Origin: Acidobacteriota bacterium
GTDB lineage: Bacteria; Acidobacteriota; UBA6911
Reading direction: 5' to 3'
DNA: 41,640 nt
Assembly (NCBI GenBank): GCA_012719455.1
Contig: JAAYAJ010000059.1
Location: forward strand, 1-41,640
The translations under genes and the position numbers were made by a program. Under the pieces are notes generated by a model. The model was given only the letters and a program-made list of their open reading frames with translations, had not been told where the DNA came from and made no database searches. Below, in pieces: positions 1 through 41,640 of the stretch (its first letter is position 1; every line of letters begins with the position of its first letter).

Positions 1-209
1 CCGGCCATTTTTACGTAGCCGCCGATCGGGAAGGGGCTGAGGCGGTACTCCGTCCCCCCGCGCGTGAACCCGACCAGTCGGGGGCCGAAGCCCAAGGAAA
101 ATACCAGGACGCGTATCTTCAGGAGCTTGGCCATGGCGAAGTGGCCGAACTCGTGCACGGTGATGGTGATTCCCAGGACCACGATAAAAGCTAGAATGGT
201 CAGCAACAA
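1..209 (-). CDS. rseP: RseP-type site-2 zinc metalloprotease, N-terminal part
   Basis: This is the first ~69 codons of an M50-family intramembrane protease; the rest lies beyond the left edge. The N-terminus is a hydrophobic helix that carries the zinc-binding HExxH motif (HEFGH, about residues 19-23), followed by a GFGPRLVGF-like stretch and FPIGGYVKMA, both typical of RseP/YaeL. Family members cleave anti-sigma factors and leftover signal peptides in the inner membrane. No in-frame ATG exists; the chosen TTG has GGGGAGG about nine bases upstream. It follows dxr by 65 bases on the same strand, and uppS-cdsA-dxr-rseP is a widely conserved order, which supports the call. The PDZ domains and second metal motif cannot be checked. 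Confidence 0.9.
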   Translation of the reverse strand, partial: MLLTILAFIVVLGITITVHEFGHFAMAKLLKIRVLVFSLGFGPRLVGFTRGGTEYRLSPFPIGGYVKMA

Positions 210-274
210 AGCGATGTTCCTCCCCAGTCCCTCATAATGTGCCAAAGAAGCGCCGGGTTCAATGGTCCCCAGGC

Positions 275-1465
275 TTATGCGCCAGGGACCGTGCAACCCC
301 GGTCCGGGATGCAGGCGCGGGCCGCTTCGCGCGCCCACCGGTCCGCTTTCAGGATCTCCTCCAGTTTTGTCGCCTTCCCGGGCGTGTGGCCGTCGAGGAC
401 CGTTTCGATGATCCGGGGGATCTCCTGGAAGGAGATCCCCCGGTCGAGGAACGCCTCCACCGCGACCTCGTTGGCCGCGTTGAGGACCGCCGGGGCGGTC
501 CCCCCGGTTCCGAGCGCCCGGTAGGCGAGTGCCAGGCACGGAAACTTTTCCGGATCCGGTTCCAGAAATTCCAGGCTCCCCAGCTTGTGGATGTCGAGCG
601 GAGGGAGGGGGGTCTGCCACCGCTCCGGGTAGGTCAGGGCGTACTGGATGGCGATGCGCATGTCCGTCGGGCCGAGCTGCGCCAGCACCGAGCCGTCGAT
701 ATACTCCACCATGGAATGGACGACGCTCTGCGGGTGCACAACCACGCTGATCCTGTCGGCGGGGACCCCGAACAGCCGGGAGGCCTCGATGACCTCGAGC
801 CCCTTGTTCATCAGCGTGGCGGAGTCGATGGTGATCTTACGCCCCATGCGCCAGGTCGGGTGGTTGAGCGCGTCCTCGAGCGTCACCTCGGCCAGCCGCT
901 CCCGGGGTGTTTCCCGGAAGGGGCCGCCGGAGGCGGTCAGGATCAGGCGCCGGACCTCGTCTTCCGTCCCCCCCCGCAGGCACTGGTGGATCGCGTTGTG
1001 TTCGCTGTCGACGGGGAGGATCGGGACGCGCATCCGGCGCGCCTTCTCCATGATCAGCTCCCCCGCCATGACCAGGGTTTCCTTGTTGGCCAGGGCTATC
1101 CCCTTGCCGTTCTCGAGGGCGTAGTAGGTGGGGAGCAGTCCCGCGGCCCCGGAAATGGCCGAAAGCACCATGTCGGATTCCGGGTGGCAGGCGACCTCGA
1201 TATGCCCCTCGAGCCCGTGTACGAACCGGGTGCGCGCCATGGGGTAGCCGCGTTGGCGCAAAAGGCTCTGGACCTCGGCGGACGCTTCCTTGTCGGCGCT
1301 CGAGGCGATCTCCGGGCGGATCTTCTCGATCTGGTCGGCGAGGAGGGCGGTGTTACGACCGGCGCTGAGGCCCGCCACCCGGAACTGTTTGGGGAAGGAG
1401 GAGGTCACCCGGAGGGCGTTGGTGCCGATCGATCCGGTGGAGCCGAGAATGGAGATGGCTTTCAT
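275..1465 (-). CDS. dxr: 1-deoxy-D-xylulose 5-phosphate reductoisomerase
   Basis: Dxr converts DXP to 2-C-methyl-D-erythritol 4-phosphate with NADPH, the committed step of the MEP isoprenoid pathway. The 396-residue product is of family length. It begins with the nucleotide-binding GSTGSIG (residues 8-14). The metal and substrate motif DSEHNA, the substrate-loop motif SGGPFRE and the stretch HPTWRMGRKITIDSATLMNK are all present. Two ATGs lie nine bases apart (1474 and 1465); the second puts MKAISILGSTGSIG at the terminus as in most homologues, and I prefer it. The gene is in the uppS-cdsA-dxr-rseP run, so undecaprenyl precursor supply is co-located with isoprenoid synthesis. Confidence 0.96.
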   Translation of the reverse strand: MKAISILGSTGSIGTNALRVTSSFPKQFRVAGLSAGRNTALLADQIEKIRPEIASSADKEASAEVQSLLRQRGYPMARTRFVHGLEGHIEVACHPESDMVLSAISGAAGLLPTYYALENGKGIALANKETLVMAGELIMEKARRMRVPILPVDSEHNAIHQCLRGGTEDEVRRLILTASGGPFRETPRERLAEVTLEDALNHPTWRMGRKITIDSATLMNKGLEVIEASRLFGVPADRISVVVHPQSVVHSMVEYIDGSVLAQLGPTDMRIAIQYALTYPERWQTPLPPLDIHKLGSLEFLEPDPEKFPCLALAYRALGTGGTAPAVLNAANEVAVEAFLDRGISFQEIPRIIETVLDGHTPGKATKLEEILKADRWAREAARACIPDRGCTVPGA

Positions 1466-1552
1466 GGGTCTCATTCCGCAAATGGGTTATTCTTGCATCC
1501 CGGCCGGGATTGACGACCGGGAACGCGCCGCCGGGGCGGGCAACGCCCGCGT

Positions 1553-2350
1553 TCAGCAGCAGAGCGTGAGATAGAAATAGAGGACCGGAATGGCGAACAG
1601 CAGGCTGTCCATGCGGTCGAGCGCGCCCCCGTGTCCCGGTATCAGTTGAGAGCTGTCTTTCGTCGCCGCCGCTCTCTTCAACATCGATTCCGCCAAGTCT
1701 CCCATCTGCCCGAACACCCCCACCAGGACGGAAGCGGCGATGACGTGGCCGAGGGGGAGGGCGGGGAAGAGCAGACGCTCGACCAGAACGGCGATCCCCA
1801 CTCCCGCCAGGAGTCCTCCCAGCGCCCCCTCGTTTGTCTTTTTGGGGCTCAGTTCCGGCGCGAACCGGGTCCTCCCCAGCGTCCTTCCCACCAGGAGCGC
1901 GGCCGAATCGCCGGTCCAAATCACGGCCAGCAGGATGAAGGTCCACGCCATCCCGTCGGCCCCGAAATCGTACCGGATCGGCAGAGCGGGGTAAAGAAAG
2001 AGGGTGAAATAAAAAACCCCCAGGGATTCCGCCATCAGGGCCAACGCCCGGTCGCGCATCGGCCATTCGCGCCGCCACATGGCCGAGAGAAAGGCCCCGA
2101 GCAGCACCAGCGCGAACAGAGCCACGGACGGGAATCTTCCCTGCCGCAGCGCGACGAGCAGGATCCAGAAGGCCGCGTGCCCGAAGACCGGCTGCACCCG
2201 GATTCCCATCGACCGCACCAGGCCAAAGTATTCATGCAGGCAGAGGGTGCCGATGACGCCGATGCCGACCAGGTAGAGGGCGGGGGGGGCGTAGAGGACC
2301 CCGAGGATGGCGATGGGGAGGAGAACAGCCGCCGAGAGCAGTCTTTTCAT
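1553..2350 (-). CDS. cdsA: Phosphatidate cytidylyltransferase
   Basis: CdsA makes CDP-diacylglycerol from phosphatidic acid and CTP at the inner membrane, feeding all phospholipid synthesis, including the PgsA step encoded at 19408-20091. The 265-residue product is strongly hydrophobic with several membrane segments. Near the C-terminus it has the full family signature: GDLAESMLKR, then KDSSQLIPGHGG and LDRMDSL. The ATG overlaps the uppS stop by four bases, so translation is probably coupled. It is followed by dxr after an 87-base spacer that holds only a short CGGGC/GCCCG hairpin and no obvious terminator. Confidence 0.95.
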   Translation of the reverse strand: MKRLLSAAVLLPIAILGVLYAPPALYLVGIGVIGTLCLHEYFGLVRSMGIRVQPVFGHAAFWILLVALRQGRFPSVALFALVLLGAFLSAMWRREWPMRDRALALMAESLGVFYFTLFLYPALPIRYDFGADGMAWTFILLAVIWTGDSAALLVGRTLGRTRFAPELSPKKTNEGALGGLLAGVGIAVLVERLLFPALPLGHVIAASVLVGVFGQMGDLAESMLKRAAATKDSSQLIPGHGGALDRMDSLLFAIPVLYFYLTLCC

Positions 2351-3132
2351 GGCTTGCCTTCGCAGGGGGCCTGGATCCCCCCGTAGCGCCGATCGCGCTT
2401 CTGGTACTCCAGGATGGCCTCGAGCAGGTGCAGGCGCCGGAAATCGGGCCAGTAGGTGGGGGTGATGTAAATTTCAGAATAGGCGATCTGCCAGAGGAGG
2501 AAATTGCTGATGCGCATTTCCCCGCTGGTCCGGATCAGCAGGTCGGGGTCGGGGACGGCCGAGGTGTAGAGGCGGCGCGCGATCGCCTCTTCGTCGACCG
2601 GCGCCGTATCCCCGTTTTTCCTCCGCTCCCGCAGCAGGAGGTTGAAGGCGTCGACGATTTCAGCGCGCCCGCTGTAGTTCAGGGCCACGTACAGGTGCAT
2701 GCCGGTGTTTTTGGCGGTAACGCGCATGGCGTGCCGCAGTTCCTCACGCACCGATGCCTCGAGTTCCCGGATCCTGCCGATGGCAAGAAAGCGGATGTTG
2801 TTGGCGTGGATCTGGCCCAATTCCTGCCGGAGATATTTCTTGAGCAGCGCCATGAGGGTGCGAACCTCGGAGCGCGGCCTCTTCCAGTTTTCCACGGAAA
2901 AGGCGTACAAGGTGAGGGCCTCCATTCCAAGCCGGGCGGAACTTTCCACAATTTCCCGGACCGACTCGATCCCCGCCCGGTGCCCGGCCACCCTCGGGAG
3001 GCTGCGCGAACCGGCCCACCGGCCGTTCCCGTCCATGATCACCGCCAAGTGGCGGGGGAGGCGGGACTCGTCGATCTTCTGCAGCAGTTCGGCTTCCCTG
3101 CTTCCGGACGGGGCAAAGCCCTCCATCTCCAT
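2347..3132 (-). CDS. uppS: Undecaprenyl (isoprenyl) diphosphate synthase
   Basis: This cis-prenyltransferase condenses isopentenyl diphosphate onto farnesyl diphosphate to make the C55 carrier lipid for peptidoglycan and O-antigen. The catalytic MDGNGRWA motif is near the N-terminus. Later motifs LTLYAFSVENWKRP and DLLIRTSGEMRISNFLLWQ (ending in the family's TSGE.R.SNF pattern) are intact. The reading frame is open back to a TTG at 3147, but the ATG at 3132 has GGAG about eight bases upstream and is preferred, giving 261 residues. An extended -10 promoter lies immediately upstream, so this gene probably starts the uppS-cdsA-dxr-rseP operon. Confidence 0.95.
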   Translation of the reverse strand: MEMEGFAPSGSREAELLQKIDESRLPRHLAVIMDGNGRWAGSRSLPRVAGHRAGIESVREIVESSARLGMEALTLYAFSVENWKRPRSEVRTLMALLKKYLRQELGQIHANNIRFLAIGRIRELEASVREELRHAMRVTAKNTGMHLYVALNYSGRAEIVDAFNLLLRERRKNGDTAPVDEEAIARRLYTSAVPDPDLLIRTSGEMRISNFLLWQIAYSEIYITPTYWPDFRRLHLLEAILEYQKRDRRYGGIQAPCEGKP

Positions 3133-3153
3133 ACCGGTTTTCTCCAAGCAATC

Positions 3154-3162
3154 ATGATAGCA
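3154..3162 (-). promoter_or_regulatory. Extended -10 promoter for uppS operon
   Basis: On the minus strand this reads TGC followed by TATCAT, an extended -10 with five of six consensus bases. No convincing -35 is seen at the right distance. It lies between the truA stop and the uppS start, which would give a very short leader that still contains the GGAG ribosome site. The same TGCTATCAT occurs upstream of the gene at 18272-19312. Confidence 0.5.
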
Positions 3163-3177
3163 GAATTCGCCCCGGGC

Positions 3178-3960
3178 TCAGTACCGAACTTTCAGGAGCA
3201 CGAGGCCGTGGGCGGGGGCGGTGAATCCGGCCGAGGCACGGTCCCGCTTTTTGAACAGGAGGGCGAAGTCCTCCATTGTCATCGCCCCCCTTCCCACTTC
3301 CAGGAGGGTCCCGGCCATGTTGCGGACCATGTGGTGCAGGAACCCGTTCCCCTCCACCGTCAGGTGGAGCCGCCGCCCCCTCAGGGTCAGGTCACAGCGG
3401 CGGATCGTCCGGACGGTGCTTGCGACGGCTGAGCCGGTCTTGGCGAAGCTGGCAAAATCGTGCTCCCCGGTGAACATGGCCGCGGCCCGCCTCATCCTGG
3501 GGACGTCGACCGGGTACGGGTAATGAAAGTATTCCCGCAGCAGGTGGGGGGCCAGGATCGCGCCGAGATAGATCTGGTAGCGGTAGACCTTTCCCCGGGC
3601 TCCGTGGCGGGCATGAAACCCGGGGGGCGCCGTCCGCGCCCTGAGCACCCGGATGTCCCTCGGCAACAAGCAGTTGACGGCGCGAACCAGCCGGGAGGGG
3701 GGGATGCTGGACAGGGTGTGGAAATGCGCCACCAGCCCGCGCGCGTGCGTCCCCGCGTCGGTCCTCCCGCTCCCCGTCAGGGTGACCGCGGCCCCGGTGA
3801 TCCGTTCCAGGGCCGCGGTCACCAGGCCCTGGATCGTCGGGGCGTCCTTCTGGATCTGCCAGCCGCGGTAGGCGGTCCCGTCGAAGGCGATGGTCAGGCG
3901 GATGTTCCGCCCGCCTACGATCGGCTGCCCGGTTTGATCGCCCGGCTTCCGGTTTTGCAT
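3178..3960 (-). CDS. truA: tRNA pseudouridine(38-40) synthase TruA
   Basis: TruA isomerises uridines 38-40 in the anticodon stem of many tRNAs. The 260-residue product has the N-terminal IAFDGTAYRGWQ motif and the catalytic Asp in GSGRTDAGTHARG; later come HDFASFAK and NGFLHHMVRN, all characteristic. The only sensible start is the ATG at 3960, which lies inside the end of pyrE, so the two genes overlap by 46 bases on the same strand. A much longer open frame upstream is only a GC-rich shadow through pyrE. Confidence 0.95.
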   Translation of the reverse strand: MQNRKPGDQTGQPIVGGRNIRLTIAFDGTAYRGWQIQKDAPTIQGLVTAALERITGAAVTLTGSGRTDAGTHARGLVAHFHTLSSIPPSRLVRAVNCLLPRDIRVLRARTAPPGFHARHGARGKVYRYQIYLGAILAPHLLREYFHYPYPVDVPRMRRAAAMFTGEHDFASFAKTGSAVASTVRTIRRCDLTLRGRRLHLTVEGNGFLHHMVRNMAGTLLEVGRGAMTMEDFALLFKKRDRASAGFTAPAHGLVLLKVRY

Positions 3961-4490
3961 AGGGGACACTCTTCTGCGGGAAAGGCGGGGATGTCGAGGA
4001 ATGCCAGTGCCGTCCGGGGCACTCCAAGGTCCGTTTTTCCCCCGCTCCGGTCGATCAGGGAGCCGGCCGCGATGACGATGCCCCCCGCCCGGGTGACGAC
4101 GTCCATGGTTTCCCGGGTGGATCTCCCCGTGGTGACGACATCCTCCACCACGAAGGCCTTTTCCCCGGGCCGGATCGCGAACCCGCGCCGGAGTGTGAGC
4201 TCGCCGTCCTGGCGCTCGGCGAAGATGGCCCGCACCCCGGCGGCGCGCGCCACCTCGTGTGCCACGAGGATCCCTCCCAGTGCGGGGGCGATGACGAAAT
4301 CGGGGAGCTCCCCGATCTCTTGGAGCCGCGCCGCCAATGCCTCCCCCAGGGCGGCCGCCTGCCTGGGTTGCTCCAGTACCAGGGCGCACTGCAGGTAACG
4401 GGCGCTGTGCAGGCCGGAGGTGAGCAGGAAATGCCCCTCCAGCAGCGCTCCGGACTGTTTGAACATACTCAGCACTTCTTCCTGTGTCAT
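3915..4490 (-). CDS. pyrE: Orotate phosphoribosyltransferase
   Basis: PyrE transfers a ribosyl phosphate from PRPP to orotate, giving OMP in de novo pyrimidine synthesis. The 191-residue product has the PRPP-binding motif in VVEDVVTTGRST, the LTSGLHSARY motif near residue 25, and a C-terminal CPLC motif followed by KPGSR, which occurs in a subgroup of bacterial OPRTs. I use the ATG at 4490 (MTQEEVL), since the frame upstream of it does not look like protein. The 3' end overlaps truA by 46 bases. It is divergent from yebC across 151 bases; a TATGCT (4580-4585, minus) is a possible -10. Confidence 0.93.
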   Translation of the reverse strand: MTQEEVLSMFKQSGALLEGHFLLTSGLHSARYLQCALVLEQPRQAAALGEALAARLQEIGELPDFVIAPALGGILVAHEVARAAGVRAIFAERQDGELTLRRGFAIRPGEKAFVVEDVVTTGRSTRETMDVVTRAGGIVIAAGSLIDRSGGKTDLGVPRTALAFLDIPAFPAEECPLCKTGSRAIKPGSRS

Positions 4491-4600
4491 GTCGTTCCTC
4501 GCCTGAAATCTTCCGGTGATGGGATCTGGCTTTCCCGCGGACTCCCCGGCGGGCAAAAATCAAGTTTTGCGCGCACAAGAGCATAGGGGCCGACGCGAAT

Positions 4601-4606
4601 TATGAT
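4601..4606 (+). promoter_or_regulatory. Possible -10 element for yebC
   Basis: TATGAT matches five of six -10 consensus bases and lies 35 bases before the yebC ATG, with a clear ribosome site (AAAAGGAG, 4627-4634) in between. No -35 is visible at 16-18 bases. Confidence 0.3.
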
Positions 4607-4641
4607 AAGATACCTGGCGTCGAACGAAAAGGAGTCATTTT

Positions 4642-5391
4642 ATGTCAGGTCACTCAAAATGGCATTCCATCAAGCACAAAAAGGCGGCGACCGACTCCAA
4701 ACGGGGCCGACTCTTTACCCGGCTGATCAAGGAATTGACCGCCGCGGCCCGGACCGGCGGCGGCGATCCGGATGCCAATCCGCGCCTGCGGCTGGCGGTG
4801 GCCACGGCCAAGGCGAACAACATGCCGGCCGAGAACATCAAGCGGTCGATCATGCGGGGCACGGGCGAACTCCCCGGGGTGTCCTACGAGGACGTGAACT
4901 ACGAAGGGTATGGACCGGGCGGGGCCGCCATCTTCATGGAGGTGCTGACCGACAACAAGAACCGCACCGTGGCCGAGTTGCGCCACCTCCTGTCCAAGCA
5001 CGGGGGGAACCTGGGGGAAACGGGCTGCGTCGGCTGGATGTTCGACCGCAAAGGCTACATCGTCGTGGAAAAGGCGGCGGCCGGAGAGGACAAGCTGCTT
5101 GAAGTCGCCCTCGGAGCCGGGGCCGAAGACATGAGGGACGACGACGACAGTTTCGAGATCATCACCTCGCCCGAAGAGATGGAAGCGGTGAAGCTGGCCC
5201 TGGAAGCGGCCGAGATTTCCATGACGACGGCCGAGATCTCCATGATCCCCCAGAACTACGTCAGCCTGGAGGGGAAGAACGCCCAGACGATGCTGAAGTT
5301 GATGGAGGCGCTGGAGGATCACGAGGATATCCAGAACGTCTATTCCAACTTCGACATCGACGAGTCGGAGTTAGACGTCGAAGCATCCTAG
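4642..5391 (+). CDS. yebC: YebC/PmpR family protein
   Basis: The 249-residue product matches the YebC family end to end: [14 protein letters not shown] at the N-terminus, [12 protein letters not shown], then YEGYGPGG and [11 protein letters not shown]. Family members were first described as DNA-binding regulators; more recent work ties several to translation, easing ribosome stalls. A strong Shine-Dalgarno sits seven bases before the ATG. ruvC follows after 11 bases, the usual yebC-ruvC arrangement, but ruvA and ruvB do not follow. Confidence 0.95.
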
Positions 5392-5402
5392 GACCCCGGC
5401 CG

Positions 5403-5891
5403 ATGCGCATACTGGGCGTCGACCCCGGGAGCAGGGCTACCGGCTACGGCATGATCGAAACCGACGGCATGCGCCACCGGACCATTCTCTTCGGTGCGGT
5501 CACGACCTCGGCCCGTCGTCCTTTCCACCAGCGCCTGCTCGAGATCTTCGAGGGGCTCGACACGGTCCTCCGGCGGCATCCGGCCGACGTCATGGCGATC
5601 GAGGGGGTCTTCCACTCGGTCAACGTCCAGGCGGCGCTGAAGCTGGGCCACGCCCGCGGGGTCGCCCTGGTCGTGGCCGCCCTCCGGGGGCTCGACGTCC
5701 GGGAATACTCACCGCTGGAAATCAAGAACGCCGTGGTCGGCTTCGGCCGCGCGGAAAAAATCCAAGTCCAGACCATGGTCCAGCTGATCCTGGGCCTTCC
5801 GGAAATCCCCTCCCCGGACCACGCCGCTGATGCCCTGGCGGTGGCCATTTGCCATGCCCACAGGATGAAGGGGGAGGACGTCAGGCGATGA
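5403..5891 (+). CDS. ruvC: Holliday junction resolvase RuvC
   Basis: RuvC is the endonuclease that cuts Holliday junctions in homologous recombination. The 162-residue product has the RNase H-like catalytic acidic set: Asp in ILGVDPGSRATGYG, Glu in MAIEGVFHSVN, and the C-terminal DHAADALAVAICH. Length is normal. The 3' end overlaps the convergent gene at 5881 by 11 bases. RuvA and RuvB, often downstream, must lie elsewhere. Confidence 0.96.
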   Translation: MRILGVDPGSRATGYGMIETDGMRHRTILFGAVTTSARRPFHQRLLEIFEGLDTVLRRHPADVMAIEGVFHSVNVQAALKLGHARGVALVVAALRGLDVREYSPLEIKNAVVGFGRAEKIQVQTMVQLILGLPEIPSPDHAADALAVAICHAHRMKGEDVRR

Positions 5892-6690
5892 CGATCCCGG
5901 CGTAGGCGACCACGCGCTCATGGTCGCCCGTCACCTCCCCCGAATGGGTGTAGCGCACGAGGCGTCCCGCCCGGGCGCCCAGGTCCCGGCAGGCGACGAG
6001 GACGGCCACGGTCGGCCCGATGCCGCACATGCTGATCCCTTCCTCCATCACGGTTTCATAGAGCCCTGCGGGGTCCAGGGCCAGGATCCGCTCGATGGCG
6101 AGCCGGTCGCGGCGTGCGGCGGACGCAGCCGTTTCATAGTGGGTCATGTCGGAACTCGAGACCAGCAGGACCGGTTCCGTCATCCGCCAGATCACCTGCC
6201 CGAGCGCGTGCCCCAGTTCTTCGAGCAGGGCATAGTCGAGGGTCCGGATGCAGACGGCCGAAAAGCGGAAGCCGGGGGCGAGCACCTGAAGGAAGGGGAT
6301 CTGGACCTCGATCGCGTGCTCGTCGCGGTGTGCGGAGGCGTCCTCCCTGAGGGAGGGGCATGCCTCGAGGAGGGCGTGGTTCATCCCTTCATCCACGGGC
6401 GTCTTCCCCAGGGGGGTGACCCATTCCTCCGCGGGCGCCAGTGCCATCCCGGCTCCTCTCCCCGTGTGGTTCGGTCCCAGCAGGATGAAACGGCCCGGCA
6501 GGGTGACGGAGGAGAAAACCGCTCCGGCCACGTTCCCGGAATAGATATATCCGGCATGGGGCGCCAGCACCGCCCGGGCGGCCTGCGTCGGCTCCTCCCC
6601 GGGGACGGGAAGGCCGGCGACGATGGCCCGGCGGAGCCTGCCGGGATCATCGGGGTAGAAACTGCCAGCGAAGGCGGCCTTTCTCACCAT
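5881..6690 (-). CDS. amrB: Memo family protein, AmmeMemoRadiSam system protein B
   Basis: The 269-residue product belongs to the Memo family, related to extradiol dioxygenases, with conserved metal-site-like residues: LAPHAGYIYSG, LGPNHTG, DEHAIEVQIPFLQ, SSDMTHYE and CGIGPTVAVL. In bacteria and archaea the family occurs with AMMECR1 and a radical SAM protein as the 'AmmeMemoRadiSam' trio, whose chemistry is unknown to me. Here the AMMECR1 partner is 14 kb away at 20108-20677, and the radical SAM component is not in the window. The start at 6690 gives MVRKAAFAGSFYP, the usual family N-terminus. It follows nuoF by seven bases, so it is probably co-transcribed. Confidence 0.88.
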   Translation of the reverse strand: MVRKAAFAGSFYPDDPGRLRRAIVAGLPVPGEEPTQAARAVLAPHAGYIYSGNVAGAVFSSVTLPGRFILLGPNHTGRGAGMALAPAEEWVTPLGKTPVDEGMNHALLEACPSLREDASAHRDEHAIEVQIPFLQVLAPGFRFSAVCIRTLDYALLEELGHALGQVIWRMTEPVLLVSSSDMTHYETAASAARRDRLAIERILALDPAGLYETVMEEGISMCGIGPTVAVLVACRDLGARAGRLVRYTHSGEVTGDHERVVAYAGIVIA

Positions 6691-6697
6691 GGTGCAC

Positions 6698-7984
6698 CTA
6701 TGTCGCGACCGGGGGCGCGTCCCGGATGACACACCGCTGCTCCCGAATGTGCGCGTCAAACTCCGCGTGGAACTTCTGAACGTAGCTCTCGATCGGCATC
6801 GCCGCGGCGTCGGAAAGGGGACAGATAGTCCGTCCCTTCATGTTGGCGCAGAGGTCGAGCAGGAGCTCGAGGTCCCCCTGCCTGCCGCGTCCCCCTTCGA
6901 TCCGGTGGAGGATGCGGTGGAGCCATTCGGTCCCTTCGCGGCACTGGGTGCATTGCCCGCACGATTCCTCTGCGTAGAAGCGGGAAATCCTGAGGGCGGC
7001 CTTGACCATGCAGGTGCTGTCGTCCATGACGATCACGCCGGCCGATCCCAGCATGCTTCCGGCCCTTGCGATGGAGTCGAAGTCGAGCCGGACGTCCACC
7101 TGGTCCGCGGTCAGCACCGGTGTGGAGGACCCCCCGGGGACGATGGCCTTGAGCCTGCGCCCCGGGCGGACGCCGCCGCAATGATCGACCAGGAGTTCGC
7201 GCAAAGGGGTTCCCATCGGCAGCTCGTAGACTCCCCGCCGGACGACATGGCCGCTGACGCCGAACAGGCGCGTGCCGGCGTTGCCGGGTACGCCGATGGA
7301 GGCGTACCAGTCGGCGCCGTTGTTGACGATATGGGGGATGTTGGCCAGCGTCTCGACGTTGTTGATGACCGTTGGGGAGCCGTAGAGGCCGACGGAGGCG
7401 GGGAAGGGGGGCTTCAGCCGGGGGTGTCCCCTCCGCCCTTCCAGCGACTCCAGCAGGGCGGTTTCCTCGCCGCAGATGTAGGCCCCGGCGCCCCGGTGCA
7501 CGACGATGTCCAGGTCGAACCCGGAGCCCAGGATGTTTTTGCCGAGATACCCCCGGTCGCGGGCCTGGGCGATCGCCCGCTCCACGATTTCGGCTGGCCG
7601 GACGTACTCACCCCGGATGTAGAGGAAGGCGAGGCGGCATCCCAGGGCGTAGGCGGACAGGATGGTCCCTTCGATCAGCTGGTGTGGGTCCTGTTCCAGG
7701 ATGAGCCTGTCTTTGAAGGTGCCGGGCTCGCTTTCGTCCGAGTTCACGCAGAGATAGACGGGCCGGCCGGAATTTTTCGGGACGAACCCCCACTTCAACC
7801 CGGTGGGGAACCCCGCGCCCCCCCGCCCCCGGAGCCCCGACTTTTTCACCGTTTCGATGATCTCGTCCGGAGAAAGTTCCTTCAGCGCCCTGGCCAGGGC
7901 ACGGTACCCTCCAAGCGATTCGTATACACCGATTTCTTGGAGGTCGGGGACATGCAGGTTCCGGGTCAGGATCTTGGTGTCCAT
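6698..7984 (-). CDS. nuoF: NADH-quinone oxidoreductase subunit F (NuoF-type)
   Basis: NuoF is the peripheral complex I subunit that binds NADH and FMN and passes electrons to an Fe4S4 cluster. The 428-residue product has the glycine-rich nucleotide/FMN motif RGRGGAGFPTGLKWGF near residue 55, ICGEETALLESLEG, and the cluster ligands ESCGQCTQCREGT plus a later Cys in TICPLSDAA. It lacks the extra N-terminal thioredoxin-like and C-terminal ferredoxin domains of many hydrogenase and formate dehydrogenase homologues, so NuoF fits best. It is not flanked by nuoE or nuoG; grpE is upstream and the Memo-family gene downstream, so a role in a different NADH-dependent complex is possible. Confidence 0.88.
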   Translation of the reverse strand: MDTKILTRNLHVPDLQEIGVYESLGGYRALARALKELSPDEIIETVKKSGLRGRGGAGFPTGLKWGFVPKNSGRPVYLCVNSDESEPGTFKDRLILEQDPHQLIEGTILSAYALGCRLAFLYIRGEYVRPAEIVERAIAQARDRGYLGKNILGSGFDLDIVVHRGAGAYICGEETALLESLEGRRGHPRLKPPFPASVGLYGSPTVINNVETLANIPHIVNNGADWYASIGVPGNAGTRLFGVSGHVVRRGVYELPMGTPLRELLVDHCGGVRPGRRLKAIVPGGSSTPVLTADQVDVRLDFDSIARAGSMLGSAGVIVMDDSTCMVKAALRISRFYAEESCGQCTQCREGTEWLHRILHRIEGGRGRQGDLELLLDLCANMKGRTICPLSDAAAMPIESYVQKFHAEFDAHIREQRCVIRDAPPVAT

Positions 7985-8017
7985 GTGAATGGAATCGCCC
8001 TTCCGATAGCGAAGCCT

Positions 8018-8026
8018 AGTCTACCA
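8018..8026 (-). promoter_or_regulatory. Possible extended -10 for nuoF
   Basis: The minus strand reads TGG followed by TAGACT (four of six -10 bases) between grpE and nuoF, about 33 bases before the nuoF ATG. Confidence 0.3.
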
Positions 8027-8049
8027 TGGCGCAGGGCTTTTCGTCCCGG

Positions 8050-8643
8050 TTACTTTTCGAGGCGTCCCACCCTGACCTGGGCTTGGCGCACCAGCTGTTC
8101 TCCCATCGCGTACCCGGTCTGCAGCTCTTCGACGACCACCCCGTCGTGGTCCGGGTCCGAGACCGGGACGATGCCGACCGCCAGCGCCGAGTTCGGGTCG
8201 AAAGGGAGCCCGAGGGAGGGTACGGGGGTGACGCCGATCGCCTGGAGCTTTGCCCGGAACAGGTCGGCCGTCAGCCGGACCCCCTCCAGGAGATGGTCCA
8301 CCGAACCGGCGTGGGCGGCCGCCGCCATCGCCCGCTCGAGGTTGTCGAGGACCTCGAGGAAGGGGAGGACGAGCTTCCCCTTTTCCAGTTCCAGCTTCCG
8401 GTCGAAGTCTTCCTCGAGGCGGGCCCGGGTGCGCGCGATCTCATCGTTGACCTGTGCCGTTTTCTCCTTGAAGCGTTTTTCCATTTCCTCCATCCGCCCC
8501 TGGAGTTCCTCGACGTAGGAGGGATAGCGGGGCTTGGTCTCAACCGGTGCGGCCTTGTCGATTGCTTCCAGATTCACGAATTTCCTCCTGTCTACCACTT
8601 GAAACTTCCCGCGGTCCGCCTCCAACTGTTCCCGATCGCTCAT
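8050..8643 (-). CDS. grpE: Nucleotide exchange factor GrpE
   Basis: GrpE releases ADP from DnaK. The 197-residue product has a long charged helix (about residues 50-100), then LPFLEVLDNLERAM and a C-terminal beta domain ending VVEELQTGYAMGEQLVRQAQVRVG, close to the GrpE pattern. It is somewhat divergent: the usual FDPxxHEAV reads FDPNSALAV, with no His. The ATG at 8643 has a strong GGAGGAAGGG upstream. It lies 85 bases downstream of clpB on the same strand, a chaperone pair, but dnaK and dnaJ are not in the window. Confidence 0.87.
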   Translation of the reverse strand: MSDREQLEADRGKFQVVDRRKFVNLEAIDKAAPVETKPRYPSYVEELQGRMEEMEKRFKEKTAQVNDEIARTRARLEEDFDRKLELEKGKLVLPFLEVLDNLERAMAAAAHAGSVDHLLEGVRLTADLFRAKLQAIGVTPVPSLGLPFDPNSALAVGIVPVSDPDHDGVVVEELQTGYAMGEQLVRQAQVRVGRLEK

Positions 8644-8728
8644 GTTCGGTTCCCTTCCTCCTTTTTTACGGCTCCGGCCACCGATCTCCAATTTAGGGGT
8701 TCGGCGGCCGGAGGTCAATCTGGCGTCC

Positions 8729-11305
8729 TTATTTCCCGAAGACCAGCTCTCCCGAGGCCGCGTCGACATCGAGCCGCACGGCGTCTCCCGGGACGATTTC
8801 GCCCTCGAGCAGCATCAGGGCCAGGCGGTCCTGGATCTTTTTCTGGATCAGGCGCTTGAGCGGCCTGGCTCCGTATGCCGGGTCGTACCCCTCGCGCGCC
8901 AGCTCGTCGACCGCTTCCGGGGTCACCGTCAGCGTGAGGTCCTTCTGCGCCAGCAGCCGGCCCAACTGGGCGATCTGCAGTCCGACGATGTCGCGGATCA
9001 ACTCCCGGCCGAGGCGCCGGAACACGATGATGTCGTCGATCCGGTTGAGGAATTCAGGTCGGAAGGTGCTCCTGAGGGCCTCGAGCAGCTGCGGCGTCGA
9101 GGCGTCCAGGTCCTCCCCGGCTTCGATGATCGCATGGCTCCCGATGTTGGAGGTCATGATGATGACGGTGTTCTTGAAATCCACCGTCCTCCCCTTCCCG
9201 TCCGTGAGCCGGCCGTCATCCAGGATCTGCAACAGGATGTTGAACACGTCCGGGTGAGCCTTCTCGATCTCGTCGAACAGGATCACGGCATAGGGCCGGC
9301 GGCGCACCGCTTCGGTCAGGTAGCCCCCCTCGTCGTACCCCACGTACCCGGGAGGCGCGCCGATCAGCCGGGCGACCGAGTGTTTTTCCATGTACTCCGA
9401 CATGTCGATGCGGACCATAGCCCGTTCGTCGTCGAAGAGGAACTCGGCGAGTGCGCGCGCGAGCTCGGTTTTCCCCACCCCCGTGGGGCCGAGAAAAATG
9501 AAGGAGCCCATGGGACGCCGGATGTCCTGCAGCCCGGCGCGTGCGCGGCGGATCGCGTTCGCCACCGCCTCGAGCGCGGCGTCCTGCCCGAGGACCCGTT
9601 CCCGCAGCCGGTCCTCCATGTGGACCAGCTTCTGGACTTCCCCTTCCAGCATCCGGGTGACCGGGATCCCGGTCCATTTGGCGACCACATCGGCGATGTC
9701 CTCCTCGTCGACCTCTTCCTTCAGGAACTTCCGGGTGGACTGGAGCTCGGCCAGCTTCTCGTTTTCCGCCGACAACCGGGACCGGAGTTCGACCAGGGTG
9801 CCGTAGCGCAGCTCGGCCGCCCGGCCTAGGTCCCCGGACCGCTCGGCGTTCTGTTCCTCCGCTCCGACGCTCTCGATCCGCTCCTTGATCGACCGGATGG
9901 AGCCGATGATCTCTCGCTCCTTCTGCCAGTGCAGCTTCATCCCGGCACTCTTCTCCCTCAGTTCGACGAGCTCCCCGTTCAGGGCGTCGAGCCTCTCGTG
10001 CGACGCCTTGTCGGTTTCCTTGGCCAGGGCCTGGCGCTCGATTTCGAGCTGGGTGATGCGGCGCTCCACCTCGTCGATCTCGACCGGCATGCTGTCGATT
10101 TCTATCCGCAGCCGGGAGGCGGCCTCGTCGACCAGGTCCACGGCCTTGTCGGGGAGAAAACGGTCCGCAATGTAGCGGTGCGACAGCGACGCGGCCGCCA
10201 CCAGCGCGGAGTCGGTGATCCGCACCCCGTGGTGTACCTCGTATTTTTCCTTCAACCCCCGGAGGATGGCGACGGTGTCCTCGACCGAGGGCTCCCCTAC
10301 GTAGACGGGCTGGAAGCGGCGCTCGAGCGCGGCGTCCTTTTCGATGTACTTCTTGTATTCGTTGAGCGTGGTGGCGCCGATGCAGCGCAGCTGCCCTCGG
10401 GCCAGGGCGGGCTTGAGCATATTGGAGGCGTCGATCGCCCCTTCGGCCGAGCCCGCACCCACCAGGGTGTGGAGCTCGTCGATGAACAGGATCACGTTCC
10501 CGGCCGATTCCTCGATTTCGCGCAGGACCGCCTTCAGCCGGTCCTCGAATTCTCCCCGGTACTTCGCGCCCGCCAGCATGCCCCCCAAGTCAAGGGCTGC
10601 CACCTGCTTCCGCTTGAGAGTCTCCGGGATGTCCCCCGCGACGATTCTCTGCGCCAGCCCTTCCACGATAGCTGTCTTGCCTACTCCAGGTTCCCCGATC
10701 AGCACGGGATTGTTTTTCGTGCGGCGCGACAGGACCTGGATCACTCTGCGGATCTCGTCGTCCCGCCCGATCACGGGATCGAGTTTCCCCCGGCGTGCGA
10801 GTTCGGTCAGGTCCTGCGCGTAGCGCTTGAGCGCCTGGTATTTATCCTCCGCGTTGGGGTCGGTCACCCGTTGGCTGCCGCGGATGGATGCCAGTGCCTT
10901 GAGCAGGTCCGCTTTTTCCGCTCCCTGGGAGCGGAGGAGCCTGCCTGCGAACCCCTCGCCGGCCGCCAGGGCCAGCAGGAGGTGTTCGGTCGAGACGTAT
11001 TCGTCCTTGAACTGGTCGGCCTCCCTGGCCGCCTCCTGCATCAGTGCTTCCATCCTGGGAGAGAGGGCGGGACGCGTCCCCTGCACCCGGGGCAGGGTGG
11101 CGAAATGCCCCTCGAGTTCCTTCCGGATGGCGCCCGCCGATACGCCCAGCTTCTCGAGCAGCGGCGCCACCAGCCCGTCATCCTGCCCGATCAGCGCGTC
11201 AAGCAGGTGCTCGGGCGTGAGCTCGGCGCTTGCGAGCGATTCCGCCTTCCGCCCTGCCGATTGCAGGGCTTCCTGTGCCTTGAAGGTGAATTTGTCCAGC
11301 CGCAT
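8729..11305 (-). CDS. clpB: ATP-dependent disaggregase ClpB
   Basis: ClpB is a hexameric AAA+ chaperone that, with DnaK/GrpE, pulls proteins out of aggregates. The 858-residue product is of standard length: an N-terminal Clp repeat domain, a first AAA+ module with GEPGVGKTA, a long coiled-coil middle domain (roughly residues 410-530), and a second module with [10 protein letters not shown], the pore loop motif GYVGYDEGG and Walker [12 protein letters not shown]. No ClpP-binding IGF/L loop stands out, which fits ClpB rather than ClpA/ClpC. It is followed by grpE. Confidence 0.97.
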
Positions 11306-11389
11306 GTTCCTTTATCCTCGATATAGGTTATGGGGTCCGCCGGACCGCCGGAATCCCGTTGTTTCAACCGCGTTTCTTAGTCCGCACAT

Positions 11390-11418
11390 TACATAAGATC
11401 TGAGTGTGTTGCTGTCAA
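11390..11418 (-). promoter_or_regulatory. Candidate sigma-70-type promoter for clpB
   Basis: The minus strand has a perfect TTGACA -35 (11413-11418), a 17-base spacer and TATGTA (11390-11395) as a weak -10. It lies about 85 bases before the clpB ATG. I saw no CIRCE element and no properly spaced sigma-32 site. Confidence 0.4.
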
Positions 11419-11542
11419 GTATTCCCGGCGGGCCGGGCGGGGGGAGCGGGGACGGAGGGGCGGGGCGATGTGGAGGAGCCCGAACGCAGGCGCCGCCGGG
11501 GGAAGGAAATTCCATTCCGCCGGCCGCCGGTCCCCCGCTTTA

Positions 11543-11551
11543 TGGTATAAT
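11543..11551 (+). promoter_or_regulatory. Extended -10 promoter for ileS
   Basis: TGG followed by a perfect TATAAT (11546-11551), 28 bases before the ileS start codon. No good -35 is present, as is common for extended -10 promoters. A small inverted repeat, TCCTGC/GCAGGA (11551-11568), overlaps the -10 end and the ribosome site. Confidence 0.6.
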
Positions 11552-11579
11552 CCTGCCTTTTTGCAGGAGAGGCTCGGCC

Positions 11580-14393
11580 GTGACCCTACAGATCAAGAAC
11601 ACCCTGAACCTTCCGAAGACTTCCTTTGGGATGAAAGCGAACCTCCCCGTGCGCGAACCGGAAATGGTCCGGCACTGGGACGAGATCGACGTCTACGGGA
11701 AGATCCGCCGGGCGCGCGCCGGAGCCCCCGGGTTCGTGCTGCACGACGGGCCGCCTTACGCCAACGGCGCCATCCACATGGGGCACGCGTTCAACAAGAT
11801 TCTCAAGGACATCATCGTGAAGTCGCGGACCATGATGGGGTTCGACGCGCCCTACGTCCCCGGCTGGGACTGTCACGGGCTCCCGATCGAGATCAAGGTG
11901 GAGGAGCAGCTGGGCCGACGAAAGGCCGAACTGGACCGGCTGGCTATCCGCCGGGAGTGTCGCAAGTACGCGGAAAAGTTTATCGACATCCAGAGACAGG
12001 GATTCAAGCGGCTGGAGGTGTTCGGCGAGTGGGATGATCCCTACTTGACCATGAGCCACCGCTACGAGGCGGAGATCGCGCGCGCGTTCGGCCGCTGCGT
12101 CGACAAGGGTCTGGTGTACAAGGGACTGAAGCCGGTCCACTGGTGCTCTTCCTGCCTGACGGCGCTGGCCGAAGCGGAGGTGGAGTACGAGGACCATACC
12201 AGCCCCTCGGTCTATGTCGCCTTCCCGGTGGAGTCGGACCTTGCCGAGGTGGACCCCGCTCTCGGCGGCCGGGACTGGTCCGTCGTCATCTGGACCACCA
12301 CTCCGTGGACCCTCCCCGCCAACCTGGCTATCGCCTTCCACCCCGAATACGACTACTCCGCGGTGCGGGTGGGGGACCGGGGCTACATCGTCGCGACCGA
12401 GTTGCTCGCCGCGGTCTCCGCTAAGTGCGGCTGGGGGGAGCCGGAGGAGGTTGCGCGCTTCAAGGGGCAGGCCCTGGACCGGCGCCGGGCGCGCCACCCG
12501 TTCATCGACCGCGCATCGCTCCTGGTGCTGGCCGATTACGTGACGCTGGATGCCGGCACCGGTTGCGTGCACACCGCCCCGGGGCACGGAGCGGACGACT
12601 ACGTCACCGGCATGAATTACCGGCTGGAGACCCTCTGCCCGGTGGATGATCACGGCCGTTTTCTCCAGACCGTGGAGCATTTCGGCGGGCAGCCGGTGTT
12701 TGCCGCCAATCCCGCGATCGTCGAGTTGCTGCGCGGGACGGGGGCGCTGTTGCACGGCGAGGAGTTTCAGCATTCCTACCCGCACTGCTGGCGCTGCCAC
12801 CAACCCATCATCTTCCGCGCCACGCCGCAGTGGTTCATCGCGATGGACAAGGGCGGCCTCAGGGACGCGGCGCTGAAGGCGATCAAGGATGTCCGCTGGA
12901 TCCCCGCCTGGGGCGAGGAACGGATCGGCAACATGGTGAGGGAGCGGCCCGACTGGTGCATTTCGCGCCAGCGCGCCTGGGGGGTGCCCATCATCGCCTT
13001 CTACTGCCGGGGGTGTGGCGAGACCTTGCTCGACGGGAAGATCGTCGAGCATGTCGCCGCCGTCTTCGACCGCGAGGGGGCCGACGCCTGGTACAGGCAC
13101 GCACCGGGTGAACTGCTCCCCGAAGGGACGGAGTGCCCCCGCTGCGGCGGCCGTGATTTCCGCCAGGAGTTCGATATCCTGGACGTCTGGTTCGATTCCG
13201 GCAGCAGCCACTTGGCCACTCTCGGCTCCCGTGCCGACATGCCCTGGCCCTCCGACCTCTACATCGAGGGGGGGGACCAGTACCGCGGGTGGTTCCAAAG
13301 TTCGCTCCTGATCGCCGTGGCGCTCCGGGGCCGGGCGCCCTACCGCGCCGCCATCACCCATGGCTGGACCCTCGACGAGAAGGGGCGGACGATGTCCAAA
13401 TCAAAGGGGATCGGGATCGACCCCAACGATCTGGTCAAGGCGCGCGGGGCGGAGATCGCGCGCCTGCTCGTCAGTTCGGTCAACTACGTGGAGGACGTCC
13501 GCATCTTCGACGAGCTGCTCGACCGCCTGGGGGAGGCGTACCGGAAGATCCGCAACACCTGCCGCTTCATGCTGGGCAACCTCGGCAACCAGCAGGACCC
13601 CGGCCACCCGCGCTTCGATCCCGCGACCGACAGCGTTCCCTATGACCAGATGCTCGAAATCGACCGCTGGGCCCTGGTGCGCACCGGGCGCCTGGTCAGG
13701 AAATGCCTCAAGGGGTACGAGGAGTACCAGTTTCACCAGGTTTACGGGGCCCTGTACCATTTCTGCACCGTGGACCTGTCCGCCTTCTACCTCGATATCC
13801 TGAAAGACCGGCTCTACACCGCGCCCACCCACTCGGTCGCGCGCCGGTCGGCGCAGACCGCGCTGTGGCGGATCCTGGACGCCTTCACCCGGCTCATCGC
13901 CCCGATCCTTTCCTTCACGAGCGAGGAGGTCTACGCGGCGATGCACGAGGGGCTCCCCACCCCGGGCCGCGAGGAATCGGTACATCTCCTCCTCTTCCCG
14001 GAAGTCGAGGAGCGGCAGGGGGGGGATGCCCTGATCGAGGAGTGGGACCGCCTCCGCCAGGTGAGGGAATCGGTTCTGAAAGAGCTCGAGGAGGCCCGCC
14101 AGGGAGGGCTCATCGGCAACGCGCTGGAGGCGGCGGTTCAAATCCGCGCCGCCGGTGAAACCGCCGCGCTGCTCGAGCGCCACCGCGGGGAACTCCCCGC
14201 CCTCTTCATCGTCTCCCAGGTGGAATTCACCACGGACGCGGCAGTTGGAGACGGGGTGCGGGTCGAAATCCGGAAGGCTGAGGGGAGCAAGTGCGAACGC
14301 TGCTGGAACTACGCGCGGACCGTGGGGGCGGATGCGGCCTTCCCCACCCTCTGCGACCGTTGTGTCCCGGTGGTCGAAGGGATGGCGCGATGA
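11580..14393 (+). CDS. ileS: Isoleucyl-tRNA synthetase
   Basis: IleS charges tRNA-Ile and edits mischarged valine. The 937-residue product has class I signatures: the HIGH-type motif in GAIHMGHAF, the KMSKS-type TMSKSKG, [15 protein letters not shown] editing-domain sequence, and a C-terminal zinc finger with CERCWNY and a second CDRC pair, typical of bacterial type 1 IleS. The frame is open far upstream, but the GTG at 11580 gives the family-like N-terminus with [10 protein letters not shown] and has AGGAGAGG nearby. lspA follows almost directly, a common arrangement, here bridged by a tiny ORF. Confidence 0.96.
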
Positions 14394-14443
14394 CGGCAAA
14401 GGGAAGGGATATGTCGGCCCGCCGTCCGGGACCGCGGCGATGA
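14390..14443 (+). CDS. Possible 17-codon linker ORF between ileS and lspA
   Basis: An ATG at 14390 overlaps the ileS stop (ATGA), runs 17 codons, and ends in a TGA that overlaps the lspA ATG (again ATGA). The peptide is basic and low-complexity ([11 protein letters not shown]) and unlikely to have a function of its own. Its value would be to carry ribosomes from ileS to lspA by two successive stop-start overlaps. A GGAAGGG inside it is not placed well for lspA. It may be chance. Confidence 0.3.
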
Positions 14444-14943
14444 AGAGGAGACACTTCCTGGTTGCCTTGGCGATCCTGGCCCTCGACCAGGGGACCAAAT
14501 GGCTGGCCGTGAGGGAACTGGCGGGGGGGCGGGACCTGGAGATCGTCCCCGGCTTCCTCCGGCTGTCCTACGTCGAGAACACCGGTGTGGCCTTCGGGCT
14601 GTTCGACGGGGCGGCGTCTCCCTGGAAGCCCTGGATCCTGGGGGGGCTGGCGCTCGCGGCCATCGCCACGATCATCCTTTACGGCTTGCATGCCCCGAAG
14701 GAGCGGAAGCTGCTGCACCTGGCCCTGGCGGGAACCCTGGGTGGGGTCGCCGGCAACCTGGTCGACCGCGTGGCGCGGGGGTATGTGGTCGATTTCGTCG
14801 AGTTCCACCTCCGCAACTCCTTCCATTGGCCGAATTTCAATGTCGCCGATTCCGCCATCACGGTCGGAGTCGCCCTGCTTTTGGTCGATACCCTGAGACA
14901 TCCGGAGCACACTTCATCCGTCCCGCCCGGGGGTGGGCCATGA
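14440..14943 (+). CDS. lspA: Lipoprotein signal peptidase
   Basis: LspA is the inner-membrane aspartic protease that removes signal peptides from diacylglyceryl-prolipoproteins. The 167-residue product has the expected hydrophobic helices and both catalytic-Asp regions: GNLVDRVARGYVVDF and FNVADSAITVG. The DQGTKW and ENTGVAFGLF motifs are also present. Its start overlaps a tiny ORF after ileS and its stop overlaps the lolA-like ATG by four bases (ATGA), so lipoprotein processing and carriage look translationally linked. Confidence 0.95.
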   Translation: MKRRHFLVALAILALDQGTKWLAVRELAGGRDLEIVPGFLRLSYVENTGVAFGLFDGAASPWKPWILGGLALAAIATIILYGLHAPKERKLLHLALAGTLGGVAGNLVDRVARGYVVDFVEFHLRNSFHWPNFNVADSAITVGVALLLVDTLRHPEHTSSVPPGGGP

Positions 14944-15644
14944 GGGGTGGAGGGTCAGGCGCATTTTTTCGGCTGGGCCGCGCCGCCGGCACGCTCCTTC
15001 TGGCCCTTGCCGCCCTGGGTCCGGGCGCGGCGCCGGTCCGTGCCCAGGACCCCGCCGCCTGGCTTGCCGCGCTGGAGAAACGCTACGCCGCGGTGGAAAC
15101 GGCCACCGGGGAATTTCAACAGACCTACCGGGCGCCCGGCGTGGACCAGGTGGAATCGGGGGTCTTCTGGCTGAAGCGGCCGGGGCTGATGCGCTGGGAA
15201 TACCGGACTCCGGAGGAGAAACTGTTCGTGGCCGACGGACGGGAGAGTTTTCTCTACGTTCCTTCCGAGCGCCAGGTCACGGTTCAACCGCTCACTCCCG
15301 AGGATTTCGAGGGGACTCCGCTGGGATTCCTGCTGGGGGCGAAGAACCTCGCGCGGGGGTACGAGCCCTCCCCCGATGGAGGGACGCCGCTGCTGGAGGG
15401 GACGGTGCTGCTGCGACTCGAGCCGAAGCACCCGGAGTCAGGCTACGACTACCTGGTGCTGGAAATGGACCGGGCCAGCTGCGATATACGGCGCATCGTC
15501 ATCCGGGAGCATGTCGGAAACACCTCCGAGTTCCTGCTTTCTAATGTCACCACCAACGTCCGGGTGCCCGCGGGCCGGTTCCGTTTCACCCCCCCGCGCG
15601 GCGTCGAGGTGCTGCGCCTGGGCGACAACGATCGGAGGGAATGA
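14940..15644 (+). CDS. lolA: LolA-type periplasmic lipoprotein carrier
   Basis: LolA ferries lipoproteins from the LolCDE complex to the outer membrane. The 234-residue product has an N-terminal signal peptide (hydrophobic run ending about APVRAQ), then GEFQQTYRAPG, GVFWLKRPGLMRWEY, FVADGRESFLYVP and a C-terminal FRFTPPRGVEV, a clear LolA pattern. The ATG overlaps the lspA stop. A long upstream extension of the frame is a shadow through lspA. The neighbouring lipoprotein signal peptidase supports the role. Confidence 0.88.
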   Translation: MRGGGSGAFFRLGRAAGTLLLALAALGPGAAPVRAQDPAAWLAALEKRYAAVETATGEFQQTYRAPGVDQVESGVFWLKRPGLMRWEYRTPEEKLFVADGRESFLYVPSERQVTVQPLTPEDFEGTPLGFLLGAKNLARGYEPSPDGGTPLLEGTVLLRLEPKHPESGYDYLVLEMDRASCDIRRIVIREHVGNTSEFLLSNVTTNVRVPAGRFRFTPPRGVEVLRLGDNDRRE

Positions 15645-15651
15645 GACTGCG

Positions 15652-16458
15652 ATGAAGGATTTAGAGAGGTTCGTGAAGGTGGGGACCGCGTGTGCATTGG
15701 AAGCGGGACGGTTGCTATCGGCACGGTACCGTACCGGGTTCGCTGTTGCTCACAAGGGGGCCATCAACCTGGTGACCGAGGTCGACCTGGAGGTCGAGGA
15801 ACGGATGGTCGCACGCCTGCTTGGGGAATTTCCCGATCACTCGATCCTGGCCGAGGAGCGTCACAGCCGCGCGACGCCGGGCCCGGTCTGCTGGGTGATC
15901 GACCCGCTTGACGGCACCACCAATTATGCCCACGGCTACCCCGATTTTTCCGTTTCCATCGCGCTCCAGGTCGACGGGGAGATCGAGTGGGGGGCGGTGC
16001 ATAACCCGCTGCGGGAGGAGCTGTTCCTCGCGCGCCGGGGGGGCGGGGCCTTTTTGAACGGCGTGCGGCTGGCGGTTTCCGGCGTGGAGAGCCTGGACCA
16101 GAGCCTGCTGGCGACCGGGTTCCCCTACGACGTCCGGACCAGCCCCCGGAACAACCTCGCCGAATTCTGCGCATTCGCCGTGCGCTGCCACGGGATCCGC
16201 CGGAGCGGTTCGGCCGCCCTCGACCTCTGCCACGTGGCCGCGGGCCGGTTGGACGGCTTCTGGGAACTCAAGCTCAACCCCTGGGACTGCGCCGCCGGGT
16301 ACCTGGCGGTCCGGGAAGCGGGAGGGCGGGTGACCGATTACCGCGGGGTCGAGGGGGGGATCCACGACGGGGAGGTGATCGCCTCCAACGGCCGGATCCA
16401 CGAAGAGATGATCGAGACACTGGCCCCGGGCGGGCCGGCCGGGATTGTGCTATCTTGA
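15652..16458 (+). CDS. Inositol monophosphatase family protein (SuhB-like)
   Basis: The 268-residue product is a Mg-dependent phosphatase of the IMPase superfamily. Motifs: EVDLEVEE (early acidic residues), the signature WVIDPLDGTTNYAHG, and the C-terminal WDCAAGYLAVREAGG. Substrates in the family include inositol-1-phosphate and other sugar or nucleotide phosphates, and SuhB also acts in rRNA transcription complexes; sequence alone cannot choose. The ATG is seven bases after the lolA stop region. The C-terminus reaches the uvrC promoter. Confidence 0.88.
   Translation: MKDLERFVKVGTACALEAGRLLSARYRTGFAVAHKGAINLVTEVDLEVEERMVARLLGEFPDHSILAEERHSRATPGPVCWVIDPLDGTTNYAHGYPDFSVSIALQVDGEIEWGAVHNPLREELFLARRGGGAFLNGVRLAVSGVESLDQSLLATGFPYDVRTSPRNNLAEFCAFAVRCHGIRRSGSAALDLCHVAAGRLDGFWELKLNPWDCAAGYLAVREAGGRVTDYRGVEGGIHDGEVIASNGRIHEEMIETLAPGGPAGIVLS
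16448..16456 (+). promoter_or_regulatory. Extended -10 promoter just before uvrC
   Basis: TGC followed by TATCTT, embedded in the last codons of the preceding phosphatase gene. Only six bases (GATCTC) separate it from the GTG at 16463, so a start at the usual distance would fall on the start codon: a candidate leaderless transcript. No Shine-Dalgarno is visible. Confidence 0.45.
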
Positions 16459-16462
16459 TCTC

Positions 16463-18301
16463 GTGCTGCAGCGTAAACTCGACCATCTGCCGGCCGAGCC
16501 CGGCGTCTATATCTACCGGAACGTCCGGGGGAAGATCCTCTATGTCGGCAAGGCCCGCTCCTTGCGCCAGCGGGTACGTTCCTATTTCCAGGAGAGCCGC
16601 CCGCACGACCTGAAAACGCGCCACCTGGTGGCCGAGATCGCCGACCTGGAAACCATCATCACCGACACCGAAGTCGAGGCCCTGATCCTCGAGTCCACCC
16701 TGGTCCGGAAGCACCAGCCCAAGTACAATATCCACCTGAAGGATGACAAGAGTTTCCCGTACCTCAAGCTGACAGTCCAGGAACCCTACCCGCGCATCTT
16801 CATCACCCGCCGGGTGCACAGGGACGGGGCTCTCTATTTCGGCCCCTTCCTCCCCGCGGGGCACGCCCGGCGGACGGTGAAGCTGGTGAACCGCTATTTC
16901 CAGCTGCGCACCTGCAACCTGGAGATCGACGGCACGCTCGACCGTCCCTGCCTGGATTACCAGATGAAACGCTGCCTGGGCCCATGCGTCGCGACGCTCT
17001 GTTCGAAGGAGGAGTACGCGCGCGCGGTCGATGATGTCCGGTTGCTCCTTTCGGGTCGGACGGAGGAGCTCGTGCGCCTGCTCGAGCGCCGCATGGAAGC
17101 GGCCGCGGAGGAACTGCGTTACGAAGCGGCGGCCGTGTACCGGGACTGGATCGCCATGGTGCGGGAGATGTCGGAGCGCCAGAAGATGGCGCTCGAGGGG
17201 GAGGACGACCGCGATTTTTTCGGCTACCACCAGGAGGGGGCGCAACTGGCGCTCGAGGTCTTCGTGCAACGCGGGGGGAGGGTGGTCGGTCGGCGCGAGT
17301 TTTTCTGGGAAGACCTGATCTCCTTCAATCCGGGGGAATTCCTGTCGGAGGCGCTGCGCCAGTATTACCTGCAGGACGGCTTCATCCCCGGGGAAATCCT
17401 CCTGCCGGCGGACGTGGAGGACGCCGAGGTCCTCGAGGCCTGGCTGTCGGAGCGCAGGCGGGGGCGGGTCCATATCCGGTCTCCGCGGCGGGGGCTGAAA
17501 TCGGAAATGCTCGACCTCGTGATGCGCAACGCGCGGATGGCCTTCGACACCCGCTTCCGCATCCTGAGACCCCGGGGGGAAGAGCTGCTCGAGCCGCTGC
17601 GGGAGGCGCTGGGCCTCTCCTCCCTCCCCCGGAGGATCGAAACCTTCGATATCTCCCACGTCCAGGGGGCTGACACCGTGGCCAGCATGGTCCTCTGCCG
17701 CAACGGGGAGATGCAGCGCGCGGGCTACCGGAAATTCAGGATCGAGAGCGTGAAGGGGCCGGACGATTTCGCCTCCATGCGCGAGGTCATCCACCGGCAT
17801 TACGGGAAAGTGCTCGAGCAGGAGGATGGGGAGTTCCCCGATCTCGTGCTCATTGACGGCGGAAAGGGGCAACTGGCGGCGGCGGCATCCGCCCTGGCCG
17901 ACCTGGGGCTGGAGCACCTGGCGGTGGCCGCCATCGCCAAGAGGGAAGAGGTGATCTTCGTCAAGGGGAGGGAGGGCGCACCCGTAGTGCTCCCCCGGGA
18001 GTCCCCGGCCCTGCACCTGATCCAGCGCATGCGGGACGAGGCCCACCGGTTCGCCGTCACCTACCACCGCAAGCGGCGGGAATTGCGCGATTTCGATTCC
18101 GAACTCATGGATATCCCCGGGATCGGGGAGGTGCGGCGCAAGGTGCTGCTGCGGGCCTTCGGGAGCTTGGAGCGGGTCAAGGGGGCGACTTTTGACGAAC
18201 TATCCCCCTACGTGGGCCCCAGGACCGCCGCCCGGATCCTGGAACACTTCGCCAAAAAACAGCCCCTTCCGCTACACGATGCTGAAGTCGGAGACGGTTG
18301 A
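16463..18301 (+). CDS. uvrC: Excinuclease ABC subunit C
   Basis: UvrC makes both incisions in nucleotide excision repair. The 612-residue product has the N-terminal GIY-YIG nuclease (GVYIYRN, ILYVGKARSLRQRV), a Cys-containing linker (CLDYQMKRCLGPC), a UVR motif region near residue 200, the C-terminal RNase H-like nuclease (ETFDISHVQG, LVLIDGGKGQL) and a helix-hairpin-helix pair (LMDIPGIGEVRRK, LSPYVGPRTAARIL). Start choice is between TTG 16445 and GTG 16463; the GTG gives MLQRKLDHLPAEPGVY, the usual beginning. The 3' end overlaps the convergent gene by 30 bases. Confidence 0.95.
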   Translation: MLQRKLDHLPAEPGVYIYRNVRGKILYVGKARSLRQRVRSYFQESRPHDLKTRHLVAEIADLETIITDTEVEALILESTLVRKHQPKYNIHLKDDKSFPYLKLTVQEPYPRIFITRRVHRDGALYFGPFLPAGHARRTVKLVNRYFQLRTCNLEIDGTLDRPCLDYQMKRCLGPCVATLCSKEEYARAVDDVRLLLSGRTEELVRLLERRMEAAAEELRYEAAAVYRDWIAMVREMSERQKMALEGEDDRDFFGYHQEGAQLALEVFVQRGGRVVGRREFFWEDLISFNPGEFLSEALRQYYLQDGFIPGEILLPADVEDAEVLEAWLSERRRGRVHIRSPRRGLKSEMLDLVMRNARMAFDTRFRILRPRGEELLEPLREALGLSSLPRRIETFDISHVQGADTVASMVLCRNGEMQRAGYRKFRIESVKGPDDFASMREVIHRHYGKVLEQEDGEFPDLVLIDGGKGQLAAAASALADLGLEHLAVAAIAKREEVIFVKGREGAPVVLPRESPALHLIQRMRDEAHRFAVTYHRKRRELRDFDSELMDIPGIGEVRRKVLLRAFGSLERVKGATFDELSPYVGPRTAARILEHFAKKQPLPLHDAEVGDG

Positions 18302-19312
18302 TTTGTCCCCCAAAACGGTCCCGGGCCGTAACCGGGCCCCTTCGCCGATATGGCACAGCCTTCCGATGATGGACCTCTCGATGCGGGCATTGGCCATGAT
18401 GCGCGTTCCGCTCCAGATGACGGAATCCTTGATCAGGGCCCCTTCCTCGATGCGGCACCCCTCGCCGAGCACCGAATTTTCGATGGCCACCCCCGCCTTG
18501 ATCACGCATTTCCCGTCCAGGATGGAGAAGGCGTCGATGGAGACTTCCGGTTTTTTCCAATTGTTCGGGGGGCAGGCCTTTTGCGGGTAGCCGGGCATTT
18601 TCATCCTGCCGGAGATGATGCCGAAGCTGGCTTCCAGGTACTTTTGGGGGCTGCCGATGTCCTGCCAGTAGCCTTGGGTTAGGCAGGTGTAGATCCGCGC
18701 CCCCTCCTGCGCCATGGCTGGAAAGATGTCCCGCTCGAAACTCTGGGTCCCCTCGGCCGGGATCCGGTCGAGGACCGAGCGCTCCAGGATGTAGATGCCG
18801 GCGTTGATGGTGTCCCCGGTCACCTCGTCTTCCGGCGGCTTCTCGGTGAAACGGATCACCCTGCCGTCCGGCGCCGCCTCCACCAGCCCGTAGCCCGCCG
18901 GGTTCATCACGCGGGCGGTCACGATGGTGGCTTCCGCTTTTCGTTCCTTGTGGAAGGCGAGGACGTCTCTCAGGTCGATGTCGGTCAGGATGTCGCCGTT
19001 GAGGACGACGGTGGTGTCGTCGATGAGGTTCTCGGCCGCCTTGAGGGCACCCGCGGTCCCGCGCGGGAGGTCTTCATGGGTATAGCGCATGGTGACCCCG
19101 TACTTCATGCCGTCGCCGAAGATGTCGGTGATCTTCCGGGGCTGGTAGGAGAGGCTGAGGATGATCTCCGTGATGCCTGCACGCTTGATGTGGTCAATTT
19201 GGAAAAAGAGAAAGGGGATGTTGGCGAGCGGAACGATCGGCTTGGGCACGTGCAGCACCAAGGGGCGCAGCCGCGCCCCTTTCCCGCCGGCAAGGATGAA
19301 TGCTTTGATCAC
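18272..19312 (-). CDS. Sugar nucleotidyltransferase, mannose-1-P guanylyltransferase-like
   Basis: The 346-residue product begins with the nucleotidyltransferase signature LAGGKGARLRPL and has NGDILTDID (metal and substrate Asp), FTEKPPE and NAGIYILERSVL, then a C-terminal left-handed beta-helix with hexapeptide-like repeats (SVLGEGCRIEEGALIKDS). This two-domain build fits GDP-mannose pyrophosphorylase-like enzymes, which join NTP and a sugar 1-phosphate for envelope glycans; a glucose-1-P thymidylyl- or uridylyltransferase role cannot be excluded. The GTG start has AGGAGGG ten bases upstream. It overlaps the uvrC end by 30 bases and has its own extended -10 promoter. Confidence 0.85.
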   Translation of the reverse strand: MIKAFILAGGKGARLRPLVLHVPKPIVPLANIPFLFFQIDHIKRAGITEIILSLSYQPRKITDIFGDGMKYGVTMRYTHEDLPRGTAGALKAAENLIDDTTVVLNGDILTDIDLRDVLAFHKERKAEATIVTARVMNPAGYGLVEAAPDGRVIRFTEKPPEDEVTGDTINAGIYILERSVLDRIPAEGTQSFERDIFPAMAQEGARIYTCLTQGYWQDIGSPQKYLEASFGIISGRMKMPGYPQKACPPNNWKKPEVSIDAFSILDGKCVIKAGVAIENSVLGEGCRIEEGALIKDSVIWSGTRIMANARIERSIIGRLCHIGEGARLRPGTVLGDKSTVSDFSIV

Positions 19313-19335
19313 GGCGTCGAATCCCTCCTAAAGGA

Positions 19336-19344
19336 ATGATAGCA
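19336..19344 (-). promoter_or_regulatory. Extended -10 promoter for the sugar nucleotidyltransferase
   Basis: The minus strand reads TGC followed by TATCAT, identical to the element before uppS. It lies 23 bases before the GTG start, with an AGGAGGG ribosome site between. Confidence 0.5.
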
Positions 19345-19385
19345 CAAAGTTCCGTCCCTGAATCCTGCATCCTTGCGCGCGCTTT

Positions 19386-19396
19386 TATGCTAATCT
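19386..19396 (+). promoter_or_regulatory. Possible -10 for pgsA
   Basis: TATGCTAATCT contains two overlapping weak -10 candidates (TATGCT, and TGC followed by TAATCT), 11-16 bases before the pgsA ATG. No Shine-Dalgarno lies between, so the leader would be very short. Confidence 0.25.
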
Positions 19397-19407
19397 ACCC
19401 CTTGATC

Positions 19408-20091
19408 ATGAATTTGCCGAACGCCTTGACCATCGCCCGAATCTTCCTGGTGCCCGTCGTAGTCACCCTGCTTCTGACCGTCGAGATCCGCACCTGGGCC
19501 TTCTGGGGGGCGAGCCTGTTCCTGGCCGCCGCCCTGACCGACCTGCTCGACGGCTACCTGGCGCGGCGGCGCAAGCAGGTGACGACCCTGGGACGGCTAC
19601 TGGATCCCATCGCCGACAAGCTCCTCATCTCCTCCGCGCTGATCGCCCTGGTACAGCTCGGGATCGCTCCCGCCTGGATGGTCGTCATCATCGTCGGGAG
19701 GGAATTCGCCGTCAGCGGTCTCCGGGGCATCGCCGCACACGAAGGGTTTTCCATCGAAGTCTCGAGGCTGGGGAAGGGGAAGATGGTGGCGCAGGTGGCG
19801 GCCGTGGTGGGCCTGATCCTGGGGCACAAGTACGGTGGGTGGGTGCAGGGGACCGCAAAGGTACTGCTCTGGGGCGTGGTGATCCTGGCGCTCGTCTCCA
19901 TGGCACAGTATTTCCGGGATTTCTGGTCCAAGCTGGACAACAGCATCAAGTACCGGGAGAAGCGCCGGCGCAGGGTGCTCGAGCGCAGGCGCCTCCGGGC
20001 CGCACAGCGCCGGGAACTGGAGCGGCTGCGGAAACTCGAAAAACTGCACCGGATGGAGGGGGCCGAACCGCCCGCCCCCCAACCTGAATAA
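19408..20091 (+). CDS. pgsA: CDP-diacylglycerol-glycerol-3-phosphate 3-phosphatidyltransferase
   Basis: PgsA makes phosphatidylglycerol phosphate from CDP-diacylglycerol (the CdsA product) and glycerol 3-phosphate in the inner membrane. The CDP-alcohol phosphotransferase motif is complete (DLLDGYLAR, then GRLLDPIADK), as is the family start MNLPNALTIARIF. The 227-residue product is longer than usual: after the last membrane segment there is a ~50-residue Arg/Lys/Glu-rich tail (from about SIKYREKRRRR), probably a cytosolic helix. AMMECR1 follows after 16 bases. Confidence 0.9.
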   Translation: MNLPNALTIARIFLVPVVVTLLLTVEIRTWAFWGASLFLAAALTDLLDGYLARRRKQVTTLGRLLDPIADKLLISSALIALVQLGIAPAWMVVIIVGREFAVSGLRGIAAHEGFSIEVSRLGKGKMVAQVAAVVGLILGHKYGGWVQGTAKVLLWGVVILALVSMAQYFRDFWSKLDNSIKYREKRRRRVLERRRLRAAQRRELERLRKLEKLHRMEGAEPPAPQPE

Positions 20092-20107
20092 TTCCCGCCG
20101 AGGGACC

Positions 20108-20677
20108 ATGCTCGACCATGCCGACAGGGCCGCACTCCTGGGACTGGCCCGCAATACCCTTCGGGCCCATCTGGCCGGAGAGGGTGCGCCGCGGCCGGAC
20201 CTCTCCGCCCCCGCCCTGCTCGAAAAAAAGGGGGCTTTCGTCACTCTCTACCGGGAGGGGAAGTTGCGCGGCTGTATCGGCCAGATCGTCGGCGACCGGC
20301 CGCTCCACGAAATCGTCGCCCGCTGCGCAATCAGCGCGGCCTGCCGCGATCCCCGGTTTCCGCCGGTGACCGCGGAGGAACTGCGGCGGCTCGAGCTGGA
20401 GATCTCGGTTCTCGGTCCCTTGCGCCGCATCGGCGATGTCGGGGAGATCCGGGTCGGAGTGCACGGCCTGGTCATCTCCCGGGGGATGAACCGGGGTCTG
20501 CTCCTCCCCCAGGTGGCGACCGACAACGGCTGGGATCGGCGGACCTTCCTGGCGCACGCCTGCCTCAAGGCCGGGATCGATCCCTCGGCCTGGAGCGACC
20601 CGGCGACCGAAATCCAGGTTTTCGAGGCCGAGGTGTTCTCCGAATCCGGGCTCATGGCCGGGCCGACGCTCTCCTGA
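20108..20677 (+). CDS. amrA: AMMECR1 domain protein, AmmeMemoRadiSam system protein A
   Basis: The 189-residue product is one AMMECR1 domain: GAFVTLYREGKLRGCIGQI (holding the hallmark LRGCIG), then ISAACRDPRFPPVT, LEISVLGPL and LLLPQVATDNGWDRRTFL. The domain is conserved from archaea to humans, and its biochemical role is not settled. Bacterial copies often sit beside Memo and a radical SAM gene; here Memo is at 5881-6690. It is 16 bases after pgsA and likely co-transcribed with it. Confidence 0.9.
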   Translation: MLDHADRAALLGLARNTLRAHLAGEGAPRPDLSAPALLEKKGAFVTLYREGKLRGCIGQIVGDRPLHEIVARCAISAACRDPRFPPVTAEELRRLELEISVLGPLRRIGDVGEIRVGVHGLVISRGMNRGLLLPQVATDNGWDRRTFLAHACLKAGIDPSAWSDPATEIQVFEAEVFSESGLMAGPTLS

Positions 20678-20704
20678 CGCCGTATGGCCTCCCCCCGAGC
20701 TTCG

Positions 20705-20713
20705 TGGTATACC
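20705..20713 (+). promoter_or_regulatory. Extended -10-like element before the site-2 protease gene
   Basis: TGG followed by TATACC, seven bases before the ATG at 20721, with no Shine-Dalgarno. If used, transcription would begin within a base or two of the start codon. Confidence 0.4.
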
Positions 20714-20720
20714 TAGTTAT

Positions 20721-21848
20721 ATGAGACCCGGGGGATTCCAGCTGTTGCGCATCGGCGGCATCGATGTCACCATCGACTACTCCTGGTTCGTCATTTTCTT
20801 CCTGGTTCTCTACACCATGGCGGAAAGCTACTTCCCGCGGGTGCACTCCGACTACTCCACCGGGCAATACTGGATCATGGGGAGCGTCGCGGCTCTCCTC
20901 CTGTTCGTCTCCATCCTCCTGCATGAACTGGCCCATTCCTTCGTGGCCCTGCGGCAGGGGATCCGGGTCGAGGGGATCCGGCTGTTCATCTTCGGCGGGC
21001 TGGCCGAAGTGGCCACCGATGCTCCTAACGGGAGGCAGGAGTTTCTAATCTCGCTGGCGGGTCCCGCGACCAGCATGGGGCTGGGAGCTTTCTTCCTGGC
21101 CGTCCACTTCATCGCCGGAGGTGTCGCGGCGGCCGCGGCTGGTATCGCCTGGTGGCTGGGTTGGGCCAACATCCTCCTGGCCCTGCTCAACCTGATCCCC
21201 GGCTTCCCCCTGGACGGCGGCCGGATCCTGCGGGCATTCCTCTGGGATCATTGGGACGACATGGCCCGCGCCACCCGGGTGGTCAGCCGGATCGGCAACG
21301 CCTTCGCCCTCTTTCTCATCATCCTGGGGATCCTGCAATTCCTGCTGACCCGAAGTCTCCTGTCCGGTCTCTGGCTCGTCTTCATCGGCATGTTCATGAA
21401 GCAGTCGGCGGTGGGGAGCTACCAGTCGCTCATGCTGAAACGGGCGCTCGAAGGGGTGGAGGTGCGCCAGATCATGTCGGCCGAGGTCGTGAAGGTGGAC
21501 TGGCTGACCCCGCTCGACCGGCTGATCCAGGACTACATCTACCGGCGCCAGGTCACCCGGTTTCCCGTGTTCAACCGGGAGGAGTTCGTTGGGATGGTGT
21601 CGCTGGGGGAGGTCAAGAAAGTGTCCCGGGCGCTGTGGGGGTTCAAGCAGGTGCGGGACGTGATGATCCCGGTCGACGAGGTGCCCTGCCTCGGGCCGAC
21701 GGACCCTGCCGGCGAGGCGCTCTCCCGGATGGCCGCCGCCGAGGACGGGTACATGCCGGTGGTGGAGGACGGAGTACTGCTGGGAATCGTGACTCGGAGG
21801 GACATCCTGAATCTTTTCAAAATCAAGTCCGATCTTGGGGCCGCCTGA
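20721..21848 (+). CDS. Site-2 protease family membrane metalloprotease with CBS domains
   Basis: The 375-residue product is an intramembrane M50 peptidase of the group with C-terminal CBS domains, as in SpoIVFB-like and archaeal S2P proteins. About five membrane segments fill residues 1-230. The zinc site is HELAHS (near residue 72) plus the Asp in NLIPGFPLDGGRILRA. Two CBS motifs follow (roughly residues 250-370; VRQIMSAEVV, VRDVMIPVDE, GIVTRRDILNLF) and may sense adenine nucleotides. The substrate is unknown. No ribosome site is evident, and the -10 is almost at the ATG. Confidence 0.9.
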   Translation: MRPGGFQLLRIGGIDVTIDYSWFVIFFLVLYTMAESYFPRVHSDYSTGQYWIMGSVAALLLFVSILLHELAHSFVALRQGIRVEGIRLFIFGGLAEVATDAPNGRQEFLISLAGPATSMGLGAFFLAVHFIAGGVAAAAAGIAWWLGWANILLALLNLIPGFPLDGGRILRAFLWDHWDDMARATRVVSRIGNAFALFLIILGILQFLLTRSLLSGLWLVFIGMFMKQSAVGSYQSLMLKRALEGVEVRQIMSAEVVKVDWLTPLDRLIQDYIYRRQVTRFPVFNREEFVGMVSLGEVKKVSRALWGFKQVRDVMIPVDEVPCLGPTDPAGEALSRMAAAEDGYMPVVEDGVLLGIVTRRDILNLFKIKSDLGAA

Positions 21849-21920
21849 ACCGGCCGATCGACACTCCGGGTCAGCCGGCGTGATGCTGCAGGCCTGAGAC
21901 CGCATTCCCGGAGGAGAGGC

Positions 21921-22217
21921 TCAGCGCCGGACGAGGTCGAGCAGGAAATCGAGGAGGGGGCGCAGCGAGGGTTCCACCGCCCCTTCGGCCGCTTCCACGG
22001 TGTGCGCCCCGGCTTCCGTTTCCACCGTGATGCGGAAGAGGAAGCCGTCGGGCGGCATCCGGCCGGGCCGGATGGAGGGGGGGAGGCTGAAGAAGGCCGA
22101 TTCCCGCAGCAGTCGCTCCAGCCGGCACGCCTGCGCCGGGGGGAGGTCGGCGGTGTCCAGGACCCGGCCGATCTTCCTGCCGGCAAAACCCCCCGTGCGT
22201 TCGAATACGATCTTCAT
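21921..22217 (-). CDS. Emfourin-like small protein
   Basis: The 98-residue product resembles the emfourin family, proteinaceous inhibitors of protealysin-like M4 metalloproteases. Visible features are MKIVFERTGGFAG, VLDTADLPPAQA, FFSLPPS, PDGFLFRITVE and AHTVEAAEGAVEPSLRPLLDFL, a small alpha/beta protein without a signal peptide. The recognition rests on remembered family pattern, not a search. No M4 protease is in the window; the nearest peptidase is the convergent site-2 protease, 72 bases away. The sigma factor gene lies upstream on the same strand. Confidence 0.65.
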   Translation of the reverse strand: MKIVFERTGGFAGRKIGRVLDTADLPPAQACRLERLLRESAFFSLPPSIRPGRMPPDGFLFRITVETEAGAHTVEAAEGAVEPSLRPLLDFLLDLVRR

Positions 22218-22223
22218 CCCCGC

Positions 22224-22229
22224 ATTTTA
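22224..22229 (-). promoter_or_regulatory. -10 element directly before the emfourin-like gene
   Basis: The minus strand reads TAAAAT (five of six), only six bases before the ATG, placing the expected transcript start on the start codon. The intervening GCGGGG is too close for a normal ribosome site. Confidence 0.4.
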
Positions 22230-22301
22230 CTACGGATGAGGCGGCAGGGGAAACCTCGCCTCCCGCGTCCGGCAGGGTCCGCCGCCGGGGACTTCCTGCT
22301 A

Positions 22302-22976
22302 TCAACGGCGCCTTTTCCCGAGGCTGCGCTTCATCTTCCGCATCCCGGTCCTGCCCTCCGGGCCCAGGCCGTACCTGGCCAGCTCCGCGGCCAGGCGCCG
22401 CCGCCCCCGATGCAGCCGGTTGATCACGTTCTGGTAGCGTTCCGGGTCCAGCCGGTCCACGATCTCCCCCGGGTTGAGCCCCGAAATCAGCATCTCCATC
22501 GCCCGGCGCTGGGAGGCGGGTAGCCGGGAGACGGTTTCTTCGATGATGCGCAGCACCTCGGCGTGAAGCAGGCTGGTTTCAGGGGAGGCGGGTGCGGGGG
22601 ACAGCCCGAGTTCAGGGGAGGGACGCCCCCGCCCCGATTCCCAGTCCTCCAGGGAGGTGGTGCGGCGGGACCTGCGATAGTAATTTCCCACCTTGCGCCT
22701 GAACACCCCCATGCTCCATACCAAGGGGCTTTTGCGCAGTTGGTCCCGGGGACACTTGGCGATCAGGGTCAGGAGCGTCTCCTGGACCAGGTCTTCGGCG
22801 TCGCTGGGGTCGAGGATGCGCCCGGCCGCGATTTTTTTCAGGGCCGCGCGGATGGCGACGATCTCGTCATCGGCCCATTCCGACGGCGCCCGCGCAACGG
22901 CGCGCTCCCGGCAGACGGAGCCGTCGGAAATGTAAAGGGGGAGGTCATCAAGGGGAAGATACGCGTGTTTGGACAC
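22302..22976 (-). CDS. ECF-type RNA polymerase sigma factor
   Basis: The 224-residue product has a sigma region 2 (DAEDLVQETLLTLIAKC through GNYYRRSRR, about residues 60-105) and a region 4 helix-turn-helix (LPASQRRAMEMLISGLNPGEI, NVINRLHRGRRRL, about residues 150-195). The linker is Pro/Ser-rich, and the C-terminus is a very basic tail (RTGMRKMKRSLGKRRR). A GTG start with GGAGGG upstream is used. No anti-sigma factor is recognisable beside it; the neighbours are the emfourin-like protein and a VWA protein. The regulon is unknown. Confidence 0.85.
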   Translation of the reverse strand: MSKHAYLPLDDLPLYISDGSVCRERAVARAPSEWADDEIVAIRAALKKIAAGRILDPSDAEDLVQETLLTLIAKCPRDQLRKSPLVWSMGVFRRKVGNYYRRSRRTTSLEDWESGRGRPSPELGLSPAPASPETSLLHAEVLRIIEETVSRLPASQRRAMEMLISGLNPGEIVDRLDPERYQNVINRLHRGRRRLAAELARYGLGPEGRTGMRKMKRSLGKRRR

Positions 22977-23040
22977 CGCTCACCCTCCAATTCAGCAGGT
23001 TTGGAAAAACCCTGAATTCGAGGGTGTGAGGGGTGATGAA

Positions 23041-23070
23041 AAAGTAATGCCACCCCGCGCGGAAAGTCAA
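23041..23070 (-). promoter_or_regulatory. Candidate promoter for the sigma factor gene
   Basis: The minus strand has TTGACT (23065-23070), an 18-base spacer and TACTTT (23041-23046), about 65 bases before the GTG start. Confidence 0.4.
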
Positions 23071-23105
23071 GCAATATCTTCGGGCGGAGCCGGGGAAGGC
23101 TTCGG

Positions 23106-24062
23106 TCATTCCCGGGGGGCGTAGTATCCGGGCCGGGCGGTGATGCTGACCCCTGGCCGGGCCACCCTCACCTCGATCTGGCGGTAGGACCCGTCCTTGT
23201 CCGTGTTGTCGGACACGTAGCCGAGAGTGTACTGGTTGCGCAACTCCTCGTCCACGTCGGCGTAGATGTCGTCCAGCTGGCCGAAATTGTTGGGGTAGAG
23301 TACCCGGCCGCCGGTTGCGTAGGCCAGCTTGCGCAGCGCCTGGTCCGCGATCAGGAACTGTTTCTGGGGGACCTCGCGGTAGAGGGTTAGCGCCAGCTGG
23401 CGCAGGGCCTCGGTCTTGCTGACGACATAGACGGCCACCTCCGCCTGGACCGCCGCCTCGAGGGCCTCTTCATAGGTGACGGCGCTTTCGTTGTCCATCC
23501 CGTCGCTCATGATGATCATGGCCTTCTTCCCCTCGACGCCGCGGAAGACGTCGTTGCAGACGACCCACACGGCATCCCACACCTTCGTGTTTCCCTTGCA
23601 GTAGATCGAGGTCAGGACCGGGTCGAGGCGGGCGGTGTCGGTGCCCCAGTCCATTTTGAGCCGGATCTCGGTGTTGAAGGAGGTGAGGGAAAACCTGTCC
23701 CCGGGTTTGAGCTGTTCGATGAAGCGCCGGGTCGCGTACCGGATCGCTCCCCATTCGGAGCGGACGCTTCCGCTGTTGTCGAGCACGATGGCGATATGGA
23801 CGGGGAGCCCCTCCTGGGCGAAGAAGAGGATCTCCTGCGGTTGCCCATCCTCGAGCAGCCGGAAGGAATCCTGAGGCAGGCCGCGGACGAAGTCCCCGTC
23901 CGCCCCCCGGACCGTGACGGGCACGTTGACCATGTTGACCTCGACGCCGATCTTGAACCCCGCCTGCGGCAGGTCCGTTTCCCCCTGCGGGGTCTGGCCG
24001 GGGGCCAGGGCTGCAAGAGCGGCCGCCAGCAGGCAGGCGCCCAGGATCTTCCGCGTGGTCAT
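23106..24062 (-). CDS. Secreted VWA-domain protein, Acidobacterial VWFA-related type
   Basis: The 318-residue product has a signal peptide (hydrophobic run ending near LAPGQT) and a von Willebrand factor A domain from about residue 90 with the metal-ion (MIDAS) motif DNSGS and a later IIMSDGMDNES. An N-terminal beta segment reads VEVNMVNVPVTVRG, and the C-terminus reads QIEVRVARPGVSITARPGYYAPRE, both typical of the 'VWFA-related Acidobacterial domain' family. The ligand is unknown. It begins six bases after mpl, so it belongs to the unknown-mpl-VWA operon. This family is the main taxonomic clue in the window. Confidence 0.88.
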   Translation of the reverse strand: MTTRKILGACLLAAALAALAPGQTPQGETDLPQAGFKIGVEVNMVNVPVTVRGADGDFVRGLPQDSFRLLEDGQPQEILFFAQEGLPVHIAIVLDNSGSVRSEWGAIRYATRRFIEQLKPGDRFSLTSFNTEIRLKMDWGTDTARLDPVLTSIYCKGNTKVWDAVWVVCNDVFRGVEGKKAMIIMSDGMDNESAVTYEEALEAAVQAEVAVYVVSKTEALRQLALTLYREVPQKQFLIADQALRKLAYATGGRVLYPNNFGQLDDIYADVDEELRNQYTLGYVSDNTDKDGSYRQIEVRVARPGVSITARPGYYAPRE

Positions 24063-24068
24063 AGGCCG

Positions 24069-25502
24069 TCAGCCTCCGGGTGTCGTCTCTGTCCTCCCCG
24101 CGAGCGCGGCGGGGAGCTTGTCGTAGATGCCGCCGAAGCCGCCGTTGGACAGCAGGACCACCAAGTCTCCCGGGCGGGCTTCGGCCACGACCTTTTCAAT
24201 TATAGCGTCCACGGTCTCGAGGTTCCAGGCGGCCACGCCGCGGCGACCGAGGTCCGCGACCAGCCGGTCGAGGTCCAGCCTTTCCCCCTCCGGCACCTTG
24301 TCCGGTCGGAACAGGGCCGGGATCGCCACGCAGTCGGCTTTGGCGAGCGCGTCGGCGATCTCCAGCTGGAAGACGTTGCGGCGGCTGGTGGCCGAGCGTG
24401 GTTCGTACACCGCCCACACCCGTTCGGGCCGGAAGGCCGCCCGTACCGTCTCCAGGGTCCCGGAGACGGCCGTGGGGTGGTGGGCGAAGTCTTCGTAGAT
24501 GCGGATCCCCCCCACCTCTGCCCGCAGCTGGAGCCGGCGGCGGACCCCCGCGAACGATTCCAGCCCCCGGCCGATATCCCGGGCGGAGACCCCCAGCCGG
24601 TGCAGCACCGCGGTGGCCGCCAGGGCGTTGCGGATGTTGTAATGTCCCACCACCTGCATCCGGAAACGGCCGAACGCCTTCCCCCGGTAGGTCACATCGA
24701 AGCAGGTGCGCCCTTCCGTCATTTCGATTCCATCCGCGTTCCAGTCACAGCCGGGGTCGAGGCCGAAGGTCTCCCGGGCGCACAGGCTGCCGGCGCATGC
24801 CTCGAGCGCGGCGGGGCTCTCCCCCCCGACGGCGAGAAAACCCTCCGTCGGGATGAGGTGGACCAGGCGCCGGAACTGCAGCTTGATGCTCTCCAGGTCC
24901 GGGTAGATGTCGGCGTGATCGTACTCGAGGTTCCCGATCACGGCCAGGTAGGGGAGGTAGTGGAGGAACTTGGGCCCCTTGTCGAAAAAGGCCGAATCGT
25001 ATTCGTCCCCTTCGACCACGAAATGATCCCCTCCCCCCTTGCCGTAGCTGGACCGGAAATTTTCAGCGATGCCGCCGATCAGGAAATCAGGGCGCAGGCC
25101 GGCGACCTCCATTCCCCAGGAGAGCATGGAGGTGGTAGTGGTCTTGCCGTGGGTGCCCGCGACCACCACGGGGACCTTTCCCCGGAGAAAGAAGCGCTTG
25201 AGCGCTTCCGGGAAGGACGTGTAGGGGATCCTGCGGTTGAGCACCCACTCGATTTCGGGGTTGCCGCGGGAAAGAGCGTTGCCGATGACGACCAGGTCGG
25301 GGACCGGGTCGAGGTTGCGCGGGTGGTACCCCTGTTGTACCGGGATGCCGCGGTCGGCGAGAAAGTGGCTCATCGGGGGGTAGACCCCCTCGTCGGAACC
25401 GGAAACCTGGTGCCCCGCTTCCCTGAGCAACGCTGCCAGCGAAGCCATGCCGGTTCCGCAAATCCCGGCCAGGTGTATCCGGAGCCGTTCGTTCTTGGGC
25501 AT
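24069..25502 (-). CDS. mpl: UDP-N-acetylmuramate:tripeptide ligase (murein peptide ligase)
   Basis: Mpl joins recycled L-Ala-gamma-D-Glu-meso-DAP to UDP-MurNAc, by-passing MurC-E. The 477-residue Mur ligase has the N-terminal HLAGICGTGMASLA, ATP loop AGTHGKTTTTSM, EGDEYDSAFFDKGPKF and EPRSATSRRNVFQ; the last two distinguish Mpl from MurC. Its presence implies meso-DAP peptidoglycan and muropeptide recycling. It lies two bases after a membrane-anchored gene and six bases before the VWA gene, all on one strand. Confidence 0.93.
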   Translation of the reverse strand: MPKNERLRIHLAGICGTGMASLAALLREAGHQVSGSDEGVYPPMSHFLADRGIPVQQGYHPRNLDPVPDLVVIGNALSRGNPEIEWVLNRRIPYTSFPEALKRFFLRGKVPVVVAGTHGKTTTTSMLSWGMEVAGLRPDFLIGGIAENFRSSYGKGGGDHFVVEGDEYDSAFFDKGPKFLHYLPYLAVIGNLEYDHADIYPDLESIKLQFRRLVHLIPTEGFLAVGGESPAALEACAGSLCARETFGLDPGCDWNADGIEMTEGRTCFDVTYRGKAFGRFRMQVVGHYNIRNALAATAVLHRLGVSARDIGRGLESFAGVRRRLQLRAEVGGIRIYEDFAHHPTAVSGTLETVRAAFRPERVWAVYEPRSATSRRNVFQLEIADALAKADCVAIPALFRPDKVPEGERLDLDRLVADLGRRGVAAWNLETVDAIIEKVVAEARPGDLVVLLSNGGFGGIYDKLPAALAGRTETTPGG

Positions 25503-25504
25503 GA

Positions 25505-26026
25505 TCAGGAGTATTTCAGGCCGGTGATTTCGATGTCGATCTTCTTGGGATCCCAGTAGTATTCGACCGCGTCGACACCGATGGTGAAGGTGCGCCGCTG
25601 GAGCGGCTTCAGGCCCTTGCCCGTGTAACCCGCGCCGGGGCGCAGGGCGAAGGCCGTCCGCTCCTTGGAGACCTTGCCCCAGGCGTCGTACAGGGTAAGG
25701 TGCAGTTCGACCGCTTCCAGTGTCCGATCCCCATCGTTGACGAGAACGCCCGAGACCATGGCGATCCGGGCGCTGCTGAAGCTGATCCCCAGGCTGGCCT
25801 TGACGTCCTCGATCCGGATTTTCGTCCGGTAATATTCGAAATTGGTGTTCCCCGGGCGCAGCAGGCCGGGGACGGCGATCCCGGTGGGCCCCGCCTCTGC
25901 CTGGAGGCCGCGCTGGTAGTGGACGTAGAGCGCCACGGCCCCCACGAGGACCGCCAGCACCCCGATGGTGGCGAGGATCATCGTGGGGCGCCTGCCCTTC
26001 TGCGGTTCGGAATGGAATTCAACCAT
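25505..26026 (-). CDS. Membrane-anchored protein of unknown function (FxLYD-like)
   Basis: I do not recognise a named family. The 173-residue product has a short cytosolic N-terminus, one membrane helix (about residues 16-38), and a predicted beta-rich outer domain in which ARIAMVSGVLVNDGDRTLEAVELHLTLYD resembles the FxLYD/DUF3426 type of Ig-like fold. The C-terminus (YYWDPKKIDIEITGLKYS) is aromatic and charged. It precedes mpl by two bases, suggesting an envelope role, and has its own strong extended -10 promoter. Confidence 0.75.
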   Translation of the reverse strand: MVEFHSEPQKGRRPTMILATIGVLAVLVGAVALYVHYQRGLQAEAGPTGIAVPGLLRPGNTNFEYYRTKIRIEDVKASLGISFSSARIAMVSGVLVNDGDRTLEAVELHLTLYDAWGKVSKERTAFALRPGAGYTGKGLKPLQRRTFTIGVDAVEYYWDPKKIDIEITGLKYS

Positions 26027-26072
26027 GCTGTTCGCCCCCGGCCATATATCGTCGGTGTTGCTTCCAATTTAT

Positions 26073-26081
26073 ATTATAGCA
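26073..26081 (-). promoter_or_regulatory. Extended -10 promoter for the unknown-mpl-VWA operon
   Basis: The minus strand reads TGC followed by a perfect TATAAT (26073-26078), about 46 bases before the ATG at 26026. No good -35 is seen. Confidence 0.6.
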
Positions 26082-26125
26082 GAGATTTCATTCCCGTCGG
26101 AGACGCGCCTGCGGCCTTTTGTTCG

Positions 26126-26154
26126 TTGAGTCGGGTGGCGTTGGAGGTTAATAT
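26126..26154 (+). promoter_or_regulatory. Candidate promoter for the M16-family gene
   Basis: TTGAGT (26126-26131), a 17-base spacer and TAATAT (26149-26154); each hexamer matches four of six. It lies 26 bases before the ATG and is divergent from the promoter at 26073-26081. Confidence 0.4.
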
Positions 26155-26180
26155 GTTATTTTTTCATTCAGGGATAAGCC

Positions 26181-27536
26181 ATGATGCTCAAGAGATGCTG
26201 TTTCTGGTTTTCGGCGGCCGTGTGCCTCCTGCTTTCTTCGGGCGTCGCGCAGGCCCAGACCGAGACAGCGCTGCCGAAGCTCGCGTCGAAACGCCTGATG
26301 AACGACCTGCAGATCACCGTCGCCACGACCGCGGAGCCTTCCGACCGGGCCGCCGTGGCCCTCGTTGTGCGTTACGGGGCGGCCTTCGACCAGGAAGGGA
26401 AGGGGGGGACGGCCCACCTGCTCTCCCGGATGTTCATGAAAAAGACGGTTGACCGGTCGGCGGCGGATATCCAGGCCGAGCTGGAATTCCTGGGCGCCCA
26501 GGTGGATGTACGGTGCGACTGGGACGGGTTTCGGTTTCTCCTGACGGTCCATCGTTCCAGCCTGGAACGTGCGCTCCTGCTTCTGTACCAGGTGGTGGGG
26601 GAGGCCGAGTTCGAGGAGGGCGATTTCGAGGAGGCGCGGCAATCCGTCCTCGAGGAACTGCAAAAGTCGCCGGATCCCAGGCAGCGGTTATACGGGCAGA
26701 TGGAAGCGGCCCTGTTCGCGGGTACGACCTACGGAAGGCCGCTTGCCGGGACGGTGGCGAGCGTTTCAGCCCTGACGATCGGGGACATACGGTTTTTCTA
26801 CCGCAAGTTCTTTTCCCCGGGGCAGGCGGCCCTGGAGATCGTGGGGCCGGTTGATCCCGAGCCGCTGCTCCAGCGTGCCACCCGCATCTGGGGCATCTGG
26901 GTCCGCAAGGACGACGTCCCCTTCACCTTCTCCCAGCCAGCCCGCCCGGCGGGACGGCGGATCCTGGTGGAGGACGATCCCGATTCCCCGGCCGCCCAGT
27001 TCATTGCGGGATGTCTCTTCCCGCGCCGCGAGGACGCGGCCTACGTCAACGCGCTCGTGGCCGCCCGCATCCTCGAGGGGCGCCTGAACCGGATCCTTCC
27101 CACTTCGCTCCTCACCGTCGGCGGGGAGGGGCGCCGCCTGGCCAGCCCGTTCACCATCCAGGGGCAGGCCGCGGCGGAGCAGGCGGTGGGAGAGATTGTC
27201 CAGGTCCTCGACGCGGTGGAGGAGCTGAAAGCCGAGGGGGTGACTCCGGAGGAGCTCGAGGCCGCGCGCCGCGAGCTGGTCGATGATTTCCGCGGCCGGC
27301 TGGGTTCGCTCGAGGGGCTGGCCCACATTCTCATGGATGCGGAACTCTACCGCCTGGGGAGCAATTACCCGGCCTATTTCCTCGACCGCATCGCTCGGTG
27401 CGATGTCGCCGCCGTCAGGAAAGCCGCGGGCGACTGGATTTTTCCCGGGGGGGAACTGCTCCTGGTCCGCGGACCCCAGGATGCCCTGAAAACCAGGCTG
27501 AGCGTCCTGGGCCCTTGCGAAGCGCTTGTCCCCTAG
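26181..27536 (+). CDS. M16-family (insulinase-like) protein with degenerate zinc site
   Basis: The 451-residue product has a signal peptide (ending near SGVAQAQ) and the two-lobed M16 fold: GKGGTAHLLSRMFMK near residue 80, a SVLEEL helix near residue 157, and a second half with RILEGRLNRILP. Active M16 peptidases have HxxEH at the first site; here the equivalent is HLLSR (about residues 79-83), so Glu and the second His are gone. It is probably a non-catalytic subunit or chaperone-like homologue, yet no active M16 partner is adjacent. Start is at the first of two consecutive ATGs. An aminotransferase gene follows after 22 bases. Confidence 0.82.
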   Translation: MMLKRCCFWFSAAVCLLLSSGVAQAQTETALPKLASKRLMNDLQITVATTAEPSDRAAVALVVRYGAAFDQEGKGGTAHLLSRMFMKKTVDRSAADIQAELEFLGAQVDVRCDWDGFRFLLTVHRSSLERALLLLYQVVGEAEFEEGDFEEARQSVLEELQKSPDPRQRLYGQMEAALFAGTTYGRPLAGTVASVSALTIGDIRFFYRKFFSPGQAALEIVGPVDPEPLLQRATRIWGIWVRKDDVPFTFSQPARPAGRRILVEDDPDSPAAQFIAGCLFPRREDAAYVNALVAARILEGRLNRILPTSLLTVGGEGRRLASPFTIQGQAAAEQAVGEIVQVLDAVEELKAEGVTPEELEAARRELVDDFRGRLGSLEGLAHILMDAELYRLGSNYPAYFLDRIARCDVAAVRKAAGDWIFPGGELLLVRGPQDALKTRLSVLGPCEALVP

Positions 27537-27558
27537 GCCCGATTTTCCGGAGGTGGTC

Positions 27559-28734
27559 ATGAACGTTCCATTGCTAGATCTGCGGGCCCAGTACGCGACC
27601 CTCAAGGACGAGGTCCAGGCGGCGGTGGCCTCCGTATTCGAGAGCCAGCGCTTCGTCCTGGGCGCCCAGGGGGCGGCGCTTGAGGAGGAGATCGCGCACT
27701 ACTGCGGGGTGGGGCACGCCGTGGGGGTGGCTTCGGGCACCGATGCCTTGCTCCTTTCCCTCCGGGCCCTCGGTGTCGGGGCGGGGGACGGAGTGATCAC
27801 GGTCCCGTTCACCTTCTTCGCCACCGCCGGCGCCGTGGTCAACCTCGGCGCCCGCCCCTTTTTCGTGGATATCGAGGCTGCGGGGTACGGGATGGATTCG
27901 GGTCGGCTCGCCGCCTTCCTCTCGGAGGAGTGCCGCTACACCCCCGCGACGCGCCAGGTGGTCCACACCGCTTCCGGCTTGACGATCCGCGCCGTCCTCC
28001 CCGTTCACCTCTACGGCCAGTGCTCCGACATGGACCCCATCGTCGAGGTGGCCCGACGTTACGGGTTGCCGGTCGTGGAGGACGCGTGCCAGGCGATCGG
28101 GGCGGTCTACCGGGGGAGGAAGGCCGGAGCGCTGGGGGAGATGGGGTGCTTCAGTTTCTTCCCCTCGAAAAACCTCGGGGGAGCGGGCGACGGCGGCATG
28201 GTTGTCACCGACGACCCGAGCCTTGCCGAGCGTGTCCGGCTGCTGCGCGGGCACGGGGCCCACGCGCGGTACTACCACGACATCGTCGGGTTCAACAGCC
28301 GCCTGGACGAACTCCAGGCCGCCGTGTTGCGTGTCAAGCTTCCCCACCTCGACCGGTGGTCCGAAGAGCGCCGCCGGAACGCCGAGGCCTACGGGGAAGA
28401 TTTCCGGGCCGCCGGGCTGCTGGACCTGATCACCCCCCCCGAGGTGCTCCCGGACCGTTCCCATATCTTTCACCAGTACGTCATCCGCGCCGAGCGGCGG
28501 GACGAACTCCAGGCCTTTCTCCGGGAAGAGGGGATCGGGACCGAGGTCTACTACCCCGTCCCGCTGCATGAACAGGAATGCTTCCGCCCGCTTGGGTACG
28601 GGGCGGAGGATTTTCCCCACTCCCGCGCGGCATCCAGGGAAACCCTGGCCCTGCCGGTCTACCCCGAACTCTCCGGGGATCAGCGGCGTTTCATCGTGGA
28701 GCGCATCGCCAGGTTTTACCGCGGTGAGGCCTGA
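27559..28734 (+). CDS. DegT/DnrJ/EryC1/StrS-family PLP aminotransferase
   Basis: The 391-residue product transfers an amino group to a keto sugar nucleotide in typical family members. It has MNVPLLDLRAQYATLKDEV at the start, GVASGTDALLLSLRAL, PVHLYGQCSDMDPI, EDACQAIGAVYRGRKAG and the PLP-lysine region FFPSKNLGGAGDGG, ending in LPVYPELS. It is close in pattern to enzymes making amino sugars for O-antigen or glycans, but no other sugar-pathway gene adjoins, so the substrate is open. GGAGGTGGTC lies directly before the ATG. The 3' end overlaps the convergent PBP gene by 19 bases. Confidence 0.88.
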   Translation: MNVPLLDLRAQYATLKDEVQAAVASVFESQRFVLGAQGAALEEEIAHYCGVGHAVGVASGTDALLLSLRALGVGAGDGVITVPFTFFATAGAVVNLGARPFFVDIEAAGYGMDSGRLAAFLSEECRYTPATRQVVHTASGLTIRAVLPVHLYGQCSDMDPIVEVARRYGLPVVEDACQAIGAVYRGRKAGALGEMGCFSFFPSKNLGGAGDGGMVVTDDPSLAERVRLLRGHGAHARYYHDIVGFNSRLDELQAAVLRVKLPHLDRWSEERRRNAEAYGEDFRAAGLLDLITPPEVLPDRSHIFHQYVIRAERRDELQAFLREEGIGTEVYYPVPLHEQECFRPLGYGAEDFPHSRAASRETLALPVYPELSGDQRRFIVERIARFYRGEA

Positions 28735-31100
28735 GGGCGGGGAGTGGCGTAAATGCTGACGGGGGCGCCGCCGCCGTCGGCTTGCTCGTAGTTGTTGCCG
28801 GGGCAGGGGAGCGTCGGCTCCGTTCCCTGGATGTAGTACTCTTCCAGCCGCTGCTGGCAGCGCGCGGTGGCCAGCAGGCCCGTGGTTGGGTCGATCTCCA
28901 CCCTGACGACCCCCTCGGGCGCTTCGAAACCGGCTCCGCTCAGGGGGTGGAGCCCCACCGCCTTCTTCATGAACGCGGTCCAGATCGGGAGCGCGGCTTG
29001 CGACCCCGACATGCCGAGTTCGCGGTTGTCGTCGAATCCCACCCAGACGATGCAGAGCAGGTCCGGGGTATAGCCCGCAAACCAGCCGTCGTGTGATGTC
29101 CCGGTCTTGCCGGCGGCCGGAAGCGCAAACCCCCGGGTACGGACGCCCGCCCCGGTCCCATGGTCGATGACCGATTGGAGCAGGGAGGTGACCATGAAGG
29201 CGACCTCCGGGGTCAGGGCTTCCTTCCCCTCTCCCTTCTCCCCGCTGCCGGCGGCGCCGTTTTCATCGACGACGGTCATGATGGGGGTGAGCGGGGAGAG
29301 CGTGCCGCCGGCGGCGAAGGCGGTGTACGCCCGGACCATTTCCAGCGGCGTGATCTCGAAGCTCCCCAGGGCGATGGAGGGGAAGGGCTGGATCTCCTCG
29401 TTGAGTCCCAGCCTGAGCGCCATGTCCCTGACCTTGCCGAAGCTGATGGTCTCCGCGAGTTTCATCGTGGGGATATTGAGCGACCGGGTGAGCGCGCGAC
29501 GCATCGTCACCTGCCCGAGGTACTCCTGGTTGTAGTTGTGCGGCTCGTAGGAGATGTCCTCGAACTGGAACTGGGTCGGCCGGTCGAGCAGGAGGGTGGC
29601 CGCGGTGAGCGGGGCTGCGTCCGAGTATGCCGTTTCCAGCGCAGCGGCGTAGACGAGGGGCTTGAAAATGCTCCCCGGCTGCCGCTTCGACTCGGTGATC
29701 CGGTTGAACTGGCTGGTCCCGTAGTTCCTCCCCCCGATCATGGCGAGGATGTGGCCGTTTTTGGGGTCTACGGCGATCAGGCTGACCTGGACTGTTCCCG
29801 GGGGCACGTCGCGCTTGGCCAGGGCTGTGTCGATGGCGCCCATCTCCTCCTCGACCGCCTCGAAGGCCGCCTGCTGCAGGTCGGTGGAGAGCGTCGTGTA
29901 GACCCGGAATTTCGATTGCGCTAGTGCATCGGGTCCGTGCCGATCGAGGAGTTGCTGCTGGACGTAGTCTACAAAATAGGGGGCCCCGGAGTAGTTGATC
30001 AGCGTCGTCGATTTGACCTCGAGCGGGCGCGCTTTCGCCTCGTCCCGTTCACCCGGTGCGATCATCCCGTAATCGGCCATGAGGCCCAGCACCAGGTCTC
30101 GGCGCGCGCGCGCCCGCTCGGGGTAGCGCAGCGGCGCGTAGCGGTTGGGGGCCGGGATGATGCCAGCCAGGGTGGCGGCTTCTTCCAGGGACAGCTCCCG
30201 GATATTTTTGTGGAAAAAGACGTTGGCCGCCTCCCCGAAGCCGACGATGCTGAAGGAGCCGACTTGGCCCAGGTAGACCTCGTTGCTGTAAAGCTCGAAG
30301 ATCTGGCGCTTGGTGAGCCTACGCTCGAGCAGCACCGACATGTAGGCGTCGGCAAACTTGCGTCGCAAGGTCCGCTCCGGGGTCAGGAAGTAATTTTTGA
30401 CGAACTGCTGCGTCAGGGTGCTGGCGCCCTGTGCCGCCCTCCCCGCCCGCAGGTCGGCCACGAGCGCCTGCACGATCCGGATCGGGTCGATGCCGCTGTG
30501 GCTGAAGAATCGGCGGTCCTCCGCGGCGAGCACCGCGTCGATGAGGACTTGGGGGATCTCGTCATACGTCACCTTCCGGCGTTTTTCGCGTCTTTCATCG
30601 ATGGCGTTGCTGAGCAGTTCCGGCCTGAGCCCGAAGCTTTCCAGGGGGGTCAGGCTGTCGGGGTTGAGCACCGATTCGATCCGGGCGCCGCTGACGCGGA
30701 TCTCGGCCGTGCGGCCGGGGTCGGCGGGAGTCGACGCGTCGTTGCAGACCAGGATCCGGTCGGGTCCGGCCGTCCGGAACCAGGCCGCCCCGGGGGACGC
30801 GGCCCCCTCCTCGTACCCCAGTCGGCGGAGGCGGGCCTTCAGCTGGTCCAGGGAGAGCGCTTTCCCCGGGCGGAGGTAGGTCGGGGCCGAGTAGATGCGG
30901 GTGGCTGCGATCGACCGGCGGTTCCCGAGCTTGAGCTCAATGGTGCCGTCGAAGATGTAGTAGTAGCGGATCAGGAATGCGGCCAGTGAGATTGCCAGCA
31001 CCAGGCCCAACCCGACGAGGACCTTGACGCGGGTCTTTCCGGTCTTCCCCTTCCGGCTCCCGGTCCTCTTTCGTTTCGTGGCGGTCATTCCTCCCCCCAA
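28716..31100 (-). CDS. mrcB: Bifunctional penicillin-binding protein 1B-type
   Basis: This class A PBP polymerises and cross-links peptidoglycan. The 794-residue product has a basic cytosolic N-terminus, one membrane helix (about residues 28-46), a UB2H-like domain (TRIYSAPTYLRPGKALSL, LRRLGYEEG), a GT51 transglycosylase (EDRRFFSHSGIDP, GASTLTQQFVKNYFL) and a transpeptidase with PGSIFKP (SxxK), RSLN and GKTGTSHDGW. The UB2H-like region points to the PBP1b type, whose partner is an outer-membrane lipoprotein (LpoB in E. coli). The start may be the fifth codon Met. It follows the MoeA-PBP fusion gene by eight bases, an unexpected pairing. Confidence 0.92.
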   Translation of the reverse strand: MGGGMTATKRKRTGSRKGKTGKTRVKVLVGLGLVLAISLAAFLIRYYYIFDGTIELKLGNRRSIAATRIYSAPTYLRPGKALSLDQLKARLRRLGYEEGAASPGAAWFRTAGPDRILVCNDASTPADPGRTAEIRVSGARIESVLNPDSLTPLESFGLRPELLSNAIDERREKRRKVTYDEIPQVLIDAVLAAEDRRFFSHSGIDPIRIVQALVADLRAGRAAQGASTLTQQFVKNYFLTPERTLRRKFADAYMSVLLERRLTKRQIFELYSNEVYLGQVGSFSIVGFGEAANVFFHKNIRELSLEEAATLAGIIPAPNRYAPLRYPERARARRDLVLGLMADYGMIAPGERDEAKARPLEVKSTTLINYSGAPYFVDYVQQQLLDRHGPDALAQSKFRVYTTLSTDLQQAAFEAVEEEMGAIDTALAKRDVPPGTVQVSLIAVDPKNGHILAMIGGRNYGTSQFNRITESKRQPGSIFKPLVYAAALETAYSDAAPLTAATLLLDRPTQFQFEDISYEPHNYNQEYLGQVTMRRALTRSLNIPTMKLAETISFGKVRDMALRLGLNEEIQPFPSIALGSFEITPLEMVRAYTAFAAGGTLSPLTPIMTVVDENGAAGSGEKGEGKEALTPEVAFMVTSLLQSVIDHGTGAGVRTRGFALPAAGKTGTSHDGWFAGYTPDLLCIVWVGFDDNRELGMSGSQAALPIWTAFMKKAVGLHPLSGAGFEAPEGVVRVEIDPTTGLLATARCQQRLEEYYIQGTEPTLPCPGNNYEQADGGGAPVSIYATPRPQASPR

Positions 31101-31108
31101 TAGACAGT

Positions 31109-33040
31109 TCAGGGCATCGATGCCTGAATCCGGCCGGTTTCCTCAACCTCGTACCCCCCAAGGCTCAGGACCTGCTCCTGAAACCCGGGCGAACGGATGA
31201 TTTCGAGCACGAGCACGATGCGCTGGTCTTTCATGAGTGGCGTGGGGATCACCAGGTCGTAGCGTTCCCTGGTAACCGGGATGAAATCGAGGTCGAGCGC
31301 CAGGGCCGCGGCCATGATCCCCAGTCCCGCGTCCGCCCGTCCCGAGGTGATCGCCATGGCCACGCTCATGTGTGTGTACTCCTCGTCGGCATACCCCTGG
31401 ATCCCCGCCGGGTCGATCCCCTCCCTGCCGAGTTCGTAGTCGAGCAGGATCCGGGTGCCGGAGCCCGCCTGGCGGTTGACAATGCGGAGGTCGGGCCGCG
31501 TCAGGTCGGTCATTCCCCGGATCCCCTTCGGGTTCCCCTTCGGGAGCATCAGTCCCTGCCAGCGGTGGACCAGTGTGACCAGCGTGACCGGGGTGCTCTT
31601 GATGAAACGGCCGAGGTAGGAGCGGTTGTAATCCCCGGTCTCGGTGTCCAGGAGGTGGGAGCCGGCGAAATGGGCGATCCCCTTTTCCACCGCCAGCAAT
31701 CCCCCCATGCTCCCAACGTTGCCCGAGGAGATGGTGACCCGTCCCTCGGAGCGCTCCTTGAGGGTGCTGGCGAGCAGGTCGATCGTGAGGTCGTGGGACC
31801 CCAGGGTCAGCAGCCGGTGCTCCAACTCCCCGGGGGAGGTGAGCAGCTCGACCCGCGCCTTTTCCCCCTCGGAATAGCCGCTCGTTTCCGGCGGGATACG
31901 CAGGATGCCGTCGGCGCGCACCAGCGACGTCAGCATCCCGGCCCCGCCGGTGAGGGGGATGGCCACGATCCGTGGGCCGATCCGGCCCAGGATGACCCTC
32001 ACGTGCTCCTCGAGGCCTGGCTTGGAGGGGAGTTTCCGGCCGATGCAGACCTCCACCTCCCGCGTTTCGGGGGGCTCGAGTCCCTGGACCTGGAACAGGA
32101 GCGGGCGGACGAACTCGCGGAATGAAACCGCCGCCGAAACGGGATAGCCGGGGATGCCGACCACCGGGCGGTCGGCGACCGCGGCTAGCAGCGTCGGCTT
32201 GCCGGGCATGACGGTCACCCCGTGGACCAGGAGTTCCCCGGACTCGCGCAGGACCGCCGGGGTATAGTCTTTCGATCCGGCCGAAGAGCCGGCGATGATG
32301 AGGACGATGTCGTAGTTTCCTCCGATCCCCGCAAGGACGGCGTCCCGGATCTCTTCCGGCCGGTCCGGGACCGGGCGCGCCAGGGTGCACTCGGCGCCGC
32401 ATTCCTCGGCCATCGATTGGAGCACCTGTCCGTTGACCTCCAGGACCAGCCCCGGGCGGATCGGATCGGTGACCTCCTCGGGGGGCACGACCTCGCTCCC
32501 GGTGGGGATGATGAGGACCCGCGGCTTGCGGGAGACGGAGATCTCCATGACACCCGCCGCCATCAGCGCCCCCTGGTCGAAGGCGCGGATCCGGTGATGC
32601 GCCGGGAGGATGATTTCGCCCCTGACGATGTCTTCCCCCATTTTGCGCACGTGCTGCCAGGGATAGACCGCTTCCCGGACCTCGCAACCGGCGTCGGTCA
32701 TTTCCACCTTTTCGATCATGACCACCGCGTCGGCCCCTTCGGGGAGGGGCTGGCCGGTGTTGACCGGTATCGCCTCCGTTCCCACCGGGAGCAGGACGGG
32801 GGTTTCGGGGAAGGCGGCAAAGGTCGACGCGGCCCGGACGGCCACGCCGTCGACCGCCGCCGCATGGTAGGCGGGGACGGACCGGGCCGCCTTGACGGCG
32901 CTCACGCTCATCCGGCCGAGGGCGCGGCGCACCGGTACGGTTTCCGCTTGCAGCGCCAGGTTCCGGAAGCGCGTCAGGAAGATGTCCCGGGCCTCATGGA
33001 GCGGTTTCAGGTTGCGATAGGACTGTCTCTTGGGTGTCAT
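31109..33040 (-). CDS. MoeA fused to a C-terminal PBP-like (molybdate/tungstate-sensing) domain
   Basis: The 643-residue product has a MoeA domain (about residues 1-400: AVDGVAVRA, IPVNTGQPLPEGADAVVM, GKPTLLAAVADRPVVGIPG) and a type 2 periplasmic-binding-like domain (about 410-640: GNVGSMGGLLAVEKG, HLLDTETGDYN, NRQAGSGTRILLDYELG). There is no signal peptide, so the binding domain is cytosolic and may present the oxyanion to the MoeA half, which inserts metal into adenylylated molybdopterin. The MoeA half departs from canonical motifs: TGDE reads TGSE and the RDxN stretch reads LExN. The PBP-like domain is homologous to that of the regulator at 38081-38992. It starts 17 bases after moeA. Confidence 0.9.
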   Translation of the reverse strand: MTPKRQSYRNLKPLHEARDIFLTRFRNLALQAETVPVRRALGRMSVSAVKAARSVPAYHAAAVDGVAVRAASTFAAFPETPVLLPVGTEAIPVNTGQPLPEGADAVVMIEKVEMTDAGCEVREAVYPWQHVRKMGEDIVRGEIILPAHHRIRAFDQGALMAAGVMEISVSRKPRVLIIPTGSEVVPPEEVTDPIRPGLVLEVNGQVLQSMAEECGAECTLARPVPDRPEEIRDAVLAGIGGNYDIVLIIAGSSAGSKDYTPAVLRESGELLVHGVTVMPGKPTLLAAVADRPVVGIPGYPVSAAVSFREFVRPLLFQVQGLEPPETREVEVCIGRKLPSKPGLEEHVRVILGRIGPRIVAIPLTGGAGMLTSLVRADGILRIPPETSGYSEGEKARVELLTSPGELEHRLLTLGSHDLTIDLLASTLKERSEGRVTISSGNVGSMGGLLAVEKGIAHFAGSHLLDTETGDYNRSYLGRFIKSTPVTLVTLVHRWQGLMLPKGNPKGIRGMTDLTRPDLRIVNRQAGSGTRILLDYELGREGIDPAGIQGYADEEYTHMSVAMAITSGRADAGLGIMAAALALDLDFIPVTRERYDLVIPTPLMKDQRIVLVLEIIRSPGFQEQVLSLGGYEVEETGRIQASMP

Positions 33041-33057
33041 GTCCGGCTCTTCATGGA

Positions 33058-34293
33058 TTAAAACTCGATGACGTCGACGACCTCGCCTCCAGGGAGCCCC
33101 TCGGCGTTCATTGGGATCCTTATGATCCCGTCCGCCCGGACCATCGTGGAGAGCATGCCCGATTTCCCGAACACGGGGCGGGCGACGGCGTTTCCCTCGC
33201 CGTCCCGCTCGAGCCGCACGCGGATGTACTCCTCCAGCCCGATAGTGGAGTGCACGCTGGTGGCGAGCACCGCCTGCACCCGGTGTCCCGCGGGCCCCTT
33301 GGCCAGCGGGGCGCCCTGGAGGTAGCGCAGGAAGGGGGCCAGGAAGATCTGGGCGATCACCAGGGCGGAAACGGGGTGCCCGGGAAGCCCGACAACGGCG
33401 TTTTCCCCCTGTCGGGCGAGCAGGGTGGGTTTCCCGGGCCGGATCGCGATGCCGTGAGCGAGCAGCTCGACCTCCGGGAGCCGGGATACGGCCTGGAGCA
33501 TCAGGTCGCGCGCTCCGACCGAACTTCCCCCCGACATGGTGACGACGTCGGCCGCGGCGAGCGCCTCGCCTAGCGTCCGTTCCAGCCGGGCGACGTCGTC
33601 CGGCACGATGTCGAAAAGGGTGGGGATCCCTCCCGATTCCCGGACCAACGCCGAAATCGCGTGGCTGTTGGCATCGCGGACCTGGCCCGGCCGGGGCCGG
33701 CGATCCATGGGGACGATTTCGTCCCCCGAGGAGATCACCCCAACCCGGGGGCGCCGGTAGACGGGGACCTCGATGATGCCCAGGGCGGCGAGAAAGCCCA
33801 GTTCCTGGGGGCGCAGCACCTTCCCCGTTGCGAGGAGAGTGGTTCCTGAGAGGGCGTCCTCCCCCCGTTCCAGGACGTTGGCTTTTTCGGTCACCGGCCG
33901 GGTCACCTCGATGCTCCCGGCTTCGGCGGGGTTGGTGTACTCCACCATCACCACGGCGTCGGCCCCCGGCGGGAGGAACCCGCCGGTCGGGATCGGGGCC
34001 GCCTCCCCCGCACCGATTTCGAACCGCGGCAGCTCCCCCATGAGGACGGGGGGCCCAAGCGTGAGCAGGGCCGGGATCGAATCGCTGGCCCCGAAGGTGT
34101 CCCGGGCGCGCACGGCAAACCCGTCGACGGTGGAACGTGCCCCCTCCGGCAGGTCCTCGGGGCAGGCCAGGTCCCGGGACAGGGTCCGGCCGAGCGCGTC
34201 GTCCAGGGGCACCGTCTCCCCCGCGAGCCGGGGGAAGCCGCCGAGGCACTCGAGAAACCGGTCCGCGGTGATCACGTGAAAAAACTCGGTCAA
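33058..34293 (-). CDS. moeA: Molybdopterin molybdenumtransferase MoeA
   Basis: MoeA inserts molybdate (or tungstate) into MPT-AMP to make active cofactor. The 411-residue product has STVDGFAVRARD (the MDGYA-type motif), PIPTGGFLPPGADAVVMVE, ISSGDEIV, RDANSHAI, MSGGSSVGARD and VVGLPGHPVSAL, all close to canonical, so this looks like the fully active copy. The start is a TTG at 34293 with GAGGG six bases upstream; no ATG fits. It lies between the HD/zinc-ribbon gene and the MoeA-PBP fusion, all on one strand. Confidence 0.93.
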   Translation of the reverse strand: MTEFFHVITADRFLECLGGFPRLAGETVPLDDALGRTLSRDLACPEDLPEGARSTVDGFAVRARDTFGASDSIPALLTLGPPVLMGELPRFEIGAGEAAPIPTGGFLPPGADAVVMVEYTNPAEAGSIEVTRPVTEKANVLERGEDALSGTTLLATGKVLRPQELGFLAALGIIEVPVYRRPRVGVISSGDEIVPMDRRPRPGQVRDANSHAISALVRESGGIPTLFDIVPDDVARLERTLGEALAAADVVTMSGGSSVGARDLMLQAVSRLPEVELLAHGIAIRPGKPTLLARQGENAVVGLPGHPVSALVIAQIFLAPFLRYLQGAPLAKGPAGHRVQAVLATSVHSTIGLEEYIRVRLERDGEGNAVARPVFGKSGMLSTMVRADGIIRIPMNAEGLPGGEVVDVIEF

Positions 34294-34360
34294 TGCAAAC
34301 CCTCGCAAATCAAGGAGGGACGGGCGGCCCGGGAAAAACGTTGGGACGCGCGCCCTCGGG

Positions 34361-35251
34361 TCAGGCGATTTCCGGCAGGCAGAACGAGGTCTCCAGCCGC
34401 TCGTCGCAACGGGCGCAGTCCCATTCCACGTGGAGACTGGTACACTTGACTCCCTGCTCGGTCCTCCACGCCATGCGCCACCGTCCACCGCAGGAGGGGC
34501 AGGCGGGTGCGGCCGCCAGCCGGATGCGGAGCGCTTTCCCCCCGCGTGGGGAGGGGACCTCCAGCCGCCGGATGCGAAGATCGACGATTCCCGCATCCTT
34601 CAATTCTGCCAGGAGGTTGCGGAAGAATCTAAGCGAATCTCCCGCCTTTTTTTCCGCCATTCTGCGCCCGGCGGCCGTGCGCATGTTCGCGGGGAGGGAG
34701 GCGGCATAGGTCAGTTCCTTGCTGAGATAGCCGAGGACCGAAGAGCGCAGCGTGCGGCCGCGCAGCACCGATTTGGTGAAGAACGCGGCGATCCCCAGGG
34801 CCCCGAACTTGGAGAGGAAATCGGCGTCGTGGATCAGGGCCGCGACCGCGTTCTCCCCCGCTTTCTCATTGTAGAGAGCCACGAGTCCCGCCGTTACCTT
34901 GCGGATGTCGGCCGCCTTCATCCCGGCTTCGCCCAGCAACCGCGCGGCGATGCGGGCCGATTCCTCCTCTTCGGCCGTCTCCCCCTCGTGGTAACGCCCC
35001 CCGGCGAATTTGCCCGCGTCGTGAAACAGTGCGGCGATGGAGGGGATCAGGGGGTCCAGTCCCTCCAGCGTGGCCAACCGGCAGGCCAGCGAAGCCACCT
35101 GGACCGTATGTTCCCAGAGGTGGCTCTCACGGCGTTCCGCGTCCCCTTCGTACTCCCGTTCCGAATTCTCGATGAAGCCCCGGATCCGCGCCACCAAGCC
35201 CGGAAACCGGGATTCGACGATGCTTTCGTAGGACTGGTTTTCGGCAGCCAT
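34361..35251 (-). CDS. HD-domain phosphohydrolase-like protein with C-terminal zinc ribbon
   Basis: The 296-residue product has an HD domain (about residues 40-160): SHLWEHTVQVASL and then LFHDAGKF and LIHDADFLSK, the His and Asp pattern of metal-dependent phosphohydrolases. The C-terminus holds two CxxC pairs, CPSC near 251 and CARC near 279, a probable zinc ribbon, with an extra Cys between. I do not know this fusion as a named family. It is 67 bases upstream of moeA in the Mo/W cluster, so a link to molybdopterin or nucleotide handling is possible. The ATG at 35251 has no ribosome site and lies nine bases after a -10. Confidence 0.8.
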   Translation of the reverse strand: MAAENQSYESIVESRFPGLVARIRGFIENSEREYEGDAERRESHLWEHTVQVASLACRLATLEGLDPLIPSIAALFHDAGKFAGGRYHEGETAEEEESARIAARLLGEAGMKAADIRKVTAGLVALYNEKAGENAVAALIHDADFLSKFGALGIAAFFTKSVLRGRTLRSSVLGYLSKELTYAASLPANMRTAAGRRMAEKKAGDSLRFFRNLLAELKDAGIVDLRIRRLEVPSPRGGKALRIRLAAAPACPSCGGRWRMAWRTEQGVKCTSLHVEWDCARCDERLETSFCLPEIA

Positions 35252-35260
35252 GAGGGCGGC

Positions 35261-35290
35261 ATTATCCCGCGCCCGCAACGGGAGCGTCAA
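35261..35290 (-). promoter_or_regulatory. Promoter for the HD-moeA-moeA-PBP operon
   Basis: The minus strand has TTGACG (35285-35290), an 18-base spacer and GATAAT (35261-35266), each five of six. The ATG is nine bases after the -10, so the transcript would be leaderless or nearly so. It lies downstream of the terminator at 35361-35400, which separates this unit from the tup genes. Confidence 0.55.
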
Positions 35291-35360
35291 GCCATACTTG
35301 GCCTGTGATCCCCGCTGGACGCTCTGATTCCGGTCCGTGCCCGGCGCTCCCGTGCCGGGG

Positions 35361-35400
35361 GAAAACAAAAACGGGAGGGCGTCGGCCGACGCCCTCCCGT
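35361..35400 (-). terminator. Strong intrinsic terminator after the small exported protein
   Basis: Bases 35371-35400 are a perfect 30-base palindrome (arms of 15: ACGGGAGGGCGTCGG and its complement). On the minus strand it is followed by a T-rich run, GTTTTTGTTTTC, the classic rho-independent layout. It lies 25 bases after the stop at 35426 and separates the tup region from the HD-moeA unit. Confidence 0.9.
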
Positions 35401-35425
35401 CATCCGCCCTGCCGGTCAAAATCGG

Positions 35426-35788
35426 TTACCGGGCTTTTTTCAGCACCATTTCCATCGGCTGGCCCATCATGTCCATGGTGAGCTTGATTTCCTGGGCCGA
35501 GACTACGCCCTTGTACTCCATTCTCATTTCCTGTCCGCCGAAATCGAGGGCCACCACGAACGAGATGTTGTTGCCGTCGATCTTGCCTTCCTTGAGCGGG
35601 ATTTCCTTTCCGTCCGGACCGGTTGTGGATCCGGTCAACGTCGCTCCCTCCGCCTTGAAGGTGTAGGCGATTGTCATCGGGGTGCCGTCCATGCCCGGGA
35701 TTTCGGTGGTCCATTTTCCATCCACGTCCGCGCCGAACGCCGGTCCGGCCACCAGAAACAAAGCCACAACCAATACCAGTCTTTTCAT
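35426..35788 (-). CDS. Small exported protein of unknown function
   Basis: The 120-residue product has a signal peptide (KRLVLVVALFLVAGPAFGA) and a beta-rich mature part of about 100 residues: GKWTTEIPGMDG, YTFKAEGATLTGSTTGPDG, KIDGNNISFVVALDFGG and a Met-rich end (LTMDMMGQPMEMVLKK). The repeated strand pattern suggests a small beta-barrel or lipocalin-like fold, as in several secreted proteins of Acidobacteria; no function can be assigned. AAGGAGG precedes the ATG. It starts 41 bases after tupC and ends at a strong terminator, so it may be the last gene of the tup operon. Confidence 0.8.
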   Translation of the reverse strand: MKRLVLVVALFLVAGPAFGADVDGKWTTEIPGMDGTPMTIAYTFKAEGATLTGSTTGPDGKEIPLKEGKIDGNNISFVVALDFGGQEMRMEYKGVVSAQEIKLTMDMMGQPMEMVLKKAR

Positions 35789-35829
35789 GAAATCCTCCTT
35801 GTATACTGTTAAGCCTCGCGTCCGAAACT

Positions 35830-36540
35830 TCAGTGAGCATTCTCCCGCGGGCGCCCGCCCGGGGGGGCCTGACCCTGTCCGTGGGGCTGGGTGATCTTCC
35901 CCTTTTCGAGGCGGAAGACCCGGCTCGAAAGGGCGGACACGATGTCGGGATCGTGGGTCGCCATGATCACGGTAGTATTACGACTCTGGACAGCCCGGTG
36001 TAACAGTCCCGCCAAAATCGGCCGGGAATCGTCGTCGAGCGAATTGGTGGGTTCGTCCAGGAGCAGGATCGGGGTCTCGATGACCAGCGCCCGCGCCAGC
36101 GCCACCCGCTGCGCCTCTCCCCCGGAGAGGAGGTGGGCGTGCTTGTCCAGGGACTCCGCGAGGCCCAGCGCGCGCGCGATCTCCTCCGTGCGGTTGCGAA
36201 TCTCCCGCTGCGGCAACCCCAGCACCCTGAGGCCGTAGGAGATGTTTTTTCGGACCGTGGTGGAGAAAAGGACCGGTTTCTGGTGGACCAGGGTGACCCG
36301 GCGCCGCAGGTTCCGGTCCCGGTTGCCGACCGATTCCACCCCGCCCAGGCGCACGCTCCCCTCCGAGGGGGTGCGTATCAGGGCGAGGATCGAAAGGAGG
36401 GTGGTCTTGCCGCAGCCGTTGGGGCCCATGAAGGTGGAGATCCCCTGGGCGGGGATCTCGAGCCGCGGGATGTCCAGGACGGTCCGGCCGTCGTATTCGT
36501 GGCGGAGACCGCGGATGACGTAGGCGTCCGGGGAGGTCAT
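35830..36540 (-). CDS. tupC: Tungstate-type ABC transporter ATP-binding protein
   Basis: The 236-residue ATPase drives uptake through TupB. It has Walker A GPNGCGKTT, Q-loop LVHQKPVLF, signature LSGGEAQRVALARAL, Walker B ILLLDEPTNSLD and the switch His in MATHDPD. The C-terminal ~20 residues are Pro/Gly/Gln-rich and look unstructured. Its ATG overlaps the tupB stop by four bases. Assignment to tungstate rather than molybdate or sulfate rests on TupA and TupB. Confidence 0.87.
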   Translation of the reverse strand: MTSPDAYVIRGLRHEYDGRTVLDIPRLEIPAQGISTFMGPNGCGKTTLLSILALIRTPSEGSVRLGGVESVGNRDRNLRRRVTLVHQKPVLFSTTVRKNISYGLRVLGLPQREIRNRTEEIARALGLAESLDKHAHLLSGGEAQRVALARALVIETPILLLDEPTNSLDDDSRPILAGLLHRAVQSRNTTVIMATHDPDIVSALSSRVFRLEKGKITQPHGQGQAPPGGRPRENAH

Positions 36541-37229
36541 GCCGTTCTCCTCCGCAGCAGCCGCGCGCCGATATTGACGGCGAAGGCGACGACGAGCAGG
36601 ATCATCCCCAGGGCCAGCCCCAGCGCGAATTCACCCCTGCTGGTCTCGAGCGAGATGGCGGTAGTGATGGTGCGGGTGTACCCGAGGATGTTCCCCCCAA
36701 GGATGATGGAGATTCCCACTTCCCCGATCACCCTCCCGAAGGCGGTGATGCAGGCCACGAGCAGCGCTGGGCGAGCCTCTTCGGCCACCGTGACCAGGGT
36801 GCGCATCCTTCCGGCCCCCAGGGTGAAGGCGGTTTCCCTGACCACCGGGTTGACCACCGAAATGGCGCTTGCCGACAGGGAGGCGACCAGCGGCAGGATC
36901 AGCACTGCCTGGCCCAGGATGATGGCCGCAGGGGTGAACAGGAGCCGCAGCTGTCCCAGCGGGCCCTGGCTGAAAACCAGGGTGTAGACGAAAAGGCCCA
37001 CCACCACCGTGGGAACGGCCAGCAGGGTGTTGAGCAGGTCCTCCACGAACCGTTTAAAGCGGAACCTGGCGGTGGCCAGCGCCACCCCCAGGGGAACCCC
37101 GATGACGGAGGCGATGAGGGTGCTGGTGAGCGAAAAACGGAGGGAGGCCCCCACGATGACGGTGACCTCGGGGTCCGCCGTGAGGAGGAGGCGCAGCGCC
37201 TCCCTCGATGCCTGGGACAGGTCGTTCAA
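36537..37229 (-). CDS. tupB: Tungstate-type ABC transporter permease
   Basis: The 230-residue membrane protein has about five or six hydrophobic segments and the ABC-permease EAA-type loop (ETAFTLGAGRMRTLVTVAEEARPALL), then AFGRVIGEVGISIILGGNI and TRTITTAISLETSRGEFALGLALG, a TupB-like pattern. It starts four bases after tupA and overlaps tupC, so the three form a tight operon. Confidence 0.88.
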   Translation of the reverse strand: MNDLSQASREALRLLLTADPEVTVIVGASLRFSLTSTLIASVIGVPLGVALATARFRFKRFVEDLLNTLLAVPTVVVGLFVYTLVFSQGPLGQLRLLFTPAAIILGQAVLILPLVASLSASAISVVNPVVRETAFTLGAGRMRTLVTVAEEARPALLVACITAFGRVIGEVGISIILGGNILGYTRTITTAISLETSRGEFALGLALGMILLVVAFAVNIGARLLRRRTA

Positions 37230-37233
37230 GCAG

Positions 37234-38046
37234 TCACTCGTCCGGGACGCAGACCGGTTTGAACAGGGCGTGCCCGCCCGAGCGGAAATCCCCGATCCGC
37301 TTTTGCCCTTCGGAGGAACAGAGCCAGTTGATGAGCTGGAGCGCCAGGCGGTCCTTGACGGCGGGGAAGCGCGCGGGATTGACCAGGATGGCGGAATAGT
37401 AGTTGAGGAGGTCCGGGTCCCCCTCGGACAGGACCTGGAGTTTCAGCTGGTCGCGCCGACCGAGCCAGGTGGCGCGGTCGGAAAGGGTGTAGGCCCCCTT
37501 TTCCCCCGCCATCGTCAGCGTGGCGCCCATTCCTTGCCCGATTTCCAGGTACCAGGCCCCCCGGGGGGTGATTTCCGCCTGTTTCCAGATCGCTTTCTCC
37601 TTGCGGTGGGTGCCCGAATCGTCCCCCCTGGAAATGAAGGTGGCGCCCCGCCGGGCGATGGCGGCCAGGGCGGCGGCGGCGCTTTTCTCCCCCCGGATGC
37701 GGGCCGGGTCGGCCGGGGGGCCGAGGATGACGAAATCGTTGACCATCAGGGTCTTGCGGTTGACCCCGTAGCCCCGGTTCACGAATTCGAGCTCCGCTTC
37801 CGGAGCGTGGACCAGGACCAGGTCGACGTCGCCCCCCTCCGCGAGTTTCAGCGCCTGCCCGGTTCCGACCGCGATGACGTCGACCTTGCAGCGGCAGAGC
37901 TCTTCGAACCGGGGGAGGAGGAAGGGGAGCAGGCCCGAATCCTGCACCGAGGTGGTGGTGGCAAAACGGAGGCGCGGCGTGTCGGCGGCCGCGGCCGGCA
38001 ACAGAAGGAGGAAGAATCCCAAGGCTGTTTTGAGGATGGTGTGCAT
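37234..38046 (-). CDS. tupA: Tungstate-type ABC transporter substrate-binding protein
   Basis: The 270-residue periplasmic protein has a signal peptide (KTALGFFLLLLPAAAA) and the TupA hallmark ATTTSVQDSGLL near the mature N-terminus, followed by VGTGQALKLAEGGDVDLVLVHAP, NDFVILGPPADPA and SRGDDSGTHRKEK. TupA proteins usually bind tungstate with very high affinity, although molybdate or vanadate relatives exist. I use the ATG at 38046, 34 bases after the regulator gene; the upstream frame is a shadow. Confidence 0.92.
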   Translation of the reverse strand: MHTILKTALGFFLLLLPAAAADTPRLRFATTTSVQDSGLLPFLLPRFEELCRCKVDVIAVGTGQALKLAEGGDVDLVLVHAPEAELEFVNRGYGVNRKTLMVNDFVILGPPADPARIRGEKSAAAALAAIARRGATFISRGDDSGTHRKEKAIWKQAEITPRGAWYLEIGQGMGATLTMAGEKGAYTLSDRATWLGRRDQLKLQVLSEGDPDLLNYYSAILVNPARFPAVKDRLALQLINWLCSSEGQKRIGDFRSGGHALFKPVCVPDE

Positions 38047-38080
38047 ATGCAAACTCGATTGTCGGTCCGCTTGGGACCGG

Positions 38081-38992
38081 TCAGTCCCGTTCGTAGACCA
38101 CTTTCCCGGTGTCCCGGACTTCGTAGCCTCCCATCGAGACAACGTTGGTTTTGAATTCGTCGGAGCGGAGCACGGCGCAGAGCGCCTGGACGGCATCGGT
38201 CGAGAAACTCGCGGTCGGGATGGCCAGGTCGAAACGTTCCTTGGCCAGGGGCATGAAATCGAGCCCCAGCATCCGGGCGACGGCCATGATGCCGACCCCG
38301 GCGTCGGCGCCGCCGCTGAAGACCTCCAGGGCTACCTCCATGTGGGTGTAGGACGTGCGGTCATAGCCGGCGATCGACTCGGGGTCGATGCCCAGTTCTC
38401 GGAGCCGGTAATCGAGCAGGACGCGGGTCCCGCTCCCCTCCTGCCGGTTGATGAATTTTGCCTTTTTGGTGGCCAGGTGCTTGAGGGTCTTGATGCCGAG
38501 GGGGTTCCCCTTTTTGACGATCAGCCCCTGTTCCCGGTGCGCCACGTTGAGCAGGACCACCTTCATTTCGGGGAAGTGCTTCCTGATGAAGGAACTGTTG
38601 TACTCGCCCGTCTCCTGGTCCAGCAGGTGCGTGGCGGCCACGTGGCAGTTGCCGTGCTCAAGCGCGATCAGCCCGGCGAGGCTTCCCACGTTGGAGATCG
38701 AAATGGTGTAGTCGGGGTTCTGGAGGTTGGCGTTCTTGACCAGCAGTTCCAGCGCCAGGTCGTTGCTCCCGGCGATGACCACCTGGTGTCCGGGGCCCGG
38801 GCGGAGGGAAGGGGCGACACTTTCGCGCGCGCTTGCGACCACCCACTCCTCGATCAAGTTTTTGGGGAAGAGCCACTTGCCCGTGATCCGCGTGGCGGGG
38901 ATCTTCTTTTCCTTGATCAACCGGTACACCTGTTTCTCGTTGATGCTGAGATACTCGGCGACCTCCTTGGTTGTGAGCATTTCTCGAGTCAT
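38081..38992 (-). CDS. HTH regulator with cytosolic PBP-like (molybdate/tungstate) domain
   Basis: The 303-residue product has an excisionase/MerR-type helix-turn-helix at residues 1-50 (LTTKEVAEYLSINEKQVYRL, then KWLFPKNLIEEWV) and a PBP-like domain (about 75-295) with SNVGSLAGLIALEHG, HLLDQETGEYN, NRQEGSGTRVLLDYRL and YTHMEVALEVF. There is no signal peptide. Such proteins are thought to sense cytosolic molybdate or tungstate and control uptake genes. It is the first gene of the tup operon, so autoregulation is likely, and a direct repeat at the promoter is a candidate site. Confidence 0.88.
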   Translation of the reverse strand: MTREMLTTKEVAEYLSINEKQVYRLIKEKKIPATRITGKWLFPKNLIEEWVVASARESVAPSLRPGPGHQVVIAGSNDLALELLVKNANLQNPDYTISISNVGSLAGLIALEHGNCHVAATHLLDQETGEYNSSFIRKHFPEMKVVLLNVAHREQGLIVKKGNPLGIKTLKHLATKKAKFINRQEGSGTRVLLDYRLRELGIDPESIAGYDRTSYTHMEVALEVFSGGADAGVGIMAVARMLGLDFMPLAKERFDLAIPTASFSTDAVQALCAVLRSDEFKTNVVSMGGYEVRDTGKVVYERD

Positions 38993-39017
38993 GACGGTTC
39001 AGGTCCCTCTTTGGAAT

Positions 39018-39034
39018 CAATGACCTGCAATGAC
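39018..39034 (-). promoter_or_regulatory. Candidate operator: two CAATGAC direct repeats
   Basis: CAATGAC occurs at 39018-39024 and again at 39028-39034 (top strand), ten bases apart, one helical turn. The repeats lie just downstream of the -10 of the regulator-tup promoter, over the expected transcript start, where bound protein would block initiation. The likely binder is the HTH-PBP regulator itself. This is inferred from position and spacing only. Confidence 0.4.
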
Positions 39035-39036
39035 GA

Positions 39037-39064
39037 ATTGTAGCCGAAGGCGACCCGGAGTCAA
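39037..39064 (-). promoter_or_regulatory. Promoter of the regulator-tupABC operon
   Basis: The minus strand has TTGACT (39059-39064), a 16-base spacer and TACAAT (39037-39042), each five of six. The predicted start near 39030 gives a leader of about 38 bases before the ATG at 38992. Confidence 0.6.
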
Positions 39065-39073
39065 CGACATTCG

Positions 39074-39100
39074 GGCCCGGGACGCGGCGCGCCCCGGGCC
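39074..39100 (-). terminator. Hairpin after ndk, possible terminator
   Basis: GGCCCGGG (39074-39081) pairs perfectly with CCCGGGCC (39093-39100) around an 11-base loop, seven bases after the ndk stop. No T-run follows on the minus strand, so if it terminates it is not a classical intrinsic site. Confidence 0.35.
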
Positions 39101-39107
39101 GCCGACC

Positions 39108-39842
39108 CTAAGCGATGCGCGCGTCGTTGATGAGGTACTTGGCCGCGATGTAGTTGAGCGATTCGGCCGTCGCGAGTCCCTGGGCTAGGCGCCGGATCGT
39201 CTCCAGGTCCGAAGTCCAGGCGACGTCCCCGGGAGCGAACAGGCAGATCGATCCCGGTTCAGGTGCGGTGATCAACCGTCCTCCCGCGTAGCCGTACCAG
39301 GTGTCGCAGACCTCGGTCTCGTAAGCGTGCATCATGGGCGGGATGTCCGCGGGGGAGAACCAGAGCTTGATTTCGCGTTCGGCGTCCGCGGGGTTGGCCG
39401 AGGCGTGGATCAGGTTGTCCATCCGCTCGCTGATCGTGTTCCCCTCGGCGTCCTTGATCGGGACCAGGGTCCCCAGGGCGCGGATGCATCCCGGCTTGTC
39501 CTGCCGGGCGACGTGGGGGTTGGTTGGGCCGGCGATGGCGCGGATCTTCAGGATGGCGTCGGGGCCCTGGTAGACGATGGCGACCACGCGCCGCTTCCAG
39601 GCTTCGTCGTAGTGGAGGCTCCCGGTGATGTAGTCCAGGAGCGATTCGTAAAACGCCTTGCCGCGATGCTCCGCGTAATGCTCCTCCCCCAGGATGCGGT
39701 TGACGGCCACGATCTTGGCTCCCGCGAGATGAAGGCCGGAGTGGAATTCGGACAGCTGCGACAGCAGGTAGCCCGTCAGGGAGTTTTTGAGAGCGTCCGG
39801 CTTGAGCAGTACGAGGGTTTGTTCCAGTTCTTGCTTGTCCAT
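39108..39842 (-). CDS. Nucleoside diphosphate kinase-like protein, extended
   Basis: The 244-residue product starts as an NDK: VLLKPDALKN, FYESLLDYITGS, VAIVYQGPDAI, AGPTNPHVA and the active-site His in NLIHASAN (about residue 146), then EREIKLWF. NDKs pass phosphate among nucleoside di- and triphosphates through this His and are usually ~140 residues. This one has insertions (HYDEAWKRR near 77-85 and VPIKDAEGNTISERM near 127-141) plus an ~80-residue C-terminal extension (CDTWYGYAGG, ICLFAPGDVAWTSDLETIRR) that I do not recognise. The usual Asp after the His-Ser (HxSD) is Ala. Activity is plausible but not certain. Confidence 0.85.
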   Translation of the reverse strand: MDKQELEQTLVLLKPDALKNSLTGYLLSQLSEFHSGLHLAGAKIVAVNRILGEEHYAEHRGKAFYESLLDYITGSLHYDEAWKRRVVAIVYQGPDAILKIRAIAGPTNPHVARQDKPGCIRALGTLVPIKDAEGNTISERMDNLIHASANPADAEREIKLWFSPADIPPMMHAYETEVCDTWYGYAGGRLITAPEPGSICLFAPGDVAWTSDLETIRRLAQGLATAESLNYIAAKYLINDARIA

Positions 39843-39874
39843 TCGTCTGATCCTTTCCTATTATGAAAGGGGCC

Positions 39875-39883
39875 ATTATAGCA
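39875..39883 (-). promoter_or_regulatory. Extended -10 promoter for ndk-like gene
   Basis: The minus strand reads TGC followed by a perfect TATAAT (39875-39880), 32 bases before the ATG. The short leader holds an inverted repeat CCTTTC/GAAAGG (39852-39870) that overlaps the likely ribosome site GGAAAGGA. Confidence 0.6.
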
Positions 39884-39958
39884 TCCGCCCGTGCTCCGCT
39901 GGGGATAAGTCGCTCTCCGGGGCGGAAATTGTGTTTCATGGAAAGCAGGGTGAAAGCG

Positions 39959-40741
39959 ATGAAGGGTGACGGGATCATGTTCGGGAGGCGCGCCGCCCTG
40001 GTGCTGCTGGCCGCGGCGCTTTGCTCCCCCGTATGCCGGGGGGAAGAGGATCGGGCCCGGCGCCTGTTCGAGGATGCCATCGCCGCCATGGGGGGGGACG
40101 CCTTCCTTGGGGTGAAGGACATCGTCTCCGAGGGGCGGTATTTCACGTTTGACCGCTACGGGGCCTCCTCGGGGCTGATCCGGTTTACCGACTACACCAA
40201 GCTTCCGGACAAGAGCCGCTTCGAGTTGGGGAACCGGAAGAAGGAGCTCGAAATCACCGTTTTCAACCTGGAGCGGGACGAAGGCTGGGTGCTCGAGGGG
40301 CAGAAGGGGACGCGCGACGCCAATGCCGAGGAGATGAAGGGGTTCCGGGCGGCGGCCAACCACAGCCTGGAGAACATCTTCCGTTTCCGCTACCGGGACC
40401 CCCTCAACAAGCTGTTTTACCTGGGAGCGGGGGCCGGGAAGGATGCAAGCCTTGACGTGGTGAAGCTGATCGACCCGGAAAACGACGAGATCCTCGTCTA
40501 TTTCGACCGGGCTTCCCGGCTGCCGGTGAAGCTCGAGACCGGCCGGTTGAACGACCGGGGGCTGCGGGAGCGCCTCACGAGCGAATTCAGCCGGTGGCAC
40601 ACGATCCAGGGGGTGAACACCCCGCTGCGGATCGACGGGACCGCGGGCGGGCGCCGCGCCTTCCAGCAGTTCATCACGAAGATCACCTACAACAACGGTC
40701 TCCAGGACGAATTCTTTTCCCGCCCCGAGCCTCCCAAGTAG
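39959..40741 (+). CDS. Exported protein of unknown function, LolA-fold-like
   Basis: The 260-residue product has a signal peptide (RRAALVLLAAALCSPVCRGEE) followed by ARRLFEDAIAAMGGDAFLGVKDIVSEGRY and a series of beta strands (RYFTFDRYGASSGLIRFTDY, ILVYFDRASRLPVKLE, EFSRWHTIQGVNTPLRID) that suggest a half-barrel like LolA and related lipid- or lipoprotein-binding proteins. The family is common in Acidobacteria as secreted hypotheticals; I cannot name it. ATGs at 39938, 39959 and 39977 are possible; 39959 has AGGG at a fair distance. The cyclase-family gene follows after 10 bases. Confidence 0.75.
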   Translation: MKGDGIMFGRRAALVLLAAALCSPVCRGEEDRARRLFEDAIAAMGGDAFLGVKDIVSEGRYFTFDRYGASSGLIRFTDYTKLPDKSRFELGNRKKELEITVFNLERDEGWVLEGQKGTRDANAEEMKGFRAAANHSLENIFRFRYRDPLNKLFYLGAGAGKDASLDVVKLIDPENDEILVYFDRASRLPVKLETGRLNDRGLRERLTSEFSRWHTIQGVNTPLRIDGTAGGRRAFQQFITKITYNNGLQDEFFSRPEPPK

Positions 40742-40751
40742 GGGAGCGGCC

Positions 40752-41381
40752 ATGACCCGGTTCTACGACATCTCCCGTACCCTCGAAGCAGGGATGGCCG
40801 TTTGGCCCGGCGACCCGGAGTTCGAACTCACGTGGTTCACGCGCATCCGGGACGGGGCGGCGGCGAACGTGTCGGCTGTCCGCATGGGGGTACATACCGG
40901 CACCCACCTGGACGCGCCCCTGCATGTCGACGACGCCGGGCGCGACATCGCCCGGCTGCCGGTCGGGGATTTCATCGGGCCCGCGCGCCTTTTCCGGATC
41001 GCGGCCGCGGGGGGGATCGGTGCGGCCGAACTCGCGGTCCTGGACTGGAGAGGGGTGGAGCGGGCGCTGTTCCAATGGGTCCCCCATGGACCGGGCGCGG
41101 GAGACTCCCCGGGTCCCTATGGTTTTTTCCACGATGACGGCGCGCGGTACCTCGCGGGGAAGGGGTTGCGCTTGGTCGGGACCGGGGAGCCGGGAGTGGA
41201 CGCGCCCTCGAGCGCGGGCCTTTCCGCCCACCGGATCCTGTTGGGCGGGGGCGTCGCCATCCTCGAAAACCTCCGGCTGGAAGGAGTTCCCCCGGGGGAC
41301 TACGACCTGGTCTGCCTCCCCCTGAAGATAGCGGGGGCGGAGGGTTCTCCGGTCCGGGCCGTGCTGCGGCGAAGCGTTTAA
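40752..41381 (+). CDS. Cyclase-family hydrolase, kynurenine formamidase-like
   Basis: The 209-residue product has the metal-binding HTGTHLDAPLH motif at about residue 50, the start FYDISRTLEAGMAVWPGDP, and the C-terminal ILLGGGVAILENLRLEGVP, GDYDLVCLPLKI and GSPVRAVLRR. This pattern fits bacterial KynB arylformamidases, which hydrolyse N-formylkynurenine in tryptophan breakdown, but related cyclases act on other amides and no kyn gene is nearby. Its stop overlaps the convergent lpxC stop by four bases. Confidence 0.85.
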   Translation: MTRFYDISRTLEAGMAVWPGDPEFELTWFTRIRDGAAANVSAVRMGVHTGTHLDAPLHVDDAGRDIARLPVGDFIGPARLFRIAAAGGIGAAELAVLDWRGVERALFQWVPHGPGAGDSPGPYGFFHDDGARYLAGKGLRLVGTGEPGVDAPSSAGLSAHRILLGGGVAILENLRLEGVPPGDYDLVCLPLKIAGAEGSPVRAVLRRSV

Positions 41382-41640
41382 CCCGCGTCGGCCAGGGTGG
41401 GCCGCACCTCGTCGGCGTTGAGGATCCGGTAGCATTCACGGCTCCGGATGATGAGGGAGGCCAGGGCGGTGTGGATGGCGTGTCCGGCGCGTTCGGCCTC
41501 CAAGCGGCCGATGATCGGAAGCCCGCAGAGGGAGATGTCTCCGAGCAGGTCCATCAGCTTGTGGCGGACGAATTCGTCCGGGTAGCGCAGCCCGCCGTTG
41601 AGGACTCCCGAGGGATCGAGCACCACGGCGTTGTCGAGCG
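41378..41640 (-). CDS. lpxC: UDP-3-O-acyl-N-acetylglucosamine deacetylase, C-terminal part
   Basis: The last ~87 codons of LpxC, the zinc deacetylase that commits precursors to lipid A; the start lies beyond the right edge. Seen are LDNAVVLDPSGVLNGGLRY, DEFVRHKLMDLLGD (with zinc-binding His and Asp) and the catalytic-His motif AGHAIHTAL. It shows that the organism makes lipid A and has an outer membrane. Lpx genes may continue to the right. Confidence 0.93.
   Translation of the reverse strand, partial: LDNAVVLDPSGVLNGGLRYPDEFVRHKLMDLLGDISLCGLPIIGRLEAERAGHAIHTALASLIIRSRECYRILNADEVRPTLADAG

Follow-up and report, generated by a model that had tools for sequence, protein, structure and literature searches.

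A probable tungsten-cofactor supply locus in an Acidobacteriota bacterium and HDZn, a proposed new enzyme of the Mo/W-cofactor pathway

Gene order and transcription units

The window analysed here, a stretch of 41,640 nucleotides from an Acidobacteriota bacterium, carries between 39.0 and 31.1 kb eight genes encoding a regulator (REG), TupABC, a small exported protein, an HD-domain protein with a zinc-ribbon-like domain (HDZn), MoeA, and a MoeA-PBP fusion. The initial annotation had described them as a one-strand array, and each gene was indeed found where it had been placed, all on the minus strand. The comparison of neighbourhoods, which had been suggested as a check, recovered the arrangement in relatives; since the gene order is conserved, it is not a product of chance.

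The locus consists of two transcription units. The promoter of unit 1 (39037..39064, minus strand; TTGACT-16-TACAAT) is kept upstream in two close relatives, and an intrinsic terminator with a 14-bp stem and a T-run (35370..35401, minus strand) follows the exported-protein gene. A second promoter (35261..35290, minus strand; TTGACG-18-GATAAT) precedes HDZn. The terminator and this promoter, lying between the two genes, rule out a single 8-kb operon. The unit 2 promoter is conserved, has an inverted repeat around its -10 box, and in relatives in which HDZn is absent or relocated it precedes moeA. The repeat, CGGGATAATNCCG, has one exact copy in the whole genome, hence the idea of a wider regulon was rejected, as far as exact matches are concerned. 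The last gene of unit 1 encodes the exported protein of 120 aa (35426..35788, minus strand), which has no family match and is present in the closest relatives only. At the other end of the locus, a PBP1b gene lies about 20 nt downstream of the MoeA-PBP fusion.

The regulator, the importer and the shared PBP-like domain

REG (38081..38992, minus strand) is a TaoR-type regulator composed of an N-terminal excisionase-like HTH_17 domain (PF12728, 1.3e-14; TIGR01764, 1.1e-12) and a C-terminal PBP-like domain (PF12727, 6.7e-73). The TaoR family is attributed to Rajeev et al. 2019. The architecture of REG is already published: PMC11980592 describes the TaoR family as combining HTH_17 with a PBP-like domain and states that TaoR regulates a tungsten enzyme. 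REG also shows the genomic linkage of that family, as it adjoins tupABC and, in several relatives, lies next to or near an AOR (tungsten aldehyde oxidoreductase) gene. The family member DVU3193 of Desulfovibrio vulgaris was named tupR (PMC10102598). In a tree built without DVU3193, the nearest neighbours of REG are two deltaproteobacterial MAG proteins of the HTH_17-PBP type, with a support of 81/93 but on long branches.

The importer genes follow REG on the same strand. TupA (37234..38046) has a signal peptide and the motifs TTTS (residue 31) and SRGDDSGTH (residue 140), which carry the tungstate-site pattern R118/T124. Among the NCBIfam models, TupA fits best (3.5e-63), yet the score of 213 bits lies below the equivalog cut-off of 400, so that the protein is TupA-like by motif and context rather than a certified equivalog. 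The profile matches of the permease TupB (36537..37229) are consistent with its name, while TupC (35830..36540) is one among many ABC ATPase models matched by the third protein, whose name comes from context.

The four motifs quoted initially as common to REG and the MoeA fusion are present exactly as written, starting at residues 101, 122, 182 and 215 of the former and 441, 462, 522 and 555 of the latter, and the two PBP-like domains are 45% identical. The predicted structure of the PBP-like domain (pLDDT 97) has Foldseek matches that include ModA/WtpA with tungstate and molybdate, and also phosphate binders. The Arg and Thr residues aligning with R118/T124 of TupA are invariant in 46 sequences; the profile comparison with TupA is weak. 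The R-x5-T pattern is also the oxyanion motif of phosphate-binding proteins, and for this reason it does not prove tungstate binding. A weak PF12727 match elsewhere (C39) belongs to a protein of the PstS type encoded in a pst-like locus and was set aside.

The suggestion that one sensor domain has been reused for transcription and metallation therefore holds in part. The regulator and the MoeA protein do each carry a cytosolic domain of the PBP type, whose fold and motif are of the oxyanion kind, but a reuse made at this locus is not supported: each protein is a member of an older, published family, and the phylogeny proposed as a check places their PBP domains in separate clades with an ancient split, which rules out a recent local duplication. 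One might argue that the domains of REG and the fusion sense molybdate or another anion and not tungstate. The phosphate and molybdate binders among the fold matches would fit, as would a related regulator with a PBP-like domain that adjoins an XdhC-like gene in the same genome. We consider this doubtful, given that the PBP proteins are linked to TupABC and AOR and that TaoR controls a tungsten enzyme. A tungstate-related role is preferred, in which unit 1 would supply a TaoR-type regulator and a tungstate importer probably under its control. By analogy with TaoR, the binding of a cytosolic oxyanion to the PBP domain may alter DNA binding by REG.

The MoeA pair

Unit 2 encodes two MoeA proteins on the minus strand, corresponding to MoeA2 and MoeA1 of Megrian et al. 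The stand-alone MoeA (33058..34293), probably starting at TTG 34293, contains each of the three MoeA domains. The fusion (31109..33040) belongs to a named family, reaching 712 bits with NF011068/PRK14498 against a cut-off of 534, and has MoeA_N, MoCF_biosynth and MoeA_C followed by PBP_like. Such fusions have already been described, together with the neighbouring second MoeA and the connection to TupA (Megrian et al. 2025). In our alignment the columns of DG, the E of TGxE, PGKP and PGxP are invariant across both groups; a loss of catalytic residues was looked for in either MoeA and none was found, the core being kept in both.

A division of labour between the two proteins, in which the fusion inserts tungsten, the plain MoeA inserts molybdenum and the PBP domain acts as a selectivity filter, was proposed by Megrian et al., who found MoeA-PBP together with TupA in 86% of cases. 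Additionally, a moeA1-mobB-tupBCA cluster serves a tungsten formate dehydrogenase in Methylorubrum (PMC13197769). The genetics of D. vulgaris point the other way: the tungsten cofactor of Aor depends on both MoeA genes (cofitness 0.85), so that loss of this cofactor without the plain MoeA has already been seen (PMC10102598). Against the proposal also stand the adjacency of the two genes in archaea and bacteria, the catalytic core present in both proteins, and a third MoeA beside moaC in the window genome, which can serve molybdenum. Because the tungsten cofactor of Desulfovibrio needs both genes, a simple Mo/W split is not supported; we regard it as unlikely, and the initial idea that the two MoeA types discriminate tungstate from molybdate is in conflict with those data. 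Cooperation of the two proteins is favoured instead: unit 2 would put metal into molybdopterin, and the PBP domain of the fusion may bind the oxyanion or deliver it to the MoeA site.

Tungsten demand of the host

The window genome contains at least eight AOR genes versus four PF00384 matches at three places. Members of the genus have 8-23 AOR genes, while AOR and the MoeA-PBP fusion are both missing from family members G010, G011 and G013. In four genomes (G003, G005, G007 and G008), REG, tup or HDZn has an AOR gene as its neighbour. The initial reading of a role in tungsten/molybdenum handling is supported. Judging from sequence, the locus probably serves tungsten-cofactor supply in a bacterium with many AORs, with HDZn as a cofactor-pathway enzyme. 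Most of the locus is made of known parts; HDZn is the new one, and the impression that the HD/zinc-ribbon combination was unfamiliar proved correct.

HDZn, a candidate cofactor enzyme

HDZn (34361..35251, minus strand) joins an HD domain of the metal-dependent phosphohydrolase type (2e-07) to a C-terminal six-cysteine zinc-ribbon-like domain. Residues H48, H77, D78 and D144 and the six cysteines are conserved in the alignment. The best fold match is YpgQ (4.3e-6; profile match 1.1e-9), with which HDZn has in common the HD fold and the H..HD..D metal ligands. YpgQ is a nucleotide pyrophosphohydrolase acting on NTPs and dNTPs (PMC8177086).

The tie of HDZn to the cofactor pathway is well supported by genomic links. 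Its gene lies beside moeA in the genus of the window, its orthologues in other Acidobacteriota adjoin divergent mobA and DMSO-reductase-type (Dms-type) operons (families f48, f54 and f26), and in Desulfobacterota it is fused to MobA. AOR occurs in 24 of 24 HDZn genomes checked outside the family of the window versus 5 of 44 HDZn-negative Acidobacteriota; as all 24 also encode PF00384 enzymes, AOR is not singled out as the partner. The presence of MoeA, with a background of 85%, was uninformative as a phyletic test; among the HDZn genomes, five were without a MoeA match. The MoeA-PBP genomes tested outside Acidobacteriota lack HDZn, as do G001, G009 and G014, which carry AOR; it is therefore dispensable for tungsten enzymes. 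A general partnership with MoeA-PBP was likewise discarded (17 of 20 MoeA-PBP genomes outside the genus without a match, three with weak generic HD matches). Edaphobacter aggregans, a cultured relative, encodes the MoeA pair and TupABC and lacks HDZn.

HDZn could be a nucleotide-pool or housekeeping phosphohydrolase that adjoins moeA incidentally, as the activity of YpgQ, its best-characterised relative, and two loci (family f35) with no cofactor gene nearby would allow. The independent links to moeA, mobA/Dms operons and MobA, along with AOR in every HDZn genome tested, render this quite improbable. HD domains are common in nucleotide signalling, and the six conserved cysteines could likewise suit a regulator or sensor, for instance one that hydrolyses a signalling nucleotide or uses the zinc ribbon to sense metal or redox state for Mo/W enzyme assembly. 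This too is unlikely, as fusion to a biosynthetic nucleotidyltransferase and fully conserved metal ligands favour an enzymatic role.

Our proposal is that HDZn acts in the Mo/W-cofactor pathway as an enzyme so far unrecognised, an overlooked helper; the literature searched contained nothing linking an HD-domain protein to MobA or AOR. As to its substrate, our best guess, made with low confidence, is a pyrophosphate bond of a molybdopterin nucleotide, either MPT-AMP or a surplus MGD-type dinucleotide. Cleavage of this bond would contribute to the supply of nucleotide-free cofactor for AOR. It is conceivable, if speculative, that HDZn founds an enzyme family, stand-alone or MobA-fused, which hydrolyses this bond and thereby sets the proportion of nucleotide-free tungsten cofactor, as used by AOR, to the dinucleotide form of formate dehydrogenase and the DMSO-reductase family. 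Tied to moeA, mobA and AOR, HDZn offers a concrete gene for approaching the question of how cells make both forms side by side, as well as that, raised in the literature, of why a pair of MoeA proteins is needed in many bacteria (PMC10102598).

Comparison with known systems

The MoeA pair follows the published MoeA1-PBP and MoeA2 (Megrian et al. 2025; DVU0951) in domain order, adjacency and the presence of TupA in the genome. The architecture of the fusion is identical, and here HDZn precedes the pair and the PBP1b gene comes after it. The moeA1-mobB-tupBCA module of Methylorubrum extorquens similarly unites a tungsten transporter and MoeA in one locus; its partner is MobB, and neither a PBP fusion nor an HD protein was found in the text searched (PMC13197769). 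REG resembles the TaoR family in having HTH_17 and a PBP-like domain without a TOBE domain, and in its linkage to tupABC and AOR genes; it differs in adjoining tupABC and, in the genus of the window, in lying also near the MoeA pair. HDZn and the YpgQ-type HD pyrophosphohydrolases (5DQV) align over the HD fold and the H..HD..D ligands, although the second-shell His25 of YpgQ is not kept in most HDZn proteins. What sets HDZn apart from YpgQ is its C-terminal six-cysteine domain, its fusion to MobA in some bacteria and its Mo/W-cofactor neighbourhoods.

Organisation and conservation of the locus

All genes listed in the initial annotation were found on the minus strand where it had placed them, divided into two transcription units. 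Unit 1 opens with a promoter (39064-39037) and encodes a TaoR-type regulator (38992-38081), TupA (38046-37234), TupB (37229-36537), TupC (36540-35830) and an exported protein (35788-35426), followed by a terminator (35401-35370). Unit 2 has its own promoter (35290-35261) and encodes an HD-domain protein with a C-terminal zinc-ribbon-like domain (HDZn, 35251-34361), MoeA (34293-33058) and a MoeA-PBP fusion (33040-31109), with a PBP1b gene starting about 20 nt beyond. The HDZn promoter, which has an inverted repeat around its -10 box, is conserved across the genus, and a similar promoter lies immediately 5' of moeA in two relatives (G001, G003). Upstream of the regulator, a gene at 39108-39842 (minus strand), kept in two close relatives, encodes a 244-aa nucleoside diphosphate kinase with an insertion and a long C-terminal extension.

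The window is one of 107 contigs of a 2.79-Mb genome (G000), whose near relatives among named genomes are Acidobacteriota MAGs. Within the genus and family, the HDZn-moeA-moeA/PBP order is retained in G004, G006, G007, G008 and G012, and probably in G002, divided over two contigs; about 5 kb separates HDZn from the MoeA pair in G003. The regulator-tupABC block is retained in G001, G004, G006, G007 and G008. G006 carries the complete arrangement on a single contig, and in G004, G007 and G008 both blocks run to contig ends that fit together. Because the two ends in G007 hold matching parts of one tungsten aldehyde oxidoreductase (AOR) gene, which cover positions 3-207 and 221-346 of the profile, joining these contigs suggests the order regulator-tupABC-aor (opposite strand)-HDZn-moeA-moeA/PBP; G008 looks alike if its contigs are joined similarly.

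Regulator and PBP-like domains

The regulator has the architecture of TaoR (HTH_17 plus a PBP-like domain), which according to PMC11980592 is a characterised regulator of tungsten aldehyde oxidoreductase; PMC10102598 credits the tup regulator DVU3193 to the same source as TaoR. The regulator would thus sense cytosolic tungstate and control tup and possibly AOR genes. Other regulators carry a PBP-like domain: a 421-aa protein with a different HTH type near an XdhC-like gene in G000 (L050:5897-7159, contig C40), possibly regulating a molybdenum hydroxylase, and archaeal proteins with a ModE-like winged helix (L202, L203, L211 and L212 in G413 and G415).

The motifs described as common to the PBP-like domains of the regulator and the fusion recur exactly, and the domains are 45% identical. 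The phylogeny contradicts a recent local duplication. In a tree of 44 such domains, read by position since sorting labelled some acidobacterial rows MOE_delta, the regulator domains lie together on one side of a branch with support 81/93, and those of acidobacterial MoeA form another group (100/100); the split is older than the genus. The predicted model of the MoeA PBP domain (mean pLDDT 97) matched type-2 binding proteins in Foldseek, among them the molybdate/tungstate binders ModA/WtpA (3cij, 2onr) and 4kd5, a putative molybdate-binding protein, along with phosphate-binding proteins and effector domains of the LysR type. TupA uses R118 and T124 in its tungstate site, and the Arg and Thr of NRQxGSGT that align with them are the same in 46 of 46 PBP-like domains. 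Alignment and modelled fold together support binding of a tetrahedral oxyanion, without telling tungstate, molybdate and phosphate apart.

The MoeA pair and tungsten enzymes

The fusion scores above the cut-off of NF011068/PRK14498, and a scan of named genomes found relatives at 67 loci in Acidobacteriota, former Deltaproteobacteria, Planctomycetota and Thermoproteota. At many of them, archaeal ones included, a second MoeA directly adjoins. In Edaphobacter aggregans, one Planctomycetota MAG and two Desulfovibrionaceae MAGs, TupA is encoded no more than 10 kb away. Only in the window's group does HDZn adjoin the fusion. Megrian et al. 2025 already described MoeA1-PBP with adjacent MoeA2, reported that TupA co-occurs in 86% of cases and shares the locus in 28%, and proposed that MoeA1-PBP inserts tungsten channelled from its PBP domain. 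A division of molybdenum and tungsten between the two proteins was rejected for Desulfovibrio vulgaris by the authors of PMC10102598; Aor activity there requires both moeA and the PBP-fused moeA (cofitness 0.85), so by analogy joint action is favoured. Both proteins retain intact catalytic residues and would work together, the PBP domain feeding the MoeA site. A third, stand-alone MoeA adjoins moaC elsewhere in G000.

AOR matches number 8 in this genome and 8-23 in genus members, a large expansion with many genes in a divergent low-scoring subgroup. Family genomes lacking AOR (G010, G011, G013) also lack the fusion, and AOR genes adjoin the regulator, tup or HDZn in G003, G005, G007 and G008. 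Between the AOR gene and the regulator in G005, a short MoaD/ThiS sulfur carrier-like frame ends in DSIIKDGDRVQLYPYMEGG (L041:5200-5408, just upstream of the regulator). The molybdopterin oxidoreductase family PF00384 has four matches at three places in G000, including a formate dehydrogenase (L175, contig C32) whose in-frame TGA (NCART*HAP) probably encodes selenocysteine.

HDZn

In HDZn, the HD metal ligands H48, H77, D78 and D144 are invariant and six cysteines are conserved in the C-terminal domain; Pfam and NCBIfam hold no dedicated model. The top fold match of the predicted structure (pLDDT 80) is YpgQ (5dqv, E 4.3e-6), a nucleotide pyrophosphohydrolase (PMC8177086). Profile comparison also matched YpgQ (1.1e-9), as well as further HD proteins with E-values as low as 2.2e-12. 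HDZn may accordingly hydrolyse a pyrophosphate bond. Such a bond is present in each nucleotide intermediate of the pathway (MPT-AMP, MGD, MCD), and the cofactor in AOR is nucleotide-free; a molybdopterin nucleotide as the specific substrate of HDZn is a doubtful assignment.

Full-length copies occur in 26 of 396 Acidobacteriota genomes. Outside the window's family, a divergent mobA directly adjoins in eight loci and lies at 3 kb in one more, and a DmsA-type molybdopterin oxidoreductase is a neighbour in nine. Of 198 genomes from the phylum to which a deltaproteobacterial MAG belongs, 7 carry a full-length copy; among six that were inspected, five follow a MobA-like nucleotidyltransferase within one fused protein, and the remaining one adjoins an AOR gene. 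The fused frames (L180-L184, comprising L180, L181, L182, L183 and L184; nucleotidyltransferase, HD and six-cysteine domains) span 519-566 aa, with a cation diffusion facilitator-like gene downstream in three.

All 24 tested HDZn genomes outside the family contain AOR, as do 5 of 44 Acidobacteriota without HDZn. For the 17 acidobacterial HDZn genomes, Fisher's test gave p = 5e-11 when genomes were counted and 7e-4 when families were counted, the latter being safer because sampling differed between the positive and negative sets and the genomes share ancestry. PF00384 enzymes also occur in all 24, so the association does not point to AOR alone. No link of HDZn to Mo/W cofactor genes, the MobA fusion included, was found in the literature searched. 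Apart from HDZn, the locus is an already known type of system, and HDZn is its new element.
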